Source: Hyperoplus lanceolatus (Eukaryota; Chordata; Actinopteri; Uranoscopiformes; Ammodytidae). From it: a stretch of 64,000 bases of DNA. Location: the NCBI GenBank assembly GCA_026929865.2, contig CM049417.1:17008501-17072500 (forward strand), in the 5' to 3' direction. The translations under genes were made by a program, and so were the position numbers. The notes beneath the pieces were generated by a model. That model was not told the DNA's origin. It worked only from the letters and a program-made list of their open reading frames with translations, and searched no databases. Positions 1 to 64,000 of the stretch are shown piece by piece. Positions within the stretch are counted from its first letter, which is position 1. Each line of letters starts with the position of its first letter.

Positions 1-437
1 ATGAAAGAGATATTAGGTCTGCTTCAATTCGTTTTTATACAGGACATACCCATGTTTTCTTAAGAATTCCCTACTGTTGCAAAACATGTTGTAGAGCAAG
101 GTTGATTTGGAATAGCAGTTTGTAACTATGGTGACCGAAGTTGGTATTCTCACCTGTGACGACCAATACTATTTCTGTGAAAGTTGAACTGAAGAGGCAG
201 CATCAGATACATACAAAGGTTTAACCTGTCCTTGGTGTACACATTCTTATAAGCAAATAAAGCATATAGACACTAGTAGTATGTAGAGCCTTTTTGTGGT
301 GAGTCATCTAATCATTTATTCAATCTTCATCTGTTCAGCAGCTCTTCCACTGTATATGCATTATACACCTGGAAAAAAAATGTATGGTGTCAACATGCAG
401 CCCTCTAGGGTTTGTGTAGTTTAGCTTGTATAACATT
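1..437. other. Unassigned flank left of the retrovirus
   Basis: AT-rich sequence with no convincing coding frame, RNA gene or repeat structure. It lies outside the proposed left edge of the endogenous retrovirus. If the long terminal repeat ends at a different TG/CA boundary, part of this stretch would belong to it. Confidence 0.4.
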
Positions 438-442
438 AAAAC

Positions 443-1389
443 TGCTGTATATTTAAAGGAAAGGTATAGAATGCTCATTAAAGTGTTGAACAGTTTTTTA
501 TTGTATATCTTCAGACTGCTTGTACTGGAATGTTATATGCCTGAAATAGTAGTGATACCAACAAGTGGAAGCATTGTGAAATCCATTCGACATGCACACA
601 CATGTCCTGCATCCTCACTATAACATCTCTCTCCAATAGACTAGTGTCGGTGAATCAGTCTGGTCATTCTCAGTCACGTGAGGAACTTGTCACTTTAGTT
701 ACTGTTCCTATTGAAAGGTGTCAGATGAGCACAGCAGTTCCTGCCCTCAGTGCCCCAAGCAATGAACTCTCTTTCAAATTCAATTAGATATTTACTGGGC
801 TAAAATGAGGCTACGAAAACTAAAACCACCAAGAACATCCAAAGGCAATTGAAAACACTTGCACCTTGAGTTTTCTCTTAAAAGTGTCTTTGGTGTATTG
901 AAAACTGTTACTAAACTTTTCTAATTTCAATATAAGTATGAAATAATGCACAAAGAGTCAGGAGTCCGATTTCATCATCCACAGAGACTTTAGTTGAAAC
1001 TTGCAAGTTGAGTCAGTTATCATGTACACACATGTAGTATAACAGAGAAATGACTAAAGTCAGAGAGGGATGTTACAACTTTTATACCCATACTGGCACG
1101 TATTTGTCTGACCAGGTGCTGATGACCTGGTCATCTGAGTTTCTGGAAAGATGGGGGATGAGTTTTAATTACACTGATAGTGCAAGAAGTCCTCGACCTT
1201 GGTTCTCCCCAGTATCTTGCTTTCCAGTATCTGTGTGCCAAAATTCCTTACGAGGCAGTTTTACTTCTTCAAGCAATAAGAGTAAAAACATGTTTACCAC
1301 AGTGTTGTACACCAGAGTTCAATGTGAGGTGAATAGAATGACTAGCATTAATATGTTATACAATCATGGAGAAATAGATTTCGTCAACA
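443..1389 (-). repeat. 3' LTR of the endogenous retrovirus (right boundary firm, left boundary tentative)
   Basis: Read on the minus strand it starts TGTTGAC at 1389, directly after a polypurine tract. Its first 38 bases match the stump next to gag (13572-13609) at 36 positions, which fixes the U3 start. A TATA-like TATAAAAG lies at about 1080-1088 and an AATAAA at about 497-502, both on the minus strand. The proposed end at 443 gives a CA terminus and a matching 5-bp flank. Other TG boundaries preceded by the same bases (for example at 906) are possible, so the length is not secure. Confidence 0.6.
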
Positions 1390-1391
1390 TA

Positions 1392-1404
1392 TCCTCCCTT
1401 TTTA
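1392..1404 (-). promoter_or_regulatory. Polypurine tract
   Basis: Minus-strand AAAAAGGGAGGAT lies two or three bases upstream of the TG that opens the 3' LTR. This is the expected position and composition for the plus-strand primer of retroviral reverse transcription. It independently supports the LTR boundary. Confidence 0.65.
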
Positions 1405-1657
1405 TAATATTTAATGCAACAGTCATGCAACACTTTAAAGTAAAAGGATAAACAAATGAGTAATATATTCCAATGATATATCAAGCATGTAAGGCAAATG
1501 AGTATAATAAGTGAACTTTATACGTTTCATTCAAGCAGAAATAATATCAAGTACATTCAATATCACATCCGTGCATTTGTGAACGAATATACTGGCGCAA
1601 AAAGTCTTTGTACAGTCACAGACAGTCCTTTGCTCGCATCCATGAAACATCAGGAAC

Positions 1658-1890
1658 TCATACCGTTGATTTTAGCATGAGTCCATCATAAGGGATTATT
1701 GATGTAAAGTGTCCATGTAAGGTATCCATATTTAGTACTTCCATAGGAGCCTGTTGGAGCAAGGCATCCTTTCTTTCAGACATTGATATGAGAGATGACT
1801 GGTGCATCTTGTTTGTTCTTTTTGACATATCATTTAGACGGTGAAGATTTGATTCAGTTGGGCCATTGGAACATAATCTCTGTTGTCGAT
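1658..1890 (-). pseudogene. Distal tail of the retroviral env, beyond the LINE insertion
   Basis: An open frame of about 75 codons lies between the 3' end of the LINE and the polypurine tract. It has no hydrophobic segment and is rich in polar and charged residues, with methionines. Its position after the envelope membrane span and before the 3' LTR suggests that it is the cytoplasmic tail separated from env by the LINE. No family motif supports this, so it is inferred from position only. Confidence 0.35.
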
Positions 1891-1964
1891 ATAAGATAAG
1901 ATATCCTTTATTCGTCCCACAGTGGGGAAATTTCGGTGTTGCATCACACATTAGAGCAGGAATA

Positions 1965-2010
1965 AGAGCACACAGGAGTAAAGAGCACACAGGAGTAAAG
2001 AGCACACAGA
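1965..2010. repeat. 17-bp tandem repeat in the LINE 3' UTR
   Basis: The unit agagcacacaggagtaa is present about 2.6 times, immediately inside the LINE 3' terminus. Confidence 0.8.
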
Positions 2011-2068
2011 GGGCACAGCAATAGCTGTAAATGCTTATTTAGCTTTAGACTTTGTATACGCTTATGTT

Positions 2069-2272
2069 TTAGCTTTAAACTTTGTATAAATATAAACTAT
2101 AACTATGTGAGTTAGCAGGATATGGGCAGAATAAATAATAAAGTGACAGTGACACATGTAGCACCATTATTTAGCTTTAGACTTTGTATAAATATAAACT
2201 ATAACTATGTGAGTTAGCAGGATATGGGCAGAATAAGTAATAAAGTGACAGTGACACATGTAGCACCATTAT
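2069..2272. repeat. 102-bp direct tandem duplication in the LINE 3' UTR
   Basis: Two adjacent copies (2069-2170 and 2171-2272) are almost identical and begin ttagcttta. A partial third copy of the first bases lies just to the left (about 2039-2068). Confidence 0.85.
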
Positions 2273-2338
2273 TGCACGTTCTTAAGTTACAGTATTGCAC
2301 ATGATTTCAGTATATACAGGTGAATGACATGTACAGGG

Positions 2339-4109
2339 TCAGCAGTTCTCGTTGTACAGTCTGACCGCAGCAGGAAGGAAAGACCTGCGGAATCTCTCCT
2401 TCACACAGCGAGGGTGAATCAGTCTGTCACTGAAGCTGCTCTCCAGAGCAGACAGAGTGTCCTGCAGGGGGTGACAGTCGTGGTCCAGCATGGATGTTAG
2501 TTTGTCCAGGACCCTCCTGTCCCCCACCTGCTGCACTGTGTCCAGGGGGCAGCCCAGGACAGAGCTGGACTTCCTGATGACCTTGTCCAGCTTCTTCCTG
2601 TCCCTCTCTGTGATGCTGCTGCTCCAGCAGGCTACTCCGTACAAGATGGCTGATGCCACTACAGAGTCGTAGAAGGTCTTCAGGAGAGGCCCCAATACTC
2701 CAAAAGACCTGAGTCTCCTCAGGAGGTAGAGCCGGCTTTGGCCCTTCCTGAAGAGAGCGTCCGTGTTATGAGTCCAATCCAGTTTGTGGTTCAGATGAAC
2801 ACCCAGGTACTTGTAAGAGTCCACTCTCTCAATGTCCCGTCCCTGGATGTTCACTGGGGCGGGGGCAGCAGAGTGGCGTCTGCGGAAATCCACCACCATC
2901 TCCTTGGTTTTCCCCGCGTTAATGAGGAGGTGGTTCCGCTGACACCAGTCCACAAAGTCCTGCGTTAGTCCTCTGTACTCTGCGTCGTCGTCCTCAGTGA
3001 TGAGTCCGACGATGGCAGAGTCGTCAGAGAACTTTTGCAGGACACAGCCGTCGGTGTTGTGTCTGAAGTCTGCAGTGTAGAGGGTGAAGAGGAATGGTGC
3101 GAGGACGGTCCCCTGGGGGGCCCACACACTGCAGGTCTGGACCTCAGACACACAGTCCCTGGATCTCACAAACTGAGGTCTGTCTGTGAGGTAGTCCAGG
3201 ATCCACTCAGCCAAGTCGTTGTCCACTCCCGCCGCCTCCAGCTTGTCCCTCGGGAGCCTCGGCTGGATGGTGTTGAAGGCGCTGGAGAAATCAAAAAACA
3301 GAATTCTCACAGCGGTGCCGGGCTTCTCCAGGTGGGACAGTGCACGGTGGAGGAGGGAGATGATGGCGTCCTCCACTCCGATGCCGGGCCGGTAGGCAAA
3401 CTGCAGCGGGTCCATCGCTGAGTTCACCGTGGAGCGGAGGTGGCCCAGAACGAGCCTCTCCAGGGTCTTCATCAGGTGGGATGTGAGAGCCACCGGCCTG
3501 AAGCTGCTGAGGTCTTTGGCCCGTGGTGTCTTGGGCACTGGTACCACGCACGAGGTCTTCCAGAGCTGTGGTACCGACCTCAGCTTGAGGCTCAGGTTGA
3601 AGACGCGCCCCATAACTCCACACAGTTCGTCTGCGCAGGATCGCAGAAGTCTGGAGCTGATCCCGTCCGGGCCCGCCGCTTTCCGCGCCTTAATCTTTTT
3701 TAGCTCTCTCCTCACTTCGGTGTCTGTGAAGGAGAGGGGTGCGGGCTGCGAGCTGGTGGTGGGTGAGTGGAGGAGAGGGGTGGGGGAGCTGGTGGTGGGT
3801 GAGTGGATGGGCCGTGTGGCAGTGGCAGAGGTGTTAACGACTGCAGATGAGGGGCTTTGTCCCTCAGCCACAGGGGTAGGGGGGGGCAGCAGTGCAGGGG
3901 GTGGGGCGGGTTGTTGATTGAACCTCAGGTAGAAGTTATTCAAATCATTGACCCATTGTTGGTCTCCCACCGGCTGGACGGGCGTTGGCTTGAAGCCTGA
4001 GATGGTTCTAAGGCTAGACCAAACGCCCCTGGCATCCTGTCTGCTAAGCTGCTCTTCCATCTTGCCCCTGTAGCGAGCAGCAGCCAGAAGAAGGTCCCCA
4101 GCTCTTATG
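2339..4109 (-). CDS. LINE ORF2 reverse transcriptase fragment, in frame with env
   Basis: About 590 codons of uninterrupted reverse transcriptase and C-terminal region, forming residues of about 470-1058 of one chimeric open frame that starts in the retroviral envelope at 5515. The aspartate of the first RT motif lies in FFDFSSAF (about residues 740-747). The catalytic pair is FSDD (829-832), a Ser for the usual Ala. The C-terminal segment with VACWSSS and VGDRRVLDKL is typical of the CR1/L2 group. The absence of stops suggests that the insertion is fairly young. The fusion to env is probably a chance outcome of the frame, not a selected gene. Confidence 0.8.
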
Positions 4110-5515
4110 GATAGATCCACAGCCTGCCGTTCTGTCAGTGCCACCAAGGTATTAGTGACACTGTTGGCGATCAAACGATTCAGCATTCCTCGCAGACAGG
4201 GGACCACACAGCAGCAGACCACGATCAGGACGACGAAGATCACTGCAACAGCTGTCATCGCGGTGGACAGCAACCCCGTCCATCTCCCGAAGAAGCCAGA
4301 CAGCCAACTCTGAAGGACATCACTCACACCGGCGGCCTCGTTCATCTCCTTGGACAGATTGGATAGATTCCTGAGGGCTATAGAAACTGACCCGTTGGTC
4401 TGGGTGTTCCCCGGGAGCCAGGTACAGCAATGGTCCTTGAACATGTGGCAAATGCCCCCTTTTTCGGCCAACAGGAAATCAAGTGCAATTCTATTCTGCC
4501 ATCTCATAAGTGATGTCTTATCTAGTTGTTCAGACAGACCTTTAATTGCATCTATGGTGTGGTTTACAAATCTCTGCTGATTGTAATAGATGTAATTTAT
4601 CCAAGCTAAATTCTTGTTAGCTATGCATGCTGGGCAGAAGAATGAAGCGATACCATTAGCCACTTCAGATTGAGCTTTAACCTTGTTAGGGACACCTCTG
4701 AGAACTCCAATTGAATCGATATAGACCTCACTAGTTACCCCCAGGGCCCTCTTATGTCTGCTCACTCCCCTCCCACCCGTGCTTTCAGACACTAGGCGTG
4801 TCCCGTTTGTAGGATAGACTAGGAATGGCATGACTAGGCTTACAAGAGCACATCTACCCCTCCAGTCCCCGAGACTAGCAAGCAGGCGCCCATTTCCACA
4901 TAACCACCAGATATCTCCTCTAGCCAAGTCCTGGTTGAAAAACCATTTAGATGGATAAGTTGAGTCTCCTTTCTGAGACTCAGCAGTATTTAGCATCTCA
5001 GTGCACCAGGAGGAGGGAAGTTGACCATAGTCATTTTTGCCTGTCTTTCGTTCTACACAAGTGTAGCTACCGTTGTAGATATGGACAACTGGAACATCTG
5101 CAGGTGATACAGGTGGATGAGCTTTTAGAGTTAACATGCATTGCTGTCGGACTGTGGTACTGGATTGAAATGAGCTCAAAATACACCCTAGTCTGACCCT
5201 ATCCTTTTTGTGGGTGCAAGGGTATGGCATTGTTGCCAGGCGGGGCCTAGCTGTAGTGCAGACAACACAACTGCCCTTCTGATTCAGTTGTTTAGCAGTA
5301 TATTCAACATAATTTAGCCAAAGATTGCCTGATTCCACTCCCATTTCGGTTGCTATGACATCTGCCTTAGTAAGATTGGAAAACAATCGTACATCTGGGT
5401 CAGACAATCGTTGTAAGTCTGGTACTCCAGTACCTAGTGGTTTCGGGATCACAACTAGTGTGAATTGATGAATGAGTTTTCCGTCCGGATTCTGGATGCC
5501 TATTTTATAGGTCAC
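4110..5515 (-). pseudogene. env: Retroviral envelope: most of SU, plus TM
   Basis: About 468 residues of envelope glycoprotein. The surface part has many cysteines, N-glycosylation sites and a WWLCG...WRGRCALV block typical of fish endogenous envelopes. A furin-type site RHKR lies at residues 253-256 (about 4748-4759). It is followed by the transmembrane subunit with heptad-like helices, an LDFLLAEKGGIC segment and a CX6CC motif (CHMFKDHCC, about 4424-4450), then a hydrophobic anchor at about residues 415-440. The frame opens with GTG directly after a TGA, so 5515 is not a true start: it continues the upstream env frame after a frame break. At its other end it runs without a stop into the LINE. 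Confidence 0.85.
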
Positions 5516-6464
5516 TCATACCAGTGTCACTCATTTGTGCATTACATATGGTGATCACAACTGGATTACATTTAACCATGGAATTATAGAATATTGCATA
5601 CTCCTGTTTTATCCCACGAAAGTTTGCAGAACCGGCACAACGGCATTCTCCTGTTCTGATTATTATCCATCGTTGTGCTAAGGGGTGTGTACTGTCTTTA
5701 AGGCTTTTATCAGTGTGAGCGAAGATCTCAGTGTCACAATCACCCGTACATAAGAACTTTGGCCTTTTGGTAGTACAGGCAGGTATATCTTGCTCACCCT
5801 CAATGTACTTAGTTGCATACACATCCATGCCAAACGTCGTAGTCGTACCTTCTATAACTGTCACTTTTATAGCTTTGGGTAGCCTCCACCAGACCTTCTT
5901 TTGTGTCTCATTTATCGGGACTTCATCCCTTTCAACAGTATAGTTTTTAATAGGCTCTGAGTTGGCTTCCCTTTTCCATTTTGGGTATCGTTCTGCAGAT
6001 ACAAACCATGGTGGTAGTTCGACAGGTGTCGTTGTTTGTAAGGATACTCCTACTGAACGAGTTCTATTATGGCGGGAACCGTCCTTTGAAGATTTTGGCT
6101 TGGAACTTTCAGTCCGTCTGGTTGGAGTCTTTTTGGGAGACTCCACTTTGGGTTTAGGTATTCTAGGTTTCTTTACCTTGTTTGGCTTGACTGAATTCAC
6201 TACAGTAGAGTTCTCTACTTTTGGTGGGTTTGTGGTTACTGGTCTTAATGTAACTGTTTCTAGCAGTGGTTCAGTCATTTCTTTCTCCTGTATTGGCTCT
6301 ATGTCTACAAAAGGAGGGGAATATGGTGGATCTGTTTTAGCATAAGCTCTTCTAACTCCCTCAGCAATATCCATCCATATTGGAGTCATAAAAATAATCA
6401 ACACTCCCCCTGCAAGCAGGTACCCAAGAATACTTGAGGACGAACATACTTGAGACCCTGGCAT
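5505..6464 (-). pseudogene. env: N-terminal part of env (leader and proximal SU)
   Basis: The first ATG at 6464 opens a frame of about 319 residues. Residues 13-33 form a hydrophobic signal/anchor segment. A long basic, proline- and serine-rich stretch follows with several dibasic sites, then a cysteine-rich part ending at 5505. It overlaps the main env frame by 11 bases. A 9-base direct repeat (atgagtgac on the minus strand) occurs twice at the break, which suggests a small duplication as the cause. The long leader before SU is unlike the short signal peptide of most gammaretroviruses. I assign it to env from its position and the continuity across the break, not from a recognised motif. Confidence 0.6.
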
Positions 6465-6484
6465 ATTTTTGCTATTGGTAAGAG

Positions 6485-6505
6485 CCTGAGCAAAACAAGA
6501 ATTAA
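6485..6505 (-). promoter_or_regulatory. Candidate env splice acceptor
   Basis: On the minus strand a pyrimidine-rich run ends TTGTTTTGCTCAG, with the cut after 6486, only 21 bases before the ATG at 6464. This is where a subgenomic env mRNA would be expected to begin its coding exon. It is inferred from the sequence pattern only. Confidence 0.4.
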
Positions 6506-6521
6506 AGGTAAAATAAAACAA

Positions 6522-6917
6522 AACAATAGGTAAAATAAAGCAAACATTTCTACTCTGTTGTTGTCTTTCCCCTTGTGGGTCAAAATCAGTGAGTATTGAA
6601 CAGCTTCAAGCCAGTGCAGAATGTATTTGGAAACAAGAGCGCAGTCTCACAGAAGTGCGTTCCCTAGCTCTATACTTGCCCTATGTGTTCATGAGGGTTC
6701 GCGGTGGGAATTACGTTGAGACCATGAGTCCTTCGAGAAGACCCAGAGGGTGGCGCCTCTCTCGCCGAACTCAGTAGTAACAACGACCTTGACCGTCTCC
6801 ACCCCAATCGTAGACCTAGAAATCTTGAAGTTCAAATGCACAATAGTGAGTCTTATGTACTGCTTTCTTGTCTCAAAACACACAACATGCACCAACGAAC
6901 AAAATGTAAAAGCAGTA
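6522..6917 (-). other. Spacer between pol and env
   Basis: About 400 bases of the provirus between the integrase tail and the env leader. Short frames exist (for example a 68-codon one ending at 6689), but none resembles a known retroviral accessory protein. A second hydrophobic frame starting near 6550 overlaps the env leader in another phase and may be chance. Confidence 0.4.
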
Positions 6918-8092
6918 TTATAACAAATATAGTGAACTAGAATAGTCTGAATGTACTAATTCTGTTTTAAAAATCTTTTGTAAGAGTGCTTGTGCTGCTG
7001 GGATGCTCACAACCTTTTTACAGTGTGTAAGATGAATCCAGCTGGATCTCTCAGCAATCTTTGCAGCAGTAGGTGTAGTTAGCAGGACTTGGTATGGGCC
7101 TTCCCAGCGCGGGGAGTCCCAATGTTTCCTTTTGATGACCCTTATCAAGATCCAATCACCTGGGTTCAGGATGAGTTCTACTACATCCCCAGAGGAACCT
7201 GTAACACAGGGGGAATTAGCAGTATTTTTCTTTTTTAGCATTTTTTACATGTATTCTGCTAGGGTTTCTTCTCTTTCACCTTCAGGGGTTTGGAAGCTGC
7301 CTATTTCTGGGATTCTGTATTGTCTGCCATACAACATCTCAAAAGGTGACAGGCCATCTGCAGTGGTAGTTATATGCATGCTCAACATCACCAGAGGGAG
7401 ACACTCTGCCCAATTCCTCCCTGTCTCTGCCATTATTTTTCTCAACTTAGACTTTATCGTACCATTATTCCTTTCCACAAGTCCTGCTGATTGTGGATGG
7501 TAAGCACAATGATATTTAATATCTATTTTGAGTGCTGTAGTCAATAGTTTAATGACGTTGTTTACAAAATGTGGTCCATTGTCGCTATGTATTTTCTCAG
7601 GAACTCCAAACCTTGGAATAATATCCCTCACCAGAGCCTTTGCTACAGTGGACGCATCTGCATGTGCACAGGGAAATATTTCAACCCATTTAGAGAAACA
7701 GTCAACTATAACTAAACACCATTGTTTAGCTTGACATTTGTTTAGCTCAATGAAATCCATGCAAATTGTTTGGAAAGGGTAAGATGGCTTGGGGAATGCT
7801 CCCTTCTTTGAGCGTAGTGCCCCTTGTACATTGTTTTTTGCACAAATCTGACATTGGGCACAGATTTTTTTTTTGTAAAGTTCACATAACCATAGGTTGT
7901 GAATACCCCATTGATCATATCTGTCATCCCCCCTGAAGTTAACCCATGTGTCATTATTGCAGCACATCTAAAAAGAGATTTAGGCAAAATGGGCTTTCCC
8001 TCTGAACATTCAAATAGTGCAGTCGTGGTATTAAACCGTGCTCCCTTTTTTACCCAAAAATCTCTCCCCGACTGTGGGGCTGTGTTTTGCAT
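6918..8092 (-). pseudogene. pol: Retroviral integrase
   Basis: The catalytic core is intact as sequence: D in CMDFIEL (about 7755), D in HSDNGPHF (about 7581) and E in GLVERNNG (about 7473), with 35 residues between the last two (DD35E). The N-terminal zinc-binding part has THGLTSGG and CAQCQIC, but it is split between two phases by a frameshift near 7930. The leader MQNTAPQSGRDFW...GKPILP is the usual opening of class I integrases. The C-terminal SH3-like domain with GDWILIRV and [10 protein letters not shown] (about 7060-7180) follows an in-frame TAA near 7242. It removes two bases from viral DNA ends and joins them to host DNA. Its immediate upstream neighbour in the polyprotein is the macrodomain. 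Confidence 0.92.
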
Positions 8093-8560
8093 GTCTTTAA
8101 CACTTCCTGATCAAAGTGGGTTTTCACTTCTGTTGTGAGTAGCTGTGCATGTGCAGGCAATCTGTATACTGTGATGTAAACCTCTGTGTCTTTGAAAACA
8201 TTTCCCAAAATGCCCCAATGTAGTTCATCCAACCCACACCCTATTAATGGCATAGAGACCTGTTTAACCCCATGAGCAATATAAAGTTTGCGCATGCACA
8301 CTAAACTCCTCTCCAAGTCATTATAGGTGGGTTTGTCGACTGATCGTTCCTTTGTGGTTAGATAATAGATACGCCTCCCGCCTCTTGTGAGAAACCCACA
8401 TCCACCCACAGTTGTCTGTTGTTGTTTCAGTTCTGTGACACCGCCAAACAAATGTTTGAACTTTACTGCAATTCCTGCCCCCATCTGCAAATCAGTAGCC
8501 ACACAGTGCGCTAATGCATCTAATTTTGGGGCAGAGAATAGGTCTCAATGTGAAATCAAG
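8050..8560 (-). pseudogene. OARD1/TARG1-like macrodomain within retroviral pol
   Basis: About 130 residues align by eye along their length with the small macrodomain hydrolase OARD1 (TARG1), which removes ADP-ribose from acidic residues of proteins. Visible landmarks in order are DLFSAPKLDALAHC, MGAGIAVKFKHLFGGV, RRIYYLTTKERSVDKPTY, SMPLIGCGLDELHW and a final ITVYRL strand. The GCGLD aspartate, catalytic in TARG1, is present, as is the lysine of the TTK segment. A TGA at 8544-8546 stands where the first glycine of the family would be, so this copy cannot make it intact. The domain sits downstream of the kinase and directly upstream of integrase, on the same strand and with no introns. It is therefore a captured host domain carried in the polyprotein. 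TARG1-type identity is much more likely than the Macro-D2 or viral alphavirus types. Confidence 0.88.
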
Positions 8561-9478
8561 TTTTAGTTGATCTGAAGATTTGGGCAGGTTTTGACTCAGA
8601 ATACTTCGCAGTTTATTATAGTCTGGCCTGTCTTGGTAAGCCATAAGAGCGTATTACAATCAGGAACTGTTCAATTTCCTGGGGTATACAGTCTTTAGAA
8701 AAACATTTGCTCATAAAAGTAGTCATGTTGTCACGACATTCAAGTTTGCATGCTAAAACAGCACTCGGCACAGTAATTTTATCCTCCCAGGGTAAAGTAC
8801 CACACATCCAATAAATCATTGAATAAGCTAGAGATTCCAGGTCACCACGACGACTCGGAGGAATACCTAGGTGAGCATCGATACTTGTGAACTCAAGCGT
8901 GCCATTATGACACATTTTGGGTTGTGCAATGCCAGGTCTGTGTACTCCATCAACGCTGTACCTGTAAGCCAGGCCATAGTCTATTAGATAGACTTGATTT
9001 GGATCTTCATTCTTATCATTATATTCTGGGCTTTAATGTCTGAATGCACATATTCCTGGCTGTGCACAAATTCCAAAATGTTCAGAATGTTGACTCCTAT
9101 TTTTAGAGCTAGTGTCTGTAAAAACGTTTTCCCACATGCTTCAAACTTTTTCCACAAATCTTCACCCAGTCGTGAGAGTACAAGAAATCTGTATTCCTTG
9201 CCATTATTGTTATAAATACCATGACCAAAGAACTCAGGAACACCCACTTCTGCACCTGCATGTGATTTTCGCCATTTTGATAGTGCTTGTGGCTTGGTGG
9301 CATTTAAGTAAAATTTTTGTTCAGAGAACATGGCTCCATTTTCTGCGGTTTCAAGTTTAACAACATATCTTGCTGTGTCATCTACAATGCTCTTTTCCCC
9401 ACTTTCAGCTAGGTAGACTAGACCGCAACTGCCCTGGCCTATAACTTCTCCAAGTGTCCATTTACGCCTGTTGCTATC
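8561..9478 (-). pseudogene. VRK-type protein kinase domain captured in retroviral pol
   Basis: A nearly full-length vaccinia-related-kinase domain without introns. It starts in the same open frame as RNase H, about 30 residues after that domain. Landmarks are RRKWTLGEVIGQGSCGLVYLAE (P-loop GQGSCG), the ATP lysine in YVVKLE (9356-9358), SEQKFY, the catalytic loop HSDIKAQN (Asp at 9038-9040), the VRK-specific DYG in LIDYGLAYRY in place of DFG, then NGTLEFTSIDAHLG, SRRGDLE and GTLPWED. A frameshift near 9010-9020 separates the lobes and another near 8645 precedes the VRK C-terminal helix. The catalytic residues are preserved. VRKs phosphorylate BAF, histone H3 and transcription factors. The family match is secure, but which VRK paralogue was the donor is not clear to me. 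Confidence 0.9.
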
Positions 9479-10735
9479 AACTAGTACTACACCGGGTGTT
9501 ACTTCAGTGGTTAGGGTAAGAGCTGAGACACATTTTTGTTTGTTTGAAGCAGCTTTCTTAGCTTCCTCATCTGCTTTTGCATTCCCCAAAGTGATGTAAT
9601 CTGTCCCTTTTTGATGTGCTGCACATTTACACACTGCAATGGCTTTTGGCAGCATAACAGCCTCTAATAAGTTTTCTATCAGAGGTCTGTGTTGAATATC
9701 TTTGCCTGATGAAGTTATCATACCTCGAGCCTTCCATTGCTGTGCGAATGTGTGCAACACAGAAAAAGCGTATTGGCTATTGGTAAGAATAGTAATGCTT
9801 TTACCACATCCTGCTTTACATGCTTCCGTTAAGGCAATTATCTCTGCAGCTTGTGCTGATAAATTCCCAGGTAGTGCTGCAGATTTAATTATTTTGTCAG
9901 AGGTTACAACAGCGTATCCTGTAGCGTTTGTCCCATCAGGATTCTTTTTAGATGAGCCGTCCACAAACATTGTCATATCTGAATGACTTAACGGTTCGTT
10001 TTTAAGGTCTGGCCTGGGCAGACCAAGTTCGGCTATTTCCTGTAAGCAATCATGTGGTACTACATGATTTTCGCCGTCTGTTTCAACTGGTAATAGAGCC
10101 GAGGGATCTAATGTGGTACACCTTACTATCGTTAGATGAGGGTGAGACATTAGAACAGCCATACAGGATAAATGCCTTGACGGAGACAGAAATTCTATTT
10201 TAGTCTGTGACAAGATAATGTGGACTGCATGAGGAACTTTAAGTGTAAGCTCATGAAACAATACCACTGTTGCAGATGCTTGCACGGCCATTGACACCGC
10301 GATGACTGTCTGTACACATGTTGGAAGTGCACGTGCAACCGCATCCAAACGTGAGCTGTAGAAAGCTATTGGGCGTTGTTTATCTCCATAAGTTTGTGTT
10401 AAAACAGAAGCCATATAACCGTTTCTACAGTCCACAGTTTGAGTGAATGTCTTTGTATAGTCAGGCATGGCCAGCACAGCAGAGCTCACCAGTAGCTTTT
10501 TTACATTAACAAATGCCTCTTCAGCTTCCTCTGTCCACGTCAGTTTTGCTGACGCGGCCATGGCCTCTCCATAAATGAGAGAGCTAAGGGGGACCACTTG
10601 CTGAGCATAGCTGACTATCCAACTCCTACAGAAATTAGTCATTCCCAAAAATGACATCATTTGTCTCTTTGTCAGGGGTTTTGGTGCATTCAAGATATCT
10701 TTTCGTGCATCGTCGAGGAATCGACCTTCTTTTTT
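9479..10735 (-). pseudogene. pol: RT connection domain and RNase H
   Basis: The frame continues from RT after the L1-like insertion. It opens with KEGRFLDDARKDIL and LGMTNFCRSWI (RT thumb/connection), and continues with an AFYSSRLD tether and RNase H from about 9970. RNase H residues are D in MFVDGSS, E in SAQAAEIIAL and D in GNAKADEEAK. The third catalytic aspartate, normally in TDSxYA, is Asn here (LTNSQYA; codon AAT at 9779-9781), which should abolish or cripple catalysis. The domain runs without a stop into the VRK kinase. That shows the kinase was expressed as part of the Gag-Pol polyprotein. Confidence 0.9.
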
Positions 10736-11160
10736 TAAATTGTATTTATTGAGTTTTTCAGGTTTTATACAGGGAAACAAAACAAAATGCTTGTTAAGTT
10801 GAGGAAAGTTAAGATAATAACGGATCAACTTAATTATACATGGCATCTGCTAGGTTTTGCTATGTGGCATAGGCAGTACAGCATATCTCCTTAAATTACA
10901 GCATCAATTACGTGTTGTATAGGGAAAGGATTAATTCCGTATGACATAATACACAGTCTAGATTACACAAAAATTATATGTGCCATCCAATTTGACATCT
11001 CTTATAATCGGGTTAGAACAGACAGGCAATAAAGGGTGGCCCGGTAAGTAACAACCGGACCCAAGAGAACCGTAGAATACACATAACATTTTGAGTGATC
11101 ATGTATAAATAAGAGCTTTTTGTATACTTTCCAAATAATTAACAGATAAGATGAAGATGC
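10734..11160 (-). mobile_element. L1-like 3'-end insertion in pol
   Basis: About 427 bases of non-retroviral DNA are flanked by a 17-base target-site duplication, ggaatcgaccttctttt, at 10717-10733 and 11161-11177. Read on the minus strand it ends in AACTCAATAAATACAATTTAAAAAAAG, a poly(A) end with an AATAAA signal, as left by L1-type target-primed insertion. It carries no recognisable coding sequence and is probably 5'-truncated 3' UTR. The net insertion is 444 bases (148 codons), so the pol frame is the same on both sides. Confidence 0.85.
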
Positions 11161-11944
11161 GGAATCGACCTTCTTTTGACAAATTGTAACCTAAATATTT
11201 TACTTTAGGTTGCCATAGTTGTAGTTTATTTTTACTGACCTTGTGACCTTGGTCTGCCAAAAACTTTAGTAATGCAATTGTATCACTTTTGCATGTCTCC
11301 TTGTTGTCAGAAGCACATAGTATGTCATCAACGTACAATAAAATTTGACTGCCCCCTGGTGGGTTGAATTTAGCTAGATTGTTTGACATTACTTGAGAGA
11401 AGATAGTTGGTGTTTCACAATACCCCTGAGGTATTCGAGTGTAAGTGTACCTTTTGTTCCTATAGGTAAATGCAAACCAAAACTGACTGCTTTTGTCCAC
11501 AGGTATGCTAAAGAATGCATTACTTATGTCAACTACTGAAAAATAGGCACTGGATGGTCTGAGATCATTTAGTAAAAGGTGTGGGTCTGGCACAACAGGT
11601 GCTCTAGCAACCACAGCTTTATTGACTGCTTGTAAGTCCTGTACCATTCTCCAGCCTGTAGATGGAGCTGCTTTTTTTACAGGAAATAGCGGAGTGTTAC
11701 ACGGTGAATCAGGACATTGTACTATGACCCCAGCAATTTTGAGATCCTCTATTATTGGCGCAATACCATCCTCAGCCTCCTTTTTTAAAGGATACTGACG
11801 TTGGTGCGGCATAATAGTTGTTTTTGCAGTGATTATTACAGGTTTTACATCTCTGATTAACCCTACGTCAGCCGTCCCTTTGGACCATAATTTCTCAGGT
11901 ACAGTGGATAATTCATTCTCCTCATCAATAGTCAATTCTAGCAC
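11161..11944 (-). pseudogene. pol: Retroviral reverse transcriptase (fingers and palm)
   Basis: About 260 residues of RT. Landmarks are PLFPVKK, GWRMVQDLQAVN, VVDISNAFFSIPV (first catalytic Asp), RIPQGYCETPTIFSQ, the YVDD box with LLYVDDILCAS (residues 204-207, about 11324-11335) and KVKYLGYNLSKEGRF. All three catalytic aspartates are present. The frame is the same as that of protease and the 2H-like segment, separated from the latter by a single TGA at 11954-11956. It was split from its connection domain by the L1-like insertion. Confidence 0.95.
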
Positions 11945-11956
11945 TTCAATGGGTCA

Positions 11957-12500
11957 GCGCTGTTTATTTGGACATGTCTCTGGACAGTCCAGATGAATAG
12001 CTGGTTTTGCAGTTACTCTCCATTGTAGTGTCATCTTGTAAGCTTGCAATCTATGGCTGAAATAACAACCTGAGTCTAGTTTTTTCCAATTCGTCTCTCC
12101 CTCACATTGGCTTACAAACAAGCCTATTTCTTGCCAAGTATCTGTCTTTGGTTTAGATAAGGAAATATGTGGCTCTGTGTGCGTCCTTGATAACTTTAGA
12201 TAGTAAGGGTTCAGCTGGGCGTGCACACCACATCTATTATCTTTGTCCCAATATAGATTTGTTAGTGAAAATGACGTTTGTGAATACTTCATCAATTGAG
12301 CCTCAAACTCACTGTCTGGGCCTGGTTTTTGTCTGTAAAGCAGAGTAACATGCATTTCGTCTGCTGTTATGAAATCAGCTACAGGAGAGACTTTTTCTTT
12401 AACCAAATCAGATAATGGCCCAGTTACTGCCCCTGGGCCCTTGCCAGTTAAGTCAAGGGTGTAGTAATATCTTGGATCACCCGCCTGTTGTTGAATATAC
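11957..12500 (-). pseudogene. 2H-phosphoesterase-like segment between protease and RT
   Basis: About 180 residues not belonging to standard PR or RT. Two H-x-[T/S]-hydrophobic motifs are visible, MHVTLLY (His near 12352) and EPHISLSK (His near 12169), 61 residues apart in a strand-rich context. This is the signature of the 2H phosphoesterase superfamily, whose viral members include enzymes that cut 2-5A and so block RNase L. The distance is a little short for the family and I see no other diagnostic motif, so the assignment rests on the two motifs. It could instead be a lineage-specific structural domain. It is contiguous with PR upstream and ends one stop codon before RT. Confidence 0.6.
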
Positions 12501-12877
12501 AGGTTCTGAAGCCTCCGTGCTTCCAACCCGGTCTCAACAGGTACTACAGAAATGTTAAATGCTTTTAACAAGTCACATCCCGACAGATTACACGGGCAGA
12601 CACTGGACAGTATGATTTGTGTTTCAAGCTGCACTGAGCTTTCTGGGTCTGTAATTTCACATTTTTCTCACAGATATTCTGGATGAATTCTGCTGTTTGC
12701 TGATTTAACAAATATTTTGTCATTTGTTGCTTTCAACCATGGGACAGAATCAGGCCTCACTACAGAGCGTGTTGCTCCTGTGTCACAGAGAAATATTACA
12801 GGATTTCCTCCAAGGTTTAAAGTGATAAATGGTTTGGTATCGTTTAAAAGCATGAAATGTGCTTGGGCTAGACACAC
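12501..12877 (-). pseudogene. pro: Retroviral aspartic protease
   Basis: The active-site strand reads PVIFLCDTGATRSVV with the catalytic DTG (about 12786-12778). The C-terminal part has NLSGCDLLKAF in the position of the family's GRDLL helix. The frame is continuous with gag upstream and the 2H-like segment downstream. An in-frame TGA (12665-12667) falls inside the domain, after HPEYL, and is more likely decay than regulation. The listed start is arbitrary because the frame is open upstream of GTG at 12877 to a TAG at 12956-12958. Confidence 0.85.
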
Positions 12878-13021
12878 AATAAGGCTGTGAGGGGCCTCTT
12901 GCTCCTCCCAGCATTTGAGATATTCTGAGAAATGCTCACTCTCACTCTCACTGTCCTACTCTGTCTGGCCATTAGGCTGTATTTCACCTTCACTGTCTTG
13001 CTCTCTTGGATTCTGATCTAG

Positions 13022-13569
13022 TCATAAGTCCCTTTTCTCTTTCTGATACTCTCTTTCTTTCCGAGGGTGGGGACAGTTGCGTCGCCAGTGATCTTCCTGG
13101 ACGCAATTGAAACACCCAGTTTGCTTTTTTTCCTCTTTGGCCTTTCTGTCTTTCCCACCTTTCCATTGCTTTCTATTACACTCATCTCTCCCGCCTTTTG
13201 CAGTTGCCTGGAAGAATAAATCACCTGACTTCTGGAGCGGTGTGCCTTCTGTGTTTACAACGTAAATGTTAGTGCGCTGTCTATCTTTATCTCTGTTTTT
13301 CTTGCTCTCCTTCTTTCTTTCCTGCTCCTTGTGTACCTTTTCAGCGTGTAAACAATGTGTTACAATTTCTTTGAGATCTTTTGAGTTCCAACCGACTAAA
13401 TGTAAGTGAACAAAGTCTCTGATGTGAGGTAACACTCCTAACAACAACACATTTTTGAGCTGTTGGTTGTAAGGTGCATCTGGCATGTCCCCTGGATCTG
13501 GAATTGGTAAGCCACTGTTTAGAGCAAAGATCTTAGACAATCTGCCATAATAGCTTTCTACATCCTCAT
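13022..13569 (-). pseudogene. gag: gag remnant: capsid C-terminus and nucleocapsid
   Basis: The open frame begins at the fusion with the LTR stump and encodes the end of capsid (VESYYGRL, LLLGVLPHIRDF, LKEIVTHCLHAEKV). A highly basic linker and one zinc knuckle follow, CFNCVQEDHWRRNC (Cx2Cx4Hx4C, 13073-13114). The first stop is TGA at 13022-13024. A second, TAG at 12956-12958, follows in the same frame after an acidic stretch, and protease follows in that frame. One of the two may have been the natural gag-pol readthrough stop, as in gamma- and epsilonretroviruses. Matrix and most of capsid are missing. Confidence 0.85.
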
Positions 13570-13570
13570 C

Positions 13571-13609
13571 CTATGTTATACAATCATGGAGAAATATATT
13601 TTGTCAACA
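13571..13609 (-). repeat. Stump of the 5' LTR
   Basis: Thirty-eight bases opening TGTTGAC match the start of the 3' LTR with two mismatches, then pass directly into gag at 13570. The rest of the 5' LTR, the primer-binding site, leader and 5' gag are deleted. Confidence 0.8.
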
Positions 13610-13614
13610 AAAAC

Positions 13615-14302
13615 GTAAGGCTATTTCATCGTTTTGGAGCTGCAACCGCAAAGGCTTGATCTCCACTAGCCTTGAACCTGAGACAAGCAAAGTATCAAGT
13701 TCATCTCTTTTTATTTTACTTTTTTATGGTGAGAAGAGAGGAAACAGTGTAAACAAGACAACACACAAGCCAAAGGACAATACGTTGGGTGACACAATAG
13801 GAAAGGACAGCAGCAGTGAGAGAGTGAAACAACAAAAACAGTAGAGCAATTATGAAGATGTAATAAAGAGGAACAGAAGTTGAATATGGTATAACTGATG
13901 AGAAAGATAAGTCTTTGTGTGTGTGTGTATGTGTTTGTGCGTGTATGTGTTTGTGTGTGTGTATGTGTATCTCTTGTATGTGTTTAGTTTCTCTTTCTTG
14001 TGCAACTTTATTGCAATGTTTCTTTGAAATGGCTTTGAAACCAGTTAAAATATATAATGTTGAGTTTACATTTCTAAATGTTATTTGGTTGTCGTTAACA
14101 TATACTATAGATTATTGGGAAACATTGATCGAGCTCTTAATGAATGATGAAAACTATTGCACATGAAATTCAACATAATGTGCACAACATAAAATAAATT
14201 AAATAGCTACATGGGAACTGTTGTTGTCTGATGGCCTCTTTCTTTTCAATCTTAAAATATGAAGTTGAGAGTTCTAATACAAATGTTACACATGTGTACA
14301 GA
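13615..14302. other. Unassigned flank with a degenerate GT repeat
   Basis: Host flank to the right of the retrovirus. It contains an imperfect (GT)n tract at about 13914-13971 and AT-rich sequence, with no supported gene. Confidence 0.5.
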
Positions 14303-14667
14303 CAATATATCCATCCATCCATCCATCTTCTACCGCTTGTCCCGTTAGGGGTCGCGGGGGGGCTGGAGCCAATCCCAGCTGCATTGGGCGAGGGCAGGGT
14401 ACACCCTGGACAGTTCGCCAGTCCATCGCAGGGCCACATATAGGGACAGACAACCATTCACACTCACATTCACACCTATGGTCAATTTATAGAATCCAAT
14501 CAACCTATCCCCATTGCATGTTTTTTGGAGGTGGGAGGAAGCCGGAGTACCCGGAGAGAACCCACGCGTACACGGGGAGAACATGCAAACTCCACACAGA
14601 AAGGCCCCGGGCAACCCGGGATTTGAACCCAGAACCTTCTTGCTGTGAGGCGACTGTGCTAACCGAC
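14303..14667. repeat. Common fish interspersed repeat starting with (ATCC)n
   Basis: After a short (atcc) run, the sequence has the landmarks of a very abundant teleost repeat: accattcacactcacattc, a gcatgttttttggagg block, cccacgc and acatgcaaactccacacaga, ending near a cgaaccc-like box. It has no open coding potential of its own. I recognise the pattern but not the element's formal name. Confidence 0.7.
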
Positions 14668-15039
14668 AATATAATGATGGGGAATTCATAAAGTCTTGAC
14701 TTTATGTTTCAAAAAAAAGAAAAACTGTCTTAAAGGTTGAACAACTAGCTACCTCTCAGCCAGGGTACTGCAGGACATTATGAAGATAAAATGCATTTAA
14801 CATCCAGCAATTCACATTTTATAGCCCTTTATGGTTACGGTCATTTAGTACAATGACCATTCCTTGTAACCAATATGTAGCTATAAACAAAGTAGGTCAT
14901 GTTTTGATTCACCATGCTGTCATAGGTAGGAACTAGGATTGCTTGGATAGATAATGTCCCAGGTAAGATTAATTTCACTTTTTTTGTGTTGAACTCATAG
15001 GACCACATTGTTTTTGTAAATGTGGGTGAAGTGCCAACG
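14668..15039. other. Unassigned; resembles sequence 3' of the sulfotransferase
   Basis: It contains ccagggtactgcaggacatt, similar to ccagggtactgcagtacatt at about 31274. It may be a remnant of sequence downstream of an older tandem copy. Confidence 0.3.
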
Positions 15040-15317
15040 AGGAAGTTTTATAGGCCGTCTAGGCTTCTACCCAACTGAGCACCTGTCAGTTGATAAGCCA
15101 GGAGGCGTGGCTGATTTGTAGGCCACAGCCTGGAGGAGGATGTTTTCAACAGTCTATTGATTGCTGCAACATATGGTTTTATATGTCCTCTAAAAACACT
15201 TGTTAAGATAAGATTTCGGTACGGTAGAAACAGTATCCGCATGTTTCTGAAGTCTGAGTTACTGACCAGTGGTTTTCTCTCAGTATCAAATCATCTACCA
15301 GAGAAGTATGCAGAAAG
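15040..15317 (+). other. Putative 5' non-coding exon of sulfotransferase copy 1
   Basis: A block ending gcagaaag|gttagtg (donor after 15317) is clearly similar over about 270 bases to 39950-40205, which ends gcagcaag|gtgagtg. Each block lies upstream of one sulfotransferase copy, and the similarity continues a few bases past a good splice donor. I infer a shared 5' untranslated exon plus promoter region. The intron to the coding exon at 27505 would be about 12 kb and packed with transposons. Confidence 0.45.
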
Positions 15318-15843
15318 GTTAGTGATGTTATAACTTATTATATTTTTTAATATTAAAGCATCCAATAGTGCTTGTTGAATTCATTTTAATTTATTTATTC
15401 AGTCATCATCACTAGGTCTGTTGCAGTTATTACACGATTTCCTGATCATTTGAGCTGATCATTTTCCCAAATTGTTAGATTTCATATTAGAGGGACATTT
15501 CCTGTAAAATATAACGTATTATTATTTAAATGTTGATATTTAATCATATTGGCTCCTATGCTCAATATATTATGAATTATGTAGGTCTGCTCTGTGCAGG
15601 TAAGATCATATTTTGTATGTTTGTTTCATGTAATGCAAAAAAAAGGAAAAAGAAAAACACTTCAGGACACTATTGGGCAATGCGTGTGAAGAATTTTTTG
15701 TCTTTGGATTAGTTAATATTAATATTATTAATTCATGGCCTTTTTCAGTTTCATCCGTGTGTCTTTGTCACAGACAATAATTCACCAATTGATAACCATT
15801 GGTGCTTGTTAATGATTTCACAAGCTTAGTACTCTTTTTTGAG

Positions 15844-16624
15844 TATAGAGACAGTGCATGAAATAGGCAACGCCCATGGCCACGCCCATCGTGGGGGAAA
15901 ACATTGAACAGCGCTCCATCCACTTTGTATTGAAGGAGACCTGTCTTCTGCAAACAAACTTAATTAAAACGTAATCGAACATCCATTTAAGAAAAAAACG
16001 TCACTTTCTTGAAAGCCACGACTCTTGTTTGTCTATATGAGCTGTTTTTGTGAAAAATAATTGAGTGGTTTTCAATATTGAGGTGTTTTTGTCCGGTCGG
16101 ACCGGGTCAGACCCATCGAGGGGGAAACCGTTCCATTCACTTTGTATTGAAGGAGACCTGTCTTCTACAAACAAACTTAATTAAAACTTATTCAAACATC
16201 CATTTAACAAAAAACCGTTACTTTCTTTAAAGCCATGACTCTTGTCTGTCCATACGAGCTGTTTTTGTGAAAAATAATTGAGTACTTTTCAATATTGAGG
16301 TGTTTTTTTCCCGTCCGTGAGGGTTAGCCTACAGCAGAAGGCTAACATTAGCCTAGCATACAGCATACATTAGTTAAGAGTTTTGTCTCGATATTGAAAA
16401 TTACTCAATACTTTTTCACAAAAACAGCTCGTATAGACAGACAAGAGTCGTGGCTTTAAAGAAAGTAACGTGTATTTGTGAAAGCCATGTCGTATTACGT
16501 TTTTATTAAGTTTGTTTGCCGAATACGGGTGTCATTCAATATAAAGTGGATGGAGCGCTGTGTATTGTTTTCCCCCACGATGGGCGTGGCCTCAGATTAT
16601 GACGCTTTATGCACTGTCTCTATA
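15844..16624. mobile_element. Foldback MITE with TA ends
   Basis: Long inverted repeats begin tatagagacagtgcat at 15844 and end atgcactgtctctata at 16624, extending about 230 bases inward. An extra direct copy of the inner part occupies about 16100-16330. No coding capacity is seen. The size and TA ends suit a Tc1/mariner-class or related non-autonomous element. Confidence 0.75.
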
Positions 16625-16747
16625 GTTGTGTGTTAAGCAGGAAGTCATTTCAGGACACTAAGGGTGTATTCACACAGGGAAAGTCCACGCCCTGGGCATA
16701 GGCAGTATAGGCAAATGCTAGGGGCGCATCCATCCGCAGGGGGCGCC

Positions 16748-17177
16748 TGTTAGGTTTATCCAACTTGCTTGTAAGACAAGGAAACCACGTGCTAGTTCAG
16801 TCAGACAAATGAGACAGACACAATGATAGAGTGAGACCAAATGATCATGTTACTTGCCCTAGGACAAGGAGAGAGGTTTGGCGCAACTGGTGTTACGTCG
16901 CCAATCCGGAACCAACTCTGAACCTCATTCTCCTGTCCTGGTGCTTTTATTCAGTCACACTGGTGCATACAGACATGAGTTTGTGTGTGCGTTACAACTA
17001 ATGATTGACTAATGTCTCTGAGAGCTTGTTTGTTTATCCCAGCTGGGGCATAGCAATATGTTCTGACCAGGTCACTTCTGGCCATGGCGATCCCAGCACA
17101 CATAGTTTTAAACGACACGTCATGTATCAGCTTATTTTGGATCATGGTTACATAATGAAAAACATTAACCCCTTACA
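16748..17177 (-). mobile_element. Solo LTR of 430 bp
   Basis: It starts TGTTAGG and ends CCTTACA, with a perfect 5-base target duplication gcgcc at 16743-16747 and 17178-17182. A minus-strand AATAAA (about 16944-16949) suggests a minus orientation. It is unrelated by eye to the retrovirus LTR at the left of the window. It would have formed by recombination between the two LTRs of a lost retroelement. Confidence 0.8.
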
Positions 17178-17182
17178 GCGCC

Positions 17183-18341
17183 TCTACAAAAAATGAAAAA
17201 TAAATGGGCTACCAAAACTTTATTTAAATTTTTTTTACTGTCAATACTATAATTTTAAAATATGACAACTACTGAGGATAGACAAACTATAAAAAAAAAA
17301 TTGAAGCGCCCCCCCCCGCCCCCCCCGATAGACTCTTCCAGATTTGGTATCTGAACGGTAACTTCCGGAAGGAAAGAGCGCACACCATGTCAAAATGACA
17401 AAGCTCTCTCGTGCCAAGGGAAGACTGAAAAGGAAAAGAAGAGGAGGAAAAACGTGACAAAGACAGAGGTAGGCCTACAGTGACGTTAATGTGATGAATG
17501 AATAGTGTGCTGCATTGTTTTAGCCGTTGTAGGAGCAGTGTGTTAACTTGCTAGCTTACTTTTGGAAGATGGGTAACGTTACTCCCAGCTTAAATTCATC
17601 AGAGACATTCAGAAAGATTTTTCAGGTAGCCTACATCCCCTGTCATAATTTGCCAAAGTTTGCACTGCTTGTAATGGTTATTAGAACGCTATTCCTTTTC
17701 CACTATAATTAATGGTTGTCAACCTTGGGTTTATTGTGTTAGTTTACATCAGTGTTAAAAGTGCACAGTATAATAACTAACTGTTAATATTGCATACCTG
17801 AGGCAAGTCAAGTTTATTTGTGAGGCACTTTTCAACACAAGGTAAATCAAAGTGCTATACATAAAGCCATGAGATATCATCAGAAGGCTTGATCCTGATT
17901 TAATAAAAAGCAGGAGCAAACTTTTCCGTTTGATTGTACCTTACCTAGACCTATAGCTTTCCATTAGTTACTGCTTCTCTTCACTCTGGTTGGATGCTGA
18001 ACTCAGCATTTCATTTTAATGACAAGAGTTTAATCTTATCTAATTTCCATTTTAAAGCTTTTCATCATGTATTAATATAAATAATGTAACAACATGTATA
18101 CTTCTCTTTTCAGGTTTTCATTTGAAATACTTTGAGCCACCTGTCCTGCAGACATCATCTCCACCTCAGCACAGCCCAGTGATGCAGCATGAGGAATAAA
18201 GGCTTCACCAATAGACCCAATGGAAAGAGTAGTCAGGCTGTAGCAAGGTGAGGTGAGCTTGTTGAGATATGAAGATGAGGTCTTAACATCTAAATGTAGA
18301 CAGCTCTCTGTTGGAATCAAGTTAAATAGCAGTACAGACCA
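17183..18341. other. Unassigned intronic or intergenic sequence
   Basis: Poly-C and poly-A runs lie near 17300. A short stretch at about 17811-17880, aagtcaagtttatttgtgag and following, is typical of a common fish retroposon end. Nothing else is supported. Confidence 0.45.
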
Positions 18342-19722
18342 GGGGCCGGTTTCCCGATAACGTCATCTCTTAGCGAGCTACGAAGACTCCTACGTTATGA
18401 CTTACCAAAGTTGTTTACCTCTGTAGTCGTGGTTCCCGAACGGTGTCTTAGGAGAAACACTCCGAACGTCATTCGTACACTGCTGAAATCGGTTGCTCAG
18501 AGTTCGACTTTCCATTTCCTGCTCATTTCATGCGCTGCTGCATCTGTATGCTGCCTAATCAAATAATACATTAATTTGTTTAATCATCATCTGTGTTTTG
18601 GACCTCTTGTTTTATAATCTAAGTATCTTTATGAACACTGATCACGTTTCGTGGTGGGTCAGTAATGAAACTAAAAGTAGATATAATTTCGCTAATAGCC
18701 TATATAAATAAACAGACGGCCCAAACAGCGTCCAAATGAGCTAAAATCCTAAATACAATGAACAGTAACATGGCACACTTATTTTAAGGTAAGCTTTAAT
18801 TGATTATTAATTAATTTTTTCACACGTTTACATGTTTTGAGGCGGAGAATCCGACGCACTCAGCTGACAGCTCCGCAGTGTGTGGAACACACAACCATGG
18901 TCGAATGTACTACCATAGCCTATACTGATTTAAAAAGGGTAGCCTAGGCTATAGAAAAATATAGAAACAGCTGAGGAGATTAAGATTGTTTCCAGCAATT
19001 ATTTTCTTCATGAATGTGTGGCAGTTCCATGCGCAACAGGGATGTCACTCGTGTCCGTTTTACGCATGGTGCTTTAACGGAAGGAAATGTGGGGGTTTGT
19101 ATCTCTGGCGATGCCACAGCGATCGCAGGGACTTCCACTTGTGTCATTAAACTTATACATCTGACTGTATTTCATATCAAAGGGACACAGCGATGACTGT
19201 ATTTAATAACAAACTGATAAAAACGATCCGACTGTAGGCTAGTATCACTTATAAAGTATTTTCATATTGACGGACATCGCATCCATTCAGTTAATGCTGA
19301 TTGTCAAGTCAGTTAGATGACAATGTACTTGCTCATATAGTTTGAACACTTTGTGAATAAGAGTGAATGGTATTCTGCTAAAATATCAAATAGCCTACTT
19401 TAAATGTGATATACGCTATATACAGTTGGATCGTTTTTAACAGTTTGTTATTAAATACAGTCATCGCTGTGTCCGTTTGATATGAAATACAGTCAGATTT
19501 ATTTATTAAATGACACAAGCGAGAGCTGAAACATCATACGGTAGAGCTAAGAAGGCTCTGCGGGCGCTTCAGACCAACCTTACCAACGTAGGACGTACGA
19601 AAGAGATTCGTAGCAAAGAACGTTTCGGGAAACAGGCGAAACGTTAAGTAGGAACTCTACGTAGGGGTTACGAATGACGTAGCGTTAAGAAGGCTCTAAG
19701 AAGGCTTTGGGAAACCGGCCCC
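18342..19722. mobile_element. 1.4-kb MITE with ggggccggtttccc termini
   Basis: The ends are exact inverted copies (ggggccggtttccc and gggaaaccggcccc). A second inverted pair inside, about 19163-19235 against 19424-19500, forms another foldback. No transposase is visible, so it is non-autonomous. The superfamily is not certain. Confidence 0.7.
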
Positions 19723-20510
19723 AGAGGTCTCAGTCATTTAATTTTGTAGTATAGCTTTTGTGTGGAATTATATTCAATACAAAGTTATGATTTATTGAAA
19801 CTATACTTGTAATGGATTATAATTTTAAATGTTAATGTCTGCATATTTTGTGCAAATCGTAATATTGTATTCATTTTTTAATGTTATGTCACTTGTTTTG
19901 TAATATGTTTTTTTTATTTTGTGGGTTATTTTCTATCTAAAATAAAATGAAATGTCAAAGACAAAGCTATCCAGTTCTGTGTGAGTCTATGAACAGTGGT
20001 GGACCTGACTGCAATGCAATGGGGGGCGCCAGCTAAAATCTTGCCTTTGGTCTAGAGTCTAGACCAGGGGTTTTCAAAGTGTGAGAGAGTGAGCCTCCCC
20101 TCAGAGTACAAATTTCAGCTGAGCCCCCCCCCCCAAAAAAAAGGTATTAATCCTTGTGTTTTAAAAGATATTTGAACTATTTTACACATTTTAAACGTAT
20201 TTTTGAAACATTCTAAACATCTTTGTGCGTTTTTAAACAATTTTTTCAAAACATTTGAACATCTTTATCTAAGTATGTTTTAGTTTTGCTTTTTTAAAAT
20301 ACATTTGAACATCTTAATCCAGTGGTTTAATCCTGCTTCCTTTAAGCGTGGATAGTAGTGACTGAGTGTGCAGCGGAGTGAGAAAGATAGGCAGACAGAC
20401 TTGCCCAAATATTTGACTATTGTTAAATGTCCTTCACACACCCAGTGTTTTTTCGCTAGTGCTGCCAATGTCCAGCTGGGTAAAAATAGTAGCCATCCGA
20501 GGTCCCGACC

Positions 20511-21155
20511 CTCCTAGGGAGGTCCGGGGGTATACCCCCCCGGGAGATTTTTTTTTACCTTTTTAAAGTGAAATGCATGAATCTGGTGCACTTTGAGAGG
20601 AAAATTAAGAGGCTAAATATGAGGAATTTTGTGTGAACAAATAATTTGGAGACACTGGGTCTGATGAATTAGAAGCTATTGAAGAAAGACACATGGATTT
20701 TCCATAAAAATATTAATTTAAAATAAAAAAATTTATGCAGGGTCCTCTGGGTTGGGCTTGGCGCTCTTTTTAGACTTATTTCTCTGTAATAGAATGAATG
20801 CATTTAAATGCAGTGAGAGGAACGAAGCAGAAGAACTCTTGTCCAGCTATACCGTGATCTTAATATAAAAAACACAAAAAAAAAACATTTTCATTTCACA
20901 TATTCATCCGCGCCCCAGAGGACCCTGCATAATATTTTATTTTGAATTAATATGTTTATGGAAAATTCATGTGTCTTTCTTCAATAGCTTCTAATTCATC
21001 CGACCCAGTGTCTCCAAATTATTTGTTCACACAAAATTCCTCATATTTAGCCTCTTAATTTTCCTCTCAAAGTGCACCAGATTCATGCATTTCACTTTAA
21101 AAAGGTGAAAAAAAATCTCCCAGGGGGCATACGCACGGACCACCCTAGGATTCAA
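20511..21155. repeat. Internal 230-bp inverted repeat
   Basis: About 20511-20750 and 20925-21155 are inverted copies separated by about 170 bases. One arm occurs again at 38463-38690, next to the L1 5' end, so it is an independent repeat unit. Confidence 0.75.
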
Positions 21156-22780
21156 GATAATTTATTTTGTCATTGTACATGTTTCAGAACAACGATAATC
21201 TGTTTACAGTTATACCCCGCCAAGAGACATAGAGTGACAGTAACCAAACATGGGAGACAGGGGGAGACTGAAGAGTCGTCTAGCGTGCGCTGCGCCCCTT
21301 TAAAGTAGGAAAGGATAAAGAGAACATCAGGGAAAGACAGGTTAAAAAAATGCTACTCTCACACTCAGCTTCTTATGGGTGCAAAGTGTGTGATTAGTAC
21401 AAAAACCACCTTGGCAAAATAAGCACATGAAAACGCCACAGACAAATAGAACACGTTGATAAGCACAAAGGTACGGGTTAGGGGTTTATGGGACGGTAGG
21501 TGTCACAGCCCAGGCAGCAGGGGGCGTACGCAGCCGGCAGGCGCCCCGCCCGCGGCATCCATTCTGCAACGAGGGAGGGAGAGGGGGTAAGGAGAGAAGA
21601 AGGCTTGTGTGGTCAGGGGTCGTGTGTGCTATGTGTCTACGTGTGTGTGTATGTGTGTTCCGTTTATCTAAATCTGTCCAGACATAACGGGAGTCTTTAG
21701 GCGCCAGATGGTATAGTGATTCCAGGAGACAACCTCGAGGCCAGCCAGAGATAGAGTTCACAGGAGATTAGGTCAGGGGCTGTGGGGGTAGAGCGTCTTT
21801 CTGCATAAACATCCCGGAGAGAGAAGAGATAACACCGCCAAGGACGGTGTGGGGAGCCGAATCGAGATAATGAATTTGTTCGAAGAGACTAGGCCAGGGG
21901 TGGCCAACCAGTCAGAGACAAAGAGCCACATTTTTTACTGTGTTACTGCAAAGAGCCACATCGTACACACGGGTACACACAGTGGCGATTCCAGGAAATT
22001 TTGACTGGGGGTGGCCAAGGTGGGCCACAGAGTTAGAGTAGGGTGGCCATCGCACCCCTGAATGAATAGCATGTGATATGCTGTACAACCAATTCAAAGA
22101 TGATTTATAATCCCAAATGCCCAAATCATGTTAGTATCCATTGTAATGTTTGTCAGAAAACTAAACCCCTGAAGGGGGATCTGGGGGCATCCTCCCCAGA
22201 AGATTTTTTTGTGTTTTTAACATGTAATCTAAGCATTCTGGTGCATTCTCGCGAAGATAATAAAGGAAGAAGTCAATAGTTATTTCAGCTCAGATGAATA
22301 GTAAAATTAGCAAGACAACATAACTTGCTAGCAGCCAGATGCCTAACAACTGGACAACTGGCCGCCCCTGTGATAATGACAGGACTGGACTAAAGACGAC
22401 AGGGCAGTCATTTTCAACAATGAACATTGTGTGCACTGCCTCACACACAAACTCTCAGTTCAACCAAGTCCATAAACAAAAATATAACAATTTAAAATAG
22501 CGTTTTCCTCTTACTATGCATGTTGCTTTGTGGGACTTACTTGTAGCATGGAGAGAGCTGAAGTGGCGCTGCAGATTTGAAGCCTTGAAATGCGCAAATG
22601 ACACCTGGCAATACGGCAGAATGGCTTGGCATAACGTTCAACAAAAAATATGAACTCTCCCACTCTGTTTCGGAGCGAACTTGACACAAATAGTTTACTC
22701 AAGGAAAACCTCCCTCCAAGCTGAGCGGGCAGTTTTATGTTGCGTCCGCACCAAACGTTTGCGAACGTTATGTTGCGTCC

Positions 22781-23222
22781 TCAATCAAACAGCTTGTCAA
22801 TGGCCTGATGTGCTGCCAACGCCTTTTTAACTTTGCGGTAGAACAGGAACCCGCCAACACCAAACAGCAGGAACCCTGTTACCAAAAGCCCAATTATGTA
22901 GATATCTTCAGCATCCTCGATGGAAAGTGTTGCCAAACACATCGGGTTCCAACTACTCCATGCGTCCCAGCTGTATCCGGCAGCAAAGGTTCCATTAGGA
23001 CAGCGGGCTTCTCCTGAGCCCACTTTTCTCGTTGAGAAAATCTGATCTATTCCAGAGAGACCCCAGTTGATCAGATCTATAATTTAGGTATTCAGAGGAA
23101 TATGCACAGAGAGTCTCAAGGATAGACAGAGACAGCACAGAGACAGAGAGCAGAGCAGGGAAGATAAGGTTTACGGAGGGAGGAGAAATGCGACCGCCTT
23201 CGTTCAGAGCTAGATCAGCCAA
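22781..23222 (-). pseudogene. Unrecognised small membrane-protein-like frames inside the hAT complex
   Basis: Two overlapping minus-strand frames. The upstream one (23222-22995) starts MADLALNEGG and has a signal-peptide-like stretch NLIFPALLSVSVLSLSILE. The downstream one (23023-22781) has CPNGTF, a tryptophan-rich segment and a clear membrane span IIGLLVTGFLLFGVGGFLFY, followed by a basic tail. The pair looks like one type I membrane protein broken by a frame change or an unseen splice near 23010. I do not recognise a family. It may be a host gene fragment captured by the transposon. Confidence 0.4.
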
Positions 23223-23949
23223 TGGGTCCGGTTCTCCAATGGCTACTATTTTCCTCCATCAGGGCATTGGAGGCACTAACAAAAAAACATGTGTGTGAAT
23301 GACGTCTAACTAGTCAATAATTTGGGCAAGTCTGTCTGCCTATCTTTCTCACTCCGCTGCACACTCAGTCACTACTATCCATGCTTAAAGGAAGCAGGAT
23401 TAAAATACTGGATTAAGATGTTAAAATTTATTAAAAAATGTGTTTAAAAACACACAATTTTTTTTAGAATGTTTCAAAAATATGTTTAAATTTGTAAAAT
23501 AATTAAAAGATCTTTCAAAACACACAGGGATTTAGATTTTTTTTTTTGGGGGGGGGGCTCCGCTGAAATTTGTTCTCTGAGGGGGGGGGACTCACTCTCT
23601 CACACTTTGAAAACCCCTGATCTAGACCAAAACATTGTATTCCTTTTTTTGTATGATAACTTACATTTGCTTAATATGATGTTAATATTTTTAGTTTTCT
23701 TTTTTTTCACATATTCATCCGCGCCCCCCCTGCCATAACTCATAACGCCCTACAGTTTGAAAACCACTGGTCTAGACCAAATAGAATTTCGATTTTTTTT
23801 GTTTGGTGTGGTCCACTTTCATATTGCCCCTTTTGTAAGTGAACCAGCATTACGAAGCAAAACCACACGTGATCTGAGGTCATTCATTCATTGGACAGAC
23901 ATTCTAGGGTGGAGAGAAGCAGGAAGAACAAAGTAAAAACTGCGAAATA

Positions 23950-25579
23950 CACTCAACAAAAATATAAACGCAACACTTTTGTTTTTGCTCCCATTTTTCA
24001 TGAGATGGACTTAAAGATCTAAAATTCATTCCAGATACACAATATTACCATTTCTCTCAAACATTGTTCACAAATCTGTCTAAATGTGTGATAGTGAGCA
24101 CTCCTGCTTTGCTGAGATAATCCATCCCACCTCACAGGTGTGCCACATCAAGATGCTGATCTGACATCATGATTAGTGCACAGGTGTGCCTTAGACTGTC
24201 CACAATAAAAGGCCACTCTGAAATGTGCATTTTTTTTGCTTTATTGGGGGTCTGGGGACTCAGAACCAGTCAGTATCTGGTGTGACCACCATTTGCCTCA
24301 TGCAGTGCAACACATCTTCTTCGCATAGAGTTTATCAGATTGTCAATTGTGGCCTGTGGAATGTTGGTCCACTCCTCTTCAATGGCTGTGCAAAGTTGCT
24401 GGATATTAGTGGGAAGTGGTGCACGCTGTCGTATACGCCGGTCAAGCACATCCCAAACATGCTCAATGGGTGACATGTCCGGTGAGTATGCTGGCCATGC
24501 AAGAACTGGGACATTTTCAGCTTCCAAGAATTGTGTACAGATCCTTGCAACATGGGGCCGTGCATTATCTTGCTGAAACATGAGGTGATGTTCATGGATG
24601 TATGGCACAACAATGGGCCTCAGGATCTCATCACGGTATCTCTGTGCATTCAAAATGCCATCAATAAAATGCACCTGTGTTCTTCGTCCATAACAGATGC
24701 CTGCCCATACCATAACCCCACCACCACCATGGGCCACTCGATCCACAACATTGACATCAGCAAAGCACTCACCCACATGACGCCACACACGCTGTCTGCC
24801 ATCTGCCCTGAACAATGTAAACCGAGATTCATCCGTGAAGAGAACACCTCTCCAACGTGCCAGACGCCATCGAATGTGAGCATTTGCCCACTCAAGTCTG
24901 TTAAGACGAAGAGCTGGAGTCAGGTCAAGACCCCGATGAGGACGACGAGCATGCAGTTGAGCTTCCCTGAGACGGTTTCTGACAGTTTGTGCAGAAATTG
25001 TTTGGTTATGCAAACCAATTGTTTCAGCAGCTGTCTCAGAGGCTGGTCTCAGACGATCTTGGAGGTGAACCTGCTGGATGTGGAGGTCCTGGGCTGGTGT
25101 GGTTACACGTGGTCGGCGGTTGTGAGGCCGGTTGGATGTACTGCCATATTCTCTGAAACGCCTTTGGAGACGGCTTATGGTTGAGAAATGATCATTCAAT
25201 GCACAAGCAACCGATCTGGTTGACATTCCTGCTGTCAGCATGCCAATTGCACGCTCCCTCAATGCTTGTGGCATCTGTGGCATTTTGCTGTGAGACAAAA
25301 CTGCACATTTCAGGGTGGCCTTTTATTGTGGACAGTCTAAGGCGCACCTGTGCACCAATCATGATGTCAGATCAGCATCTTAATGTGGCACACCTGTGAG
25401 GTGGGATGGATTATCTCAGCAAAGCAGAAGTGCTCACTATCACACATTTAGACAGATTTGTGAACAATGTTTGAGAGAAATGGTAATATTGTGTATCTGG
25501 AATGAATTTTAGATATTTAAGTCCATCTCATGAAAAATGGGAGCAAAAACAAAAGTGTTGCGTATATTTTTGTTGAGTG
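23950..25579 (-). mobile_element. Apparently intact Tc1-family transposon
   Basis: A 1,630-bp element flanked by TA (23948-23949 and 25580-25581). Inverted repeats of about 230-265 bases start cactcaacaaaaatataaac. They enclose a full transposase frame. The two arms differ at only scattered positions, so the copy is young, and it may be competent. Confidence 0.92.
24270..25283 (-). CDS. Tc1-like DD34E transposase, full length
   Basis: 337 codons from ATG at 25283; an earlier start upstream would use TTG and is not needed. The N-terminal paired-type helix-turn-helix DNA-binding region (MPQMPQALRERAIGML, TRSVACALN) is followed by an RRPR AT-hook-like motif and a second HTH. The catalytic triad is D in LFTDESRF, D in FQQDNARPH and E in SPIEHVWD, with 34 residues between the second D and E. 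The glycine-rich box HGGGGVMVWAG is intact. It cuts and pastes the element by binding its inverted repeats. No stop or frameshift is present, which is rare for fish Tc1 copies. Confidence 0.95.
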   Translation of the reverse strand: MPQMPQALRERAIGMLTAGMSTRSVACALNDHFSTISRLQRRFREYGSTSNRPHNRRPRVTTPAQDLHIQQVHLQDRLRPASETAAETIGLHNQTISAQTVRNRLREAQLHARRPHRGLDLTPALRLNRLEWANAHIRWRLARWRGVLFTDESRFTLFRADGRQRVWRHVGECFADVNVVDRVAHGGGGVMVWAGICYGRRTQVHFIDGILNAQRYRDEILRPIVVPYIHEHHLMFQQDNARPHVARICTQFLEAENVPVLAWPAYSPDMSPIEHVWDVLDRRIRQRAPLPTNIQQLCTAIEEEWTNIPQATIDNLINSMRRRCVALHEANGGHTRY

Positions 25580-26212
25580 TATATCATTGATATAATATGG
25601 GGTTAAAAATAATAAAATGGTCTACATCAAAAAAATCTAATTATTGTTGTTTCATATGGTTATAATATGAAGCCCTATGAGAATGCCACGTTATGTGGCT
25701 TGTAGTCTACGATGTGAAACATAATTTTTACTGTATTTTTGCTGCTGGACGTGCGGCTCGCGAGAAGAATAGGCTCATGCCGACACTCAGCTGACTAAGC
25801 TGTGTATCAGCTGGGTGTCAGTTCGACGCAGTTCAGCTCCAAACTGACACAGGGATAGTAGGGGAGACCGGGGATGCAAGTAACACGGGTAGAGTTGTAA
25901 CACCAACAGTTCGACCAATCAGGAATCAGAAATGAGCCATGTGACAGTTTCAGTCTCCTCAGACTTCTTTTACGATCACTCATGGAACATTTCTAGTTGT
26001 TAGCACCATTTCTCTCAGAGTTACGAGAGAAAAACAAATTTTTTGATAAGAAAGAAAAAATTTTTTAACGTTTTTTCTTCTAGTACTTTAGTACCATTGT
26101 AGATGAAGTTCTATGAGTTGTATCAGTTAAAACTATAGTTTCTCTAGTAAATAATGGTGTATCTCCCTCTTGCTAAAGTCAAAGCACCATGCTTATACAG
26201 CTAGCTAAACAT

Positions 26213-26272
26213 GATAACAGTGCCGGGGTAGGTTGTAACACATGTGTTACAACTTACCCTGGCACTGTTATC
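26213..26272. repeat. 60-bp near-perfect palindrome
   Basis: Two 30-base arms starting gataacagtgcc match at 28 of 30 positions with no loop. It lies inside the MITE and could extrude as a cruciform. Confidence 0.85.
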
Positions 26273-26334
26273 CATTGGAATTAATGCACATAGAGACAAT
26301 TAATTTACTAGCGTGAGGAGAAGCACACACTCAC

Positions 26335-26453
26335 TCACACACACATATACTCACTCACTCACTCACTCACTCACTCACTCACACACACACCTACACGCAC
26401 GTACACACACACACCTACACACACACACAACCACACACACTCACACACACGAT
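26335..26453. repeat. (CACT)n and (CA)n simple repeats
   Basis: Mixed cactcactcact and cacacaca tracts inside the MITE. Confidence 0.85.
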
Positions 26454-26805
26454 GCATGTAACTATCTTCATTAATATCTAATTCTCTAATATTAATAATA
26501 ATTTAAGAATATTTTTGGTGAATCTATTTTCAAACCTACCCTGTTGTTCATGCTTATCAATAAATGGGCCTATCAAATTAAGTCCAATTAAGTTAAATTT
26601 AGTGGGGTAGGTTGTAACAATGGTAACATTTTATTTGTCATAATCTCACAAATTCTGTGATATAGTTGAGGAAATGTAAATGGTTGCCACTTGTAGTAGA
26701 CAAATATGGGTACTTTGCCTAAAAGATCCAGAACTGTAGCTTTAAAAGAAATGGTAGTTTAAGTGCTCTGGAAAAAAGTGTTACTTTCATACCCGGTCTC
26801 CCCTA

Positions 26806-27504
26806 TTGACGGTCCCGCACATGGGAAGCAAAATAAAAACACACACTTCTTGCGCAGCGTGAACCTGTTGGCACTGTGCGGGAGATGCTCCCCTCTCCTT
26901 TATCTGATCGCTCTCTATCAAATGTAATATATTGTTCTGGGCTCCCGGTCAAACCACAACTTATCTTCATAATAATGGCGACAACAACACTTTCCCATAA
27001 TGTGAAGCTGACGGCAATTTATTAAAACACAGTGCTTCCTGCATTTGGATCGGATCGAGTCCGGACAAATTCACACCACAAACGAAGTGCAGCAGAGTGC
27101 GTTTGGAAACGCACCGAGACTACCTCTTCAGCTGGGTCTCGGAGCGCTTGTTTGGTCCGCCCCCGAGTGCGATTGCTGTATTCACACCTGCCTGAAAGAT
27201 GCGCACCGAAGGCGGAAGTGCACCTGAGTTTGTTTCAACCGAACTAAACACGGCATGTGTGAATACGCCCTTATAATAGTAATCTGTATGACAATACACC
27301 ACTAAACTTAACTTTCATTATTGTCACAGGCAGCCCTTGTGTTATTGGTTAGTGTTAAAGGTCAGAATTTGATAACGAAAAACTTGAAGTAACAATTATG
27401 CAATTATCATATGTAGAGTCTTTATATTTAAGAACATTTAGTACTTGTATTGTTTCTTGTTGATTGACAAACTCTGTCTCGTTTCATGACACCATGCAGC
27501 TACC
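26806..27504. other. Region upstream of sulfotransferase copy 1 coding exon
   Basis: The left part ends in a transposon-like terminus, gtgtgaatacgccctta (27258-27274). From about 27301 the sequence resembles the region upstream of copy 2 (about 40880-41960), which places it in the ancestral duplicated unit. Confidence 0.4.
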
Positions 27505-29885
27505 ATGAAATCACACAAAAAAATCCTGCTCCTCCTCGGATTTATGGGATCCCTGTCCCTTATTATATCATCCTTTGACCAATGGAACACCTCACAAGGA
27601 AAGAAAGGTACAATATCAGTATGTGTAAATGTCAGTATATTTTCACTGTTCCTGCTGTGGTCCTGGTTAGAAAATGATCTGATTTGTTAAAACTATGTTT
27701 TGTTTGTATAATGTGTTCACTGCATTTGAAATGGACTAAGAATTGATAAATGGATTAGCAAAAAAGTAGATCTACAACCTCACCCCGATTACTTTTGGAT
27801 TACATATGACACAGTGCATTTATTTAACTAAGTGGGGCTTTCAATAAAGGCCCATGGCCTCTGACTTTCACACCTGTACGTCATCTCCTCAAGAACAAAA
27901 ACACCATGAAGCTCTATTATTTTACCATGAATCATTTCACAACCACACAATAATCAGAATCAATACAGCAAACAAGAAATATTCTTATTCTTCTTATCAC
28001 AGCAAAGAGGATCCATCAGCGGCAGGAAGCCAGAAAGCAACTGCTAAGAGAAATGTGTGATGCTGACAGAGAGTCATTTTCCCAGGGGAAGCGCATCTTA
28101 CAAGACATGAAGAACAAAGATCTGTCCCATCTGATTGTGAATGACAAGCACAGAATCATTTACTGTTATATTCCCAAGGTAATACAAAAACACACATAGC
28201 ACACACAGTCAGAGGCGGGCACAGGGGGGTTCAGAGTGACTAAGTGGCCTTTTTTTTTTAAATAATGGATTGGATTTATATAGTGCTTTTCAAGGCACTC
28301 AAAGACGCTTTACAGGGTTCCAGGTTCCAGTCATACACATTCACATGAGGCAAGGTGGGTGAAGTGTCTTGCCCAGGGACACAACAACCATGACACAGGT
28401 GGCAGAGCGTGGAAGAACGCCAAAATAAAAAAGTGGGCAACTCATCATAACCATCCCGACTGTGTCGCCCCAAAATCAAAATAGAAACCTTAGTGTATTT
28501 CAACCCCTAAGACTTATTCTTATGTACAGGTGGCGTGTACCAACTGGAAGAGGGTTATGTATGTCCTGAACCAGAGCGAACCAAATGACGACCTAATCTC
28601 CATACCTAGAGAGTTGGTCCACAACCCTAAATTGTTCCCTCGCCTAATCGATTCCCCGATACCAGAGATGAAGGTCAGTTCACAAAATGTTCAGAGGTTT
28701 CCTTAAAGTTTAAAAGATAAAGCATGTGAGATAGTTAGTCCCATGAGCATTTGAATAAAGCAGAAGAGTGTTAGTGTGACAGAGGGTTGATGTAAACTGA
28801 CTTGTTGATTACAGGCAAAGATGAAGAATTACACCAAGTTCCTGTTTGTCCGGGACCCGTTTGTCCGTCTCATCTCGGCCTACCGAGACAAGTTCCAGGA
28901 GCACAATCAGTACTTCTATGAAAACTTTGGCCAGTACATTCTGCGCCTATATGCCAACCAGCCTACTCCACCGCCGTCAGTGGAACAGGCGTATGCATCC
29001 GGCATGCGCCCCTCATTTTATAACTTCATCCAGTACCTGCTGGACCCAATGACGGAGAGGGAAGAGCCCTTAGACGAGCACTGGATGCAGATGCATCGCC
29101 TGTGCCATCCCTGTCTCATACAGTAAGCCATTTCTTGTAGGAAGTGCTGCAGCTATAAAGGTCATGTAGCCTACTGGCAAAGTGGAACACGATTTTAAAC
29201 AGCTTTAATACACCAAAAAATATAACCACTGGGAGGACAACGTTAAATAAATAAATAAATAATAATTATAAATGTTTTTTATGACCTCAATATTTTTAAA
29301 ATATCAGTTGCTAGGTGTCTTGTATTAATAATCATCAAAGTTATTTCAATCTCTAACTACATTGAAAGCTATATCAGGTCATCTGGGCGGGTCCTTCCAG
29401 AATGCACATACAATGTTTTGGCAGTTGATTTTTATTTTAAATAAAAAAAATTGTAGGATAATTTTTCCAAGTCACTGTTTTCCACTTCTGTAAAATGGCA
29501 TCGAAATAAGTTAAAATTCTTCCTTTTATTGCTAAAATGTGACAATAACAAATGAATGGAATGTAAATAGAGAAAAAGGCTTTTTGACCTATAGTTTAAT
29601 GTTGCTTGTTGTACTCTCAGGTATGACTATGTTGGTCATCAGGAGACTCTACAGGAGGACGCTGAGCAGCTACTGAAGATCCTAAATCTGGAGGGCGACA
29701 TTAGGTTCCCTCCTTCCTATGAAAACATGACTGCACATGATTCTGCATTGGACTGGTTCAGAACAGTGCCCCTAGAGGACAGGAGGAAGCTGTACGAGCT
29801 GTATGAGGAGGACTTCAGGCTCTTTGGCTACAGGAGGCCTGATGAATTGCTCGATGGTGAGACGATGTCAGAATTTTGGGGATAA
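27505..29885 (+). CDS. Carbohydrate (chondroitin-type) sulfotransferase, copy 1
   Basis: Five coding exons with GT-AG introns and matching phases: 27505-27607, 28003-28178, 28530-28673, 28815-29122 and 29621-29885. They predict 331 residues. The N-terminus has a type II signal anchor (ILLLLGFMGSLSLIISS), as in Golgi sulfotransferases. The PAPS-binding motifs of the HNK-1ST/CHST8-14 family are present: 5' site PKVACTNWKR, where the exon 2-3 junction falls, and 3' site FVRDPFVRLISAYRDKF. The family blocks FIQYLLDP, HRLCHPC, YDYVGHQETL and RFPPSYEN follow. It would transfer sulfate from PAPS to GalNAc-type residues of glycosaminoglycans, most like CHST11/12/13. The exact paralogue is not clear. 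It ends in GETMSEFWG, longer than copy 2. Confidence 0.88.
28258..28510. repeat. Fish interspersed repeat in intron 2 of copy 1
   Basis: It begins taatggattggatttatata and continues gtgcttttcaaggcactcaaag, a common fish repeat head. It is absent from copy 2, whose intron diverges at the same place after gtggcctttttt, so it entered after the duplication. Confidence 0.65.
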
Positions 29886-29930
29886 GGAAATATTTGACTT
29901 ATTGGCTTTGTTACATTAGGAGCTCTGTTG

Positions 29931-29994
29931 CTTGATGAATGGCTTGATTTACCACCACAATTCCGAAAACGGTGGTACGTTATGTAAAACGTAT
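29931..29994 (+). repeat. Tc1-type terminal fragment behind copy 1
   Basis: It resembles 32099-32165, sharing cttgatgaatggcttgattt and acgttatgtaaaacgtat. It is the end of the same transposon family whose 5' half lies at 32115-33080. Confidence 0.5.
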
Positions 29995-30309
29995 CAGTGA
30001 TTCTTGAGAAGTGGAACAAAAGGCCGTCTTCCAATATTAACTGCTGTTATGTTTAAAAGTAAAAATATTTAAAATTGGAGATGTTATTAGGGATTAAGAA
30101 TAGAATGTCTGGAGCACAATTTTCCCCTTAAATGTACTTGTTATCTACTCACAACGTCCAAAACAGTGTGTCTACAGAGAGGGGTTCAATCATTCATATG
30201 CAATAAAACCTATTAAAAATGTACTTTAATGATTAAAAAGAGCTTTTGTCATCAAAAGCAACACTAAATAATCATATCAATCTCCTCACACAAAGAAGAC
30301 TGTCTAAAG

Positions 30310-31234
30310 CACATGTGTCAAACTCAAGGCCTGCGGGCAACATCACGTTTTGATCTGGCCCGCGAATCAATTCAGCCGATTTGAATCAATTCTGAAAACA
30401 AAAAAAAAATTATTATTTTTTTTTTCTTCTTCATGGAGCCTGTGCCATATCCGCATGTCGCATACGCTCCCAACTGTTAGGAAACTTACGTGGCTTACAG
30501 CTAGGAATGTCTGCTGAAAGTTCTACAGCTCAGGATTTTAAGCCATGAATTGATGAACTTGCATCTAAGAAGAGCTGTCAGTTTTCTGAGGGCTGTAAAT
30601 AGGCCAATATATGTGGCCAAATAGCATGCTATTATTGATGATTGATTGTGTCAAGTGTCTAAGGCAGTGGTGTCACATTTCTGAGCATTTAAAAAAAAAA
30701 GTAAGTTAAAATTAAATCAAATTGGGAAAAACGTATTCCAAAACAACCAATAACCTCTGTATTTAAAAATAAATCAAAACAGTAGAAGTTGCACTTTTAT
30801 TTAATTGTATTTTGTACTGTCTGCATGTTTGCACAAAATGTGTCCCTGTACATATAGTAAACAAAATTGGACAACTGTAAAGTCAGTGCCTGTTGTATTT
30901 GTGTATTCAAATAAACAGTTGTTTATTTCATTAGTGGATATTGGCATCTTTGAGCAAAATACCCCCAAAATTTTTGCTGCGCCGCACCTCCTATTCCCAT
31001 GGCCAGCAGCAACCTTTACTAAGACATTTTGTGGGGGGTAAAGAGATCCCTTGTGATCCGTGATAATGTAGGTTACATATTAGGCTGAGTTACAAAGCAT
31101 ATAACTGAAAAACAAAGCTAAAGATTTGGATTTGACATATGTACGTTATTTTGCCATTATTTTACTGGTCCGGCCCACTTGAGATCAGAGAGGCTGTATG
31201 TGGCCCTCGAACCAAAATGAGTTTGACACCCCTG
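30310..31234. mobile_element. hAT MITE
   Basis: Ends cacatgtgtcaaactcaagg and the inverted gagtttgacacccctg lie between perfect 8-bp target duplications gtctaaag (30302-30309 and 31235-31242). AT-rich interior without a transposase. Confidence 0.85.
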
Positions 31235-31548
31235 GTCTAAAGGAAACTTAAAGTAAAACAAATAGCTATCTTCCAGGGTACTGCAGTACATTGTACAGAT
31301 GTGCCACCTTTGTAATATGTCATACAAACGTATTGAGTCTGATTCGGAATGTTATCAATATGTGGAACTGTCTATCTGGGCAGGCAACATTCCAACCACA
31401 GTCCGTTGCATTACGACAGTATACTGTACATACTGTAAGTCAACCTGTGTTCCATTGGCACCAGGTTTAACATTTGGCATAACTGAATGCTGCCCTCTAG
31501 TGTTCATTGTAAAGAATGCATTTTCCTAAGAATCCACATTTTCCTTTT

Positions 31549-31860
31549 GATAAGTAAATATTTGACTTATTGGCTTTGTTACATTAAGAGCTCTGTTGTG
31601 TTTGTCCACTAATGTTTTACATCTCTAGCTTTTATATTCTACACCACTGATTTTTTTTTACTTTGACTGATATGTAATGATATTTGTCATTTTTAACTTA
31701 ATCTACCCCCTACTACACTCATGGTGATGAGCTTTACTTGCTGGTAGACACAGTTGGCGAATAAATGAGACACAGGCAAAGTTTGGATGTCTGATGTTGG
31801 CGGTTTTCAACATGGAACATTTTTTCCAGACACTGTGCATGTCCATACTTCCATAAACAA
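31549..31860 (+). other. Displaced 3' UTR of sulfotransferase copy 1
   Basis: Similar to 46840-47030 behind copy 2, including tattctacaccactga and an AATAAA at 31760-31765 (copy 2: 46934-46939). The interval from the stop codon to here was enlarged by the hAT MITE and a duplication. Confidence 0.55.
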
Positions 31861-32114
31861 CCATTTATCTTCCTGTCTTCTAATACTTAAACATAATTAT
31901 TTTTAATATTACCAATGGCGCAATTGAGTAATGTGAACCCACAGAGAAGTTGCACTATTGAACACTATTTTCTGTTTTTAATTAATGTAGCCAATGTTTT
32001 GATATACGTTACAGTCGTAGCATTCAGTTCTATGTCTTAAAAAAATACACACTGTGACTGCTGTAAATGGGTCATGATAAAAATATCTAAACATATGGCT
32101 TGATGAATGGCTTG
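31861..32114. other. Unassigned
   Basis: AT-rich sequence, no feature supported beyond the short repeat at its right edge. Confidence 0.3.
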
Positions 32115-33080
32115 ATTTACCGACCCAATTCTGAAAAAGTTTGGACGTTATGTAAAACGTATATACAGAATGTGATAATTTGTTAATCCTTTTTTACATA
32201 CAATAAAGTTGAAAACAATACAAACTCATTATATGTTTTACCCTTCGTATTTCATTGTTTTTTGTAAATATATGCTTATTCTGAATTTGATGTCAGCAAC
32301 ACATTTTAAAAAAGTTGGGACAGGGGCATTAAAAGATTGGGAAAAAAAAATCTCATAAACATGCTGGTAACAGGTGATATTAACACGAATGGATATAAAG
32401 GGGCATCCCGCAAGGTTCAGTCTTCACAAGCAATAATGGGGTGAGGCTCACCACTTTGTAAAAAACTGCAGAGGAAAACAGTCCAACAGTTTAAAAACAA
32501 CATTCCTTCAAATAATTTAAGGATTTCAACATCTACAATCCATAATATTATTAAAATATTTAGATAATCCGGAGACATCTCTGCATGTAAGGGGCAAGGT
32601 CCAACATTAAAATGTAATGCCCATGACCTGGGAATTGATGACATGGCCATTACTACTGCACATGGGCAATTTACATGGGCCATGGAACGCTTTCAAAACC
32701 ATTGTCAGTAAACACAGTTTGTCGCTACATCCACAAATGCAAGATAAGACTTTACCATGCAAAGTGGAATCCATATATCAACAACATCCTCAAATTCTGA
32801 GATGGACTGACGCAAAGTGGAACAGTGTGCTGTGGTCTGACGATACTACATTTTAAATAATCAAAGTTGTGTCCTCCTGGCTCCATAGGAAAAGGACCAT
32901 CCAGATTGTTACCAACATGAAGTTGAAAAGCCAGCATTTGTGATGGTATGGGGTTGGGTTAGTGCCCATGGCATGGGTAACTTGCACATCTGTGAATGCA
33001 CCATTAATGCTGAAAAATACTTTCAGGTTTTTGAACAACATGCAGCCATGCAAAACATCTATTTCAGGGACTTCCCTTTC
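32115..33080 (+). mobile_element. Decayed Tc1-like transposon, 5' two-thirds
   Basis: It opens with a terminal repeat like that of a fish Tc1 family (aagtttggacgttatgtaaa). Broken transposase coding follows in several frames. Recognisable pieces include YHAKWNPYINN, TDAKWNSVLWSDD (first catalytic Asp), AFVMVWGWVSAHGMG and GTINAEKY-like NAPLMLKN. It stops after the part equivalent to the middle of the catalytic domain, and the second D, the E and the right terminus are missing. Confidence 0.7.
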
Positions 33081-33171
33081 TTATATTTGTCTTGTGCTTC
33101 CTGTCAAGTTTCCCCCCTGTTTGATTACTGAGGCCTGTTTCAGGTAGCTGGTTTTACATACTGAGTTAAAT

Positions 33172-33205
33172 CCTGCGCTCTGAGTTGGTCAACTCAGAGC
33201 GCAGG
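33172..33205. repeat. 34-bp perfect palindrome
   Basis: Sixteen-base arms cctgcgctctgagttg with a 2-base centre, next to an aggcctgtttcagg block typical of the end of a fish DNA transposon. Confidence 0.75.
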
Positions 33206-33442
33206 TCAACTCAGTTGGTCAACACAACGAACTCTTCACTTGCCCCAGCTCTCCTCACTTTTCTTCCATCATCTCCTGCCATTTCAGGCCTTTCACTTGA
33301 AGCCCTTCTCTTACCTACTCCCTTTTCGCGACCCACTTTTTTTTCCCTATATACTAGCCCTATTCTTAAACTTTCTTTCTTTCGGCAAGCCGGAAGGAAG
33401 ACACCGATTAAGTGCTCGACACACGCCGAGAGAGACAGTCAA

Positions 33443-36400
33443 TTAAGCCTCCAGGCTTAAGTAGGCAGCACAGGTGGCAGTCAACGAGGTGAGGGAGGGG
33501 CTGAAGGAGCACTGCAAAACAAGGCACAGATCTGGCACATAACAATCTGTGAAGGCAGAACCTAGGTCCTGCTTCCACAGGGTTCTTATAGCTGCTAAAG
33601 AGGGGCTATGCAACTTTGAAATAAGGTTGAAAAACACAGAAATTGAGCCTTTTAATGTGGGGTTTACAGAAAGAAACAAATCGACATGATTGGCTGGCGG
33701 TTTATAAGGGAATTGGGGAATTAACTTCTGCGTAAAATGCCTGATTTGCAGAAATCGGAAAAAATTAGTCTTTTCGATACCAAAATGTTTTGTCAATTGA
33801 GAAAAACTAGCAAATTGATCATTAATAAATAAATCACCGATGCATTTTAAGCCTTTTTTATGCCAGATCTTGAATGCACCATCCACCGTCGAGGGAGTAA
33901 ACAAATGATTAGCTGCAATTGGGCTGAAAAGTGAAAAATTCTGCATTCCGAAATTCTTCCTAAATTGGGTCCAAATTCGAAGGGAGTGCTTAATCACGGG
34001 ACTACTGTTGGGAATAGCCGAAGAGAGTGGAAGTGCGGCGCTTAAGAGGGCAGATAGAGACAATGGGCTAATAGCGCTGGACTCCATTGTTACCCAGACT
34101 GGGGCTGAGTCGTCAAGGTGAAAATGCACCCAATACACTAAAGAACGGATATTAGCAGCCCAGTAATAGTATTTGAAATTAGGTAGGGCCATTCCACCTG
34201 TTTGTTTGGGTCTTTGAAGAAAAGCTTTCCGTAACCGAGGGTGTTTACCATTCCAAATATAATTTATCATTAAATAGTCAAGGGCCTGAAAAAAGGATTT
34301 GGAGAGAAAGATGGGGAGACATTGGAATAGATATAGGAACTTTGGGAGTAATGTCATTTTAATTGAATTTATTCTACCTATGAGAGAGAAAGAGAGGAGA
34401 CCACTTCGATAATATTTGCTTCACCTGATCCAATAATTTGAGGAAGTTCGATTTAAATAGGTTTTAAAAATTTCTGGTAAAATATACCCCAAGGTAACTC
34501 AGCTGATCTGTCACCACTTTGAGTGGGAGAGCTGTATAATCAAGTTTTAGAGCTTCTTTATTAATTGGAAAGAGTTTGCTCTTACTCAGGTTAAGTTTAT
34601 AGCCAGAAAACTGACTAAAGACCTCCAACACAGAAAGTGCCTCCGGTAAAGAGGTGGCTGGCTTAGCGACAAACAATTGTAAATCATCGGCGTATAATGA
34701 TACCTTATGTTCATTTCCTCCTCTCCATATCCCCTGAATCTATTTGTTACTGCGAATGGCAATCGCAAGTGGTTCGATTGCAATAGCAAAAAGGAGCGGG
34801 CTCACAGGACAACCCTGCCGGGTCCCACGGTGCAGATCAAAACTACTTGAGCAACGGCTGTTTGTTAATACTGAGGCAGAAGGGCATGCATATGATAATT
34901 TAACCCAAGAAGTGAAAACAGGACCCAAACCGAATTTTTCAAGGGTGAAAAACAAATAATTCCATTCTACTCTATCAAATGCTTTTTCAGCATCCATAGA
35001 AGCGAGGCATTCTGATTCAATATTTCTGGGGGAATATAAAATGTTCATTAGCCGGCATATATTATAAAATGATTGGCTTCCTTTTATAAACTCAGTTTGG
35101 TCGGGGGATATGATAAAGGGGAGAACATCCTCCAATCTGTGGGCGAGAATTTTAGCAAGTATCTTCACATCTGTATTTAATAGTGAAATTGGTCGGTATG
35201 ATGCACAATCTAGAGGATCTTTATCCTTTTTTAACAACAGGGAAATACAGGCCTGGTAGAACGAAGGCGGGAGTTTACCTGAGTCAAATGAGTCTGAGAA
35301 TACTGAACATAAAAAAAGCGACAATTCGGCTGAAAATTTCTTAAAAAAGTCAGATGGAAGTCCGTCTGGACCAGGAGATTTGCCTGATTGCATAGATGTT
35401 ATAGCTGCAATAATTTCCTTCTGAGTAATAGGTGCCTCAAGGCTATGTCTCAGGTCTTGAGAAAGGGAAGGCATGTTTAGGTTACTGAAAAAGGTTTCCA
35501 TCACCGCTGCGTCTACTGTACAATCAGAACTATACAAATTTGAATAGAATGTTTTGAACTTTTCGTTTATCAATTTCTGATCTGATGTTGTACACCCACT
35601 GTCTGTCCGTATTCCCGGGATGAGTTGCTTCGCTCTAAATCCGCGCAGTTGATTGGCCAGGAGTTTACCAATCTTGTCACCATGCTCGTAAAAAGCACTT
35701 CTGCTCCTAAGCAACTGGTCTGCAACCCGACGAGAGGAAAGAAGGTTGAATTCTGTCTGAAGTTTTAAATGTTCTTTGTAAAGTTCAGATAAAGGTGAAT
35801 TAGCATATTGTCTGTCTATGTTCAGAATCTGATCAGCAATTTCAGTTTGTTTCTGTTTTGTACACTTATTTTTGCATGCTGCAAGTGATATAATTTCACC
35901 TCTCAAATAGGCTTTCAGAGCTTCCCAAATTGTTGCATTGGACACATCTGGTGTTTTATTTATACTCAAAAAAGTTTTAATATGTGTAGAGATGTGTGAA
36001 AGAAAACTCTCATCTGTGAGCAACAATGGATCCAGTCTCCACTGCCTTCTTGTATACTCAACGTCAGGGAAAGCCAGTTGAAGGAGCAGAGGAGCGTGAT
36101 CTGAGATCACAATACTTTCATAACTGCATGACTTAAGGTCTGACATCAATGAATTATCAACAAAAAAATAATCAATTCGGGTGTAAGTGTGGTGGACATG
36201 TGAAAAGAATGAATATTCTCTTCCTGTGGGGTATAAAAACCTGTATAGATCAGAGAGGCTATAATCAGCAAGAAATGATTTGATATAACCTGCAGATCTG
36301 CTAAGAGTGGCAGGTTTGGGGGAAGAGCGATCTAAGACTGGATCTAGATAACAATTAAAATCCCCACCAAGAATAAGAGAATGGGAATTGAGATCAGGGA

Positions 36401-36785
36401 GTTGAGAAAAAAATCTCTTAAAGAATTCTACATCATCGACGTTAGGCGCGTAGCCGTTGGCCAAGATGACTGACTTATTGTAAAGTTTGCCTGAAACAAT
36501 AATAAAACGTCCATTTTTATCTGATATAATGTTTGAGGACTCAAAAGGAATATTACTATCAATAAGGATAGCTGTGCCCCTAGCCTTAGCCCTGAAATTA
36601 GAATGAAAAAATTGTCCACGCCAGCATTTACTTAATCACCCATGGTCAGAGTCATGTAAGTGGGTTTCTTGAAGGAAAACTATTCCTGCCCTGAGCCGTT
36701 TTAGGTGGGTTAAGACCTTACCCCTTTTCACTTGGTGATTTAGCCCCTTGACATTCCAACTAATTAAATTAAGATTGCCCTTCAT
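33443..36785 (-). pseudogene. L1 ORF2: endonuclease and reverse transcriptase
   Basis: The start ATG (36783-36785) opens the apurinic-type endonuclease with LISWNVKGLN and VFLQETH, broken by a TGA near 36640. Further endonuclease motifs are GGDFNCYLDP, TRIDYFFV and ISDHAPLLL. RT follows with KSPGPDGLPSDFFK, YRPISLLNTDVKILAKILAHR, SLDAEKAF-like MDAEKAFDRVEW and RGTRQGCPVSPLLF. The catalytic LYADD lies near 34695 in another phase after a frameshift near 34740. The C-terminal third (34357-33443) with NYIWNGKHPR and GGMALPNFKYYYWAA is open. Confidence 0.9.
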
Positions 36786-37639
36786 CTAGCTCAGTTATAG
36801 TGAGAATAAAAAGAGTTGCTCCGATAAGAAAAAGAGTAGCAAAATACAGAGGAAAAGAAAAACACACAAAAAAAGGAAAACACAAATAACTGAAAACACA
36901 GCAGGTGATAACTTATCAGCTAAACCCCCAGTTAACACCACCCCATCCTACCCAGAACACACCCCATATATTGCTCTAAACATCAAACCCCAAAAGACCC
37001 TTACTAGTCTCACAACAAACATTCCAAGCCTTAACTTTCTGACCTGTGCTAGCTTCCCACATAAGTCTTGTACAATTCACCCCATAACAGCTAGTAACAC
37101 TATGAACAATCCAGCAAACTGTCAAAATGACAACACACTAAACAAACATACCGTGCTCAACCAACAAATTCGAAATACAAAAAAAAAGAACAAGGCGTGA
37201 GTTAGACAGTCTGTCCAAATGGCAAAAAAAAATAAAAATAAAAAAAATAAAGAACAGACACGCTTATCTAGCCGTTTTAAAATAGAGATACAATTAAAAA
37301 AAAGCGAGTGAGCTAGACAATACGTCAAAATGACAAGCAACAAAAATGTCATGTTCACCCAGCTAATTTACAAATTTTTTTAAAAAAAGGGAGAAAAAAT
37401 GTGTATAGTACCATCAGTCTGAGAGTTTGACTGGGGATATGAAAATAGCATTTGTCCACATTGTATACTCACAGCAGGCAATCGTTTTTACTACGGACTC
37501 ACACCCAGTGTAGATATGTAGTTAGATGCTTCAGAGACAGACCGCAGCCACTTTCTCTCGCCGCTCTGGAGAGTAATACGAAGCCTCGCAGGATGAAGAA
37601 GAGAAGGACGGAGACCGCGCTGATAAAGCTCAGCCATGA
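36786..37639 (-). other. L1 inter-ORF region
   Basis: A- and T-rich stretches with no long frame. Longer than in mammalian L1, so it may include the degraded end of ORF1 or small insertions. Confidence 0.4.
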
Positions 37640-38320
37640 CCCGCTTGTATTCAGCCCGCTACTTCACGACCTCCGCGCTGTAGTCCTCGTAGAACCGGAG
37701 CTTGTGGCCGTGGTATTCCAGCTCGCCCTGTTTACGTGCCTCTTTCATGATCAGGTCTTTAGTCTGGTATCGGTGAAAGCGGATGACGACGGGTCGCAGC
37801 CTCTGATGCGGGCCCGGTTTGGGTGCCAGAGTGTGGTGAGCTCTGTCCAGCTCCGGGGGAGAAGGGAGAATTTGATCACCAAACACCTTGACGAGGAGCT
37901 CGGAGAAAAAGGCGGTGGGGCGTGCACCCTCAAGTGACTCTGGTAAGCCCACAATACGAACGTTCTGTCTCCTGCTTCTCCCTTCCAAATCCGATAGTTT
38001 AGCTTTCAACAGCTTGTTATCTTCCTGCAGGAGCACGTAGCCTCAAGTTGCTCCAGGCGTCCACAAACAGTTTCTGCATTCTCCTCGAGATCGGTTATAC
38101 GTTTCCCCTGGCCTGAGACCACGGCCTGGATGTTGTCCAGCTTAGTGTTCATGCTGGCGAAAGATGATTTAAACTCAGCGGCTATGGCTGCTCTATGCTG
38201 TTCAAGCAGATCCAAAATGGAAGCCACTGAGCTAGCACCAACGTCCAAGCTAACCACGCTGTCCGAGGACATATCTGACTCTGCCGAATCTCTTTTTGCG
38301 TTTTTCTTGCTTCCAGGCAT
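37640..38320 (-). pseudogene. L1 ORF1 RNA-binding protein
   Basis: Starts MPGSKKNAKRD at 38320. A coiled-coil region (MNTKLDNIQAVVSGQGKRITDLEE) leads to an RRM-like part (RRQNVRIVGLPESLEG) and the C-terminal domain (RPVVIRFHRYQTKDLIMKEA). A one-base frameshift near 38030 separates the coiled coil from the RRM. It is the trimeric chaperone of the L1 ribonucleoprotein. Confidence 0.8.
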
Positions 38321-38462
38321 TTCTCCAAAACAGTATCAGTGTTACCGGCAACACAAGCACAAAAAACAATCGACGAAAAAAGGGTTTAATCAGTTAGGTC
38401 TGAAATATTTTGTGGGAGATATAGAGCGATCGTACCTATCCCATGCTCTGTAACCTGGAAGT

Positions 38463-38690
38463 CTCTCTTCAATAGCTTCTAATTCATCCGACCCAGTGTC
38501 TCCAAATTATTTGTTGACACAAAATTCCTAAGATTTAGCCTCTTAATTTTCCTCTCAAAGTGCACCAGATTCATGCATTTCACTTTAAAAAGGTAAAAAA
38601 AATCTCCCGGGGGAGCATACCCCCAGACCCCCCTAGCAGGGTTGTGACCTCGGCTGGCTACTATTTTCACCCAGCTGGACATCGGAGCCA
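38463..38690. repeat. Second copy of the hAT-complex inner arm
   Basis: Matches 20960-21130 and, inverted, 20511-20700, with ttcaatagcttctaattcat and gtgcaccagattcatgcatt. It shows that this unit moves or is copied independently. Confidence 0.75.
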
Positions 38691-39949
38691 ATAGTGGAAA
38701 GACTATATATCTGTATAGTGTGTATATAGCTCTCGACTACCACCATCCAGGTTGCCCAAGTCCCAAAGCTTTCTCTTCAATCAGCTCAGGCTGCCTACAG
38801 TTAATACTGCGATAAAAAAATATGTTGTATATAATGTATATTATATGTTATTCATAAACATTTAAAAAAAAAACATGCAAGAATCAAATCTCCCACACAG
38901 CAACACTCAAAGTGTATTTGCATATTGTGTTCTACACAATTCACAGTAAATGTGCCAAAAAGCAGACGGAGAGATCTTACAAGGGCAAAAAAATTCTGCT
39001 CGCGCACTCTACGCGCGCTCGCATCATCGGTCTCTCTGCCCAGTGTGCCCACCTAAATTTTCTACAGGCCCACCCAAATCCAACTGTCTAGAACCGGGCC
39101 TGTTTTAAGGTCCTGATAAGACAATAGATAAGATTCCCAGGTAGTGTAAGCCCAACTAGAACCGTAGGTTTTTCTTTGGAGCTATGAGTGTAACGACAAA
39201 AAAAATAATTCTGAGGAAATGTTCTCTGCGGGTGAGCTGCAGGGCCTATGTACATGTATAGTGTTTGAAGTATGTTGTACAATGCTAAGTATGATGTACA
39301 AGGCTAAGGAAGGGGGGGGGGAATGGCTCTGGAATGTAACATCTCACACTAGAGGAAACAAGCAACTATAAAGCAATGGCACATTTCTGCCTACTCCATT
39401 ACTGTCATGAAAAGCATCCCGGGCACCCACTGGATCAACCTGCAAAGCAGCATCCGGGTGCAGCATTGCAGACATACAAGGGGGTTGGAATCTTTTACAT
39501 GCAGAGGGTGGATGGGGGCTCCGCTTGAAAGCATCTATAGATACTGTACCTGCCTGCCTGACTGAGAGAGAGAGAGATATATATAATAGTTTATTGTAAG
39601 GGAATTTGGTGCGATAGATTGGTGGCTCTAAGCTTTTTTTGTCTTATGTAATGCCTTTTCTCTCTCATTCACTTTTATCAACAAGCTGGTTTTTCCAATT
39701 GCTAACGGTGCAGCTAAGAAGACATGCAAGACAGCATGAATATTGCACAGGTGTGTGATTATCAGTGTGAATGAAAGATATGTGAGCTGTTGTTATAACA
39801 CTATTTTGAGGTGTTTTTCAAATGATTGATACACTGCAGTGTTTCCCACAGCGCATAAGGCTATAGTTAAGGTGGCCACCTAAACTATCAATGCTTTTCT
39901 TTTTGTGGAAATCACAAGGTCAACATTTTTTTTTCTGTTTGTGAAGGGC
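38691..39949. other. Unassigned sequence upstream of copy 2
   Basis: Short AT-rich and (GA)n stretches, and a common repeat-like phrase near 39040 (cacccaaatc...ctagaaccgggcc). No gene supported. Confidence 0.4.
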
Positions 39950-40205
39950 CAATGAGCAAGTTTTATAGACGGTCTGGAAGCTAGGAGGCGTGTCTGAATT
40001 GTAGGCTGAAAGAGAATGCAGAGTTGCTGAACCTCTCTATTGATACTTTAATATTTGCTTGGTCAAAGTCTTCACAGTGCTCTTATAAAGTTAAGATCTC
40101 TCTAGGATTGGAAACAGTATCTTCCAATGCTTCTGTAGTCTGATCTGCTGACCAGTAGATTTCTCTCAGAGAATGAGATCATCTATCAGGGAAGTTTGCA
40201 GCAAG
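39950..40205 (+). other. Putative 5' non-coding exon of sulfotransferase copy 2
   Basis: Counterpart of 15040-15317, with conserved ctaggaggcgtg-type and ctgaccagtagatttctctc blocks. The splice donor gcaag|gtgagtg falls after 40205. The intron to the coding exon at 41973 would be about 1.8 kb, much shorter than in copy 1. Confidence 0.5.
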
Positions 40206-41972
40206 GTGAGTGATGCTATAACTAATTATGTGTAAAAAAAATAATTAGATACATTAATGACAAACACTTGATGATTGGAATAAGATGTTCAAAAAGGATG
40301 TTGGAAGAAGTTCACATTATTTTTTGCAAAATTGTTAGATTCAGCAATTGAGGGACATTTTACAGAGGAATATGTATTAGTATTTTCTTAAATTTCCCTC
40401 TATGCTTAACATATTGTGTTTGTAGAAATTACAATTATATTTTGCTTCTTTGTTGTAATGCAAAATAAAGACATGCATATGTAAAAAGTATGCACATGGC
40501 CCCTCAGGACACTTGTGAGTGTAAGGGGATTTTCTTTCTTAAAGCTGCCTAATATTAATATTCATTATTCACTTACGGCCATTCCCCTGTTAGAAGACAC
40601 TGTATGTCATCTCCCCTGGGAACCAAGGTCATAATGTTTTCAATGATCCAATAGACACACAAGCTTAAGGTAATCTTATTTAAGTATGTAATAGTTGTAT
40701 GCTGTCAGTGGTTTGTGTGCATTGGGTGGCATCACACTGTGTTTCACCTGTGCTGCTGTCCTGTTCACCGCTGCAGAGCTTCCATAATGTTTCTACTTAA
40801 GACATCTGAAACTTTCTGAAGAGTAACCAGCTAAACAGACTTCCATAACAGTAAGATCACATTTATTTGACAATTCCACAATTAAACTTAACTTTCATGA
40901 TTATCACAGCCCTTAAATGTTGTGTTATTAAAAACTGGCACAAAATGTTTTTTTAATTGGTTATTACAGAGTTTTGGCAGGTTGCATGTGGATATTTTGT
41001 AAGTGGTGTAGTATTTGATCAGGAAAAAATATAAAGGTTTATTTGGCATTAATCATTTGAAGTCTCCTCATGTGATAAACGAGAGGTGGACACAGTAGCC
41101 TCGTTTGAGAAGGAGCCTTCTTATTAAGACCTGCGCAATTATGACGCTTGTCTTGCTGAGCGCACAGCAGCATTTTTGCTGTGCGCTCAGCAAGACGCGT
41201 CTTAATTGCGAGGGTCTGAGCAAGACGGCTCCTACTCAAACAAGGCTAGTTTGAGTCTTTTTACTCCCACTTTTTGGGAGGAGGTAACATAGACTAAATC
41301 ACTCAGTCCAGCCTGGCCATTCGACCTGGCTAAATTAGTTCCACAAAATACTGTTGTGGAATTGAAATATCAACCTTTAAAAGATGAGAATTTAGTCAAT
41401 TAATACCAGATGACACAATGTTTAAATACAAAAGGTAGAACAGATCTTTAATGTTTGCAAACATGAGTCAAGACAACAATCCAGCAATGGGATTGTGTGA
41501 AATGACCAACGATAGGCGGTCATACAGAGAGTTTATAGTGAAATCTAATTACGCACAAACTTTCCAGCCTACGTACAAGATTCTCCTCAGCCAGATATAT
41601 TGTTAGTTATCTTACAGACACAGTTCTCAGGAGCCATCTGGGTCAAAACAGACATTCCTTACGCAGTTTGAGTATCTCAGAACATAACAACCTTCACCAT
41701 CAAGGTAAGGTCAGGATTTTTGTTGATTAGCTTACAAATATTTAGAGTCAAGATGGCACTGGTCTATATAAACACATCATTATTATGACTGTAATAAACA
41801 TTTCCATAACAATACCCCTCTATTCCCTGTAAGCTCCCTACCTGAAGGAGTTACAGTATTTGGTGAATGGCAATATGTTGTGGGTAACCACACATAATAT
41901 TTTATGCATTCAGTACTTTTATTGTTTCTTGTTCATTGACAAAGTCTAAAACGTTGCATGACTCCAGCTACC
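40206..41972. other. Presumed first intron of sulfotransferase copy 2
   Basis: Parts match the corresponding region of copy 1 (caaacacttg region near 40263; ctttcatgattatcacagcc near 40895; tgtttcttgttcattgac near 41920). Apart from the small MITE at 41096-41248, nothing is supported. Confidence 0.45.
41096..41248. mobile_element. 153-bp foldback MITE
   Basis: Ends tagcctcgtttgag and the inverted ctcaaacaaggcta. The core at 41152-41194 is a hairpin with 18-base perfect arms cttgctgagcgcacagca. Confidence 0.75.
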
Positions 41973-42066
41973 ATGACATCATGCAGAAGTGTCCTGCTTC
42001 TCTTCGGATTTGTGGGATTAATGGTGTCGTTATACCAATGGAACATGTCACAAGAAAAGAAAGGTA

Positions 42067-42110
<44 letters not shown>

Positions 42111-44308
42111 TGTTTCCACTGTGTATCCTGGTCCTGGTTAGAAAAGTTCCGTTAAGACTATGTTTGATGTGTTTATGGTTTTAGCAAAAAGTGGATCTGC
42201 AACCCCACCCCTGATTGCTTTTGGATTACATAATGACACATTGCATTTATTTACCTAAGTGGGGCTTTCAATAAGGACAATAGCATCTGGCTTTCAAACC
42301 TGTCTGTCGTCTCCTCCAGCGATAAAACATCCTGAAGCAATATCATTTTAGCATGAATCATTACACACACACAATGATGACGACACACGTTCTTATTCTT
42401 CTTATCACAGCTAGGATCCATCAGCGGCAGGAAGCCAGAAAGCAACTGCTAAGAGAAGTGTGTGATGTTGATGGAGAGGCATTTGACGAGGAGAAGAGCA
42501 TATTAGAAGACATGAAGATAAATGAGCTGTCCCATCTGATTGTGGACGACAAGCACGGCATCATCTACTGTTACATTCCCAAGGTGATACAGACATCAAC
42601 ACACATAGCACACACAGTCAGAGGCGGCCACAGGGGGGTTCAGAGTGACTAAGTGGCCTTTTTTAAAATCTTTGTACAAACCAGTGTATTTAAACTGTTG
42701 GCTAATGGGGCTTCCCCACTTGCCCTATCATTTGAGCAACCCTTTGGTGGAACCTTAGAGCACAAGTTAAGTAATTTTGGTTTTACCATAGGGTATCTAG
42801 TAACTGTGCATGAGCCCCACCCCCCACCCTTAATTTTCATTTGAAGAGCCGCCTTACTGGGACATCTCCAACCTTGGTTATTGCCCTAATGTCACATCAG
42901 AGTGATATTAAGGCGGCTCAAGTGCCCCTCTGGTGTAAAAATAGGGCATAAATAAGCAATTTGATTTTACACCAACCTTGATTGGTCTGGACTTTCCGAC
43001 TTTTCCATATGATCCTCCCCGAGGTGAAAAGATGGACATTGGACTGAAGTAAAGAGGTGGTCTGTGTTTGGATCAAACTCCAGTGTGTGTCTCCAGTGTG
43101 AAAACAGTTTTAGGATGGGCATCGTGGACGTTGTCGGTCGAAACCAAATTGCACTATTTTGAAAGGATACATTGCGACTTCCTGGGCTTAGCGCCACCCA
43201 AGACACTTGTGATAAAATTAAAAAAAAAAAAAACGGCAGCCCAGTTATCCCCCCAATCTCCAAAACTATATAACATGTTTTCTGACCATATTACTAGCTG
43301 TAGTAATGCGGTTTGGTCTGGTCTTTGGTCTGGCGGACTACTATAGCCAAATAGAGCATCACAGATTCCCTACCATGACTGTACATACTTAGTATTGTTC
43401 TTATCTACAGGTGGCGTGTACCAACTGGAAGAGGGTTATGTACGTCCTGAACCAGAGCGAGCCATATGATGACCCCATGTCCATATCTGGTGATTTGGTT
43501 CAAATCCCTAACACGTTCAAACTCCTAATCAAATCCCCGATACCAGAGATGAAGGTCAGTTCACAAAATGTTCAGAGGTTTCCTTAAAGTTTAAAAGAGA
43601 AAGCATGTGAGATAGTTAGTCCCATGAGGATTTGAATCAAGTAGAAGAGTGTTAGTGTGACAGAGGGTTGATGTAGACTGATTTGTTGATTACAGGCAAA
43701 GCTGAAGCATTACACCAAGTTCCTGTTTGTCCGGGACCCGTTTGTCCGTCTCATCTCGGCCTACCGAGACAAGTTCCAGAAGCACAATCAGTACTTCTAT
43801 GAAAACTTTGGCCAGTACATTCTGCGCCTATATGCCAACCAGCCTACTCCACCGCCGTCAGTGGAACAGGCGTATGCATCCGGCATGCGCCCCTCATTTT
43901 ATAACTTCATCCAGTACCTGCTGGACCCAATGACGGAGAGGGAAGAGCCTTTTGAACCCCACTGGAGGCAGATGCATCGCCTGTGCCATCCCTGTCTCGT
44001 AGAGTAAGGCCATTTTTTATAGGCAGTGCTGCAGCTATAAAGGTCATGTCCTGTTGTGGAAATCAATGCAGTCACTATAAGGAGTTTAGGGGAGATGACA
44101 CTGTAACAGACGTCAACCTTACTGTTGCAGACGGGGCCAACACAAAACTTTTTTTTCTCCACATACTGTATATAAATTAGGGCTGTCAAGCGATTAAAAA
44201 AATTAATCTAATTAATTACAGGCTCTGTGATTAATTAATCTGAATTAATCGCATACTTTTATGACACTTTTATACCTGTTTATAAACAGCTGTATGGCCG
44301 GCTACAGT

Positions 44309-44349
<41 letters not shown>

Positions 44350-44442
44350 ACTTCTGTCTCCACAACAGACAGTGCTGCACTGCCACATATGCCTATGCCG
44401 ATTCATTCACCATCGTCTTACTCATAGGCAAAAATATTGACA

Positions 44443-44477
<35 letters not shown>

Positions 44478-46651
44478 GGGGTGGGCGGCGGGAGACGAGA
44501 CAGCTAGCAAACAAAATTGAGACACACAGAGGAAGATTGAGAGATAGGCTACTGTTTTGAACCTATATTGTTGCACCACTACACTGCGGAGAACAAAGTA
44601 AGATGTCTTCCTACCTTCATGCTTATTTTCCATAGAGCCCCTGAGCTGCGCACCACTTTTGCACCGGGTCAAAGGGCATTATAGAAGTGCGATTAATCTG
44701 CGTTAATTTTTTTAATCGCGTTAATTTTTCTGTGGTTAATTAATCGAAATTAACGCGTTAATTGGACAGCCCTAATATAAATGCTTCCCTAAAAAATAAA
44801 TATCCCATAAATTGTACACTAAATTGAGTTTTTCCACAGCTTTTCTTTGCCACCAGACATTTGCAATTTATTTTGGTTTTCTTGTGTCCTTTAATTAATC
44901 TACAGTATCTCTGAGTCCAGCAGCTGATTGGCAGAGTGATAAAAAAATACTGCACACAACCCCACTTCAAAAACACTCCACTATCCCTTTCATTTTCATC
45001 AGTTATGTCGGACCTTCAAATTCAAATTCAAATTTTAAATTGAAAGCTAATAGGGGAAGGTGGGGTGATTTGTGCATTTTGGAAGTTGCAAAACCCCTTG
45101 TTTCTAGAAAACCGTGGAAGAAATTGGAAATGTGACCACATATTTAAGAAGAGCCATCCATTTGACTCATCCTGTAAAGAAGGGAGACACAAGGAATAAG
45201 ATATAAGCACATTTAAGCTCAAAAAACTGTGTTTTGCCTTTCAAAGTAAAATTTCCATGATCAAGGTTTTTTGATTATTGTGTCTGAACAATTATAGACA
45301 CGTTTGAAAACATTTGACACATGTTTTAGTGCTTTGGTATGCTACACTTTGAGTCTATATAGTTGGCACAATGTCAACCCTAAATTGCTGCATCATGCCT
45401 ATTATCCAAAATTCTGGGGATTGGGTGATTTGTGCGCAAGGGCCTGGGTGAGTTATAAGTAAGTAAGTAAGTAAAATGTATTTATAAAAGCACATTTATG
45501 ACAGTTTGCACTGTCCAAAGTGCTGTACATAGTGCATTCAGTAGGTAAACAATGAAGGTAAAATAACAATAACCAAAATAAAAGACGTAAAGCCCATACA
45601 TCCACATAAACACAGATAGTAGTGCAGAGGTAAGTAAGTAGTGCAGAGGTTAATGGGGAGGAAACACCAGGGTGTACATATGGGTTTTGAGCCTTGATTT
45701 AAAGGCAGAAATGTAGGGGGAATCACATTTGTCAGGTGGCAGTTGGTTCCACAAGCACGGAGCAACTAGTGCAAAGTACATTTCTGAGAGTTGTGCCAGT
45801 GGCATGGCTGTATACGCTGGTCACCAAAAGAAAGTGATAGTCTACAGTAGCTCAGGAGAGAGTGACATCTCAATTCCACTTAACGACACCACTGATGAGA
45901 GTTCAGATGGCCAGAAAGATGATGATGGTGACTTTGTCATTGTGACACAATGACGCACAAATCACCCCGACAAGACAACTTTTTTTCCGAAAGCTATATT
46001 TCTTAAACAGTTTATTCCAGATCCAAAGTTTTTATTGCCAGGGATGCACAACATCCTGAAATATATGTACATATTTGAGTTGGAGACATAACTGTCAAGG
46101 CCTCACTTTAAAATCACTTTGAGTAAAAAGTTGCACAAATCACCCCACCTTCCCCTATAGCTCAGCCTATGAGTTTTTCTTCCCATTTATGATTTTGGCT
46201 TTGTAATTTTAGTGGCACACTTACTTTTACTGTTCATACCACAAAGCTTATTTCACCTGTTGTTTAATGTTGGCTTCAAAAAGGCATCAAAAGAAGTTGA
46301 AATTCTTCCTTTTATTGCTAAAATGTGACAATAACAAAGGAATGGAATGCAAATTGAGAACCAGTCTTTTTGACCTATAGTTTAATGTTGGCTTCTTTTA
46401 CCTCTCTCAGGTATGACTATGTTGGTCATCAGGAGACTCTACAGGAGGACGCTGAGCAGCTACTGAAGATCCTAAATCTGGAGGGCGACATTAGGTTCCC
46501 TCCTTCCTATGAAAACATGACTGCACATGATTCTGCATTGGACTGGTTCAGAAAAGTGCCCCTAGAGGACAGGAGGAAGCTGTACGAGCTGTATGAGGAG
46601 GACTTCAGGCTCTTTGACTACAGGAGGCCTGATGAATTGCTTGATGGCTGA
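41973..46651 (+). CDS. Carbohydrate (chondroitin-type) sulfotransferase, copy 2
   Basis: Five coding exons matching copy 1 in order and phase: 41973-42063, 42411-42583, 43411-43554, 43696-44003 and 46411-46651, predicting 318 residues. An in-frame ATG at 41958 could add five residues, but copy 1 aligns from 41973. The signal anchor is VLLLFGFVGLMVSLY. PAPS sites VACTNWKR and VRDPFVRLISAYRDKF are identical to copy 1, and exon 4 is almost unchanged. Exon 3 differs most after the PAPS site (ISGDLVQIPNTFKLLIK). It ends DELLDG. Intron 1 starts with a (GT)n tract and intron 4 holds two MITEs. Probably a functional Golgi enzyme of the CHST11/12/13 group. Confidence 0.88.
42069..42107. repeat. (GT)n beginning five bases after a splice donor
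   Basis: About 19 GT units directly follow the exon 1 donor gtaca of copy 2. Copy 1 has only scattered GTs here. Confidence 0.9.
44178..44774. mobile_element. hAT MITE in intron 4 of copy 2
   Basis: Ends tagggctgtcaagcgatta and taattggacagccctа-type inverted terminus, with a perfect 8-bp duplication atataaat at 44170-44177 and 44775-44782. It contains (TC)n at about 44316-44346 and (CA)n at about 44441-44476. Absent from copy 1. Confidence 0.88.
45053..46155. mobile_element. TA-flanked MITE with a coding remnant
   Basis: Inverted ends ggggaaggtggggtgatttg and caaatcaccccaccttcccc between TA dinucleotides. An acidic frame near 45800-45953 (ESDISIPLNDTTDESS, GDFVIVTQ) looks like the C-terminal tail of a transposase. 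The element is therefore an internal-deletion derivative. A second repeat is nested at about 45460-45780. Confidence 0.7.
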
Positions 46652-46933
46652 GATGTAGTCAGGATTTAGACCACTTCAATCTTCTCTATGCAGCCAAGGG
46701 GCTAAGAAACCACTTTTTCTTTCTTTTTAGATCGGTCAATACATTTTATGCAGAACAATCAGGACAAGGAAATGAAAAGGAATGAATTGACTGACTGAGG
46801 AATTATAAGCACAGTGCTTCTATTTATGGTTCTGTTTATGTATTTCTTGACTAATGCTGCACATATCTTGCTTTTCTACTCTACACCATTGAATGTTAAT
46901 ATAATGAGATATGTCATGTTTTTAACTCAATTT

Positions 46934-46939
46934 AATAAA
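46934..46939 (+). terminator. Poly(A) signal of sulfotransferase copy 2
   Basis: AATAAA 283 bases after the stop codon. The equivalent signal behind copy 1 is at 31760-31765. Confidence 0.55.
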
Positions 46940-47198
46940 TGAGATACAGCCAAAGTGTTGATGTCTGATGATGGAGGTTTGCAACATTAACATGTTTCGA
47001 GACACTGTGTGCATGTCTATCCGTACCTAAATGTTTTTTCTCTTTCTATTTAAGTATTTTAAGTACAGAGCTTTTCTAGGGAGGTGAAATATGCATAGAC
47101 CACCACTTGTTTCTAATCCTTGAACTCTCTTATATCAAAGTTTAAACCAGACTGTATTGGGAACAATGATACCAGGTTGGTGTCATCTTTTTTAGGCT

Positions 47199-47204
47199 TT
47201 TATT
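47199..47204 (-). terminator. Candidate poly(A) signal of the semaphorin gene
   Basis: Minus-strand AATAAA about 1.02 kb beyond the stop codon at 48224. It would give a 3' UTR covering about 47180-48223. No coding sequence lies in that stretch. Confidence 0.45.
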
Positions 47205-48223
47205 ACAAAACAACACAACAAAAACAATACATTTTTATGTTGAAATCCACACTCACAAAACAAGGTGAAGGTGGCTTTGTGTTCGACAAAGTCCACTGCG
47301 TGAGGCTTAAGTTGAGTTCACGGCCATCTGAAAATCAATTGCATTCTGTCTCAGTAAATGTGAACGTGAACACTGACAGATCTGTGCAAATGTCAGTTAT
47401 TTGCATCTGCTGTGCATCTTGAGCTTCCCACGCTGAACCAGAGCTGATGGGGTGACCTTCAACCCCTATCATCCTCTTGACCTATGGTGCAGTGTAGGCA
47501 CTAGGCAGGGACAGCCCTGTCATGGTCACTGTGGCCCATCTGAGTGCTCTGCAGGGAATGATACGTTATTCAGTCTCTGACAGTGACATCTTTCTGTTTG
47601 AAGCCCAGGACCTGTGTGGTCTAACTGGGCAGCCAATGCCTCAGCATTCCATTGGTGCCTTCGGACCCCTCTGGGTCTGGGGTTTGAGCGCTGTGACAGA
47701 GACAAATAGCAATAGAGACACAGAGGGAGGTGTTCAATTTTTCAAAGTGCACTTTTCTTTTTGCAGTGCCATAGGGAGAAGAGAGTGAGAGAGCAATCAA
47801 CAACAGAAGTTAAGGAGACAGACAATATGGCTTTTCCGTGTCTACACATGTAGACATTTCATCTTTGATTCTTTGTAACATTAAGAATTGCGCAACATCA
47901 CACTCTCATCCACAGTCAAGTACAGACTGATTATGTTTACGTTTTATATTTACAACTGATAGCTCTATTCAGCTGTGGATCTCATCCCCAGTGACTCACA
48001 ACACCGCAATATATTTTCTTGCGGTTCTTTCCATACATCTGACATGCTTAGACATAAAATCGTATCATATATTTCTCATATATCTCTCATATGGTCTCTC
48101 TTCATGCCACGGCTCCCACTCAAAAGGCATTTGGCAGTAGCCATTTTGCATTTCTCCCAGTAGTATTCAGTTTATATGGAGGATGCAAAATGGTGCAATC
48201 AATAGTATCTTTATATCACCTTT

Positions 48224-56488
<8,265 letters not shown>

Positions 56489-57068
56489 CTGTGGAAAGCA
56501 ACGGCAAAAGAGGGGGAGAGTCAGTGCTGCTGTCAATCATCCCACAAGAAAGATGCACTCAAAGGCAGCTGAGGGGGTTACAGGAAAAACTGTATGGCGA
56601 GATCCAAAGATAAGTATGTTTAGCCAAATGTCAGAATAGCTGGTGGATCGGATGAGATTGAATCAAAACACCATATTCCCAGCAAGGGTTTTTCAACAGA
56701 GAAAACGAGATGAGTGATGGAGGGATGAGGATGGATGGGAGACAGGCCTTTGTTTCACCTTAACATAAACAGAGACACAGATTAACCCCTCTAATCCCTG
56801 TCTAGTTTAAGTCTTCATCACTCTCTTTCCATCTGTTTCTGTGACTTCGTTTCTCTATCCTTTCTCAACACTCACATCCACAACAAACATCAACAGCTGA
56901 GGAGAAATACAATACGCTAAATAATGCAGGATCATGAGTCACAATATATAATGCATTCAAATTTTCCATAACACAAGATGTGTAATATCCGTTCTATTTG
57001 TGTCTTTCATCACAAAGCTTTCATATTAATCACTTTCCGAAAGCGTTTGAATTGTGTCCCAGCGCTTG

Positions 57069-57090
57069 TATGTGTGTGTGTGTGTGTGTG

Positions 57091-57152
<62 letters not shown>

Positions 57153-57161
57153 ATGTTTTTG

Positions 57162-57198
<37 letters not shown>
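57069..57198. repeat. (GT)n microsatellite, 130 bp with one break
   Basis: Two gt blocks separated by gcatgtttttgcat near 57150. Confidence 0.95.
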
Positions 57199-57199
<1 letters not shown>

Positions 57200-59094
57200 A
57201 ACAAAGAAAGGATTTTATTGTGCCTCAGATTAACTCATCAATGGGATTAAAGACTAATGCTAATGAATAAAGCCTGTGATGTTAGTTGGACCTGCACCCA
57301 CCTGTTGGCTCTGGGGGAATAGATATTTATCCATTACTCTTAAATTTGGCATTAAGGCCTAAATATACCTGTGGGGAGTGATGAGGTCGGAGCCTAGACG
57401 TCACACTTTTAACTATATTTTTCTTTTAATAAAATATTTAAAACATGAGTTTCCGCCTGAACTCAGTGTATTTGCACAATCGGACGTTTCATTAATGAGG
57501 ACTAATGACAATGGCAAAGCATTCGCCACTCGTATGTGCAAAGGCAAACAGACACAGAAATATGTGGGCCAAGAAGTAACAAGAAAATTAAGAATTCCAA
57601 GGGTATGTTTGAAGTAAAATACAGAATATGTACAGTGCATTCATATATACTGTATATATAGGTCAATGTATAGTCGGTATCAGCTTCAAAAACAGTACGG
57701 TGAAGACCAAAACACGGATTAAACACTGTTTCGTAAAGCCAGAAACTATTCATATTCATATTGGTGCTGCTATGAGTCTGCTGGATTAGTGCTAACTCTT
57801 ACCTAACATGTTGGAAATAATAACAGGATAAGCTGTTGTTATATCATAAGTGCTTTCCAGAAACTTGCTTTCTAAGAAAATCTATGAATAGAACTTCCCT
57901 CTATACATTGTTCATGAATCCTGCATTTCATTTGTAAGAGGAAAATAACAAAAACATTTTCTTTCAGGGGTTACATCATTTTGCTTAAGATGTTAAAACT
58001 CGTATCTCTTAAGTACCCGTGTCATCCTCTATGGACACACAGGCTCAAACGCTAACACACTACTTAATGTGCAGCCGTCACATCGGATAATAAGGCTCGG
58101 GCTTACGTAATGAGATATTACAACTCAGCTGATACAATATCGTGAAATTCAGAGAAAGGGAACAAGGAGGAGATGACAAAAATCACTGGAGCACGCTCCG
58201 TGTACTATTCTGCAGGAGAGGTGAAGAGGTGTCACACATTCACAGAGGCTTGTGTTCAACAGCAAAACAGAAGAGGAGTGGAACACAACTTTTTTGCTTA
58301 ATTGTTAAAGAAAGATATGTTACATCTTGATATAGTTCTTAAATGAGTGAAAGAGGACACCATTTAGGGGAAAATCCTTTTGGGAACATGACGACCAAAT
58401 TTGGCACAATCATCCTCTGTTCCCCTGATGGTGGATGGGACTAAGTACCGTGTTCTGATAAATGGCACTCTGCGCTGACATGGTTTTCCACTTAGAGCCC
58501 GCCTGTGTTGTTCTGTGTAGTGAAAAAAAAGAAGAAAATATATACACTGACATCTGCCTGTAACTTAATGACAGGCATCTTCTCTCACTCTCTCTCTCTC
58601 CCTGCCTCCATCCACACTCCCTTATCCAGCCGCTCTCTGTCTGTCACCCGTAACATTACACATGAATGTCATTTCTCATTCACTAAGAAGCCATCTGTTC
58701 GGGCCCGCAGGCCAGTCACACAAGCAAGCCACGCTCTGATTGGCTCACAGAGGGACCTGCACTTCCTGAAAATCGGCCAATACGAGGAGGGAGATTGCAG
58801 TCTGTTAAAGCAGATGCATAATACGACCAAGCTGCAGCTATAAGTGTGTATTTGTGAAGTTTTGCCCTTGATTTAAAGTTTGTTTATAGATGTGTGTTCT
58901 TTTCAGGTTGTACACCTCAAGCTATTTAAATAAACGATTCTCAAAAATTTCTCAGTTTTTTCTTCCTTTTTCCCCTTCGTGGCTACTGTTAATCTGCTCT
59001 GTCAACCATCCAACCTCTCATCACCCTGCAGGCTCACATCACTTCTTCAAACTCACTTTACAGCCTATGTCCTACAGCTGGTCTTATACACACA

Positions 59095-59096
<2 letters not shown>

Positions 59097-59158
<62 letters not shown>
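59097..59158. repeat. (CA)n microsatellite
   Basis: 62 bases of ca; a second tract of 29 bases follows at 59261-59289. Confidence 0.95.
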
Positions 59159-59159
<1 letters not shown>

Positions 59160-59258
59160 GAGAAAGAAGTAGACATGAGTGTTAGTGACACAGGCCAAAG
59201 GCAAGGTCTGAAGAGATGTCCTTGTGCGCTGGTCCTTGCCGGCTGTGTAGGACACGAC

Positions 59259-59291
<33 letters not shown>

Positions 59292-60606
59292 TTCCACCAC
59301 CTGCTGTGCACCCTAATGTAGAGAGATGAATCCTAGAGCTACACCATCTGCCCTTCTCACACACAGTCGCAAACACACACACAAAAACACACCTCTAACC
59401 CTACACATCGAGGCACACGTTGAAAGAAGGCCTTTTGCGAGAGACACACAACACACGGTTTCTTGTTTCTCATCCCCTGTTTGTCTTTCATTTTCATGGT
59501 GACATACGGAGCTGTTTGTTAGAAGCACTTTAATAAGCATACGTTTGATTTGACGTGTGTCACAGGAAGAAAGGATGCTCTGCAGGTTGGGTTAATGCCT
59601 CCTGTTTGACAGCAGGGCCCTGTGGCTCACCGTGTATCAAGCATCACCTCCCACCTGTGTGCCTCAGTGACGTGCACATACAGCGCCCATTCCTGTGTGG
59701 TGTGTGTACGGGGAGATGTGCATGTGAGGTGGTAACACTGTTCCTAAGGACACGTGTTGCAGCAAGAATGGCATTTTTACTTCTTTGCAACAGGCTATAG
59801 ATTAAACCTTTGTATGAAGTTAATATCTACTGAGTAGCTGCTGACTGCAGAAAGTGTGTTCAATTTGCTCCTCATCTTTGGTCTTAAAACACTAAGATAA
59901 CCCATTGTTTTCATTTTCTTTGCCACTCTCACAATTTGGGATGGTAGAAGAATATGTCATGAACAGTTGTATAAACTCTATCTTCCATATGCCTGAATTA
60001 ATTTCCTTTAATTTGCTACCTGTTACGTTAATATGGTTAACTTGCCAACAAACCTTTGCATAATGTTTGAACACATTCAGCAGACAGCAACATTGATATT
60101 AATCTAGAGATGTTTTTCTGTCCATCTGGGGAATGTTAATTCAAATATTTACTCTCCTTTGAGCTCTATTTCGCTCTTCACTAAATCCTACGGGAAATAT
60201 CTGTATATTTGGCTGATTAAGGCTGCATGAAGTTGCCGTTTAAAAGAACTGGAATGCAACATAGACCTTCGCTGTAATTCCTGGCTAAATAGACATTATA
60301 AATAACCCAGTATTTTTGAGGGTGCTATTCAAATGCTTTGACGTAACATGAATGGGACAATAGACAGGGTAGTGCAGGATAACAGAAAAAAAGGAAGAAC
60401 TTCGCATTAAAAGATTAAAATGTGGTGACCTTATGCATGCTGGGAAAAAATATCACACCCAGGGTATATTTTAAAAAGCGACTGGTGATAGTATAAATGA
60501 ATAAGTAGTCCTAAAATACAAAATCCTCTCCCCCGTCATGAATCATTCATTCATTATAAATTAAACATGACTGAGAAGCAGCCATGGAGAGAGACCAGGA
60601 GAGAGA

Positions 60607-60608
<2 letters not shown>

Positions 60609-60698
<90 letters not shown>
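60609..60698. repeat. (GT)n microsatellite, 90 bp
   Basis: Uninterrupted gt repeat. An opposite-phase (CA)n tract of 92 bp lies 165 bases away at 60864-60955, so the pair can form a hairpin. Confidence 0.95.
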
Positions 60699-60700
<2 letters not shown>

Positions 60701-60860
60701 ATTAAGGGTTTAATAAACTGGTTTGTGCTCTGGGGGACCCTGGTCTCTAGCTGCAGGGCATAGTGGGATTTGACCAACCAGGAAGTGATAAATTATACAC
60801 CTCCCTCCTCCAGCTGTCAATCAAAACTGACGGGATGGAGAGAGGAGATGCACATAGGCT

Positions 60861-60960
<100 letters not shown>

Positions 60961-61473
60961 TGCTCTTGCCTCCAGGGTCTCTCAACACACACACACACAC
61001 AGGACACAGCTGCATGATCAACACAGTGGGGAGAAACACACATTTAGAGCGCCATCATCCACTCTGCTCAAAGCCGTTCTCGAGCTGCTGCTTCCTCTGA
61101 ATAGTTGAGCTGCAGCCAGACAGAAGTACTCCACAGGTTAAAGGGACACACCAGCTTTTTGGAAGATTGTCCCATCAGAGAGCAAACCCATTAGCAGGCT
61201 CCATGCTCACCACTTCACCACACATTATGATGAGCGACAGCAGACGAATAGCATCACCCAAAGTAAGATAATCCATTCATACACACGTGTAAACTTAACT
61301 GGCATTTTTTAAATAAATTATTTTACTATATCAGGTAAAAAATATATTCTTCCCAATGCGCAATTATTTTTACATCTACGCTCTCTTCGAACACTTTGCA
61401 TATCATATTTCATATCAATGGCTTCCTTTTTCGTGCACAACAAAAATAGCCGAACAAAATTGTCAAACTTTAA

Positions 61474-62075
61474 AGAGGACCTATTAAACTACTTTTCTGG
61501 TCTTAATTTCTTGTTTTACACTGCTATAGAGCAACCTGACACGAATCACATCACAAAAAACTATGTAGATTTTCGGGAAGCTCTTTCTCTTATTTTGGCG
61601 ATCCAGCACGTCCTGTCAACACTTGAGTGTGTGTGCTTCGGGCATCTCCGCTCCCTCCGCCTGTGCTTCGGCGATCTCCGCTCCCGTCCCCCCCCCTCCT
61701 GCAAACCCCACTCCGTTGTGATTGGTTACCTTCCTTCCGGAACACTTTCAGTGGCGGGAAGCGCGAGCATGGACCTATAAGGGCGCGAGGCAGACACGAA
61801 CAGGGAAGTGACAGCATTACCATACATGGAAACATCCGCGTGGTGACATCACAAAGTTTTATGCGACGTCACAAATTATGAAAGGGTAGACCGTGACTTC
61901 TCGACTGGCTAGAATAGTGTTTAGTGCTCTGCACAGACACCCCAGACGGTCAGCAGGGAATACGTCGAAATGCATGTAAGTCATTATTTGATAATTTAGT
62001 ATGGTTAAGCATGACTATGAATCATCATAACAACGTGTATAGGTCATAAAAGTCAAAAAGCATCATAGGTCCTCT
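61474..62075. mobile_element. MITE with TTAA target duplication (piggyBac-like)
   Basis: Ends agaggacctat and the inverted ataggtcctct lie between TTAA tetranucleotides at 61470-61473 and 62076-62079. TTAA duplication is the mark of piggyBac-type insertion. Its GC-rich core (about 61620-61800) explains the local CpG content. Confidence 0.75.
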
Positions 62076-62079
62076 TTAA

Positions 62080-64000
62080 TGAACGTAAAAAAACATGGCG
62101 GCATATACAGATATACTGCCCCTGCTATTCATGGCCTTAACCTCATCTCAGGCACGTGTAACATCAAGAACAAGATCTAAGCATGCTCACACAACCAATG
62201 CTATAACCAATAAACAATGTTGTGGAGGAATGCATAGTTGACAACCATGGTATTGTTCCGTTGAATGTTCTCTGTTTGCTGCACGGACATGGTAAAGTTG
62301 AATATAATTTACAGCAAGTAAAAAAAAAACAATGTATGTTTCAGCATGCAGACAATTCAAATTGTTCCTAAGACTGTGCTTGTGTATGTACAGTATGTGT
62401 GTGTGTGTGTATAGTGTTTGGTTAACCCCTACTTATTGTTTCGTAAGTGGTTCATTGTCGTTGCTTTGATTGATGATATGGAGTCAGCTATCCAGGCATA
62501 TCCTGTCTCCTGAGTGTGTTAAAAAGCACAAATGGACAGGGTGCTCGGCTGGGGGATTGTTGTCATAATGTGAATGTCAAAACGCAAAAAATAAAGATTA
62601 ACGCTTCATCTTCCCCCCAGACTCTCTCGCCCCTCTCTCTAACCCCGGTTTGGTCAAACATCATACAGTCTCATTGACCCTTTGTGTGTTCGTCAGAGAT
62701 CTAGAGAGGGTGAGTGAAAAGAGACGAGAGAAACCTCCTCTTTTTGTTGTGGTCACGGTCAACCACAGCCTCTTCTCAGTGAATAAACGGGCCTTTACAA
62801 AAGCATCAAAGCTCTTCAGATCTACAGGGAGGATGGTACCGATATTTAGCTACTGTTAGCATTGGTCGCTAAATACCACTGCAGCCGAATGCCACAAATG
62901 GCTGTGGTCTGCTTCTTTTTGCTTTTAGTCATGCAACAGGGAGCGATATTATGCAGACGCAATTTGGATATAGCTCACATAAGATCAATGCTTTATCTTC
63001 CTTAGAGATTAGCATATAAAGTTCTGAACATCTAAATTGCGTTGGCAGAGAGAGCAATAGATAGGAGCAGCTTTGATAGAAATGACTGACAAAATAGATG
63101 GTAGTTCCAGTGTCTCATCTAAATAAGGAACAATATTGTATAATTTCACAAGCATAGGAAATCAAACCTACCACGACAAGGTTATTCTTAACTCACATCA
63201 GAGTACATACACGTGTTATTATGAGTCTAGTAGCAACGTCCTTCAAACAGCTTATTTTTCTCTTTGAGGTGGATTTATTAGAGCCACAGTAAAGAATTAC
63301 CGGTGTGCCATTGTGTTTGCAAATTTCATCAACTCCAATCTTACAGCCCGTATAACCTTTTAACTTAATTAAAATTTAAAAGCAATTTTCGTCCCTGAAA
63401 TTAAAGTCTAAATGAAAAAAAAAACCTGTTGGACCCAAGTAATTTCACAGCAGCAAAACAGCATACCGAGAAACCACACAATGTGAGGGACCATTGAAAG
63501 TCAAGTTGAGGGTGGCATTGAGGAAACACAGAACCACAGAGATGCGGTTATATTAGGACCAAATGGAAGTTTAATCAAATGTAAAAAACCTGGGATGCCA
63601 GGTTGCGAAAAATTTCCTTGGCAAGTGCTTTCCATTTGTTAAAAATACAGTTATTTAATGAAAGGTGACTTTCTGATTGGCCAAAAGTCCTCAGTTCAAT
63701 TTTTTTTTACATTAATCCATCTTCACTGCTGCTTGGAATGTTAATAAAGTGTAAAGATTGTGTTCCGTTGTAGCGCGATTAGATTGAAGAAGCAAGCACG
63801 GAAGAAACACAAATCCAGAAGGATCTGGCAACCCAAGATTCAAGTTTTTTTTAACTGAGAACGTACCTATGATGAATTAATACATTACTAATTAAGCTTA
63901 ATTGAAGACTATCTAAAGAAGTATCCTAATGAAGTGGCTATCTACTTTGTAGTGCATATCTGGCATTCTTCCTCTCCACTCAAAGATGAAGACATCAAGA
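62080..64000. other. Unassigned right end of the window
   Basis: Apart from a short (GT)n at about 62397-62411, AT-rich sequence without a supported exon, RNA gene or repeat. Confidence 0.45.

What the first reader, a model, noticed from the sequence alone, without database searches (positions are those of the whole stretch)
8561..9478. A retrovirus that encodes a VRK-type protein kinase inside pol
The kinase starts in the same open frame as RNase H and is followed by further pol domains. It lacks introns and keeps the VRK hallmarks (GQGSCG loop, HSDIKAQN catalytic loop, DYG in place of DFG, SRRGDLE). Oncogenic retroviruses capture kinases by replacing their own genes in defective genomes. 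Here the kinase is built into pol between RNase H and integrase with the rest of the genome still present, so it was probably a regular viral enzyme. I know of no described retrovirus with a VRK.
Basis: partly seen in the sequence, partly recalled or inferred. Interest (0 to 1): 0.97.

Follow-up and report, generated by a model that had tools for sequence, protein, structure and literature searches.

The report
Fish retrovirus fossil with captured kinase
A decayed retrovirus in a fish-like genome carries, inside its polymerase gene, a copied cell enzyme (a VRK1-type protein kinase) joined to a second copied enzyme (a macro domain), which suggests the virus once used stolen host enzymes as regular tools.

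Summary
On the minus strand a provirus (906-13609, target duplication GTTTT on both sides, LTR family confirmed genome-wide) carries a VRK1-type kinase domain without introns (about 9508-8549). It lies in the same open frame as RNase H and before integrase. Nine of ten related pol stretches from the same genome (about four lineages) have a short RNase H-integrase linker with neither; the tenth was uninformative. The kinase keeps the VRK catalytic residues checked. It matches the host's VRK1 at 54% over 226 codons, silent sites saturated (pS 0.82, pN 0.30), no stops in them, whereas the proviral LTR is 1.5% from its nearest copy. So the divergence predates this insertion and arose under constraint, most simply as a viral gene. 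A later retrocopy is contradicted. Limits: one kinase copy was found, now frameshifted, and other fish genomes could not be searched. Fish retroviruses with macro and CNPase genes are known (Basta 2009, seen only as cited); a VRK was not found in the papers searched. Function is inferred: packaged with Pol, possibly acting on BAF.

The parts
13610..13614 (.). 5-bp target-site duplication GTTTT, gag side
   Evidence: Checked. 5-bp duplications are the rule for this LTR family: 10 of 13 distinct full-ended copies without internal sequence in their 1.5-kb flanks are exact, 3 of 13 match in 4 of 5 bases.
13572..13609 (-). 38-bp remnant of the 5' LTR, joined by a deletion to mid-gag
   Evidence: 36 of 38 identical to the 3' LTR.
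13022..13571 (-). gag remnant with zinc knuckle
   Evidence: zf-CCHC E 4.4e-4, 20.7 bits, just under the 20.8 cut-off.
12536..12850 (-). protease remnant (LCDTGATRS ... NLSGCDLL), approximate limits, one stop inside
   Evidence: By eye; C-terminal part resembles retroviral proteases weakly (best E 0.085).
11954..12535 (-). 2H-phosphoesterase-like (CNPase-like?) domain between protease and RT
   Evidence: The piece 11954-12634 has 22 matches in the genome, itself included. H95 and H156 invariant in 10 of 10 aligned rows. No Pfam or PDB profile hit supports the name.
11161..11944 (-). reverse transcriptase (YVDD)
   Evidence: RVT_1 1.7e-28.
9479..10846 (-). RT connection and RNase H, in frame with the kinase
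   Evidence: RNase_H 1.5e-22; ORF.
8549..9508 (-). VRK1-type kinase domain, intronless, frameshifted at least twice
8158..8544 (-). OARD1/TARG1-type macro domain directly behind the kinase
   Evidence: PDB 4j5r E 5.7e-29; limits; Pfam Macro 0.0032, below its cut-off.
6918..8092 (-). integrase (N-terminal part, core, MLV-type C-terminus), frameshifted
   Evidence: rve 9.3e-20, MLVIN_C 4.2e-16; N-terminal part by eye.
4100..6521 (-). env-like region
   Evidence: ORFs; CHMFKDHCC (CX6CC pattern of gamma-type env, recalled) at 4450. No Pfam hit for 5505-6521; the rest was not scanned.
1893..4099 (-). later non-LTR retrotransposon insertion
   Evidence: Absent from the second copy L042, where the matches to 1892 and 4100 lie 14 bases apart; RT-like ORF by eye, family not tested.
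906..1389 (-). 3' LTR (TGTTGAC...GTAACA, 484 bp)
   Evidence: 52 matches, 16 of them from end to end, itself included (the search scored 40 of 94 candidates).
901..905 (.). target-site duplication GTTTT, LTR side

Best explanation
This is a decayed class I (gamma/epsilon-like) endogenous retrovirus of a fish-like host. Its ancestor took up two processed host mRNAs, VRK1 and (in the same or another event) OARD1, into the linker between RNase H and integrase. It carried them as a kinase-macro cassette of Gag-Pol for a long time under purifying selection before this copy integrated. As with the dUTPase that some retroviruses hold between RT and integrase, the cassette would be made as part of Gag-Pol and packaged (inferred). 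Release by protease is also inferred. The most likely work of the kinase is VRK-like phosphorylation of chromatin-type targets near the incoming viral DNA, first of all BAF. The macro domain would remove ADP-ribose. SHOWN: capture, position, no introns, catalytic residues kept, constraint, age order. INFERRED: that the constraint was viral, expression, packaging, cleavage, activity, targets. BAF as main target: about 0.35.
For: VRK1 identity in both halves. Homology to the host VRK1 across its introns. RNase H and kinase in one ORF. Linker without either domain in 9 of 10 related pol stretches; gap 199-274 nt in the five measured against about 1600 here (coordinates; linkers read). 226 aligned codons: 123 identical residues, pS 0.82, pN 0.30, differences by codon position 77/60/144; the two pieces hold no stop before their ends. 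Neutral drift to the same identity leaves no stop in 1 of 500 runs; drift only as far as the viral branch alone, in 13 of 1000. LTR 1.5% (K2P) from its nearest copy. Catalytic residues kept in kinase and macro (roles recalled). dUTPase precedent (passage). VRK1 and poxvirus B1 phosphorylate BAF and stop it binding DNA; BAF sits on retroviral preintegration complexes (passages).
Against: One kinase copy only, now frameshifted. No second copy spans the site. No hit in the protein set (219 candidates) or viral contigs. pN/pS against the host gene does not by itself say which branch was constrained. BAF is described as useful to retroviruses (passage), and a paper titled as showing that VRKs disrupt the MLV preintegration complex (title only) argues against simple benefit. 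VRK1 delivered with DNA lowered reporter expression against a dead kinase (abstract). The repeat hint at the cassette's borders is not significant: 154 of 1000 shuffles reach it.
Confidence: 0.72

Rival explanations
1. Recent one-off capture: the provirus picked up an already diverged cellular VRK (a fast-evolving paralogue or one from a distant host), and the constraint seen was cellular, not viral.
For: Only one kinase copy. pN/pS alone cannot tell which branch was constrained.
Against: The viral kinase is further from host VRK1 (122 of 225 identical) than human VRK1 is (166 of 225), yet leans to the host gene where the two differ (21 against 10, a modest signal). An ordinary vertebrate VRK1 would not be that far away (inference). 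No similar cellular copy was found in this genome by DNA.
Confidence: 0.15
2. Host retrocopy of VRK1 inserted by chance into an old provirus.
For: Intronless; one copy.
Against: In frame with RNase H. No A/T run of 7 or more in 8000-9600, and no shared repeat longer than 8 nt in the flanks examined. Fused to a macro domain without a linker. Silent sites saturated against host VRK1 while the 15 other LTR copies aligned are 1.5-5.8% away.
Confidence: 0.02
3. The kinase was a viral gene but not aimed at BAF: it drove growth or transcription (p53, CREB/ATF2, histone H3, recalled VRK1 targets), like Src in RSV or the cyclins of walleye viruses.
For: Replication-competent retroviruses with captured growth genes exist (passages). 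Loss of BAF from the viral DNA may hurt retroviral integration (title only).
Against: The Pol position predicts low, virion-borne amounts delivered at entry, unlike src, which is made as a separate protein (recalled). It is paired with a de-ADP-ribosylating fold rather than a growth factor. Both points are inference.
Confidence: 0.3

Closest known systems
Fish retroviruses with cellular genes (Basta et al. 2009, as cited by Naville and Volff 2016, PMC4977317, passages read)
   Same: Epsilon-like fish ERVs with extra CNPase or macro-domain ORFs.
   Different: The passage read names no kinase. Here a VRK is fused to the macro between RNase H and integrase. The Basta paper itself was not held, so its full gene list was not checked.
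Retroviral dUTPase (PMC2427051, passages read)
   Same: A captured enzyme, in some retroviruses between RT and integrase, made as part of Gag-Pol. That FIV and EIAV are the ones with this position is recalled.
   Different: A protein kinase and a macro domain instead of a nucleotide enzyme.
Poxvirus B1 / cellular VRK1
   Same: Same kinase family; VRK1 is the closest solved relative.
   Different: Retrovirus rather than DNA virus; the C-terminal VRK1 tail is absent. B1 was not compared by sequence here.
CrocERV29 with KIT-ligand, RSV src, walleye virus cyclins (PMC4299795, passages read)
   Same: Host gene captured without loss of viral domains.
   Different: KIT-ligand lies between pol and env, and the others are additional proteins linked to cell growth; none is described there as part of pol.
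OARD1/TARG1
   Same: Macro domain; the two catalytic positions (K84, D125 in human numbering, recalled) are kept.
   Different: Four residues missing after GCGLDELHW; embedded in Pol.

Membership tests
VRK kinases (VRK1 type) | Best match VRK1 over VRK2, VRK3 and CK1 | tested here: met
   both halves, against solved structures only; no tree.
VRK kinases (VRK1 type) | Catalytic Lys, Glu, HxD..K..N, DYG, SRRGDLE | tested here: met
   with VRK1 alignments (residue roles recalled).
VRK kinases (VRK1 type) | Kinase activity on BAF | not testable with these tools
   -
OARD1/TARG1 macro domains | Sequence match and catalytic Lys/Asp | tested here: met
   Lys and Asp kept here and in the host gene, lost in L004/L005.
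Retroviridae, class I (gamma/epsilon-like) | LTRs, TSD, gag NC, PR, RT, RNase H, IN with MLV-type C-terminus | tested here: met
   PR by eye only; zinc knuckle just under its cut-off.
Retroviridae, class I (gamma/epsilon-like) | Place in a tree with named epsilonretroviruses | not tested
   The RT tree holds only the window and 14 ERV stretches of this genome.
Pol-embedded accessory enzyme (dUTPase-like position) | Enzyme in frame between RNase H and integrase | tested here: inconclusive
   Position and frame shared with RNase H are met. The frame from kinase to macro to integrase is broken now, so continuity there is inferred.
Pol-embedded accessory enzyme (dUTPase-like position) | Packaged and released by protease | not testable with these tools
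   -
Acutely transforming retrovirus | Captured gene replaces viral genes | tested here: not met
   gag, RT, RNase H and IN found by profile, PR and env by eye; the 5' LTR and gag start are lost by a deletion away from the kinase.
2H phosphoesterase / CNPase (11954-12535) | Two H-x-T/S motifs and profile match | tested here: inconclusive
   Both His invariant in 10 of 10 rows, but the T/S two places on is not kept in all of them. No Pfam or PDB support; fold failed, pLDDT 31.8.

The most novel reading that the evidence does not exclude
A retroviral lineage carried in its virions a VRK kinase coupled to an ADP-ribose hydrolase, a two-enzyme module that managed BAF (and PARP marks) on incoming viral DNA. 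That would make it the retroviral counterpart of the poxvirus B1-BAF system, acting on the very factor named for blocking retroviral autointegration.
Probability: 0.28. Interest if true: 0.92.

Novelty: new variant of a known kind. Interest (0 to 1): 0.78.

Why it matters
Host-gene capture inside pol without loss of viral genes is rare. A VRK is striking because VRKs control BAF, which binds retroviral preintegration complexes. The case makes it testable whether any retrovirus evolved its own control of BAF. It also adds evidence that fish retroviruses have held OARD1-type macro domains at two different places in pol.

Tried and rejected
Retrocopy reading: contradicted. A duplicated stretch (LTTEV) at both borders of the cassette: not significant (154 of 1000 shuffles), dropped. 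Folding the 2H-like domain from one sequence: useless model, no fold search made. Relatives in the protein set (219 candidates, none at E 0.001 or better) and in viral contigs (kinase, 6 pattern stretches; integrase, 76; macro, 85): none confirmed. Common origin of the two macro captures: not settled. Both are closer to human OARD1 (window 59/113; L004 64/117; L005 65/117) than to each other (54/117 and 56/117), which leans to separate captures, but the columns are nearly even (6 shared by the three viral domains against human, 8 shared by window and human against L004/L005) and no tree was built. VRK2/VRK3 and B1 were not included, so there is no kinase tree. The C-half of the kinase was never searched as protein in the genome. 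The novelty claim rests on paper searches of an open-access library, seen as listings plus the passages named below; one search listed 15 of 927 papers. Nothing seen there describes a retroviral VRK. The Basta 2009 paper was not held.

Papers: PMC4977317, PMC8672886, PMC10499221 (a reference entry only), PMC6001957, PMC4063967, PMC2427051 and PMC4299795: passages only. PMC12718190: abstract and passages.

Full report
WHAT IS THERE. The window lies in an 807-Mb genome of 527 contigs. On the minus strand, 13609 to 906, lies a provirus. Its 3' LTR (906-1389) is a true repeat: 52 matches in the genome, 16 of them end to end, itself included (a lower bound). Among the 20 loci cut out, 13 distinct copies have full ends and no internal sequence beside them; 10 have exact 5-bp target duplications and 3 match in 4 of 5 bases. 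The window copy has GTTTT on both sides. Only 38 bp of the 5' LTR remain, joined to mid-gag. Pieces in order: zinc knuckle, protease, 2H-like domain, RT, RNase H, kinase, macro, integrase with MLV-type C-terminus, env-like region, LTR. A non-LTR element (1893-4099) inserted later: a second copy on contig C199, mostly 96-98% identical in the matched stretches, lacks it.

THE KINASE. Both halves match VRK1 first, then VRK2, VRK3 and casein kinase I. The RNase H frame runs on into the kinase without a stop for 620 codons. The host's VRK1 gene on C14 is split into at least eight exon matches, and the viral kinase has no intron at those places. By eye, homology begins at the host's PPGEVLFD and ends near QLDFT, so the whole catalytic domain is there but not the C-terminal tail. 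Lysine, glutamate, HSDIKAQN, DYG and SRRGDLE are kept. Frame changes near 9000 and 8640, and one at the junction with the macro, show that it is broken now.

THE MACRO DOMAIN. Directly behind the kinase follows an OARD1-type macro domain (E 5.7e-29), keeping the two catalytic positions known from TARG1 (recalled), which the host gene also has. The host gene is interrupted between SMPR and IGCGL; the viral domain is not. Two other ERVs of this genome (L004, L005) hold a macro domain in another place, between protease and the 2H-like domain, and have lost both catalytic positions. The window macro and those two are each closer to human OARD1 than to one another, and their RTs are far apart. Two separate captures are more likely than not, but the shared columns are nearly even (6 against 8) and no tree was made.

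EMPTY RELATIVES. Of ten related pol stretches fetched, nine show RNase H and integrase without kinase or macro between them; by RT and copy similarity they are about four lineages, not nine independent cases. In L027 extra DNA lies inside integrase, has no kinase match, and its linker is short. L029 gave no pol match and says nothing. The gap is 199-274 nt in the five where it was measured (to the first matched integrase residue), about 1600 here. The best RT match elsewhere is 58% (138 of 671 candidates scored).

AGE AND CONSTRAINT. Against the host VRK1, 123 of 226 aligned codons encode the same residue; pS is 0.82, pN 0.30, and differences by codon position are 77/60/144. These 226 codons are the parts of eight exon stretches that align; unaligned parts were left out. 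Neutral drift from the host codons to this identity gave stop-free sequences in 1 of 500 runs and 1 of 1000. With drift equal to the viral branch alone (79 of 225 residues by three-point counting), 13 of 1000 were stop-free. The LTR is 1.5% from its nearest copy and 1.5-5.8% from the 15 other copies aligned; more distant LTR matches exist (down to 77% identity). So the kinase's divergence is much older than this insertion. A later retrocopy cannot explain that; a recent capture of an oddly diverged cellular VRK could in principle. The kinase leans to the host gene rather than the human where they differ (21 against 10), a modest signal.

RESULTS AGAINST. The kinase was found once in this genome by protein N-half and by DNA; the protein search with the C-half did not complete. 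The C199 copy stops matching inside integrase. The collections searched gave no relative; not even VRK or retroviral relatives came up there, so they say little. The border repeat is chance-level.

HOW IT MAY WORK. Some retroviral dUTPases are held between RT and integrase, are made as part of Gag-Pol and are expected to be packaged (passage). A Pol-borne kinase would therefore arrive with the viral core. VRK1 and poxvirus B1 phosphorylate BAF and stop it binding DNA, and BAF is found on retroviral preintegration complexes (passages). This makes BAF the first candidate, at about 0.35. Against it: BAF is described as used by retroviruses to their advantage; VRKs are reported to disrupt the MLV complex (title only); and VRK1 delivered with DNA reduced BAF clusters but cut expression (abstract). 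A timed or local action would be needed. Growth-promoting targets remain a serious rival.

NOVELTY. Fish ERVs with macro or CNPase ORFs are known. Host capture without loss of viral genes is known in a few cases. Nothing seen in the searches listed pairs a retrovirus pol with a VRK; one key paper was not held. I call it a new variant of a known kind.

Noticed in passing
L005 (G000 C15:1182576-1185956), L004 (C16:6945940-6949305): Two ERVs with an OARD1-type macro domain followed by a 2H-like domain between protease and RT, in long open frames (1518 and 714 aa), with TARG1 catalytic Lys/Asp lost.
   Followed up: partly
window 11954-12634 and L006-L025: A 2H-like domain between protease and RT is shared by many ERVs of this genome (22 matches), with little sequence similarity (19-27% in the nine aligned) but two invariant His.
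   Followed up: partly
window 10830-11160: About 300 bp of foreign-looking sequence splits RT from RNase H, flanked by similar but unequal coding stretches (YNLSKEGRF / YNLKKEGRF).
   Followed up: no
L071 113-2241 (C199): The second copy of the element carries its own insertion of about 2.1 kb within the env region.
   Followed up: no
window 15912-16327: Two copies of a 199-bp direct repeat, 88% alike.
   Followed up: no
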